From: Balneolaceae bacterium
Lineage (GTDB): Bacteria; Bacteroidota; Rhodothermia; Balneolales; Balneolaceae
Assembly: GCA_020832415.1 (NCBI GenBank)
Contig: JAFIES010000051.1
Location: forward strand, 1 to 32,745
DNA: 32,745 nt
Direction: 5' to 3'
Shown: positions 1 through 32,745 of the stretch, piece after piece
Layout: the number at the start of each line of letters is the position of its first letter
Numbering within the stretch: the first letter of the stretch is position 1
Notes under the pieces: generated by a model
The model's database searches: none
What the model saw: the letters and a program-made list of their open reading frames with translations, nothing else
Told to the model about the DNA's origin: nothing
Translations under genes and position numbers: made by a program

Positions 1-1
1 A

Positions 2-115
2 GATCTGAAACATCTCTCAATGGGCATGACGAACGACCTTGAAGTTGCCATTGAAGAGGGGGCTACCATGGTGCGTGTGGGTACTGCAATTTTTGGTGAT
101 CGCAACTATTCATAG
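2..115 (+). CDS. yggS: YggS/PROSC-type PLP homeostasis protein, 3' end only
   Basis: Only the last 37 residues are present; the gene enters from the left edge. The tail has [16 protein letters not shown] followed by [11 protein letters not shown], the C-terminal signature of the YggS/YlmE/PROSC family (E. coli has LSMGMSDDMEAAI and TMVRIGTAIFG). The family is a fold-type III PLP-binding protein that buffers pyridoxal phosphate and affects amino-acid homeostasis. It reads in frame from base 2 to the TAG at 113-115. It is followed on the same strand by two PspB-like genes and a DivIVA gene, which recalls the Gram-positive ylmE-sepF-ylmG-divIVA neighbourhood. The identification is secure despite truncation; catalytic or PLP-lysine residues lie outside the window. 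Confidence 0.9.
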
Positions 116-136
116 ACCAGCCATTTTGTTGTAACT

Positions 137-180
137 ATTGATGATCGCAAACGTTATTAAAGCATGCACTTTTCATCAAT
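137..180 (+). terminator. weak hairpin after yggS
   Basis: ATTGATGA at 137-144 is perfectly complementary to TCATCAAT at 173-180, with a 28-base loop, and is followed by a U-rich stretch (tttttatatctt). It lies between the yggS stop and the first PspB-like gene. The stem is AT-rich and the loop long, so it may be a weak terminator or chance. Confidence 0.3.
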
Positions 181-216
181 TTTTATATCTTATTGGTAGA
201 ATAAAAATCACTGTTT

Positions 217-525
217 ATGTCCTCAATAATTTGGGTTTTAATACCGCTTGTTGCCATCATTGGCGCGTATATTATCGACTATCAGAAAAATAAACTGAAA
301 TGGCAGGCAAAAAGCAGTGAGAAAGAGCAGGAGCTTGAGGAGGTCAGGGCTGACATGGAAAAACTTAAAAAGCGCATCGAAAACCTTGAAGCCATAGCCA
401 CTGAAGAACCACTGAGTGGCCTGTACAGCTCTCAACAAACCGGTTTTGCTGCCGAAGATTCGGATTCAATCAAAAAAGAGAATGAACATCGGGCAGCAAA
501 TAAAGCGAAATTAAAAAACAGGTGA
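217..525 (+). CDS. small PspB-like membrane/coiled-coil protein (copy 1)
   Basis: A 102-residue protein with one N-terminal membrane segment (about residues 4-21), then a charged coiled coil (about 25-62) ending in KKRIENLEAIATEEP, then a polar tail. The order (short membrane anchor, coiled coil, R-I-x-x-L-E-x-I-x-x-x-E-x-P) is that of phage-shock protein B, whose E. coli form ends its helix with RIQALESILDAEHP. PspB proteins sit in the inner membrane and help couple envelope stress to the Psp response. No PspC, PspA or PspF is visible here, so a stress role is inference. The gene is 4 bases from a second gene of the same design (530-883), and the pair lies between yggS and a DivIVA gene. Membrane topology is confident, the PspB relation moderate. 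Confidence 0.7.
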   Translation: MSSIIWVLIPLVAIIGAYIIDYQKNKLKWQAKSSEKEQELEEVRADMEKLKKRIENLEAIATEEPLSGLYSSQQTGFAAEDSDSIKKENEHRAANKAKLKNR

Positions 526-529
526 TATT

Positions 530-883
530 ATGGGTGAAGAAGTATTTATCGTAGCAATTGTATTCGGTTCGGTACTCTCTATCGTTTTTTTAGGTATTGT
601 AGGCAGTATCATCAAAGCATGGATTAAACGCGGATCGGGCGGAAACCTCAGCGAAAACAAAGAGTTTCTGGCAGCTCTCAGAGAGTTTAAAGAGAAAACA
701 GAAAAGCGCCTTGAAAACCTCGAGACAATCGTAACGGACGATTCTCCACGTAAAAATGCCACATCTCAAAAAAAACAGGAAACCAAACGGGCCAAAAGCT
801 CTTTAGAGATTGAGATGGATGACGAACCTGAAAATAATTCCCCGAATGAGGGCAGCCGGCTAAAAAATATGCTGAACAGTTAA
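530..883 (+). CDS. small PspB-like membrane/coiled-coil protein (copy 2)
   Basis: A 117-residue protein with a hydrophobic N-terminal segment (about residues 5-28), a basic stop-transfer stretch (KAWIKRG) and a helical region ending EKRLENLETIVTDDSP. That motif mirrors RIENLEAIATEE in the preceding gene, so the two are probably paralogues from a tandem duplication that have diverged in their tails. The C-terminal half is polar, low complexity and rich in K, E and N. It starts 4 bases after the stop of copy 1, implying co-transcription and possibly joint function as a hetero-oligomer. The only family relation I can support is to PspB-like envelope proteins; no enzymatic motif is present. Confidence 0.7.
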   Translation: MGEEVFIVAIVFGSVLSIVFLGIVGSIIKAWIKRGSGGNLSENKEFLAALREFKEKTEKRLENLETIVTDDSPRKNATSQKKQETKRAKSSLEIEMDDEPENNSPNEGSRLKNMLNS

Positions 884-958
884 GATTTTTCTGAACTTCC
901 TTCAGCACAACAGATATAATCATCATACTCCTACAGCAGATCTAGTAAAATATCCCTT

Positions 959-1552
959 ATGAAATTAACAGCCCTTGAAATTAAACAGCAGCAATTTGAA
1001 AAATCACTTCGAGGGTACGATACCACCGAAGTAAATTCCTTTTTAAGCCTGGTTGCCAATGAGTGGGAACATCTTTCCGGAAAAGTTCGCGAACTGGAAA
1101 CCCAGGTGGATAAGATGAACGATAAGCTGAAGCACTACGAACGTGTTGAAGAAGCTCTTCACGAAACACTTCAAACAGCAAAAAATTCAGCTGAAGAGCG
1201 AATGGCAAGTGCCCGTAAAGATGCCGAAAATATCCGTAAAGAGGCTGAACTTGAGGCTGAGTCTATCATACAGGATGCACACACGCAAAGACGTGAAATG
1301 CGGCAGCACATCATACAACTGATCGATAAACGGAATGAAATTGTGCGCAGCATCAGTTCTTTTCTTGAAAATTCCCAGAAAGGCCTCGAACAATTCAACA
1401 CCCAGGATGCCGGACTCTTTACAGTACCCGAATTACCGGAGAAGCCGGAGAAAAAAGCCAAAGCAGAAAAACAGCCTGAAGCCCACAAAGCACCACCGGC
1501 AAACATTCCGGAAACCGATAAAATTGACAACCTGCTTGACGAAATAGATTAA
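959..1552 (+). CDS. DivIVA-domain protein
   Basis: A 197-residue protein whose first about 40 residues (MKLTALEIKQQQFEKSLRGY then DTTEVNSFL) match the DivIVA N-terminal lipid-binding domain (B. subtilis: MPLTPNDIHNKTFTKSFRGYDEDEVNEFL). The rest is a long coiled coil (about 30-145), followed by a Pro/Lys/Glu-rich linker (about 155-180) and a short acidic end. In Gram-positives DivIVA binds curved membrane at poles and septa and recruits partners; members outside that group are less studied. It lies 75 bases after the second PspB-like gene and 18 bases before the purine nucleoside phosphorylase gene, so the genes probably share a transcript. Domain call is confident; the cellular role in this lineage is inference. 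Confidence 0.9.
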   Translation: MKLTALEIKQQQFEKSLRGYDTTEVNSFLSLVANEWEHLSGKVRELETQVDKMNDKLKHYERVEEALHETLQTAKNSAEERMASARKDAENIRKEAELEAESIIQDAHTQRREMRQHIIQLIDKRNEIVRSISSFLENSQKGLEQFNTQDAGLFTVPELPEKPEKKAKAEKQPEAHKAPPANIPETDKIDNLLDEID

Positions 1553-1570
1553 CCGATTTTTAAGACAGAT

Positions 1571-2410
1571 ATGCAACAGATAGACAGTGTAGAAACCTTC
1601 AGAAAAAAACGAGATGAAGCCCTCCGGCACATTCAATCCATTACTGATTTAAGGCCAAATTATATGCTTATTCTAGGCACGGGCCTGGGACAGCTTGCCG
1701 ATGAAATGGATATTGAAATTGAGATACCCTACAATGAAATTCCCCACTTTCCTGTATCAACTGTGGAGAGCCACGCAGGCAAGCTGCTTTTCGGGCAGCT
1801 TGGCGGCAAGCAAGTGGTGGCCATGCAGGGCCGTTTTCATTTCTATGAGGGATATACCATGCAGCAAATTGCTTTTCCGGTTCGGGTTTTAAAAGCCAAC
1901 GGAGCCGACACACTTTTTGTGAGCAACGCCTGCGGGGGCATGAATCCCAATTACAAGCGTGGTGATATCATGCTGATTTGTGACCACATTAATATGCTGG
2001 GGGATAACCCTCTCATCGGGCCAAATGATGATGAACTCGGACCGCGATTTCCCGACATGAGCGATCCTTACACAGAGCGCCTCAGGGAAATTGCACAAAC
2101 CGTTGCTCTCGAAGAGGCCATCGCCATGCACCAGGGTGTATATGTGGCACTGAGCGGCCCGATGCTTGAAACAAAATCAGAGTATCGCTTTCTTCGCTTA
2201 ATTGGCGCAGACGTTGTAGGGATGAGTACCGTTCCCGAAGTAATTTCTGCCGTGCACATGGGAATGGATGTACTTGGTATTTCAGTAATTACAGATGAAT
2301 GTTTTCCGGATGCACTGGAACCGGTAAACATGGAAGACATTTTAAATGCAGCCGCAATGGCCGAGCCAAAGATGACAAAAGTGATCATTCGGGTGCTCGA
2401 AAAACTGTAA
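1571..2410 (+). CDS. punA: purine nucleoside phosphorylase, trimeric (PNP/MTAP) family
   Basis: Phosphorolyses purine (deoxy)nucleosides to base and (deoxy)ribose-1-phosphate in purine salvage. At 279 residues it has the usual length. Family motifs appear in order: GTGLG (36-40, phosphate loop), SHAG (67-70), QGRFHFYEG (86-94), SNACGG (118-123), GPMLET with Glu200 (base contact) and GMST (217-220, sugar/phosphate). Where human PNP has Asn243 in ITN, this protein reads ITDE with Asp242, as in MTAP-like members, which could widen specificity toward 6-amino purines (inference). It starts 18 bases after the divIVA stop and is probably the last gene of that run. Confidence 0.93.
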   Translation: MQQIDSVETFRKKRDEALRHIQSITDLRPNYMLILGTGLGQLADEMDIEIEIPYNEIPHFPVSTVESHAGKLLFGQLGGKQVVAMQGRFHFYEGYTMQQIAFPVRVLKANGADTLFVSNACGGMNPNYKRGDIMLICDHINMLGDNPLIGPNDDELGPRFPDMSDPYTERLREIAQTVALEEAIAMHQGVYVALSGPMLETKSEYRFLRLIGADVVGMSTVPEVISAVHMGMDVLGISVITDECFPDALEPVNMEDILNAAAMAEPKMTKVIIRVLEKL

Positions 2411-2419
2411 TACCATTCT

Positions 2420-2450
2420 TCTTTCCGGGCTGTTATTCTAATAGGAAAGA
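2420..2450 (+). terminator. possible weak terminator after PNP gene
   Basis: TCTTTCC (2420-2426) pairs with GGAAAGA (2444-2450) across a 17-base loop just after the PNP stop codon. The following bases (tcgtatttta) are only moderately U-rich. Confidence 0.3.
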
Positions 2451-2464
2451 TCGTATTTTACGCT

Positions 2465-2491
2465 TGTAATTAAATTCGGAATTTAGTTACA
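2465..2491. promoter_or_regulatory. 27-bp near-perfect dyad, operator candidate
   Basis: TGTAATTAAATTC at 2465-2477 and GAATTTAGTTACA at 2479-2491 are reverse complements around a single central G, with 12 of 13 pairs matching (T2470/G2486 is the exception). The one-base centre cannot form a normal RNA hairpin loop, so a dimeric DNA-binding protein site is more likely than a terminator. It lies 35 bases upstream of the acidic-protein start codon at 2527. No regulator gene is adjacent. Confidence 0.55.
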
Positions 2492-2526
2492 TAGAACAAC
2501 CATTAATTTATTTAGCACATCACTGA

Positions 2527-3309
2527 ATGAGCTTAGACGGTTTTGACGAAGGCCCCATCTGGAATGAACATCAATGGGAGTCTCACCTTGACGAAATCGA
2601 AAAACGCAGCGAGCAGCTTAGGCGCTTTATCACCTCTGACCCTAAAGGAAACACTCCACGCTGGATAACTCTTCTTCAGGAAAGTTTAGACGAGCTGGAT
2701 GCAGTTGAGGCATTTATTGAGGAAGAGCTGTTACTCGACGAAGCGTACTTCCCCGAAGACGAAGACGACTGGGAAGATGATGAAGATGAGTTTGAAGATG
2801 ACGATTTCTTCTTTCGAAATTCTATCTACCCGTTCGATTCGTATGAAGAAGATGAAGACGACGACGATTTCGATTACGGCGAAGACTGGAAAGAGCTCAG
2901 CGATGATTTTACCCTCTCCGATTACGGCTCCATCGAGAATCTGGAAGTTTATAAAGATGCCCGTAGTTATGCCGTTGATGTACTAAAGTGGGCCGAAAAC
3001 ATTCCTTCACACCTGCAAACCAAACAGGTGCACGAATTTATCATCAATGTTCTGAAAATAAGTGCCAAACTTGCAGGTGGCTACTCATTTGGATTTGAGC
3101 AGGATGTACTTGGCGGTAATATCGCCTATACAAAAAAAGCCCTGTACAGTGCCAATAATGCACTTAACTACCTTCAGCACATGAAGAAAGAGCCTTTTAT
3201 AGTTCCTTCAATCTATGCCAAGCTTCACGGCAGGCTATTTGAAATACGGAATGATATTGGTGTTTATGTACAGGAAATGCGCGACCGTTTCCAGCTTGGG
3301 TTTGAATAA
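2527..3309 (+). CDS. acidic protein with probable C-terminal four-helix domain; function unknown
   Basis: A 260-residue cytosolic protein with no signal peptide or membrane segment. Residues 1-72 are helical and charged. Residues about 76-125 are almost pure Asp/Glu with aromatic interruptions. From about 138 to the end is an ordered helical domain (LEVYKDARSYAVDVL, ENIPSHLQ, KISAKLAGGYSFG, YTKKALYSANNALNYL). The pattern L-x-V-Y-K-x-A, then I-P, then A-x-L-A-x-G, then a helix of Ala-rich heptads resembles the S23/Avd four-helix bundle family, but sequence similarity is loose and this is inference. It ends 13 bases from the convergent decarboxylase gene. It is not recognised as a named protein; the acidic block could mimic nucleic acid or bind basic partners. 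Confidence 0.75.
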   Translation: MSLDGFDEGPIWNEHQWESHLDEIEKRSEQLRRFITSDPKGNTPRWITLLQESLDELDAVEAFIEEELLLDEAYFPEDEDDWEDDEDEFEDDDFFFRNSIYPFDSYEEDEDDDDFDYGEDWKELSDDFTLSDYGSIENLEVYKDARSYAVDVLKWAENIPSHLQTKQVHEFIINVLKISAKLAGGYSFGFEQDVLGGNIAYTKKALYSANNALNYLQHMKKEPFIVPSIYAKLHGRLFEIRNDIGVYVQEMRDRFQLGFE

Positions 3310-3322
3310 ACCCTCTGCCCGT

Positions 3323-4777
3323 TTATAAACTCTTCAGCAGTTCCTCTTTTTTCTCCCTCAATACCGAGAGAAGTGTGTCAACTTCGGAAAGATGTGTTCT
3401 GGCTGATAATATAGCTGCCCGAAAGAAAAACCTGCCCCCAATCTGGGTGGTTGAAAGAAATATCCGGCCATCTTCAAGCAGTAGTTTGTGCAGGCTTCTG
3501 TTCAATTCATCATTTACTATCTCATCCGGATCGGGTGTCCACCTGAACATCACCACACTAAGCTGAGGTGCCGGACCTGTCTCAATCTGATCCATCTCTT
3601 CCAGTTTCTCACTGAGATATTTCGCAAGCAGCAGTTTCTCCTCCAGTGCTGCCCTTAATGCAGTTATACCATGGATTTTCAGTGGCAGCCACATCCGCAC
3701 CGCCCTGAAGTGTTTACTTAGCTCAGGAGAAATTTCGGCCGGAGAGTACATTCCTGAATCCACCTTGGTATCATTCATATAACTGGCTTCGAACCGATGG
3801 GAAAAAGCAATTTTTTTAGCCTCTTTTACCAACAAAGCGCCGGTTCCATAAGGCAAAAACAGCCCTTTATGCGGGTCCACCACCAGCGAATCCGACTCTT
3901 CAATTCCCTTCAACATCCTTTTGCCTTTCTCAGTGAGCATAAAGAATCCGCCATAAGCCGCATCCACATGAAACCACAGTCCATGCTTTCGTGCTATCAC
4001 TGCAATATCGGCAAGAGGATCCACTGCACCTGCATCTGTTGAGCCGGCAGAGGCAACAATCAGCCAGGGAATTAATCCCCCGTTCAAATCCTCCGAAATC
4101 GCTTCATCAAGTTTTTCCGGCACCATTCTGAACTGATCGTCCATCGGTATATATCGATGCACACATTCACTCATTCCTGCAATATTAAGCGCCCGTGCAA
4201 CGCAATGGTGTGTTTGCGCAGTGATGTACACCACAGCTTTCGAGAAATCTGCAGCTTTCAGCTTTTTACTATCCCGGGCAGCTACAATTGCCGTAAGGTT
4301 AGCATGGCTGCCGCCGGAAGCCAGGTAACCACCACTTGTTTCAGGATATCCAAAAAGTTCAGCAAGCCAGTATATCATCCTTGTTTCAAGAGCTACCGCA
4401 CCCGGTGATGACGAGTAGACACCGGCGTATCTGTTTGTAACTGCCGCCAGGTAATCTCCAATTGCTGCCACCGACAGCCCTCCTCCGGGTATGTAACCGA
4501 AATGCCTGCCCGAGGTGAGGTTCAGGCCGGGTGGAACAACCTGATCACCAAATATTTTGAGTGCCTCTCCGGGCAAAACACCCGCTTCAGTAATGGGATC
4601 CTCAAGAAGAGTGTTCACAACATTTTTAGTGAAAGGAGTATAGGCCGGAGCATCTTGCTGCTCGTCTAAAAACTGATTGCTATACTGAACGGCCAGTTTC
4701 TGCAGTAACTCTCTTTCATCACGCAAGGGTTCAAGCTGCCTGCTAAGCTTTTCAAGCTGTACTAATCTGTTTTCCAT
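3323..4777 (-). CDS. group II PLP-dependent amino-acid decarboxylase
   Basis: A 484-residue fold-type I PLP enzyme of the aromatic-amino-acid/glutamate/histidine decarboxylase family. Visible motifs are ASGGSHAN (153-160, cofactor phosphate), a ring-stacking His in QTHHC (190-191), HVDAAYGG (270-277) with Asp272 for the pyridine nitrogen, and DPHKG (301-305) with Lys304 as the Schiff-base lysine. It removes CO2 from an amino acid to yield an amine; the substrate cannot be read from the sequence, though overall it looks more like the aromatic or 2,4-diaminobutyrate group than GadB. No signal peptide. It stands alone on the minus strand, divergent from the chitinase and convergent with the acidic-protein gene. 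Confidence 0.92.
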   Translation of the reverse strand: MENRLVQLEKLSRQLEPLRDERELLQKLAVQYSNQFLDEQQDAPAYTPFTKNVVNTLLEDPITEAGVLPGEALKIFGDQVVPPGLNLTSGRHFGYIPGGGLSVAAIGDYLAAVTNRYAGVYSSSPGAVALETRMIYWLAELFGYPETSGGYLASGGSHANLTAIVAARDSKKLKAADFSKAVVYITAQTHHCVARALNIAGMSECVHRYIPMDDQFRMVPEKLDEAISEDLNGGLIPWLIVASAGSTDAGAVDPLADIAVIARKHGLWFHVDAAYGGFFMLTEKGKRMLKGIEESDSLVVDPHKGLFLPYGTGALLVKEAKKIAFSHRFEASYMNDTKVDSGMYSPAEISPELSKHFRAVRMWLPLKIHGITALRAALEEKLLLAKYLSEKLEEMDQIETGPAPQLSVVMFRWTPDPDEIVNDELNRSLHKLLLEDGRIFLSTTQIGGRFFFRAAILSARTHLSEVDTLLSVLREKKEELLKSL

Positions 4778-4853
4778 CGATTGGAAATTCCGTCTGTTTC
4801 TGAATGATTTACTATTTCCATGAATATCGGCAAAATTTTGGGCATCTTTCAGG

Positions 4854-4882
4854 TTGAATGGTCAATCATCTGTGCCATTCAA
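4854..4882. promoter_or_regulatory. 8-bp inverted repeat in divergent promoter region
   Basis: TTGAATGG (4854-4861) and CCATTCAA (4875-4882) are perfect inverted repeats with a 13-base spacer, midway between the decarboxylase start (4777, minus) and the chitinase start (4926, plus). It could be a shared operator; evidence is limited to symmetry and position. Confidence 0.35.
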
Positions 4883-4925
4883 AAAATGGTTCAAACAGTT
4901 ACATTACATCGATTGATCTTTTTCT

Positions 4926-6125
4926 ATGATGACACACAATCAAACCTATTTTCACTCACTGTTTTTGTCACTTTTTATCATTGTCTCTTTGGCGTTTACT
5001 CCGCCTGAAAAGCTATCAGCGGAGAGTAACATCACCAATCTAAATAAAAATGGCACCGAGGATTACAAAATCATCGGGTATGTGGCAGGATGGAGGCAGG
5101 GATGGACAACGGCTGACATCGACGCCAAAAAACTTACCCACATCAACTATGCATTTGCTGATATTGTTGATGGCAGGGTAACTGAATTAAACGATAATGA
5201 TGCACACAATTTTCTTGTGCTCGATTCTCTCCGGACAGAAAACCCTGATCTAAAACTTTTAATTTCAGTAGGCGGCTGGACCCGTTCCACTTTCTTTTCT
5301 GATGCTGCCCTTACGGAAGAGTCCCGCCGTATATTTGCAGAAAGTGCCATTGAATATATGCTGAGGCACAATCTCGATGGTGTTGATCTTGACTGGGAAT
5401 ATCCCGGCCACCCGGGAGCGGGCAATGTTTACCGGGAAGCAGACAAACAGAACTTCACGTTGATGCTCAGAGAGCTGCGCCGGCAGCTTGATGAACAGAC
5501 CATTGCCGATGGGAGAGAAGAGAACCCCTATCTGCTGACAATTGCCACCGGAGCCAGCAAGGGGTTTTTGGAGAATACCGAAATGCATCTTGCCCATCAA
5601 TATCTCGATTTTATCAATGTGATGACTTATGATTATCACACGGGCGGTTCTCCTGTGGCGGGCCATCACACAAATCTTTATCCAAACCAGAGTGTTCACT
5701 TTACCGGCCCCTCGGCCGATCAATCCATTCAGTGGCATATCGATGCCGGCATTCCATCAGAAAAACTTGTATTGGGTGTGGCATTCTATGGGCGCTACTG
5801 GACGGAAGTTCGGCCGGAAAATAACGGGCTTTATCAGTTTGCTCCCGGCAGTGACCGGGGTACGTATCGTTTTGATGAACTTCGCGATGATTTTGTCAGC
5901 CGGAATGGATTTACCCGGTTTTGGGATGATGAGGCCAAAGCTCCCTATTTGTGGAACCCCGATAGCCAAAAACTTATTTCCTACGATGATGAAGAGTCTA
6001 TTAGGTACAAAAGCCACTACATAAAAGCACGCGGGCTTGGCGGAGCAATGTTTTGGGAGTACAGCAATAACTTTGGGCTTGAGCTGCTCAACACACTTTA
6101 TAATGAGTTAATTTTGAACCCTTAA
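4926..6125 (+). CDS. secreted GH18 chitinase
   Basis: A 399-residue glycoside hydrolase family 18 enzyme. It has an N-terminal signal sequence (hydrophobic about 10-24) and a single TIM-barrel domain from about residue 47 (YKIIGYVAGW). LLISVGGW (111-118) forms barrel strand 3, DGVDLDWEYP (151-160) is the catalytic DxxDxDxE motif with Glu158 as acid, FINVMTYDYH is strand 6, and GGAMFWEYS near the end carries the floor Trp. It retains chitin chains by substrate-assisted cleavage. No chitin-binding module or C-terminal type IX sorting domain is seen. Two Met codons (4926 and 4929) are possible starts. It ends 24 bases before the MscS gene on the same strand. Confidence 0.95.
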   Translation: MMTHNQTYFHSLFLSLFIIVSLAFTPPEKLSAESNITNLNKNGTEDYKIIGYVAGWRQGWTTADIDAKKLTHINYAFADIVDGRVTELNDNDAHNFLVLDSLRTENPDLKLLISVGGWTRSTFFSDAALTEESRRIFAESAIEYMLRHNLDGVDLDWEYPGHPGAGNVYREADKQNFTLMLRELRRQLDEQTIADGREENPYLLTIATGASKGFLENTEMHLAHQYLDFINVMTYDYHTGGSPVAGHHTNLYPNQSVHFTGPSADQSIQWHIDAGIPSEKLVLGVAFYGRYWTEVRPENNGLYQFAPGSDRGTYRFDELRDDFVSRNGFTRFWDDEAKAPYLWNPDSQKLISYDDEESIRYKSHYIKARGLGGAMFWEYSNNFGLELLNTLYNELILNP

Positions 6126-6149
6126 GTTCTACTCTCTTAATAATCTCTT

Positions 6150-7274
6150 ATGGATATACTTACAGAACCGGCCGAATATGTATTTGCTGGCAACGAACTC
6201 TGGAGAATTTTGGCTCTTGTAGCTATTATTGCTCTCTCACTATTTTTTGGAAAAGTTCTCAAGTTTTTTCTATCTCGTTTAAAGCCAAAATTGGAAGCCC
6301 GCAACCAAAAGCTCCTGGCTATTGCCGCGGAATCGGCATCCATGTCGGTTACATTTCTCTTTTTTGCCTTTGGCCTTCGAATTGGAATCTCATTTTTGCA
6401 TGTGCCTGATGGATTTCAAAGCCTTCTTTTCACAACGCTTTCGCTACTGATTGTGCTTGCAATCGGGCATTTTGCGTACCGTCAGGTTGATGTAATTGAT
6501 GCATGGCTAAAAGGCTTTGCCAAAGACGATTCCGTGAACATCGATATGATGCTGATCCCCATTGTTGGCAAATCCATTCGTGTGGCTGTTGTTATCCTGG
6601 TGATATTACAGGCGGCACAAATCATGAGTGATCAGCCTATAACCAGCATACTTGCCGGTATTGGAATTGGAGGCCTTGCACTTGGCCTTGCTGCGCAGGA
6701 TACCATCCGAAACTTCTTTGGCTCTCTGATGATCTTTGCCGACAAACCCTTTAATGTTGGTGAACTTATCAATCTCGATAATCAGCTTGGTGTTGTAGCT
6801 GAGGTTGGTGTTCGAACTACAAAAATACGCACTCTCGACAATCATATGCTAACCGTACCCAATGGAAATCTTGCCAATATGACGATCCACAACATCGGTA
6901 AGCGGAATTTTATCCGCAGGGTTTTTGATGTTACCATCACCTACGATACTCCACCTGCAAAAGTAGATCGCGCCCTGGAAATCCTCAAAGATATTCTCGA
7001 TAACCACGAGGGCATGAATCCCGATTTTCCACCACGTGTATTTTTTGATGATCTGAATGCGGATTCACTCAATCTCAAAGTATTTTACTGGTTCCATCCA
7101 CCCGATTATTGGGAGTACATGGTATTTACCGAATGGGTGAACCGTGAGATCTTCAGGCGTTTTAATGAAGAGGGGATCGACTTTGCCTTCCCAACACAGA
7201 CCATACACCTTGCCGGAGATAAAAAACGTCCCCTGAATATTGGCTTAGAGGAGAAGAAAAAGAGTGATTCTTAA
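6150..7274 (+). CDS. MscS-family mechanosensitive channel
   Basis: A 374-residue inner-membrane channel that opens under membrane tension to release solutes on osmotic downshift. Hydrophobic segments lie at about 18-40, 64-84, 91-111 and 140-157. The pore helix TM3 follows at about 165-185 (ILAGIGIGGLALGLAAQDT), then NFFGSLMIFADKPFNVGELI, the classic MscS signature. The cytosolic beta domain (TKIRTLDNHMLTVPNG) and an alpha/beta C-terminal cage follow. It starts 24 bases after the chitinase stop and may be co-transcribed with it, though the functions are unrelated. It converges on the M14 peptidase gene, with a strong hairpin in between. Confidence 0.93.
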   Translation: MDILTEPAEYVFAGNELWRILALVAIIALSLFFGKVLKFFLSRLKPKLEARNQKLLAIAAESASMSVTFLFFAFGLRIGISFLHVPDGFQSLLFTTLSLLIVLAIGHFAYRQVDVIDAWLKGFAKDDSVNIDMMLIPIVGKSIRVAVVILVILQAAQIMSDQPITSILAGIGIGGLALGLAAQDTIRNFFGSLMIFADKPFNVGELINLDNQLGVVAEVGVRTTKIRTLDNHMLTVPNGNLANMTIHNIGKRNFIRRVFDVTITYDTPPAKVDRALEILKDILDNHEGMNPDFPPRVFFDDLNADSLNLKVFYWFHPPDYWEYMVFTEWVNREIFRRFNEEGIDFAFPTQTIHLAGDKKRPLNIGLEEKKKSDS

Positions 7275-7292
7275 ATATCCTGATTGAAATAG

Positions 7293-7324
7293 AATCCCTT
7301 CCGGCATTCCGGCCGGAAGGGATT
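7293..7324. terminator. 13-bp hairpin between convergent genes
   Basis: AATCCCTTCCGGC (7293-7305) and GCCGGAAGGGATT (7312-7324) form a perfect 13-bp GC-rich stem with a 6-base loop, between the MscS stop (7274) and the M14 peptidase stop (7346, minus). It can serve both directions. Neither side has a good U-tract, so it may act as an mRNA 3'-end stabiliser or a factor-assisted terminator. Confidence 0.7.
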
Positions 7325-7345
7325 GAGTGAAAAATTATTTCAATT

Positions 7346-9922
7346 TCAGTTTGTGGTAGCTCCATGGATGGTGTTTCCAAAGAAGAGCGCATTCGCAAAC
7401 AGTTTGTTCTTGCCATACCAAAACGCTCTGAAATTTGGATTATCCACAAAGCTGATGATTCGGCCGCTTCCGTAACTGCTTACAAACGCTGATGGTGTAT
7501 CCGCAACCATTTCGAGATTTTCTGCTGAAATGTAACCACTCGCAAGAGGATCACTTGTGATATAAAGCGGATTTGAAAATGGATTTTCCGGTTTTTCAAG
7601 GAAATTTGTACTGTTTCTGAAAATGTGAATATCGCTTCGCTTATAACCGTATCCAAGCGGATGCGTAATATCTAAAGTTCCGTTAAAAATGGACCCTCCA
7701 ATTACCTGCGCACCCCGCGTTGCCTGCATATCGATGTATGGCAGGTGTTGCGGCTGATCAGATTCCGCTCTCTCTTTTTGATCGATCGAGATCATATCCT
7801 GATTAATTGCCCAATTAACGGCACTTCTCTGAACAATCAGCACACCACCACTTCTAACCCATCGCTTCAATTCATTTACGGCACCATCCGAAAGATCATT
7901 GTAATTCCCCTGAGTCATAATAATTCGATTGTATCTGTTCAGATCTACATTTCCCAGCCGATGCTTATCAATAATTGTGAGAGGAATTTGATACCGCTGA
8001 TCAAGCTGATGCCAGATTTCGCCAACTTCCAGGTTGCTGACACCCGGACCGGCAAGAATTGCCACACTCGGTTTCTCGAGATTATTCATACTCGGGCTTC
8101 CTAAATCAACGCCGGCGGTTGCAAGTCCGCGACGTACACTGTAGATGTTCATGCCGTCTTCTTCAGCTGCTTTCTGAAGTGTTTCATAAATCAGCTCTTC
8201 ATCAACATCTTGTATACCGAGAGAAACTAATATCGAGCCATATCCAAACTCTTTTTGGCCATCTGCGGTCATTACTGTGGTGGGGCGTGACGCAACTTTC
8301 GTTCGCACACCCAGATTCTGCAGACGATAAAGCGTTCTTGGAGCATAGTATTCATCCCACTCAAACAGATAGGCATAATCACTCTGGCCACCCACTACAT
8401 CACCGGCAGGCAGCTGTGGATCTGTAATCCGGTCACCAATTAAATTCTGATTAAACTGCCTTGATGAGAGCTCTGCGTAAGGCATGTTGAATGCAAAGGG
8501 AAGTGTCCAGGTGGAGATATCATAAAACAGACTATCAGGAAATTCAGTGCGGGTTTCAAACATCGCTTCAATAAATTTGTATTCGGTCTGCTCAGTGGGT
8601 ATCACTATCGCCCGACCCTCCTTAAACTGCTTGCCATCTATTTCAAAATCGCGCGCCAGTTCATACATCTCTACATTGTGATGGCTCAAAAGATCAGCCA
8701 GATGGAAATTTCTTCCGCTGTCATTATAATCCCCAACTACAATGGCTCTTGTTTGTGCGCCGGATGCCTCATCGCGCATATCCCGATAAAAACTGCGGCG
8801 GTATTCGTGCAGATCGGTTCTGAGGGCCACAGATGCATCAACTGTAGAGAGTGATGTTAAAAATTGGTTTCGTATGGTTACGGGAAATTCCAGCACTCCG
8901 TGCACGCTTTCCTGGGCATGGCCTCTTGAACTTGCCTGCTCAAAAAGAATGCCTATGGTACCGAAAATATCGGGATAGGTGGAGCCTTTTCCGTAGTAGA
9001 AGTCATCGAACGACTCTTTTGTGTAGTAGAGTGCCTGCACATCATCCAGTGCATCGGCATGGTATTCTGCAATGGCAGCTGTTAAGTCCTGATTGATTTG
9101 CGGCGTAAGCGGATGTGTTCTCTCGGGGATGCCCGGCTGAAAAAAGTAGGTGGCATTCGTACCCATTTCGTGATGATCTGTAAGCACATTTGGCCGCCAT
9201 TTGTGAAACATATTGATACGGCCCCGGCTTTCGGGATGCACAACAGGCATCCAGTCGCGGTTCAGGTCGAACCAGTAATGGTTGGTACGGCCATTTGGCC
9301 ACACTTCGTTAAATTCCCGGGCTGCAGGATCGATAACTGTTGTAGCACTTTTGTGCATGTTTACCCAGGTTGCAAACCGGTTTAAACCATCCGGATTTAG
9401 TGAAGGATCAAGCAGAATAATAGCATTGTCTAAAATGGCATCCATCTTTTCACCCTCTCCGGCACTAAAGTAGTAGGCAGAAAGCAGGGCAGAGTTTGAG
9501 CCGCTCGGTTCGTTTCCATGAACGCTGTTGCCAAGATTCACAACAACCGGCATCCCTTCAATATCCAGATCAGCAGATCGGTCCGGATCGATTAACGCAT
9601 GGTGATTCTCCATGATTTGATCCAGATTCGCGTGATTTTCAGGAGATGTAATGGCAAGCAGAAGCAGTGGCCGGCCTTCGTAGCTGCGGGCATATTCCTG
9701 AACGGTCACCCTGTCGGATGCTTCGGCTACTGCATACATATACTGTACAAGTTTATCATGTGTGATGTGCCATTCACCCACTTCATGGCCGATAATTTCA
9801 GCAGGTGCGGGGATAGCTTCATTGTATGTGATGTCTCCGGGCAGATAATCAAATAAGTGCTGCGCGATAGATACAGAAGAGAGTAAAAGTGTGAAAAGAA
9901 GAGTGAGTATACATTTTTTCAT
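7346..9922 (-). CDS. secreted M14-family zinc metallopeptidase
   Basis: An 858-residue protein with a clear signal peptide (MKKCILTLLFTLLLSSVSIA, cleaved near Gln21). The zinc carboxypeptidase domain spans about 50-340. HGNE (135-138) supplies His135 and Glu138 as zinc ligands, FDLNRDW (218-224) gives the substrate-binding Asn-Arg pair, DHHEMG (249-254) holds the third zinc ligand, and LFEQAS contains Glu328 as general base. A region resembling class I glutamine-amidotransferase folds (from about 617, KPSVAILAGPG) follows, as is common in long secreted M14 proteins. It would remove C-terminal residues from peptides outside the cytoplasm. It is the last of a minus-strand run after susC, susD and a serine hydrolase. 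Confidence 0.93.
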   Translation of the reverse strand: MKKCILTLLFTLLLSSVSIAQHLFDYLPGDITYNEAIPAPAEIIGHEVGEWHITHDKLVQYMYAVAEASDRVTVQEYARSYEGRPLLLLAITSPENHANLDQIMENHHALIDPDRSADLDIEGMPVVVNLGNSVHGNEPSGSNSALLSAYYFSAGEGEKMDAILDNAIILLDPSLNPDGLNRFATWVNMHKSATTVIDPAAREFNEVWPNGRTNHYWFDLNRDWMPVVHPESRGRINMFHKWRPNVLTDHHEMGTNATYFFQPGIPERTHPLTPQINQDLTAAIAEYHADALDDVQALYYTKESFDDFYYGKGSTYPDIFGTIGILFEQASSRGHAQESVHGVLEFPVTIRNQFLTSLSTVDASVALRTDLHEYRRSFYRDMRDEASGAQTRAIVVGDYNDSGRNFHLADLLSHHNVEMYELARDFEIDGKQFKEGRAIVIPTEQTEYKFIEAMFETRTEFPDSLFYDISTWTLPFAFNMPYAELSSRQFNQNLIGDRITDPQLPAGDVVGGQSDYAYLFEWDEYYAPRTLYRLQNLGVRTKVASRPTTVMTADGQKEFGYGSILVSLGIQDVDEELIYETLQKAAEEDGMNIYSVRRGLATAGVDLGSPSMNNLEKPSVAILAGPGVSNLEVGEIWHQLDQRYQIPLTIIDKHRLGNVDLNRYNRIIMTQGNYNDLSDGAVNELKRWVRSGGVLIVQRSAVNWAINQDMISIDQKERAESDQPQHLPYIDMQATRGAQVIGGSIFNGTLDITHPLGYGYKRSDIHIFRNSTNFLEKPENPFSNPLYITSDPLASGYISAENLEMVADTPSAFVSSYGSGRIISFVDNPNFRAFWYGKNKLFANALFFGNTIHGATTN

Positions 9923-9928
9923 AAAAAC

Positions 9929-9992
9929 GAATTGGTCTGGTTTTTAAATGAGTTGAGCCATAGTAATGATTTCAGGCAAAACAGACCAATTC
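9929..9992 (-). promoter_or_regulatory. 11-bp hairpin in the M14 5' leader
   Basis: GAATTGGTCTG (9929-9939) and CAGACCAATTC (9982-9992) are perfect inverted repeats with a 42-base spacer. In the minus-strand transcript the stem ends 6 bases before the AUG of the M14 peptidase (9922), where it would cover the ribosome loading site. It could be a translational control element or a terminator for the upstream hydrolase transcript, though it lacks a long U-run. Confidence 0.5.
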
Positions 9993-10029
9993 AAACACAC
10001 TTAAATAGATGTACTTTGCAAAGTTTTAT

Positions 10030-10045
10030 ATTCTCTGAAGAGAAT
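10030..10045. promoter_or_regulatory. short dyad upstream of M14 gene
   Basis: ATTCTCT (10030-10036) and AGAGAAT (10039-10045) are perfect arms separated by two bases, lying between the serine hydrolase stop and the M14 leader. The tight spacing suggests a protein-binding site rather than a hairpin. Confidence 0.3.
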
Positions 10046-10076
10046 CTGCAGCAGTTTGTAAAACCCTTGCGGGCAT

Positions 10077-10985
10077 CTATTTTGCGATGTGGTCATAAAT
10101 CATTCTGGAAACTTCAGAACCCGCTTCCCGCCCGATGGCACTCTCAGGCAGATCTTTAGAAAGAAAAATGAGAACATACGATTGCCCATCGGGCAGATAT
10201 ACAATACCCGAATCGTGAATTACACCTGTAATAAAACCCGATTTGGTTGCTGTAACCACATCATCAGGAAGTTTCGCAGGTATTACATCTCTGTAGAACT
10301 GATCTTTCAGAACTTCAACCATTAACTCGTCCATTTCAGGGCTAACCGCCGTACCTTTTGCAATATGTTCAAACATAATTCCAAGGTCTTTTGCCGTGGT
10401 TCGGTTACTCAGGCCTCGGTTGAATGCCTCCATGTCATAAAGTCCGCGAATTACCTCAATCCGATCGGCGCCGAGTTTTCTCATGGTTTGGGTAGTCTCT
10501 TCGGCCCCAACAAGCTGCATAATTAAATTGGTGGTTATGTTGCTGCTGTAGGTGATCATGGCGTGGTTTAAATCATACAGGGTGGCCATTTCACCAACTT
10601 TGCGCTCAAAAGGGTCGTCACCTTCAGGGTCAAGCTCAAGCTGAAACTCAGAGCCATCAACAATACTGTAAAACCGGTTTTCTACTTTTATGGAATCGGC
10701 CAGATTAAATTCACCTATCTCTGCCCGGCGAAAAAGCTCTATCATTACAGGTGTCTTCATGGTGCTGGCTGCATGAAAAAGAGTCTCTTCATTAATAGAA
10801 AAATGCAAATCAGGATTTTGCAGATGCTGAAACCAGACCGCAAAGGTACCTTCTTTTTCGGTGAGATAAGCTTCAATCTCTGCCTTCAGGTGATCAGAAT
10901 CCGAACCTGTATAATTTTGAGTATTCAATGAAATAAGCAATAATAGGAACAAGACAATCATAAGAATGGTGTTTTTTCTAAACAT
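10077..10985 (-). CDS. beta-lactamase-fold serine hydrolase, exported
   Basis: A 302-residue class A beta-lactamase-like serine hydrolase. An N-terminal hydrophobic segment (about 6-21) serves as signal or anchor. STMK (74-77) gives the nucleophile Ser74 and Lys77, YSSN (146-149) matches the SDN motif, and KSG (248-250) matches KTG. The omega-loop region reads YDMEAFNRGLSNRTTAKDLG (183-202) and lacks a clean ExxLN, so the deacylating Glu166 of true class A enzymes is not obvious; this suggests a peptidase or esterase-like hydrolase rather than drug resistance. The start codon lies directly against the U-tract of the susD terminator, so a downstream start (Met9) or readthrough must be considered. 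It precedes the M14 peptidase gene. Confidence 0.85.
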   Translation of the reverse strand: MFRKNTILMIVLFLLLLISLNTQNYTGSDSDHLKAEIEAYLTEKEGTFAVWFQHLQNPDLHFSINEETLFHAASTMKTPVMIELFRRAEIGEFNLADSIKVENRFYSIVDGSEFQLELDPEGDDPFERKVGEMATLYDLNHAMITYSSNITTNLIMQLVGAEETTQTMRKLGADRIEVIRGLYDMEAFNRGLSNRTTAKDLGIMFEHIAKGTAVSPEMDELMVEVLKDQFYRDVIPAKLPDDVVTATKSGFITGVIHDSGIVYLPDGQSYVLIFLSKDLPESAIGREAGSEVSRMIYDHIAK

Positions 10986-11018
10986 AAAAAAAGCCCAGAA
11001 AATATTTCAGGGCTTTTC
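10986..11018 (-). terminator. intrinsic terminator after susD
   Basis: In the minus-strand transcript AAAAGCCC (11017-11010) pairs with GGGCUUUU (10996-10989), extended inside by UGAAA/UUUC pairing with an A/A mismatch, and is followed by a run of U ending at 10986. The next three bases are the AUG of the serine hydrolase. It ends the susCD transcript 19 bases after the susD stop. Confidence 0.85.
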
Positions 11019-11036
11019 GCGATCTGTCAGTGAGAT

Positions 11037-12380
11037 TTAGTTAGTAGGATATCCCGGGTTTTGCTCCAGATTTGTTTGAATCTGCAGTTCATCCCTTGGT
11101 ATCGGGAAAGCTTTTCTGAAATCTTCACGCCCGAAAAACTCACCCAGCTTATTGAACCGAACAATATCAAAGAAGCGATGGCCCTCGTAATTGAACTCGG
11201 CTCTGCGCTCGTGCAGAATAATATCCACATACTCATCCATGCTTCCAATCGATTCGATATCAGCGAGGCCGGCACGGTTGCGGATTACATTCAAATCAGC
11301 CAGCCCTGCATTGGGATTATTATCCCGCATTGTGGCTGCTTCGGAGCGGATAAGGTACATTTCTGCAAGCCTCAGAACTTTCACATTATTCGCATTATTC
11401 GAATCAGACCATTTTGCGGGGCGATCACTGCCTCGATCAAAAATGAACAGACCGGCTCTATCATCACCTTCTTCAAAAGAATCTGTGAGCGATGGGTTAA
11501 CATTGTACTCATCCCGCTGGAATGTAAAGATAAAGAGCGCACTGCCATCCTGGTCGTTAAATACCAGATCGAAAATAGATTCTGATGTGGTACCTGTTGT
11601 TAGGAAGAGATCATCTACGCTGCTAACCAATGAGAAAGGACCGTTCTCAATCACATCGTTTGCATCGTTAAAGGCGGCATCATAATTCTTTGCGTAAAGA
11701 TTTACCCTTGCGCGAAGAGCCAGTGCAGCCCAGTAGTTCATTGCAGTATTTGTGCTGTAACCTTCCATCAGCGAGATTGCCGTATTCAGATCACTCAGAA
11801 TTTGCTGATACGTTTCTGCCACACTGCTTCTTGCAAGATCAGGAATAAGATTAAAATCATTATTCTCTATTGGCTCGAGCAGAAGCGGCATCCCATAAGG
11901 GGAAGAGGTATCAAAGTGATAGCCGAAAACCCTTAGAAGATCGAAATAGGCTAATGCCCTAATTGCATGGGCTTCACCCAAAACCCGATCTCTCGTTGCA
12001 AAAGCATCATCGTCGATTCCGGGTACTTCCGCAATAAGCAGGTTTGCAATATTTACAACCCGATAGATATTTACCCAGGCGGTTGTAATCCATAGGTTAC
12101 TGATTGGCACAGTTCCTGAATGAACTTCAAGCTGTGAATCAAAAAATCCCTGATAACGGGCATTATCTGCTGCCAGATCGGGGCTGAGCGTGAAATGAAC
12201 ACCATAATAAGGATCTACCTGCATGCGTGAATATGCACCCAGCAATACAGCCTGTGCAGCAGCACCGTCAACGAGCACGGTTTCAGCATCGAGAGATGCT
12301 TGCGGTTCGGTATCCAAAACATCGCAGGACATCAGGAATACCGTCAAAAGTGTAAGTAAGAGTATTGATCGTTTTTTCAT
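11037..12380 (-). CDS. SusD/RagB-family outer-membrane lipoprotein
   Basis: A 447-residue substrate-binding lipoprotein that caps a SusC transporter at the cell surface. The signal peptide ends in a lipobox with Cys19 (FLMSC). N-terminal DVLDTEPQASL, TPR-like helices in the middle and the C-terminal segment RRAEFNYEGHRFFDIVRF, then LEQNPGYPTN, are characteristic of SusD proteins. It begins 11 bases after the susC stop and is followed by a strong terminator, so susC-susD form one unit. The ligand (glycan or peptide) cannot be read from the sequence. Neighbours are a serine hydrolase and an M14 peptidase rather than glycoside hydrolases, which favours peptides or glycopeptides (inference). Confidence 0.95.
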   Translation of the reverse strand: MKKRSILLLTLLTVFLMSCDVLDTEPQASLDAETVLVDGAAAQAVLLGAYSRMQVDPYYGVHFTLSPDLAADNARYQGFFDSQLEVHSGTVPISNLWITTAWVNIYRVVNIANLLIAEVPGIDDDAFATRDRVLGEAHAIRALAYFDLLRVFGYHFDTSSPYGMPLLLEPIENNDFNLIPDLARSSVAETYQQILSDLNTAISLMEGYSTNTAMNYWAALALRARVNLYAKNYDAAFNDANDVIENGPFSLVSSVDDLFLTTGTTSESIFDLVFNDQDGSALFIFTFQRDEYNVNPSLTDSFEEGDDRAGLFIFDRGSDRPAKWSDSNNANNVKVLRLAEMYLIRSEAATMRDNNPNAGLADLNVIRNRAGLADIESIGSMDEYVDIILHERRAEFNYEGHRFFDIVRFNKLGEFFGREDFRKAFPIPRDELQIQTNLEQNPGYPTN

Positions 12381-12391
12381 GATTCCCTGAT

Positions 12392-15300
12392 TTAAAATTC
12401 AATGTTTATTCCGAACGAGATTGTTCGAACCTGAGGGTGAGTTCCAAAATCAGACCCTGCAACAAGCGGGTTTCTCGCATTCTGGTTTACTTCCGGATCG
12501 AGGCCGGTATAGTTTGTAAATGTGAGCAGATTCTGCCCCTGCATGTATAGCCTGAGGTTTCTCATTCCTATTCGTTGTGTGAATTCAGGAGAGAAGTTAT
12601 ATCCAAGCGTTAATGTTTTTAACCGCAGGTATGATGCATCTTCGAGCCATCGGCTGGAGTATTCTCTCCAGTTTTTGTTGGTAAGCGATGCACGAGGTAT
12701 ATCGGTTTCATCACCCGGTTGCATCCAGCGATCATTGGCCAGGCGGTGATTGTTACCATCAGGCAGCGGGAAAATCCCGGGGATTCCAATACGGCTCCAG
12801 CCAAGATTTTCATAGGATGCACGGCTATGGTTGAAAATCTTGTTTCCATATGTGAACTGAAAGAGCATGTTCAGGTCGAAGCCTTTAAAGGTGAATGAAT
12901 TGCCCCATCCTCCATAAAAATCAGGCTGTGCATTGCCAACAATTCGGCGGTCACCGGAGTCGATAACGCCATCACCATTCTCATCAATCCAAAGCATGTT
13001 GCCTGTTTGAGGATCTACACCTTCGTGATCGATAAGGTAGAATGTACCAATCGGGTGGCCTTCGGCAAGAATGTGAGAATCGTTCAGTACCTGGCGATCT
13101 ACTTCAAGCTGAAGTACTTCATTTCTGATAAACGAAATATTAAAGCTTGAACTCCAGGTCAGATCTCTGCCTGAAATAATAGCTCCGCGGATGTCAAACT
13201 CAAATCCTTTGTTTTCTACCTTGCCGATATTCTCGGTTACACTTGAAAAGCCTGAGATACCGGGTATCAATCGGTTCAGAAGAAGATCATCCGTGGTTTT
13301 GATGAAGTAATCGGCACTCAGATTTACCCGATCATCAAAAAGACCTATATCAATACCAACATCAAGCTGACGGGTACTTTCCCATGTGAGGTTTGCATTG
13401 CTTAACTGGGTTGGCACCAGCGTGGGTGTAGCACGATAATCAGATACTCCAAAAAGTCCGCGGGAAGCAAAGTTTCCGATTCCTTCCTGATTACCTGTAA
13501 TACCATAACTAATACGTGGCTTCAATTCTGAGAAAATTCGCTGATTTTCCATGAAACTTTCGTTGGTAATTCTCCATGCAACCGAGGCTGACGGGAAGAA
13601 ACCGTATCGGAAGTTATCACCAAAACGGGAGGAGCCATCCAAGCGGCCGGTTGTTGTGAATAGATATCTGTCATCAAATGAGTAGTTACCTCTGAAGAAG
13701 TAGGAAGCAAGGCCCCAGCTTGTGCCGGAAGTTGATGCAGAGGTTACCTGAGCGGCAACACTAAGCTTCAAAAACTGATCACTTGGGAAACCCTGTGCAC
13801 TGATTGATGAGAAGTTTCTGTTTGATTGCTGAAATGAAGTTCCCAATACAGCATTAACATTATGCCCACCACTAAAGGTATTTACATAAGAGAGGTAATT
13901 CTCAATCAGCCAGGTAAAATCTTGAGTGGTTCCAAAATTACCAAAACCATTACGCTGTGCATTTACTGATTCCCTTGAAATAATCGGAGTATATGCCTCA
14001 TCATCAAGACTTGTATAATCTACTGAAAGTGAACTTCTCAGTGATAGCTGATCGGTAATGGTGGCTACACCAAAAATGGTTCCCAAACCCCGTACTGTGC
14101 GGGTAAATCTCTGATACTCATTTGCAATAAGTAACGGATTATCCAGCATCCACCAACCAAAATAGTTGAAGGGATCGGCATATGAACCATCTGCTTCGTA
14201 TACGGGCATCAGAGGATCGCCAGCAAGTGTGTTGATTACTACGCCATAGAGCGAGTTATCATTAATGGTACGATCCTGAACCGTACGGTTTACAGTAATA
14301 TTTGTACCAAAATCGAGCCAGTCCGTTACTTTCGTATCCAGATTGACACGGCCACTTATACGCTCGAATCCGGTTCCAAACTGTACACCTTCCTGATCAA
14401 AATATGAGAGTGATGTAAAATATCGTGTGTTTTCTGAACCACCAGATGCCGTGAGTTCATAATTGGAAACGGCTGATGTTCTGAAAATCTCATCATACCA
14501 GCGGGTATTCTGAAGATCGGGATCGTTAGGGTCAAAGCCCCAGATATCCGATACGTGAGTGGATGAATAATCAGTACCCAGATCGCGGTTATCCTGTAAA
14601 GCAGCATCGTTCATCATGCCAAGAAACTCCTGCGAACTCATCATATCAATCTGGTTGGTGATATTCTGAAAGCCGGTATACATATTGAATCCGATATTCG
14701 ATTGGCCGGCTTCACCTCGTTTTGTAGTGATGAGAACTACACCGTTTGCACCCCGCGAACCGTAAATGGCTGTAGCGGATGCATCTTTCAAAATCTCGAT
14801 GGATGCAATGTCATTCGGGTTGAGATCTGCAAGTGAGTTTGTAGCCTGACCACCAGAGAACAGACCGGAAAGATCTTCTGAGATCACCGGAACGCCATCA
14901 ATCACATAGAGTGGTTCACTGCTGGCTGAAAGAGATGTCTGCCCGCGAATATTTATGGTGATACCTGCGCCGGGTGTACCGGATGGACTGCTAACAAAAA
15001 CCCCGGAGGCACGGCCCTGCAGTGCAGCATCCAAACTGGCTACGGGCTGATTGGCAATTTCATCAGCCGAAATACTTGCAATGGATCCTGTTAAGTCGCT
15101 CCTGGTTTGCACACCATAGCCAACAACCACAACTTCACTGAGAAGTTGCTGGTCAAGCTGGAGCACAACGTTAATTGTGGACCTGTCGCCCACTAAAATT
15201 TCCTGTGTTTGGTATCCGATAAATGAAATTATAATTACATCATCGGCAGTAGCTGAAATAGAATAGTACCCGTCAATATCGGTTACAGTACCTGTTTCTG

Positions 15301-15466
15301 CATCAGCAGCAAGACGAACGGTGGCACCTGCAAGAGGCTCGCCGGTCGCTGTACTAACTGTACCCGAGACTTCACGCTCCTGAGCGTTTGCCTCCATGGC
15401 ATGCAATGGTACAAATACCAACAACAGAGTACAAAATAGAAGGGGTTGTATCAGTTTAGATCTCAT
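12392..15466 (-). CDS. SusC/RagA-family TonB-dependent transporter
   Basis: A 1024-residue outer-membrane beta-barrel that imports oligomers using TonB energy. It has a signal peptide (about 1-29) and a CarboxypepD-regulatory-like domain (about 32-105: VSGTVSTATGEPLAGATVRL). The SusC hallmark EVVVVGYG (111-118) follows, then the plug domain with NIRGQTSLSASSEPLYVIDG and LKDASATAIYGSRGANGVVL, then the barrel ending in Phe. No N-terminal FecR-interaction (STN) domain is present, and no sigma/anti-sigma pair flanks the locus. It is paired with susD 11 bases downstream. The upstream intergenic region contains a 16-bp palindrome that may bind its regulator. Confidence 0.96.
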   Translation of the reverse strand: MRSKLIQPLLFCTLLLVFVPLHAMEANAQEREVSGTVSTATGEPLAGATVRLAADAETGTVTDIDGYYSISATADDVIIISFIGYQTQEILVGDRSTINVVLQLDQQLLSEVVVVGYGVQTRSDLTGSIASISADEIANQPVASLDAALQGRASGVFVSSPSGTPGAGITINIRGQTSLSASSEPLYVIDGVPVISEDLSGLFSGGQATNSLADLNPNDIASIEILKDASATAIYGSRGANGVVLITTKRGEAGQSNIGFNMYTGFQNITNQIDMMSSQEFLGMMNDAALQDNRDLGTDYSSTHVSDIWGFDPNDPDLQNTRWYDEIFRTSAVSNYELTASGGSENTRYFTSLSYFDQEGVQFGTGFERISGRVNLDTKVTDWLDFGTNITVNRTVQDRTINDNSLYGVVINTLAGDPLMPVYEADGSYADPFNYFGWWMLDNPLLIANEYQRFTRTVRGLGTIFGVATITDQLSLRSSLSVDYTSLDDEAYTPIISRESVNAQRNGFGNFGTTQDFTWLIENYLSYVNTFSGGHNVNAVLGTSFQQSNRNFSSISAQGFPSDQFLKLSVAAQVTSASTSGTSWGLASYFFRGNYSFDDRYLFTTTGRLDGSSRFGDNFRYGFFPSASVAWRITNESFMENQRIFSELKPRISYGITGNQEGIGNFASRGLFGVSDYRATPTLVPTQLSNANLTWESTRQLDVGIDIGLFDDRVNLSADYFIKTTDDLLLNRLIPGISGFSSVTENIGKVENKGFEFDIRGAIISGRDLTWSSSFNISFIRNEVLQLEVDRQVLNDSHILAEGHPIGTFYLIDHEGVDPQTGNMLWIDENGDGVIDSGDRRIVGNAQPDFYGGWGNSFTFKGFDLNMLFQFTYGNKIFNHSRASYENLGWSRIGIPGIFPLPDGNNHRLANDRWMQPGDETDIPRASLTNKNWREYSSRWLEDASYLRLKTLTLGYNFSPEFTQRIGMRNLRLYMQGQNLLTFTNYTGLDPEVNQNARNPLVAGSDFGTHPQVRTISFGINIEF

Positions 15467-15596
15467 AATTCATGAGTTTACGTTTTGGTTAAATCCATCA
15501 GGGCTGAATTATTCCTGACAGAAACTAAATCGTTTAATAAACGATGTTAATTATTGTAAAGCTCAATGGATAAGGACATTTTTCCAAAAAAGCAAA

Positions 15597-15612
15597 AGTT
15601 TGAGCTCAAACT
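15597..15612. promoter_or_regulatory. 16-bp perfect palindrome upstream of susC
   Basis: AGTTTGAGCTCAAACT is a perfect palindrome located 131 bases upstream of the susC start, in the 291-base gap between susC and argH. About 20 bases further lies an 8-bp palindrome AAGCGCTT (15632-15639) that resembles the core of LacI-family operators. The rest of this gap is AT-rich with no gene and no convincing argH terminator. Confidence 0.45.
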
Positions 15613-15757
15613 GTACAAATTTTTTAAAAAGAAGCGCTTTTATTACAAATTTTACAATTACTCTCTTATGAAAAGATGACTGGAAAAGTTAAACTATTGT
15701 TGGTATTACAATATTTTTAATCCTTTTGATCTTGGAAACCTTCTCTGAACCAATGGT

Positions 15758-17065
15758 TTATGAGTAATTTTTGATCTGTTTTCTCAGTTCCTTTATCCCC
15801 GAATTTCCCGGCGAGCCTAAATGGGTAGATTTTTCCAACATATCACTCCAGTGAAGTGATGTAGATATTTCCGGGTCTGTTTTCACGATGTGATACGCCT
15901 CTCTGAATGATACACCTTTCTCCTTCACAAGCTGATTCGCTGCTTCGGCGGCAAATAGTTCTGATGTGCAGGCAGCTTCCAGGTTTTTCGAATTTGGTGT
16001 AATTGCTTCAATCAGAATCTGTGTTACTTCCAGCATCTGTGCTGTTTTATTGATCGATTTTATTACCGGCTCTTTCGAAAGCTGAAGATCTCTGTGATAC
16101 CCGCTGCCTAAATTGGCGGTCAGCATTTGCAGAGTGGAAGCAGAACCAACCACTTCTGAGTGGCCGGCACGAATCAGTTCCGCAAGATCCGGATTTTTTT
16201 TCTGGGGCATGATGGATGAACCGGTGCAGACCACTTCATCCAGATCGAACCAGAGCTGGGCTTCACTGCTGAACTGAATCACATCCGATGCCAATCGGTT
16301 CAGTACCGCTGTAATTCCCGACAAAAATTGAACGATTTGTAATTCCACCCACCCGCGAGAGAGCTGGGCTGTTGTTGAACAGATAATCGGCCCGCTAAAA
16401 CCGAGAGTTTCAGCCTCAAATTCGCGATCAATACCGAATGTAGTTCCAAAACCGGCAGCCGTTCCGAGCGGAGATTGGTTTATGAGACTTTCCACGCCTT
16501 TGGAAGCTTGCACCTGCATGATCAGCATCTCCGCAAACCCACCGGCCCACAATCCCACGCTGCTTAGCATCGCTTTACGTGTGTGGGTAAAACCGGGCAT
16601 GGGTACTTTTTCATGGGTTTCTGCCAGATCTATCAGAAGCTTTGCGCACTTTTTTACTTCATTCAGAATTTCGCCAAGTGCTTCTTTTTCATAAAGTCTC
16701 ACGGCGGTCAAAACCTGGTCGTTTCTGGATCGGCCTGTATGTATTTTTTTACCGAGATCTCCGAGCTTCTCAATCAAAAAATTCTCAATAGCTGTGTGCA
16801 TATCCTCATCCTGCACTGTGATTTTAAACTCTCCCTTCTCCCATATCTGTACGATCTCTGTCAGCACACCATCAAGTTCAGCAAGTTCATTATCCGATAA
16901 AATACCGGCCTTGTTCAGCGCCTGGGCATGAACTTTTGATGCCATTACATCATACGGAACAAGCGTCTGATCCAGTTCATAGTCATTTCCCACCGTAAAG
17001 GCCTCTACCTTTTTGGCGATATCAGATTGGGATGTTGTGGATGCTTTTTGCCAGAGTTTCGACAT
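15758..17065 (-). CDS. argH: argininosuccinate lyase
   Basis: Cleaves argininosuccinate to arginine and fumarate, the last step of arginine synthesis. The 435-residue protein has the fumarase/aspartase-superfamily layout: DEDMHTAIE (87-95), HTGRSRNDQV (109-118), FTHTRKAM (159-166) with the catalytic His, and the signature GSSIMPQKKNP (282-292) with the catalytic Ser loop. The THTRKAM variant is typical of Bacteroidota-type lyases rather than the THLQRAQ form. It is the third gene of an argF-argG-argH run on the minus strand, separated from argG by 180 bases that contain an inverted repeat. Confidence 0.97.
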   Translation of the reverse strand: MSKLWQKASTTSQSDIAKKVEAFTVGNDYELDQTLVPYDVMASKVHAQALNKAGILSDNELAELDGVLTEIVQIWEKGEFKITVQDEDMHTAIENFLIEKLGDLGKKIHTGRSRNDQVLTAVRLYEKEALGEILNEVKKCAKLLIDLAETHEKVPMPGFTHTRKAMLSSVGLWAGGFAEMLIMQVQASKGVESLINQSPLGTAAGFGTTFGIDREFEAETLGFSGPIICSTTAQLSRGWVELQIVQFLSGITAVLNRLASDVIQFSSEAQLWFDLDEVVCTGSSIMPQKKNPDLAELIRAGHSEVVGSASTLQMLTANLGSGYHRDLQLSKEPVIKSINKTAQMLEVTQILIEAITPNSKNLEAACTSELFAAEAANQLVKEKGVSFREAYHIVKTDPEISTSLHWSDMLEKSTHLGSPGNSGIKELRKQIKNYS

Positions 17066-17103
17066 GGAATTCTAATTCAGTTTGTGGTTTTGGCTTAGTT
17101 GTG

Positions 17104-17228
17104 AAAAAAGGCAAAAGTGAAAAGTTGGGCTCAATATAGCCATGAAACCTGAACCCTTTAGAGAAACTTTGTTATGGAAGCTCCAAATAATCCATTGCAA
17201 ACCCTTTTCACTTTTGCGTTTTGCCTTT
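17104..17228. repeat. long-range inverted repeat between argG and argH
   Basis: The left arm at 17104-17124 (AAAAAAGGC then AAAAGTGAAAAG) is matched as reverse complement by the right arm at 17204-17228 (CTTTTCACTTTTG then CCTTTTTT), interrupted in the right arm by a 7-base insertion (CGTTTTG). About 80 bases separate the arms. The arms sit close to the two gene ends. It may be a small intergenic repeat element or an mRNA structure; no coding potential is seen inside. Confidence 0.55.
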
Positions 17229-17245
17229 TTTCTTCTTCCTTTTCA

Positions 17246-18529
17246 CTAAGCGGGCAAGCTGCCCGCAGTACTTTTTACAACCACCTTCTTGAGCTGATAC
17301 GCTGTTTTTTGCGGCAGATTCCAAAGTTCAATGAAACCGGGTGAAGCATTTTGGTTAAATGCCGCCGATTTGTTGAAAGTAGCCAGATTTTCATCAAACA
17401 GTGAATATGGTGAATTAAGTGCCACCACTTCGCAGTTACCTTTGTATAGCCTTACGGTTACATCGCCGGTCACTTTTTTATTCTGCTCGTTGATATATGC
17501 CCGGATGTTATCCATCACCGGCTCGTAATATTTTGCGCCATATATAAGGTATGCCCACTTTTGATCCATCAGCGTTTTCAGCTCATTCTCTTCCCGGGTT
17601 GATACAAGCTGCTCCAGATTTTTGTGCGACTGAATAAGAATATGAGCTGCCGGATTTTCATAGATACCTCTCACTTTCAGGCCAACCACTCTGTCTTCAA
17701 TCAGATGAAAAAAGCCAACCCCGTGTTTGCCGCCAATTTCATTAAGCAGCAGAATCAGGTCTTTCTTGTCGTACTCGATACCATTGAGGCTTACGGGCTC
17801 ACCTTTTTCAAACCCAATTTTAACCAGCTCTTCCTCATCGGGGGCATTCTTAGGTGTGTTACACCATTTGAGGATATTCTCGAGTGGCGGCACGAGTGAC
17901 GGATTTTCAATTTCACCCCCCTCTCCCGTGTTTGCCCACATGTTTTCATCGTATGAGTATGGGCTCTTTTTGGTCTGCTCAACAGGAATTCCATTTTTTA
18001 TGGCATAGGCAATCTCCTCTTCCCGGCCCATTCCCCACTCTCTAACAGGGGCGATAATCTTCAGATCCGGATTCAGCGTTGTAATGTACCCTTCAAACCG
18101 TACCTGATCGTTCCCTTTGCCGGTACAACCGTGTGCTATCACCTCGCAGCCAAATTCCGCAGCAAACTGTACGGCTAGTTCGGATATCATCACCCTTCCC
18201 AGCGGACAGCCAAGTGCGTATCCACCCTGATAATCGGCATTGGCCTTAACAGCTTCCATACAAAGCTGTGCAAAATCGTCTTTTGCATCATAAATGATGG
18301 CATCTTTTGCACCCAGCTTTAGTGCCTTCTGTTTGATCGCTTCAAGATTGTCTGATTTTTGGCCGATGTTGATGGTGAGTGCAATCACATCGCATTCGTA
18401 CTCTTCCCGGATCCATTTAAGCATAACACTTGTGTCCAGGCCGCCCGAATAGAGCAGCAGGCATGTGTTAAAGGTTCCTTTTTCTGCTTCGTGTGAGGCT
18501 ACTTTTTTATAGTTGGTTACTTGTTCCAT
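17246..18529 (-). CDS. argG: argininosuccinate synthase
   Basis: Joins citrulline and aspartate with ATP to form argininosuccinate. At 427 residues, it carries an N-terminal extension of about 20 residues before the ATP-binding PP-motif YSGGLDTS (27-34). Further motifs are HGCTGKGNDQVRFE and the aspartate/citrulline-binding SPYSYDENMWANTGEGGEIE. It starts 48 bases after the argF stop, consistent with a single argFGH transcript controlled by the attenuator upstream of argF. Ends in a variable basic tail (KSTAGSLPA). Confidence 0.97.
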   Translation of the reverse strand: MEQVTNYKKVASHEAEKGTFNTCLLLYSGGLDTSVMLKWIREEYECDVIALTINIGQKSDNLEAIKQKALKLGAKDAIIYDAKDDFAQLCMEAVKANADYQGGYALGCPLGRVMISELAVQFAAEFGCEVIAHGCTGKGNDQVRFEGYITTLNPDLKIIAPVREWGMGREEEIAYAIKNGIPVEQTKKSPYSYDENMWANTGEGGEIENPSLVPPLENILKWCNTPKNAPDEEELVKIGFEKGEPVSLNGIEYDKKDLILLLNEIGGKHGVGFFHLIEDRVVGLKVRGIYENPAAHILIQSHKNLEQLVSTREENELKTLMDQKWAYLIYGAKYYEPVMDNIRAYINEQNKKVTGDVTVRLYKGNCEVVALNSPYSLFDENLATFNKSAAFNQNASPGFIELWNLPQKTAYQLKKVVVKSTAGSLPA

Positions 18530-18577
18530 AGTATTGATTCTTTATGTAGTTATGAGTTTCTGTAGACTAATTTCTTG

Positions 18578-19564
18578 TTATTTGCTTAGTGATTCGGTGA
18601 GTTCGGGCTGAGCAACAGGTTTAAAAAGGGGCTTGTATTCGTCACTAAGAAGAGCTGCAAATACTCCTTTCGATACAATTTTCCTGTTTTTTGCCTGCTG
18701 ATAGACCCACGAGTTTGGATGGTCCATCACCTCGTCGGTTACTTCAATACCCCGGTGCGCCGGCAGACAGTGCATAAAACCGGCATCGGCTTTGGCGGCG
18801 GAGAACAGCTTTTCGTTTACCTGATACGGCTGAAAATGCCTGATTTTATCATCAAAAAGATGCTCTTCTCCCATCGAAACAAAGGTGTCTGTATAAACAA
18901 TATCTGCATTATAAACTGCTTCAGCGGGATCCGTGGTGCTATTGAAACTTCCGCCAAATTGTACAGAAAGGAGTGAAAAATAGTTGAGTTTTTCTTCATC
19001 CCAAGAGTACTGCTGCGGGCCGCCAAAGCTAACACTATGCCCCATTTGCAGGGCGATTTCGAAAAGTGAGAATGCAACATTATTGGCATCGCCTACAAAT
19101 GCTATGTTTAGCTTCTTCTCTTTACCAAAATTTTGCTGAATGGTAAGCAGGTCGGCCAGTGCCTGCATCGGGTGATGCAAGTTGCAGAGAGCATTCACTA
19201 CCGGAATAGTGCCATATTTCATCATTTTCTCGAGAGTTGTATGAGAATAGACCCGTGCAAAAATGGCATCACACCACTGCGATACATTCATCATGGCGTC
19301 AAACAGTGATTCTCTGCAGGTAAACGGCACCGCCTTTCCGTTTGCAAGCAGCAGGTCTGCCTCTATCTGCACAGCATTTCCGCCAAGCTGATTAATGGCT
19401 ACTTCTGTGCCGATTTTGGTTCGAAGTGATGGTTTTTCAAAAACAAAGCCGATGTTTTTTCCATGCAACACCTGCTCGCCGGTGGCTTCAAGTTCTTCAC
19501 TCAGATCTAAAAGCTGCTGTATCTGGGCAGGTTCGAGTTCTCCAATTGTTAATAGATGGTTCAT
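18578..19564 (-). CDS. argF: ornithine carbamoyltransferase
   Basis: Transfers the carbamoyl group to ornithine giving citrulline. The 328-residue protein has the carbamoyl-phosphate motif FEKPSLRTK (42-50; usual form S-T/L-R-T-R, so the last Arg is replaced by Lys50), HPMQ (131-134), the ornithine-binding DTFVSMG (226-232) and HCLPAHRG (265-272). The SMG and HCLP motifs argue for ornithine over the N-acetyl- or N-succinylornithine enzymes. The start at 19564 lies 87 bases downstream of an intrinsic terminator, which itself follows a 20-codon Arg-rich leader. It is the first gene of the arg run. Confidence 0.93.
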   Translation of the reverse strand: MNHLLTIGELEPAQIQQLLDLSEELEATGEQVLHGKNIGFVFEKPSLRTKIGTEVAINQLGGNAVQIEADLLLANGKAVPFTCRESLFDAMMNVSQWCDAIFARVYSHTTLEKMMKYGTIPVVNALCNLHHPMQALADLLTIQQNFGKEKKLNIAFVGDANNVAFSLFEIALQMGHSVSFGGPQQYSWDEEKLNYFSLLSVQFGGSFNSTTDPAEAVYNADIVYTDTFVSMGEEHLFDDKIRHFQPYQVNEKLFSAAKADAGFMHCLPAHRGIEVTDEVMDHPNSWVYQQAKNRKIVSKGVFAALLSDEYKPLFKPVAQPELTESLSK

Positions 19565-19651
19565 GTTCAGTTATGTAGTAGGGTTTTTGAGTTTTTTAAT
19601 CAGGGGTGAGAAAGGACGAGGGCAGCAGTTTTAATTGGCTGATTTCATGCC

Positions 19652-19685
19652 AAAAAAAAAGCCCCGATCAGTTTTGATCGGGGCT
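19652..19685 (-). terminator. attenuator terminator upstream of argF
   Basis: In the minus transcript AGCCCCGAUCA (19685-19675) and UGAUCGGGGCU (19670-19660) form an 11-bp perfect stem with a 4-base loop, followed by at least eight U. It lies between the Arg-rich leader peptide and argF with no complete gene upstream to end, so its natural role is conditional termination of argFGH. Confidence 0.92.
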
Positions 19686-19735
19686 GCGAATAAGTCCTTT
19701 TGTAGAATTAACTACACAGAGATATCACGCGCCCC
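19680..19735 (-). promoter_or_regulatory. proposed antiterminator pairing of the arg leader
   Basis: GGGGCGCG, spanning the last Trp-Gly-Ala codons of the leader (19735-19728), is complementary to CGC-A-GCCCC (19688-19680), the start of the terminator 5' arm, with one bulged A. Forming this helix would prevent the terminator. A second helix, ACACAGAG in leader codons 4-6 (19777-19770) with CUCUGUGU after the stop (19721-19714), is mutually exclusive with it except as a pseudoknot. The arrangement matches ribosome-mediated attenuation. Confidence 0.6.
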
Positions 19736-19787
19736 ACGGGCGGCGACGGCGAAGAATAGAAGTAGTATGCTCTGTGTTGTAATTCAT
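19725..19787 (-). CDS. arginine-rich leader peptide of the argFGH operon
   Basis: A 20-codon frame encoding MNYNTEHTTSILRRRRPWGA, with four consecutive Arg codons (CGC, CGU, CGC, CGC) at positions 13-16, ending 40 bases before the attenuator terminator and 160 bases before argF. A run of the regulated amino acid just ahead of a terminator in front of its biosynthetic genes is the hallmark of a leader peptide for ribosome-mediated attenuation, as in the trp and his systems. A weak AAGAG lies just before the AUG. The same frame is open farther upstream to 19946, so the exact start is uncertain, but the short form fits best. I know of no characterised arginine leader of this type in this phylum. 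Confidence 0.75.
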   Translation of the reverse strand: MNYNTEHTTSILRRRRPWGA

Positions 19788-19976
19788 AGCTCTTAAATTC
19801 GTTCTAAATAAAATGAATCGCAAATAATTTTTTCGGTGTATTCTGAACCATACTTTATCCGGACATCTTCGATGCCTATTGTTCTCAAAAAGTGGTACTA
19901 TGTATGTTGTGCCAAAAGTTTCAAAAAAGTGAAAAAAAGGAACCAAACAGGCATTTTTTAAATTCTAAGTACTATC

Positions 19977-21341
19977 ATGATTAATAAAAATTTCCTTTTA
20001 GCAGCACTGCTTTTTTTAACCGGTGCAGCATTTATTTTACAAGACACTTCTTCAGACAGAGATACCACAGAGGTACAAGAGCAAACAACAGAACGCACAA
20101 CTGTGAGCATCATCCGGGTTGAAGGTACCATTGGGCCAACAAGCACGCAGTACATTGAAAGAGGGCTCAGAAAATCCATTGAAAATGGCGATGAGGCTTT
20201 TATTATTGAACTGGATACACCGGGCGGACTGCTCGATTCTACCCAGGATATTGTTCAGATTTTGTTAGGCACGGAGCATCCAACGGTGGTATACGTTTCC
20301 CCCCGTGGTGCAAATGCAGGCAGTGCAGGTACATTTATTACTCTTGCTGCACATGTGGCAGCAATGGCACCGGCCACCAATATCGGGGCGGCATCACCGG
20401 TTACAATGGGCGGCGGTGAGATTGACAGTGTAGCTCAGCAAAAAATATTCAACTACTCCGAGAGCTATATAGAGTCTATTGCAGAGCAACGTGGTAAAAA
20501 TGCCGAGTGGGCAAAATCGGCCGTGAGAGACGGAGCCTCCATTACTGCAAGTGAAGCCCTCGAAATTAATGTGATTGATCTGATTGCGGATGACCTCCAA
20601 GACCTACTCGAGCAGCTGGATGGGATGGAAGTTGAAGGCAACATTCTGCGAACCAGAGATGCAGATACCAACCGGATTCCCCAAACTTTGGCTGAAATTT
20701 TCTTCAGCTTTATTCTCAGGCCTGAGGTGATGCTGATACTCACCCTCGTGGCTATTTATGGTATTATTGGTGAAGTAACCAATCCCGGGGGTATTGTGCC
20801 GGGAGTTGCTGGTGTTATTGCATTAATTCTGTTGCTCTACGGTGTGGCTGCGATGCCAATTAACATTGCAGGATTTATATTAATCGGGCTGGCTATTATA
20901 TTATTTGTGGCAGAAGCATTTACACCCGCATTCGGACTTTTAATCACAGGAGGAGCCGTGGCTTTCTTTTTAGGTGCACTGATGTTATTCCAGGATCTGC
21001 CTGACGAGATGCAGATTTCACTCTATTGGCTGATCCCGGCCACATTGCTAACAGCCGCATTTTTTGCGTGGATTGTTACCTATGGAATAAAATCACTCTT
21101 TAGCCCGCCACGATCCGGGCTTGAAGCTACCATAGGCAAAACTGCAAAGGTTACGGATGCTATACTGCCGGGACAAACCGGGCGCGTTTTCTTTGATGGG
21201 GAATACTGGACAGCCGAAAGTGATACACCCCTTAATGAAGGCGATATCAGCGAAATTTTAGAATTCACCGGCCTTCGGGTTAAGGTAAGGCCCGCATCAA
21301 AAGAGGCTATCAAGGAAAATAAACCCGAAAAACCAGCTTAA
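19977..21341 (+). CDS. NfeD-family membrane serine protease, long form (ClpP-like plus NfeD)
   Basis: A 454-residue STOPP-type protein. An N-terminal hydrophobic segment (about 5-20) precedes a ClpP-fold protease domain (about 42-230). The nucleophile is Ser116 in GANAGSAGTF and the general base is Lys156 in QKIFNYSES, the same Ser-Lys dyad and spacing as the archaeal PH1510 protease. Four to five membrane helices follow (about 240-370), then a C-terminal OB-fold NfeD domain (about 385-440: GKTAKVTDAILPGQTGRVFFDG). The protease cleaves hydrophobic segments of stomatin partners, and the next gene (105 bases on) is a slipin, the expected partner. It is divergent from the arg leader. Confidence 0.94.
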   Translation: MINKNFLLAALLFLTGAAFILQDTSSDRDTTEVQEQTTERTTVSIIRVEGTIGPTSTQYIERGLRKSIENGDEAFIIELDTPGGLLDSTQDIVQILLGTEHPTVVYVSPRGANAGSAGTFITLAAHVAAMAPATNIGAASPVTMGGGEIDSVAQQKIFNYSESYIESIAEQRGKNAEWAKSAVRDGASITASEALEINVIDLIADDLQDLLEQLDGMEVEGNILRTRDADTNRIPQTLAEIFFSFILRPEVMLILTLVAIYGIIGEVTNPGGIVPGVAGVIALILLLYGVAAMPINIAGFILIGLAIILFVAEAFTPAFGLLITGGAVAFFLGALMLFQDLPDEMQISLYWLIPATLLTAAFFAWIVTYGIKSLFSPPRSGLEATIGKTAKVTDAILPGQTGRVFFDGEYWTAESDTPLNEGDISEILEFTGLRVKVRPASKEAIKENKPEKPA

Positions 21342-21446
21342 TACTCGATAATTCTAACAGGCCAGTGTCAATTATTATATATTCAGGCTTAGAAAAAAAC
21401 AGAACTTTTAACGATTCATTTTTAATTAACAAACGGAGCAAATTTT

Positions 21447-22238
21447 ATGGATGATCCAGGAGCGATTACCAACATGTTAGTATGGGTTATTACGATTGTA
21501 ATATTCCTGTCGGTTTTTCTGCCGCAAATGTTCAAAATTATGAGGGAATACGAGCGAGGTGTTGTATTTCGTCTCGGTAAATTCCAATCCACCAAAGGGC
21601 CCGGACTTATCATTTTGATTCCCTTCATTGATAAGGTAGAGCGCGTTGATCTTCGTGTTCTCACGATTAATGTGGAGCGTCAGGAAGTAATTACCAAGGA
21701 TAACGTAACCGTTCATGTAGATGCCATCACCTTTTTCCGGGTGGTTGATGCTGAACGTGCTATCATTCAGGTTGAGCGATACATTGCTGCAACCTCTATG
21801 CTTGCCCAAACTACACTTCGAAGTGTGCTTGGCCAGTTTGAACTTGATGAACTTCTTGCGGAACGAGATAAAATCAACAAGCAAATACAAGACATTATCG
21901 ATCGCCAGACAGATCCCTGGGGTATTAAGGTGGTATCTGTTGAGGTGAAAGATGTGATTCTCCCTGAAACCATGAAGCGCGCTATGGCCCGTCAGGCTGA
22001 AAGTGAGCGTGACAGACGTGCGAAAATTATTAATGCACAGGGTGAATTTGAAGCCGCAACCAAACTGGTAGAAGCCGGTGCAATGATTGAAAAAACACCT
22101 ACCGCACTCCAGCTCAGGTATCTGCAGACTATGGTAGAGATCAGCAGTGAGAATGCAACCTTCACCTACGTCCCATTCCCAATGGAGTTCCTGGAGTCAT
22201 TCAGGCCTCAGGTGAAAGACAAAAAAGATAAAGAGTAG
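21447..22238 (+). CDS. slipin (stomatin/SPFH-domain membrane protein)
   Basis: A 263-residue stomatin-like protein. One N-terminal membrane segment (about 8-27) is followed by the SPFH domain (YERGVVFRLGKF at about 35, KGPGLIILIPFID at about 52, LRVLTINVERQEVITKDNVT), an Ala/Glu-rich coiled coil (about 180-215) and the conserved ALQLRYLQTMVEIS near the end. Slipins oligomerise in membrane microdomains and are cleaved by NfeD proteases. It forms a two-gene unit with the NfeD protease and is followed 17 bases later by a strong terminator. The short charged tail (KDKKDKE) is typical. Confidence 0.95.
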   Translation: MDDPGAITNMLVWVITIVIFLSVFLPQMFKIMREYERGVVFRLGKFQSTKGPGLIILIPFIDKVERVDLRVLTINVERQEVITKDNVTVHVDAITFFRVVDAERAIIQVERYIAATSMLAQTTLRSVLGQFELDELLAERDKINKQIQDIIDRQTDPWGIKVVSVEVKDVILPETMKRAMARQAESERDRRAKIINAQGEFEAATKLVEAGAMIEKTPTALQLRYLQTMVEISSENATFTYVPFPMEFLESFRPQVKDKKDKE

Positions 22239-22246
22239 TCTTATAT

Positions 22247-22298
22247 GGCTCAGCTAAAAAACCCGGTTCAATTGTTGGATCGGGTTTTTTATTATATG
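22247..22298. repeat. terminator-containing repeat, copy 1
   Basis: A 52-base segment starting GGCTCAGC that recurs at 24115-24165 with one single-base indel and one substitution. It contains the complete slipin terminator. The two direct copies bracket the Gfo/Idh/MocA oxidoreductase gene. Weaker similarity seems to continue beyond the right end of each copy. Confidence 0.8.
22256..22290 (+). terminator. intrinsic terminator after slipin
   Basis: AAAAAACCCGGTTCAA (22256-22271) and TTGGATCGGGTTTTTT (22275-22290) form a 16-bp stem with two G-U pairs and a 3-base loop, ending in six U. It ends the nfeD-slipin transcript and, by its A/T symmetry, could also work on the minus strand for the oxidoreductase gene. 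Confidence 0.9.
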
Positions 22299-22412
22299 TC
22301 ACATTTCAAAAGCAGTATTACCTGTTATTAAACAACACTTCTTCATTCAGTCAAACACACCAGAAAATTAAGCTCCCTTCCCCAAAGTCAGCACGCCATT
22401 CTATACAGAACA

Positions 22413-23828
22413 CTATAATGTATAAAACTCTTCCCAGCCCCTGCGTGGCATAGGCCCAAACAGCAATTCGTTGGCGGTAGGGTTATTGATAATCTGTTTA
22501 GTGTCGCGATCAAAAACAATTTTAGTGCCAAGCCTCTGCGCAAGTACACCCAGACAAAACACCTGGCTTAAGGGGCCGGCTATTTCGAATGATGACCTGC
22601 ATTCTTCTTCTCCCTTACATCCCAACAAGAAATTCTCGAAATGATCCGACGGACTTTCGGGAACTTCGGGCAAACTGGATAACATTTCCTCATGCTTTTC
22701 AGATGGAATGATTGACAAAGTACTACCGTGAGAACCTCCTTGAAAGGTCAGGTCTTTACTATATATAATCTTTCCGGGATTCAATTGTGTGGGCTGCAGC
22801 TCGCCATCAGAAGGGGGTGGAATATCGGGATCTAACTCTGAGCCGACATGGCCTTCGGGCAATTCCGGGAAGTTGTTCAAACCATCATACCAGGTAATGG
22901 TCATCGGAGGTTTGTTACCCCGGGCCGGGAATTTGAAGTCAAGTGTAGTAGCCATGGGGAAGAAGAAGTTATTGTGGCCGTCGAGTCTTATCGGGTCAAC
23001 CTCATAAGGTAGCCCCAAGTCAAGGAATCTATGTACGGTGTCAATGATGTGTGCACCCCAATCGCCCAGTGCACCCATGCCGAAATCGTACCAGCAACGC
23101 CACTGCCCATTGATAAAGTCTCTGTGGTAATCGCGAATTTGGGCTTGTGAAAGCCAGCCATCCCAATCGAGGGTATCGGGAACGGGCTCTCCTTCAGGGA
23201 AACGTGTGATGGCAGGATCCCATCCATGCCAACGGCGACGGCCGTTCATGTGTGCCACAACGGATGTAACATCTTTGATAATGCCAGCTTCGACCCACGT
23301 TTTAAACTGAAAGTAATTGGCTTGCGAATGGCCTTGATTGCCCATCTGGGTAACTACATTGTGCCGTTTTGCAGCTTCTGTCATCAGTTCTACTTCATAG
23401 AAAGTTCTTGCCATTGGCTTTTCAACAAACACGTGCTTTCCCATTGCCATAGACAGCATCGTTACCGGAAAATGCGAAAAGTCGGGGGTGCCCACACAAA
23501 CTGCGTCGAAACTGCCGGAAGCACGGTCAAACATTCTCCTGAAATCCTGAAAACGGGGTGCGTTGGGAAACTTTTCCATAAGATCAACCGTATGCGGAGC
23601 GCCCATGTCTGCGTCACACAAAGCCACAATATTTGCCAAACCGGTGCCATGTAAAGCTTTTAATATCTCTCCTCCCCTGTTACCAATACCGATACCGGCC
23701 ACATTTACCTTATCACTTGGAGCAACATACCCCATACTTTTCCCCAATACTGCGGAGGGAATAATTGTAAAGCCTGCTAAAGCGGCAGCTGCTTTCGATC
23801 CGGTTTTCAGAAAGTCTCTTCTTTTCAT
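22413..23828 (-). CDS. Tat-exported Gfo/Idh/MocA-family oxidoreductase
   Basis: A 471-residue NAD(P)-dependent oxidoreductase. The N-terminus carries a twin-arginine signal (RRDFLK, 3-8, then a hydrophobic stretch to about 29), so it would be exported folded with its cofactor. The Rossmann motif GIGIGNRG is at 45-52, and the family EKP motif at 136-138 contains the catalytic Lys. YDFGMGALGDWGAHIIDTVH contains the active-site His region. The family acts on sugars, inositols or related polyols, and this Tat-secreted branch is common in Bacteroidota and Planctomycetes; glycosidase activity as in GH109 is possible but not shown. It is a single gene in the opposite orientation to its neighbours, between two copies of a terminator repeat. 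Confidence 0.92.
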   Translation of the reverse strand: MKRRDFLKTGSKAAAALAGFTIIPSAVLGKSMGYVAPSDKVNVAGIGIGNRGGEILKALHGTGLANIVALCDADMGAPHTVDLMEKFPNAPRFQDFRRMFDRASGSFDAVCVGTPDFSHFPVTMLSMAMGKHVFVEKPMARTFYEVELMTEAAKRHNVVTQMGNQGHSQANYFQFKTWVEAGIIKDVTSVVAHMNGRRRWHGWDPAITRFPEGEPVPDTLDWDGWLSQAQIRDYHRDFINGQWRCWYDFGMGALGDWGAHIIDTVHRFLDLGLPYEVDPIRLDGHNNFFFPMATTLDFKFPARGNKPPMTITWYDGLNNFPELPEGHVGSELDPDIPPPSDGELQPTQLNPGKIIYSKDLTFQGGSHGSTLSIIPSEKHEEMLSSLPEVPESPSDHFENFLLGCKGEEECRSSFEIAGPLSQVFCLGVLAQRLGTKIVFDRDTKQIINNPTANELLFGPMPRRGWEEFYTL

Positions 23829-24114
23829 AATTAATACGAGTATTTATCTGCTTGTTTTCGTTCTATCTATTTTCCAATTTACTTTATACTTGTCTCCCAA
23901 TCCATACAAACTTCAAAAACAATCATGCCCTTCTATGTCAAAATTCCTCATCCATAACATGTCATAAGGTATGCATTGTAAACCTGGCAATTCAGGAAGC
24001 TTATCCTTAGAGAATGTCAATATCTTAACGAATACAAGTAGAAGTATTTTTCCACCAGAGGTTTAGATTTCACAATAATCGCTCCTTTGTGCAGGCACAT
24101 AATCTCGCATGCCA

Positions 24115-24165
24115 GGCTCAGCAAAAAACCCGGTTCAATTGTTGGATCGGGTTTTTTATTTTATG
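24115..24165. repeat. terminator-containing repeat, copy 2
   Basis: A 51-base near-identical copy of 22247-22298, starting GGCTCAGC. It lies upstream of the asparaginase, where there is no plus-strand gene to terminate since the slipin, 1.9 kb away. This stranded position suggests it is the original or duplicated slipin terminator separated by insertion of the oxidoreductase segment. Confidence 0.8.
24123..24157 (+). terminator. stranded intrinsic terminator upstream of asparaginase
   Basis: The stem AAAAAACCCGGTTCAA (24123-24138) with TTGGATCGGGTTTTTT (24142-24157) is the same 16-bp hairpin as after the slipin gene. It ends 81 bases before the asparaginase start. The asparaginase promoter must lie between here and 24239, or the hairpin attenuates it. 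Confidence 0.85.
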
Positions 24166-24238
24166 CCGTGTTCCAAACGCCGTTTTTGGCTATCATAAAA
24201 AACTGATTCACTCTTTTAACCAACCCAATCCTACAATT

Positions 24239-25237
24239 ATGAAAATAGCAGCTTATCTGCTTCTTGCTCTCTCTTTTTTAATGATGGCCTGTAATGAGCC
24301 ACAAACTGAACGCGCCGAATGGGCACTCGCCCTTCATGGTGGCGCCGGTACCATTTCAAAAGATATTCCCGATACACTGAAACAGCAGTATTATGATGGC
24401 CTTCGGCAGGCACTTCGGGCCGGTGAAATAATTCTACGTGAAGGAGGTTCAGCATTAGATGCTGTGGAGTATGTGGTTCGAAACCTTGAAGACAACCCGC
24501 TTTTTAATGCCGGGAAAGGATCCGTATTTACAGCAGAAGGCAAACACGAACTGGATGCAGCTATTATGGATGGCAGTACCCTTGCTGCCGGTGCCCTTAC
24601 CGGCCTTACAACCATAAAAAATCCGGTTACCCTTGCACGAATGGTTATGGAAGACTCTCCCCACATTTTCTTCTCTGGTGTTGGAGCAGAGGAGTTTGCC
24701 AACCAAACCGATGTGGAACGGGTTGAAAACGAATACTTCTTTACCGAAACACGCTACCAGCAGTGGCAACGGGCTCAAACGGATAATGCATCCATTTTCC
24801 CGAAAGCAGAATGGACTGAAGGCGACTATTTTGGAACCGTAGGCGCCGTAGCACTCGATAAGAATGGTAATCTTGCAGCGGCAACATCAACCGGCGGCAT
24901 GACCAATAAACAATTTGGCCGGGTGGGAGATGTGCCCATTATCGGATCGGGTACATTTGCCAATCACGTGGCCGCTATCTCTGCCACCGGTTGGGGTGAG
25001 CAAATCATGAGAAATGTATCTGCCACAACTATTGCAAACTATATGGAATTCACAGGCTCAACCCTCGAACAGGCCCTCGACTTTGTGCTCACAGAGCGCC
25101 TTAACCCGGGTGATGCCGGATTTGTTGCCGTGGATGCTGATGGAAACATTTCCATGAAAATGAATACTGAAGGAATGTATCGCGGCTCCATCGACTCAAG
25201 AGGAAACAGGGTGGTAATGATCTGGGAAGACGAATAA
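24239..25237 (+). CDS. isoaspartyl peptidase/L-asparaginase, lipoprotein (Ntn-hydrolase)
   Basis: A 332-residue plant-type asparaginase of the N-terminal nucleophile family. It self-cleaves before the nucleophile Thr200 in YFGTVGAVALD, giving alpha and beta subunits that hydrolyse isoaspartyl dipeptides and asparagine. ALHGGAG (from about residue 34) and GSALDAVE in the alpha chain and ATSTGG plus GSGTF in the beta chain are family motifs. The start at 24239 was chosen because it opens a lipoprotein signal (MKIAAYLLLALSFLMMAC, Cys18); the longer frame from 24089 runs through a terminator hairpin. It would act in the periplasm on released peptides. The K+ channel gene follows after 36 bases. 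Confidence 0.93.
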   Translation: MKIAAYLLLALSFLMMACNEPQTERAEWALALHGGAGTISKDIPDTLKQQYYDGLRQALRAGEIILREGGSALDAVEYVVRNLEDNPLFNAGKGSVFTAEGKHELDAAIMDGSTLAAGALTGLTTIKNPVTLARMVMEDSPHIFFSGVGAEEFANQTDVERVENEYFFTETRYQQWQRAQTDNASIFPKAEWTEGDYFGTVGAVALDKNGNLAAATSTGGMTNKQFGRVGDVPIIGSGTFANHVAAISATGWGEQIMRNVSATTIANYMEFTGSTLEQALDFVLTERLNPGDAGFVAVDADGNISMKMNTEGMYRGSIDSRGNRVVMIWEDE

Positions 25238-25273
25238 AACCCTTTTTTAAATCAAACCCAACATTTAACAAAC

Positions 25274-25984
25274 ATGGCCTTCAAACAATTTGTTAAAGAT
25301 TTAGTTGAAAACGAAGAGCAGGGTAAAGGCCGCATCTTTAACCTGGCCATCAAAGTGCTGATTATCTTATCGATGATCAGTATTTCGCTGGAAACCCTGC
25401 CCGATATACGTCCCGAATTTGTCAGAAAGCTCTATCTGTTTGAGGTTTTCAGCGTTATGGTATTTTCCATAGAATACCTTGCCAGAATTTATGCCGCTGA
25501 TAAAAAGTTGAAGTTTATCTTCAGCTTCTATGGCCTTATCGACCTGCTTGCAATTCTTCCATTCTACCTTACTGTTGGTTTTGACTTGCGATCGCTTCGG
25601 GCATTCCGTTTGCTGCGCCTTGTTCGAATTTTAAAATTTACACGGTATAATGCTGCTTTCAATCGAATGGGAGATGCGTTCCGATCTATTCAGGCAGAAC
25701 TGGGTATTTTCTTTATCATCATTATCTTTGTTCTCTACCTTTCTGCTCTTGGAATATACTATTTTGAAAATCCTGTGCAGCCCGAACAGTTTAAATCTGT
25801 TTTTCATAGTTTGTGGTGGGCCGTCGCTACATTAACCACCGTTGGCTATGGTGATGTTTATCCGGTTACCGTGGGTGGTAGAATATTCACGTTTTTGATG
25901 TTGATGGTAGGCCTCGGGCTAATTTCTGTGCCTACCGGTTTAATAGCATCCGCCATGACAAAAATTGTACATAAAGAGGACTAA
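25274..25984 (+). CDS. voltage-gated-type potassium channel
   Basis: A 236-residue six-helix ion channel subunit of the KvAP-like family. S1 lies at about 22-40, S2 at 54-72, S3 at 82-101 and the S4 sensor at 106-121 with Arg at every third position (R106, R109, R112, R115, R118, K121). S5 is at about 143-163, and the selectivity filter TTVGYGD (188-194) precedes S6. It passes K+ in response to voltage; it lacks an RCK/TrkA-N regulatory domain. Its TAA stop is immediately followed by the ATG of the GNAT-nitrilase gene, implying a single transcript. Confidence 0.94.
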   Translation: MAFKQFVKDLVENEEQGKGRIFNLAIKVLIILSMISISLETLPDIRPEFVRKLYLFEVFSVMVFSIEYLARIYAADKKLKFIFSFYGLIDLLAILPFYLTVGFDLRSLRAFRLLRLVRILKFTRYNAAFNRMGDAFRSIQAELGIFFIIIIFVLYLSALGIYYFENPVQPEQFKSVFHSLWWAVATLTTVGYGDVYPVTVGGRIFTFLMLMVGLGLISVPTGLIASAMTKIVHKED

Positions 25985-27517
25985 ATGATACCCATCGAAA
26001 AAATCACACTTGAGAGAATTAATCCTGCCGATTTTGAAAAGATTCGGGAACTGATGAAAAAGTGCTACCCAAAAATTCACGATCCTACCTGGAGTAAAAA
26101 AGAGCTGAAAAAACTTACCTCCATGTTTCCGGAGGGGCAGGTAGTCATTAAAGTGGATGACAAAATTGTGGCGTGTGCTCTTTCTATCATCATACCATAT
26201 AAACTGTTCGACGACAAGCACAAATACCTCGACATAACCGGCAACGATACATTCAATACACACACAGAAGATGGCGACACCCTCTACGGTCTCGATCTGA
26301 TGGTGCACCCCGATTATCGCGGCCTCCGTCTTGGGCGCAGATTGTACGATTATCGCAAGGAGCTCTGCGAAGAGCTGAACCTGAAAAGCATTGTATTTGG
26401 CGGAAGACTGCCCAATTTCCACAAGTTTGATGATATCAGTGCAAAAACCTACATCGACAAAGTGAAGAGCAAGGAGATTCACGATCCTGTACTTAATTTT
26501 CAGCTATCCAACGATTTTCATGTAAAACGCGTGGTAAAAAACTACCTGCCCGAAGATGAAGCGTCCGAATCGTACGCAGCACTTCTGGAGTGGGCCAATA
26601 TCTATTATGCCAAACCAACAAAAGTTTACAAGCCCGAAAAGTCGGTGGTTCGGCTGGGCCTTGTGCAGTGGGGAATGCGTCCCTACAAAAACTTTGATGA
26701 CCTCACCGAGCAGATTGAATATTTTGTGGATGCCGTTTCAGGCTATCGGGCTGATTTTGCCCTCTTTCCTGAATATATCAACGCACCGCTGATGGCAGAA
26801 TTCAATCACCTTTCAGAGCCGGATGCCATCAGAAAACTTGCAGGCTATACAGACCGGATGCGCGATGTATTTGCTGAGTTTGCCATCACATACAATACCA
26901 ACATCATTACCGGAAGCATGCCGGAATTTAAAAATGATACCCTGCTCAACGTGGGCTATCTCTGCAAGCGCAATGGTGAAATTGAACGGTATGAAAAAAT
27001 TCATGCCACCCCGGATGAGGTAAAAGTTTGGGGGATGAATGGCGGTACCCAAATCAAAACCTTTGATACAGATGCCGGAAAAATCGGGATATTAATCTGT
27101 TATGATGTTGAATTTCCGGAACTCAGCCGCCTGCTGGCACTCGAGGGGATGGATATACTTTTTGTTCCGTTTCTCACGGATACCCAAAACGGTTATTCAA
27201 GAGTGCGCAACTGCGCCATGTCACGAGCCATCGAAAATGAGTGCTACGTGGCTGTTGCAGGCAGTGTGGGGAATCTCCCGAAGGTGCATAACATGGATAT
27301 ATCGTTTGCGCAATCGGTGGTGTTTACACCATGCGATTTTTCATTCCCCACGAATGGAATTAAAGCTGAGGCAACTCCCAATACAGAGATGATATTAATT
27401 GTGGATGTAGACCTCGATCTGCTCAAAGAACTTCACGAACAGGGCAGTGTGCGAACAATGAAAGACCGCCGTACTGATCTTTATGATATTAAACTGAAAA
27501 AAAAGCTCTCTAAATAA
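25985..27517 (+). CDS. GNAT acetyltransferase-nitrilase fusion protein
   Basis: A 510-residue two-domain protein. Residues about 1-190 form a GNAT N-acetyltransferase domain with the acetyl-CoA loop VHPDYRGLRLGRRL (107-120). Residues about 220-505 form a carbon-nitrogen hydrolase (nitrilase superfamily) domain with the triad Glu263 (FPEYIN), Lys338 (YEKIHATPDE) and Cys372 (LICYDVEFPE). Such fusions exist in other bacteria but their substrate is not settled; an amidase acting on an amide the GNAT half makes or recognises is plausible (inference). The gene abuts the K+ channel stop without spacing and has AGAGGA just upstream, suggesting translational coupling. Its end is inside a terminator hairpin. 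Confidence 0.93.
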   Translation: MIPIEKITLERINPADFEKIRELMKKCYPKIHDPTWSKKELKKLTSMFPEGQVVIKVDDKIVACALSIIIPYKLFDDKHKYLDITGNDTFNTHTEDGDTLYGLDLMVHPDYRGLRLGRRLYDYRKELCEELNLKSIVFGGRLPNFHKFDDISAKTYIDKVKSKEIHDPVLNFQLSNDFHVKRVVKNYLPEDEASESYAALLEWANIYYAKPTKVYKPEKSVVRLGLVQWGMRPYKNFDDLTEQIEYFVDAVSGYRADFALFPEYINAPLMAEFNHLSEPDAIRKLAGYTDRMRDVFAEFAITYNTNIITGSMPEFKNDTLLNVGYLCKRNGEIERYEKIHATPDEVKVWGMNGGTQIKTFDTDAGKIGILICYDVEFPELSRLLALEGMDILFVPFLTDTQNGYSRVRNCAMSRAIENECYVAVAGSVGNLPKVHNMDISFAQSVVFTPCDFSFPTNGIKAEATPNTEMILIVDVDLDLLKELHEQGSVRTMKDRRTDLYDIKLKKKLSK

Positions 27518-27533
27518 TCAGAGAGCTTTTTCT
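27498..27533 (+). terminator. terminator overlapping the GNAT-nitrilase stop
   Basis: AAAAAGCTCTCT (from 27500) pairs with AGAGAGCTTTTT (to 27531) across an 8-base loop that contains the TAA stop, followed by TCTT. The last coding codons double as the terminator 5' arm. Confidence 0.88.
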
Positions 27534-27632
27534 TAGATTTTGGTAACAATTACTTAATTTGTGTTTGAGATAGATTATTGGGGATATTTATAATCTGTTT
27601 GAATACTGATTTTCTTGAGGTAGCATCTGTAG

Positions 27633-29369
27633 ATGACATACACATTTTTTGATTTCTTACAACTGATTGGGGCATTGGGGATTTTCATATTCGGGATGAA
27701 AATTTTCAGTGATGGATTACAGAAGGTTGCCGGCTCAAAACTTCGCGCTATTCTTAAAGGGATGACTACCAACCGTTTTCGTGGTATTCTTACCGGATTT
27801 GGAGCCACCACTATTACACAATCATCCACTACTACTACTGTGATGGTGGTAAGCTTCGTAAATGCCGGCCTCATTTCATTTATCGAGTCAACAGGGGTAA
27901 TAATGGGTGCCAATATTGGCACAACAGTTACCGCTTGGATGGTTTCAATTTTTGGCTTTCAAATGAAGATTACTCCAATCGCAATCAGTCTGATTGGTCT
28001 ATTTTTCCCTTTCCTCTTTTTTGGCCGGGAAAAATTACGGAATCTCGCTGAGGCGATGATCGGTTTTGGTATTCTTTTTATAGGCCTTGAATTTATAAAA
28101 GAAGCCGTGCCAAACATTCAGGATAACCCCGAAATGTTTGCATTTCTCGACTCATTTACCGGCTTTGGATTTGCATCGATCCTTCTCTTTGTTGCTGTCG
28201 GAACGGTTCTTACACTCTTAACACAATCCTCATCTGCAGCAACCGCTATCACTCTTGTTATGCTGTTTAATGGCTGGATAAGCTTTCCAATTGCCGCTGC
28301 TATGATACTAGGTGAAAATATTGGCACTACGGTTACTGCAAATATTGCAGCTCTTATAGGTAATGTACATGCTAAAAGAGCTGCAAGGTTTCATTTGATA
28401 TTCAATGTAATAGGTGTAACCTGGATGCTTTTTCTGATAAATCCTTTTTTAATTGGTATTGATAATATTATGCAATACTTCTTGCCGGATGTTGGCTCAA
28501 TGTTCGATGCTACTGATGAGGCCCGCGCTGCCGCTACTCTTGGTATATCGCTCTTTCATACCACATTTAACGTACTAAATGTACTGCTTTTATTTGCTTT
28601 TGTACCGGCTATTATCCGGTTTGTTGAACGAATTCAAAAAGATAAGGACAGTTCAGACATGGCTTTCCGATTGCAATATATTTCTGGCGGCCTGATGTCA
28701 TCACCCGAACTATCCATAGCCCAGGCTCATAAAGAGATTGAACTGTTTGGCAAGTTGATTGAAAAAATGCACTACAGCTTCTCAGGTCTGTTTTTCAAAA
28801 AACAGAAAAAGCAGGAGAAGTTTCTGAAGAAAATTGCAAAACGAGAACAGATAACTGATAATATAGAGTTGGAAATAACAGATTATCTGACACAAATTTC
28901 CTCTTCCAACCTTTCAACGGAGGCTACCAAGAGAATCCGTTCGATGCACAGTATGATTAACGATCTTGAGCGCATTGGAGATCTTTATTATCAAATGTCG
29001 AAAACATTTGAAAATATGATGGAGCTCGAGACAGCTCTTCCAAAAGAAGCAATCGTAGAAGTTAGTGACTATTTAGATATCATTCTACGCGCCATTAAAC
29101 TTATGCGTGAAAACATGAAAGAGGTAAATGGCAAAGTGAACCTTCAGGCTGCAATTGAGCTTGAAAATGAGATTAACGCCACCCGCGATTCTATGAAAGA
29201 GGCGCACTATCGCCGGCTCGAACAGGGTATTTACACATCTCAGGCAGGGGTGGTTTTCCTCGACTACATCACTCGGCTTGAAAAAATTGGCGACCACATT
29301 TTCAATGTCCAGGAATCACTTGCAGGTAAAAAACTGAAAACCCATTCAGAAATGCTTGTTGGGCGATAA
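27633..29369 (+). CDS. Na+/phosphate symporter with PhoU-like domain
   Basis: A 578-residue membrane protein of the NptA/YjbB (Na/Pi cotransporter, SLC34-like) family. Two inverted Na-Pi repeats carry QSS motifs (63-65 in ITQSSTTTT and 198-200 in LTQSSSAAT), each followed by the paired G-x-N-I-G-T-T-V-T motif (92-100 and 227-235). The membrane part ends near residue 330, and a cytosolic PhoU-like helical domain (about 350-570) follows, as in many bacterial members. It transports inorganic phosphate with Na+; direction (import or efflux) is not decided by sequence. No pho-type regulator or ABC Pst system is adjacent. It is convergent with the MarR gene 39 bases away. Confidence 0.94.
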   Translation: MTYTFFDFLQLIGALGIFIFGMKIFSDGLQKVAGSKLRAILKGMTTNRFRGILTGFGATTITQSSTTTTVMVVSFVNAGLISFIESTGVIMGANIGTTVTAWMVSIFGFQMKITPIAISLIGLFFPFLFFGREKLRNLAEAMIGFGILFIGLEFIKEAVPNIQDNPEMFAFLDSFTGFGFASILLFVAVGTVLTLLTQSSSAATAITLVMLFNGWISFPIAAAMILGENIGTTVTANIAALIGNVHAKRAARFHLIFNVIGVTWMLFLINPFLIGIDNIMQYFLPDVGSMFDATDEARAAATLGISLFHTTFNVLNVLLLFAFVPAIIRFVERIQKDKDSSDMAFRLQYISGGLMSSPELSIAQAHKEIELFGKLIEKMHYSFSGLFFKKQKKQEKFLKKIAKREQITDNIELEITDYLTQISSSNLSTEATKRIRSMHSMINDLERIGDLYYQMSKTFENMMELETALPKEAIVEVSDYLDIILRAIKLMRENMKEVNGKVNLQAAIELENEINATRDSMKEAHYRRLEQGIYTSQAGVVFLDYITRLEKIGDHIFNVQESLAGKKLKTHSEMLVGR

Positions 29370-29408
29370 GAACCGGGATCAAGTGAAATGCGTTTACCGG
29401 TTCAATAG

Positions 29409-29807
29409 TTATTGCTGAGTCAATACGCTTGTACCATGTTGCAGGAGCTGTTCTGTAGTATGAACAAACTTTTTCCCAAGCTTCTCTTCAAGATCTTGCA
29501 CAGCTTTATTATAGCTCTTTTGCATATCTCCCACTACTGCATCAGCCTTTTTAGTTAGCCTTATGGTTGCAATACGGCCACTTTTACTTTTTTCAACGAG
29601 TCCGCTTTTTTTTAGTTTCTGAATAAAACGGGTGATAGTTGAAGGAGCAAGGTTCATCATGCCCGATAATTGCTTTTGAGTTATATCATCGTGTTTTTGG
29701 ACAAGCAACATCAGCTCCACATACGATGTAGCCAGATTATACTCTTTAAAGTAAGCATCAAAGTGTTGAGTGATTTCTCTGCTGAAAGAATTTGTTATAG
29801 CGTGCAT
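29409..29807 (-). CDS. MarR-family transcriptional regulator
   Basis: A 132-residue winged-helix regulator. A helical dimerisation segment (1-30) leads to the helix-turn-helix DITQKQLSGMMNLAPSTITR (about 41-60), then KLKKSGLVEKSKS, the wing RIATIRLTKKA and a C-terminal dimerisation helix. Family members bind palindromes as dimers, often repressing their own gene and sometimes responding to small ligands or oxidants. A perfect 12-bp palindrome sits 14 bases upstream of its start, over a candidate -10 box, consistent with autoregulation. Its targets elsewhere are unknown. Confidence 0.92.
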   Translation of the reverse strand: MHAITNSFSREITQHFDAYFKEYNLATSYVELMLLVQKHDDITQKQLSGMMNLAPSTITRFIQKLKKSGLVEKSKSGRIATIRLTKKADAVVGDMQKSYNKAVQDLEEKLGKKFVHTTEQLLQHGTSVLTQQ

Positions 29808-29820
29808 GGCTGATCAATTT

Positions 29821-29832
29821 TTGTATATACAA
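29821..29832 (-). promoter_or_regulatory. palindromic MarR operator candidate over the marR promoter
   Basis: TTGTATATACAA is a perfect 12-bp palindrome ending 14 bases before the MarR start codon. On the minus strand TTGATA followed after 16 bases by TATATA gives a passable promoter, whose -10 lies inside the palindrome, so binding there would block transcription. Assignment rests on symmetry and position. Confidence 0.6.
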
Positions 29833-29859
29833 TAAGAAATGACTTTATCAAACAAAATC

Positions 29860-29897
29860 AAATAAAAAAAGGACTGTCGGATAACCAACAGCCCTTT
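29860..29897 (-). terminator. intrinsic terminator after the matrixin-like gene
   Basis: In the minus transcript AAAGGGCUGU (29897-29888) pairs with ACAGUCCUUU (29877-29868), one mismatch, with a 10-base loop and a following U-run. It lies 31 bases after the stop of the metalloprotease gene and just before the MarR promoter. Confidence 0.85.
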
Positions 29898-29927
29898 AAA
29901 TAATTGACTTTTTCAATCAGAGACCGG

Positions 29928-30932
29928 TTAATCTTTCGGCCAGCTTCCATATACCTGATTGTAAGACGCTTTATCTGTACCCAAAAGCTCTCTTTGAGGC
30001 TGAATGTATGCAGCATTCATTACAGCTCTTGGGGATACATTTAGGCGACCATTTGCATTAACGATGGCAATCCTGCCGAAATGATCAAATCCAAGTGCAT
30101 GGCCATTTTCATGCAGTGCGACTGATTCAATATCGATTGTACCCGGCGTGCCATCTGTTGACCATGCAAAAGCATCATTATACCATATCTCTTTCAGCGC
30201 CACTTCATTCGTTGCATTACCATCAGCATCTAACCAGGTAAATGTAAATGCAACACCCAATACGCCTCCGCTGGCTCCGGGGCCCAATATAGCATCAAAA
30301 ATAAATCCGGGTAAAAAACCCATTGTTACAATATCACCTTCAAAAATATCACCAAAAGGTAAACCAACATTTACTATTGCACTTGGATTTGTAGCGCCAT
30401 CCCAGTCGATTTTAACCAAATCCGGGCCTGAATTTTTCTGCAGATTATTCCAGGTTTCGAAAGAGCTATCAATGGATGGTTCAGCATTAATCGTGCCATT
30501 TGCTACCATATAGGGAGTGAAATTTAGATAAGTGAGATTGTTTCCATCTGCATTTCTTCGTGCATCATTAGGCACCCACTGTGATGCGAGAAGCTTGGCA
30601 CGATCATTCGCAAAAAGTGTTTGGCCGGCTTGGAAACTGCCATCTTCTACTACAGTAAATGTTTCTGCTTTGAGTACCTGGAATTCAGTAATGCCTCTTT
30701 CAAGAAGACCATCATTAATGGCTTGAATGTACTCGCTCACTTCGCCTTCTTCCACACCACCGGTGTGAGTGTGGTTTCTTGAGTCAGCACCGTCAGTTTC
30801 AGTGAATTCCACTTCAAACGAGTTGATTTCCGGTAAGTCGCCACCAAGATTACTGCTATCACATGCTGTGAAGAGAAAGAAGAAGAGAATTGTTGGTATC
30901 AGATAGTAGTAGTACGTGCTTAGTTTTATCAT
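29928..30932 (-). CDS. matrixin-like metalloprotease lipoprotein
   Basis: A 334-residue lipoprotein with lipobox Cys24 (FLFTACDSS). Near the C-terminus HENGHALGFDH (274-284) is the metzincin zinc motif HExxHxxGxxH with Glu275 as general base; VMNAA (Met305) about 20 residues later is the Met-turn. The layout, a long N-terminal region then a catalytic domain ending in the C-terminal 60 residues, fits the M10A matrixin family, though the pre-catalytic 250 residues show no domain I can name. It would act at the cell surface or periplasm. The N-terminus contains a run of four Tyr before the hydrophobic core. It is monocistronic on the minus strand, with its own terminator. Confidence 0.85.
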   Translation of the reverse strand: MIKLSTYYYYLIPTILFFFLFTACDSSNLGGDLPEINSFEVEFTETDGADSRNHTHTGGVEEGEVSEYIQAINDGLLERGITEFQVLKAETFTVVEDGSFQAGQTLFANDRAKLLASQWVPNDARRNADGNNLTYLNFTPYMVANGTINAEPSIDSSFETWNNLQKNSGPDLVKIDWDGATNPSAIVNVGLPFGDIFEGDIVTMGFLPGFIFDAILGPGASGGVLGVAFTFTWLDADGNATNEVALKEIWYNDAFAWSTDGTPGTIDIESVALHENGHALGFDHFGRIAIVNANGRLNVSPRAVMNAAYIQPQRELLGTDKASYNQVYGSWPKD

Positions 30933-30991
30933 AAGTCTATTTATTAATTGTTAGTTGTCAAACAGGCAGAATAAACATCAACCTTTATATA

Positions 30992-31043
30992 TGATGCATC
31001 AATGATCAATATGTTACAATAAAACAGATATTTATATATATCT
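30992..31043. promoter_or_regulatory. short palindromes in divergent region upstream of scpA
   Basis: TGATGCATCA (30992-31001) is a perfect 10-bp palindrome, and AGATAT (31026-31031) with ATATCT (31038-31043) is a 6-bp inverted repeat. Both lie in the AT-rich gap between the matrixin-like gene and scpA. They may be operator or promoter sequences, but short AT-rich symmetry also arises by chance. Confidence 0.3.
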
Positions 31044-31140
31044 CATTGGGGCGCATATGTATACCAGACCTTTAACATTGCATGGAATCCTTATCTTTTT
31101 TCCGATTTCCATTTACTCTTTTCTTACCGATCTTATAAGC

Positions 31141-31908
31141 ATGTACAGAGTTCAGCTTAAAAATTTTGAAGGGCCCCTCGATCTGCTTCTTTTCTTTATC
31201 AAAAGAGACGAGTTAAACATTTACGATATTCCAATCTCCCACATCACCAAAGAGTTTCTTGTGTACATCCGTCTGATGGAAGAGCTCGATCTCGATGTTG
31301 CCAGTGAATTTATTTATATGGCCAGCATGCTCATGTCGATTAAAGCACGAATGATGCTTCCTCTCGATAAAGACGAAGATGAAGAGCTGGATGAAGACGA
31401 TCCACGATATGAGCTGGTTCAAAAGCTGCTTGAATACAAGCGCTACAAAGAGATGGCGGAAAAGCTCACAATTATTGATGAAGAGACGCAAAAAAAGTAC
31501 TATCGCGGTTATTTCGATGAAGACGAAGTAGATAAACAGGCCAGTGGGGAAGCACTCAAAGATGTAACCCTGTTCGACCTGATTGGGGCGTTCAGAAAAG
31601 TTCTTGCCGATATGCAGCGCCAAACATCTTATCACCGGGTTGAAAAAGTAAAACTGACCGTTGAGCAGCAATCAGAATTTATCATACAATCATTGCAAAA
31701 ACGGGGGCGAACATCGTTTGCCAGTTTTTGTGCCGAATTAAAAAACCGCCTTGCTGTAGTAGTTACTTTTCTTGCAGTACTCGAGATGCTTAAAGAGCAG
31801 CAGATAAATCTGTTTATTGAGAACAATGACCCTACTGATTTCTACATCGATCTTAAACCTGTGGATGAAATCATAGGCCAGCCCAATACTTTAAAAACAG
31901 AATCGTGA
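31141..31908 (+). CDS. scpA: segregation and condensation protein A
   Basis: The kleisin subunit of the Smc-ScpAB condensin, which organises and segregates chromosomes. From Met at 31141 it is about 255 residues, normal for ScpA, and begins MYRVQLKNFEGPLDLLLFFI, the family hallmark. The helix KRDELNIYDIPISHITKEFL binds the Smc neck. An acidic loop (DKDEDEELDEDD) and LVQKLLEYKRYKEMAEKL follow, and a C-terminal winged helix (TSFASFCAELKNRLAVVVTFLAVLEMLK) binds the Smc head. The frame is open upstream to an ATG at 31057, but those 28 residues are hydrophobic and unlike ScpA. scpB is not adjacent here. Confidence 0.95.
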   Translation: MYRVQLKNFEGPLDLLLFFIKRDELNIYDIPISHITKEFLVYIRLMEELDLDVASEFIYMASMLMSIKARMMLPLDKDEDEELDEDDPRYELVQKLLEYKRYKEMAEKLTIIDEETQKKYYRGYFDEDEVDKQASGEALKDVTLFDLIGAFRKVLADMQRQTSYHRVEKVKLTVEQQSEFIIQSLQKRGRTSFASFCAELKNRLAVVVTFLAVLEMLKEQQINLFIENNDPTDFYIDLKPVDEIIGQPNTLKTES

Positions 31909-32745
31909 AAAAAACATTTCTTCTGCCACTTTTCATTCTTTTAGCGGGTTGTGCCGCCACAGAATCAATTACATACAATACATCAACTGATGAACTGCTA
32001 TCGTTTGGAAACTCCATAGAAACCTCTTTTTTGATGCAGCACCTTGAAGTGATCGCACACGATAGCCTTGAGGGGCGAAACACCGGCACTACCGGGCTAA
32101 ACAAAGCAGCTGATTACATCGCTGATTTCTACAGCAACCTGAACTTTACCCCATTGGGAGATAATGGCAGCTGGTATCAATATTTCAATCTGAATGCCAC
32201 CATCACAGATAGTCTTGTTTATACCACCTACAGAATTGAAGGTACAGACAGTATCCGCATAAATCACACAGTGGAATCTTACAACTCTTTCGGTGATTAT
32301 TATCGAACATTCGGCGGATCAATTCCCATTTCAGAAGAAGTTATTTTCACCGGTTTTGGGGTGAATGATGAAGATAGAGGCGTACATCATCTTGCTGATG
32401 ATCTGGACGGGAAGTGGCTTTTAATGTTTGAAGATATCCCATATATCGTTGGTGGTGATACACTCATCAACCCCGATATAACACCTAACAATCGCATCAG
32501 ATATTTACTGCGCGATCATAACGTGGGCGGCATTTTGCTGATTAAAGATGGCAGTGATGAGGAATTCAGTGAGGTTGCGTCAATGCACTCAAGAATGATA
32601 AGCAACCCAGAGAATCTTAGCCTTGAATACCGCGATGAACTGAGAGCAGGCAGCGGCTTTCCGGTTGGGTTCATAAATATTAGTCCGGCTCTTGCAACAG
32701 AAATTCTTGGTCTTGAAAGCACTGCTGAACTTCAGCTTAAACGTG
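31905..32745 (+). CDS. M28-family peptidase lipoprotein, 5' part (runs off the window)
   Basis: The frame opens with GTG at 31905, overlapping the scpA stop by 4 bases (GTGA), and continues for 280 codons to the window edge without a stop. The N-terminus is a lipoprotein signal (KKTFLLPLFILLAGC, Cys16). HLEVIAHDSLEGRNTGTTG followed by AADYIADFY and LGDNGSWYQYF is the N-terminal signature of secreted M28 aminopeptidases. The next about 150 residues fit the inserted PA domain (EEVIFTGFGV, DDLDGKWLLMFED, VGGILLIKDGS). The zinc ligands would lie beyond the window. GTG start with stop-start overlap suggests translational coupling to scpA. Confidence 0.88.
   Translation, partial: MKKTFLLPLFILLAGCAATESITYNTSTDELLSFGNSIETSFLMQHLEVIAHDSLEGRNTGTTGLNKAADYIADFYSNLNFTPLGDNGSWYQYFNLNATITDSLVYTTYRIEGTDSIRINHTVESYNSFGDYYRTFGGSIPISEEVIFTGFGVNDEDRGVHHLADDLDGKWLLMFEDIPYIVGGDTLINPDITPNNRIRYLLRDHNVGGILLIKDGSDEEFSEVASMHSRMISNPENLSLEYRDELRAGSGFPVGFINISPALATEILGLESTAELQLKR

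Follow-up and report, generated by a model that had tools for sequence, protein, structure and literature searches.

Arginine biosynthetic operons are textbook targets of the ArgR/AhrC repressor. The window analysed here (the whole 32,745-nt stretch, positions 1 to 32,745 of contig JAFIES010000051.1, from a Balneolaceae bacterium) carries an argFGH operon on the minus strand and raises the question of what controls arginine synthesis in this organism. Control by ArgR/AhrC would involve the same target genes and the same signal, but it acts through a protein repressor, and searches for ArgR (PF01316) were negative in the organism's own genome and across its order (0 of 124 genomes), with nine of 14 control genomes positive. 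We propose that the segment in front of argF very probably acts as a ribosome-mediated attenuator of transcription, similar in type to those of trp and his operons, with charged tRNA-Arg as its signal, a reading based on sequence comparison and modelled folding.

The leader of argFGH and its relatives

A 20-codon frame, MNYNTEHTTSILRRRRPWGA, closed by TGA, lies upstream of argF at 19787-19725 on the minus strand. Its stop codon is separated by 39 nt from a terminator stem (19685-19660, minus strand) of 11 bp, seven of them G-C, which is followed by eight U. The features of the operon and its leader are:

19725..19787, minus strand: leader peptide ORF, MNYNTEHTTSILRRRRPWGA and stop codon (from the sequence; also found before argF in relatives)
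19740..19751, minus strand: control codons 13-16, CGC CGT CGC CGC (from the sequence; the Arg run persists in nearly all relatives even though the N-terminal half has diverged)
19652..19685, minus strand: intrinsic terminator, hairpin 19685-19660 and U-run 19659-19652 (pattern scan; pairs with double changes in relatives)
18578..19564, minus strand: argF, ornithine carbamoyltransferase (TIGR00658 cut-off passed)
17246..18529, minus strand: argG, argininosuccinate synthase (model cut-off passed)
15758..17065, minus strand: argH, argininosuccinate lyase (model cut-off passed)

An earlier note had described this arrangement as an arginine leader peptide and attenuator. The frame, its four adjacent Arg codons, the terminator and the argF-argG-argH order are all borne out, with coordinates and pairings right, and the interpretation appears largely right, regulation by arginine being a prediction from sequence and modelling. 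The 149-nt leader region has a fold of −50.1 kcal/mol (z −4.59 versus 200 shuffles). The source contig is part of a 3.94-Mb draft genome, and the ArgF of the window is identical to that of the Balneolaceae metagenome bin GEM2.Bin41, the closest among the named records found.

The leader was sought in relatives, with families of the order labelled f1, f2, f3, f4 and f56 and genera labelled g1, g10, g172, g175 and g177. A degenerate DNA pattern for RRRRPxGx followed by a stop codon matched once in each of 19 of 128 genomes of the order, compared with two of 128 for a reversed control, and 18 of the 19 matches are directly upstream of argF, the remaining one (G412) being at a contig end. A covariance model (R1) built on 18 leaders and searched over 244 genomes of the class matched in 74 genomes at E≤0.1 and in 27 at E≤2e-7, many of the latter being training leaders. 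Inspection of R1 contexts, from which matches weaker than about E 0.005 were mostly left out, added argFGH leaders in the f1 genera g10, g172, g175 and g177 and in families f2 and f56, and a search with argF added those of G211 and four f2 genomes. In 33 genomes, from families f1, f2 and f56, leader and argF share a contig, and a hairpin with a U-run lies between them in the 33 genomes counted. In six argFGH-type genomes no leader was found (G305, G414, G411, G420, G442 and G413), but their contigs end too close to argF or argG and they speak neither for nor against conservation; G410 is outside the comparison. Outside the order, none of 17 argF homologues has an Arg leader and terminator in the 600 nt upstream. 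In G404, two argFGH stretches with the same leader are present on separate contigs (L095 and L096), by duplication or as an assembly artefact, and in G321 a frame of ∼675 codons lies between argG and argH (L127, 3257-5284).

The N-terminal half of the peptide in these leaders, termed class A, varies freely (MNYNTEHTTSIL, MKKIYTFVLAV and MIEQVRIALNE) while the Arg run stays, with exceptions in L103, which has two adjacent Arg codons, and in L011-L013 and L090, which have three. The C-terminal P-x-G-(V/A) is conserved within genus g1. The earlier note had named a lack of conservation of the Arg run or of the paired segments in relatives as counting against its reading; the comparison did not bear this out.

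These results bear on whether the terminator might be constitutive and the frame an Arg-containing ORF that stands there by chance. Terminators are common, and of 20 weaker R1 places only eight are arg leaders and one (G235) precedes SusC/SusD, leaving 11 without an arg gene or SusC/SusD behind them. However, the conservation, the single occurrence per genome and the compensatory changes would all be unexpected, and a leader-plus-terminator detector applied upstream of argG was positive for 17 of 42 regions versus one of 420 shuffles and two of 42 antisense strands. We consider the likelihood of a chance combination to be negligible. The 11 places without an arg gene behind them (L098, L099, L101, L102 and L104-L110) were dropped as chance R1 matches.

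Alternative pairings and ribosome position

Leader-peptide attenuators of the trp, his, leu, thr, ilv and phe type are known from Proteobacteria. The argFGH leader resembles them in its run of control codons, in its predicted protector, antiterminator and terminator logic, and in the position of the terminator before the first biosynthetic gene. It differs in that arginine would be sensed, in its occurrence in another phylum, in having the Arg codons inside strand 1, in being predicted to be nearly leaderless and in a conserved helix that spans the terminator in the read-through RNA. Three strands are proposed to form the switch:

19738..19746, minus strand: strand 1 (UCGCCGCCC, consisting mostly of Arg codons), predicted to form the protector hairpin by pairing with strand 2 (RNAalifold)
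19723..19736, minus strand: strand 2 (UGGGGCGCGUGAUA, leader end and stop codon), 5' strand of the antiterminator (covariation, own-versus-foreign comparison, masked folding)
19679..19692, minus strand: strand 3 (UAUUCGCAGCCCCG, the pre-terminator segment plus the 5' arm of the terminator, which it thus overlaps), 3' strand of the antiterminator (covariation, own-versus-foreign comparison, masked folding)

When charged tRNA-Arg is scarce, the ribosome would wait at codon 13 or 14 and cover strand 1. Strand 2 would then pair with strand 3 before the 3' arm of the terminator exists, and with the antiterminator formed, RNA polymerase would read through into argFGH. With no translation at all, the RNA of the window is predicted to prefer the protector hairpin and should terminate.

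The predicted antiterminator is built from the leader end and would be mutually exclusive with the terminator. The pairing put forward in the earlier note, GGGGCGCG at the leader end with CGC-A-GCCCC in the 5' arm of the terminator, is present, although the extent given was too short since the duplex extends beyond GCG/CGC and takes in the stop codon (GAUA with UAUU). The best duplex in the window comprises UGGGGC:GCCCCG, a bulged A, GCG:CGC and, via the stop codon, GAUA:UAUU, with an energy of −19.7 kcal/mol. In an 18-sequence alignment, 96.1% of cells in the antiterminator are paired and three pairs have changed on both sides, a covariation score reached by none of 500 shuffles, and slid versions of the helix are 34-54% paired. 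Examples of compensatory change are GUGAUA:UAUCAC in many leaders, GUGAUU:AAUCAC (L003), GUGAAA:UUUCAC (L005) and GUGAGAA:UUCUUGC (L063). Comparisons of the switch involved 33 class A leaders, one of which is the SusC/SusD leader of G235. Strand 2 pairs better with its own partner than with foreign ones (duplex energies of −16.25 versus −13.61 kcal/mol, n=33, 0 of 10,000 permutations; the misparsed L103 is included as a poor fit), and this holds with one leader per distinct strand 2 (n=21, L103 excluded, 0 of 20,000 permutations).

The Arg codons themselves also pair with the leader end (UCGCCGCCC/GGGCGuGUGA in the RNAalifold consensus), which the earlier note did not name. This is predicted to be a protector hairpin like those of trp and his leaders. 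It is nearly invariant, and covariation consequently speaks neither for nor against it.

The effect of ribosome position was modelled with a mask of 15 nt upstream and 12 nt downstream from the start of the A-site codon, the footprint size and the coupling being assumed, and the readout was the probability that strand 3 pairs with strand 2 before the 3' arm of the terminator is made. For the window, this antiterminator probability is 1.00 with the ribosome at codon 13 or 14, 0.22 at codon 15 and 0.00 from codon 16 to the stop codon. With downstream footprints of 10-15 nt, codon 13 stays at 1.00, codon 14 falls to 0.67 at 15 nt and codon 15 ranges from 1.00 to 0.00. Thus, of the stall at Arg codons 13-16 that the earlier note had expected to free the strand, the prediction stands for codons 13 and 14, depends on the footprint for codon 15 and fails for codon 16; its expectation that a ribosome at the stop codon blocks the antiterminator agrees with the model (probability 0.00). 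Means over 32 leaders (L103 excluded) are 0.89 at the first Arg codon, 0.93 at the second, 0.66 at the third, 0.11 at the fourth and 0.00 at the stop codon. A stall at the first Arg codon gives at least 0.75 in 29 of the 32, the exceptions being three f2 leaders (L011, 0.00; L012, 0.56; L013, 0.24).

A stall at codons 9-12 likewise frees the antiterminator (0.90-1.00 in the window, leader means 0.66-0.77), so that the fold fixes only the downstream limit and specificity would come from codon identity. With the terminator complete and the ribosome at the first Arg codon, the equilibrium fold is the terminator (at least 0.85) in 31 of 32 leaders, L061 (0.14) being the exception, and hence read-through must rest on kinetics or pausing. 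In free RNA without a ribosome, the antiterminator probability is 0.01 for the window and 0.27 as a mean over leaders. Some leaders form the antiterminator unaided, for example L064 (1.00) and L094, and the untranslated default may therefore differ among species.

Other RNA elements, promoter and codon choice

Several further elements were recognized in and around the leader:

19770..19777, minus strand: P1 5' arm, ACACAGAG (fold, covariation, own-versus-foreign comparison)
19714..19721, minus strand: P1 3' arm, CUCUGUGU (fold, covariation, own-versus-foreign comparison)
19702..19715, minus strand: P2, a small hairpin (GUAG-UUAAUU-CUAC) that lies between strands 2 and 3 (pairing in 87.5% of cells; weakly supported by covariation)
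19694..19700, minus strand: i2 (AAAGGAC), before the terminator, pairing with j2 (covariation, own-versus-foreign comparison)
19611..19617, minus strand: j2 (GUCCUUU), 35-41 nt after the last U (covariation, own-versus-foreign comparison)
19818..19823, minus strand: putative −35 element TTGCGA, 36 nt before the leader ATG (position of TTG in relatives; promoter function inferred)

The 8-bp helix ACACAGAG/CUCUGUGU (P1), which the earlier note had seen as an alternative default fold, is present and covaries, but the minimum-energy fold contains both P1 and the terminator, so that P1 does not exclude the terminator. Its covariation score was reached by none of 500 shuffles and its own-versus-foreign difference by none of 10,000 permutations; P1 slid by two columns also scores, via an ACAC repeat.

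The i2:j2 helix spans the terminator. Variants with both sides changed include AGAACUU/AAGUUCU, CAGGGAUUU/AAAUCCCUG, CAGGAUU/AAUCCUG and AAGGAAU/AUUCCUU. Single-sequence shuffles give p values of 0.004 to 0.307, mostly non-significant alone, and the own-versus-foreign comparison gives 0 of 5,000 permutations (n=18), or 0 of 20,000 with one leader per distinct i2 (n=9). The helix is missing from L005. By reading of the listed structures, the stretch from i2 to j2 forms a three-way junction in 16 of 18 leaders (all but L005 and L064), a count in which this fold is favoured by the choice of j2 as the best partner. The second hairpin in the stretch is mildly better than in shuffles (mean z −1.4). 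In the 18 read-through leaders, most of the final 36 nt upstream of argF is unpaired (mean 0.83 versus 0.51 for the whole leader). We infer that the read-through RNA would refold into a three-way junction in which i2:j2 closes off the terminator hairpin and the second hairpin, which would leave a mostly unpaired stretch before argF. Since i2:j2 is possible only after read-through, it cannot decide termination; our guess is that it protects or insulates the argF message.

The junction could also be taken to act on the read-through mRNA, with the leader controlling the translation of argF or the decay of its mRNA and the terminator as mere background. This is the mode of two known leaders with arginine codons, as extracts of the papers describe them. 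In Salmonella speF orf34, ribosome pausing on consecutive Arg codons senses arginine, as proposed here, but the response involves Rho, RNase G and access to the ribosome-binding site in place of an intrinsic terminator, and the pathway is the synthesis of putrescine and not of arginine (PMC6386406). In Staphylococcus aureus rbfL, Arg codons of a leader ORF likewise sense arginine limitation, but the leader blocks translation of a biofilm regulator and has two Arg codons (PMC13009471). For argFGH such control has a very slight chance of being the explanation: a hairpin with a U-run separates leader and argF in 33 genomes, the covarying antiterminator overlaps that hairpin, and the mostly unpaired 36 nt give no evident sequestration of the argF start.

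Transcription attenuation, the preferred reading, would begin on a nearly leaderless mRNA. A possible −10 element, GAATTT (19800-19795, minus strand), accompanies the putative −35 element and the predicted transcript start is at or beside the leader ATG. Of the 33 class A leaders, 27 have a TTG at 35-37 nt upstream of the start codon, and the position of the −35-like element is the basis for predicting that the leader mRNA is nearly leaderless. In extracts of a study of Streptomyces lividans, leaders are similarly mostly ORFs at the 5' end of the transcript with hairpins after them, although they are leaders for Leu, Trp, Ala, Ile, Met and Thr, with none for Arg (PMC8079986), and leaderlessness of the argFGH leader is predicted.

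Codon choice within the leaders is biased. CGC or CGU accounts for 125 of 148 leader Arg codons in class A and for 104 of 120 in a second class described below (class B), versus 160 of 433 in 24 genes of the window. The bias may be forced by the hairpin in class A, and no such constraint was seen for class B. According to the theory of selective tRNA charging, attenuators use the codons that are most starvation-sensitive in translation (PMC1183508, in extract), and the CGC/CGU bias of the leaders offers a natural test of it.

A second leader class and SusC/SusD

The order has two arg operons, argFGH, whose ArgG is at least 78% identical to that of the window, and another that is led by argG and whose ArgG is ∼30% identical. 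The second operon is preceded by a class B leader, typically RRRRFRRR...CEDCV and a stop codon, with its own terminator. This leader was found in 13 of 13 f56 genomes examined (of 16; G453, G463 and G464 were left out), in the one f4 genome, in two of four f3 genomes, where L156 is a possible third, and in two of two f2 genomes. The argG-led operon of f1 has another gene upstream, and no Arg leader was found near it in 12 of 12 genomes (L205-L216, 4-7 kb examined); L215 has one weak Arg-rich frame, more than 4 kb from the operon. The detector applied upstream of argG accepted unbroken stems only and so missed the class B leaders of L148 and L149. L171, one of its 17 positive regions, is a false positive far from argG. 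A class B model (R2), searched with strict filters over 395 genomes of the phylum, gave E<1e-18 only in three members of the order, all of them training genomes, and the other matches, at E 3e-6 and weaker among those listed, cover mostly the terminator half and in some cases the whole model.

In class B, the leader end and the terminator form the antiterminator as a long helix (such as GUGAAGAUUGUGUCUG with GGCAGGAUCUUCGC), and own partners again beat foreign ones (n=15, L151 excluded, permutation p 0.0001). In contrast to the window, the antiterminator forms even in the absence of a ribosome in 12 of 16 class B RNAs (at least 0.64), and a ribosome at the stop codon reduces it to 0.05 or less in 14 of 16. 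Classes A and B have mainly the Arg runs in common; their antiterminator and terminator sequences differ, and class B is without P-x-G.

This comparison is informative for two further explanations. In one, an arginine aptamer, a T-box or an RNA-binding protein toggles the same RNA and the ORF is incidental. The region is indeed largely structured and conserved, and i2:j2 and P1 are superfluous to a simple ribosome model. However, no Rfam family reached its gathering score in the window or in six relatives, T-boxes and other cis-regulator families included, and the weak matches in the window are far under cut-off. Within the peptide, moreover, it is the Arg run that stays constant and the other codons that drift, and class B keeps Arg runs with a different antiterminator and terminator sequence. 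A non-ribosomal attenuator is on these grounds improbable.

In the other, RRRRPxG(V/A) would stall the ribosome through the exit tunnel on a metabolite rather than by empty A-site codons, as happens with SpeFL and ornithine. The P-x-G-(V/A) C-terminus is conserved in g1, but its codons encode strand 2 and the protector loop, so that RNA pairing can explain the conservation. The first half of the peptide is poorly conserved, class B, having no P-x-G, has mainly Arg runs in common with class A, and we see little likelihood of arrest by the nascent peptide. When the window leader and two class B leaders were compared with the leader-peptide families of Pfam and NCBIfam, the SpeF leader included, none gave a match at E≤1, although very short proteins can escape such a profile search.

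Stalling at Arg codons, as in the attenuator proposed here, appears to do the job of ArgR in several families of an order where ArgR was not found; there are two classes of leader, and the switch of each covaries separately. Leader-peptide attenuation would then cover arginine synthesis and this phylum as well. Flavobacterium psychrophilum belongs to a phylum related to that of the window organism. Strong indications that leader peptides attenuate operons for amino-acid biosynthesis have been described there, with pheA and hisG among the conserved 5' elements; the proposed mechanism is the same, and the extracted passages name no arginine leader (PMC9723704). Extracts of other papers deal with cysteine and other uORF motifs (PMC8632094) and with pyrimidine attenuation and arginine control of carAB in pseudomonads (PMC4997734), and there is no mention of arginine in the extracted main text of PMC2965389 or in the extract of PMC13236596. 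An arginine biosynthetic leader-peptide attenuator was not found in the openly licensed literature searched, which does not establish its absence from print. The attenuation mechanism is known; new to us are its use for arginine synthesis and its presence in this phylum, together with the existence of two classes and of a helix that spans the terminator.

Genes for a TonB-linked SusC and then a SusD, which may belong to the same unit, begin 291 bp after argH in the window:

11037..15466, minus strand: susC (15466-12392) and susD (12380-11037), possible distal part of the argFGH unit (synteny with argH in some relatives; G235)

A pattern scan listed no terminator on the minus strand of the argH-susC interval. 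Among solved structures, the SusC of the window is closest by sequence to a SusC homologue and next to RagA. The stretch after argH (15466-7346, minus strand) encodes SusC, SusD, a beta-lactamase-family hydrolase and an M14 zinc carboxypeptidase, possibly a peptide-uptake set. The argFGH-susC order is shared by the window, G419 and three g10 genomes (G428, G430 and G211), and argH-susC occurs on contig ends in G408, G409 and G413. Six other g1 loci (L125-L130) are without these SusC/SusD orthologues at that place, one of them having a different SusC.

In G235, of the same genus as the window genome, searches for argF (E 1e-20) and argG (E 1e-15) were negative. G235 retains the leader MKFYGNILLMHTRRRRCLLGM with stop codon, the terminator and the antiterminator (0.98 at the first Arg codon), and leader and terminator (L112, 352-498) directly precede the SusC/SusD orthologues (903-5330). 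The simplest reading, for this one genome searched for argF and argG, is that argFGH was lost and the switch retained. The linkage suggests a single switch for arginine synthesis and import.

We tentatively put forward, as possible but on the whole doubtful, a joint account in which an order without ArgR runs arginine synthesis by codon-reading RNA switches with at least two origins, class A ahead of argFGH and class B ahead of the argG-led operon, which rely mainly on CGC/CGU and perhaps on one tRNA-Arg isoacceptor. Class A would be leaderless, its three-way junction would have a function of its own in protecting or insulating the argF message, and where argFGH was lost the switch would govern an outer-membrane SusC/SusD importer. 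If true, a biosynthesis switch would have been turned into an arginine-hunger uptake switch.

Two f2 genomes (L092 and L093) contain, from position 1501, the frames MIFPNAHINNIWWWSIR and MIFTNAHINNTWWWSIR, each with a stop codon, then a terminator and, by eye, a trpE-like frame. They were rejected as Arg leaders and are likely tryptophan leaders, noticed because the Arg model matched them. Several leader-peptide attenuators are probably in use in the order.
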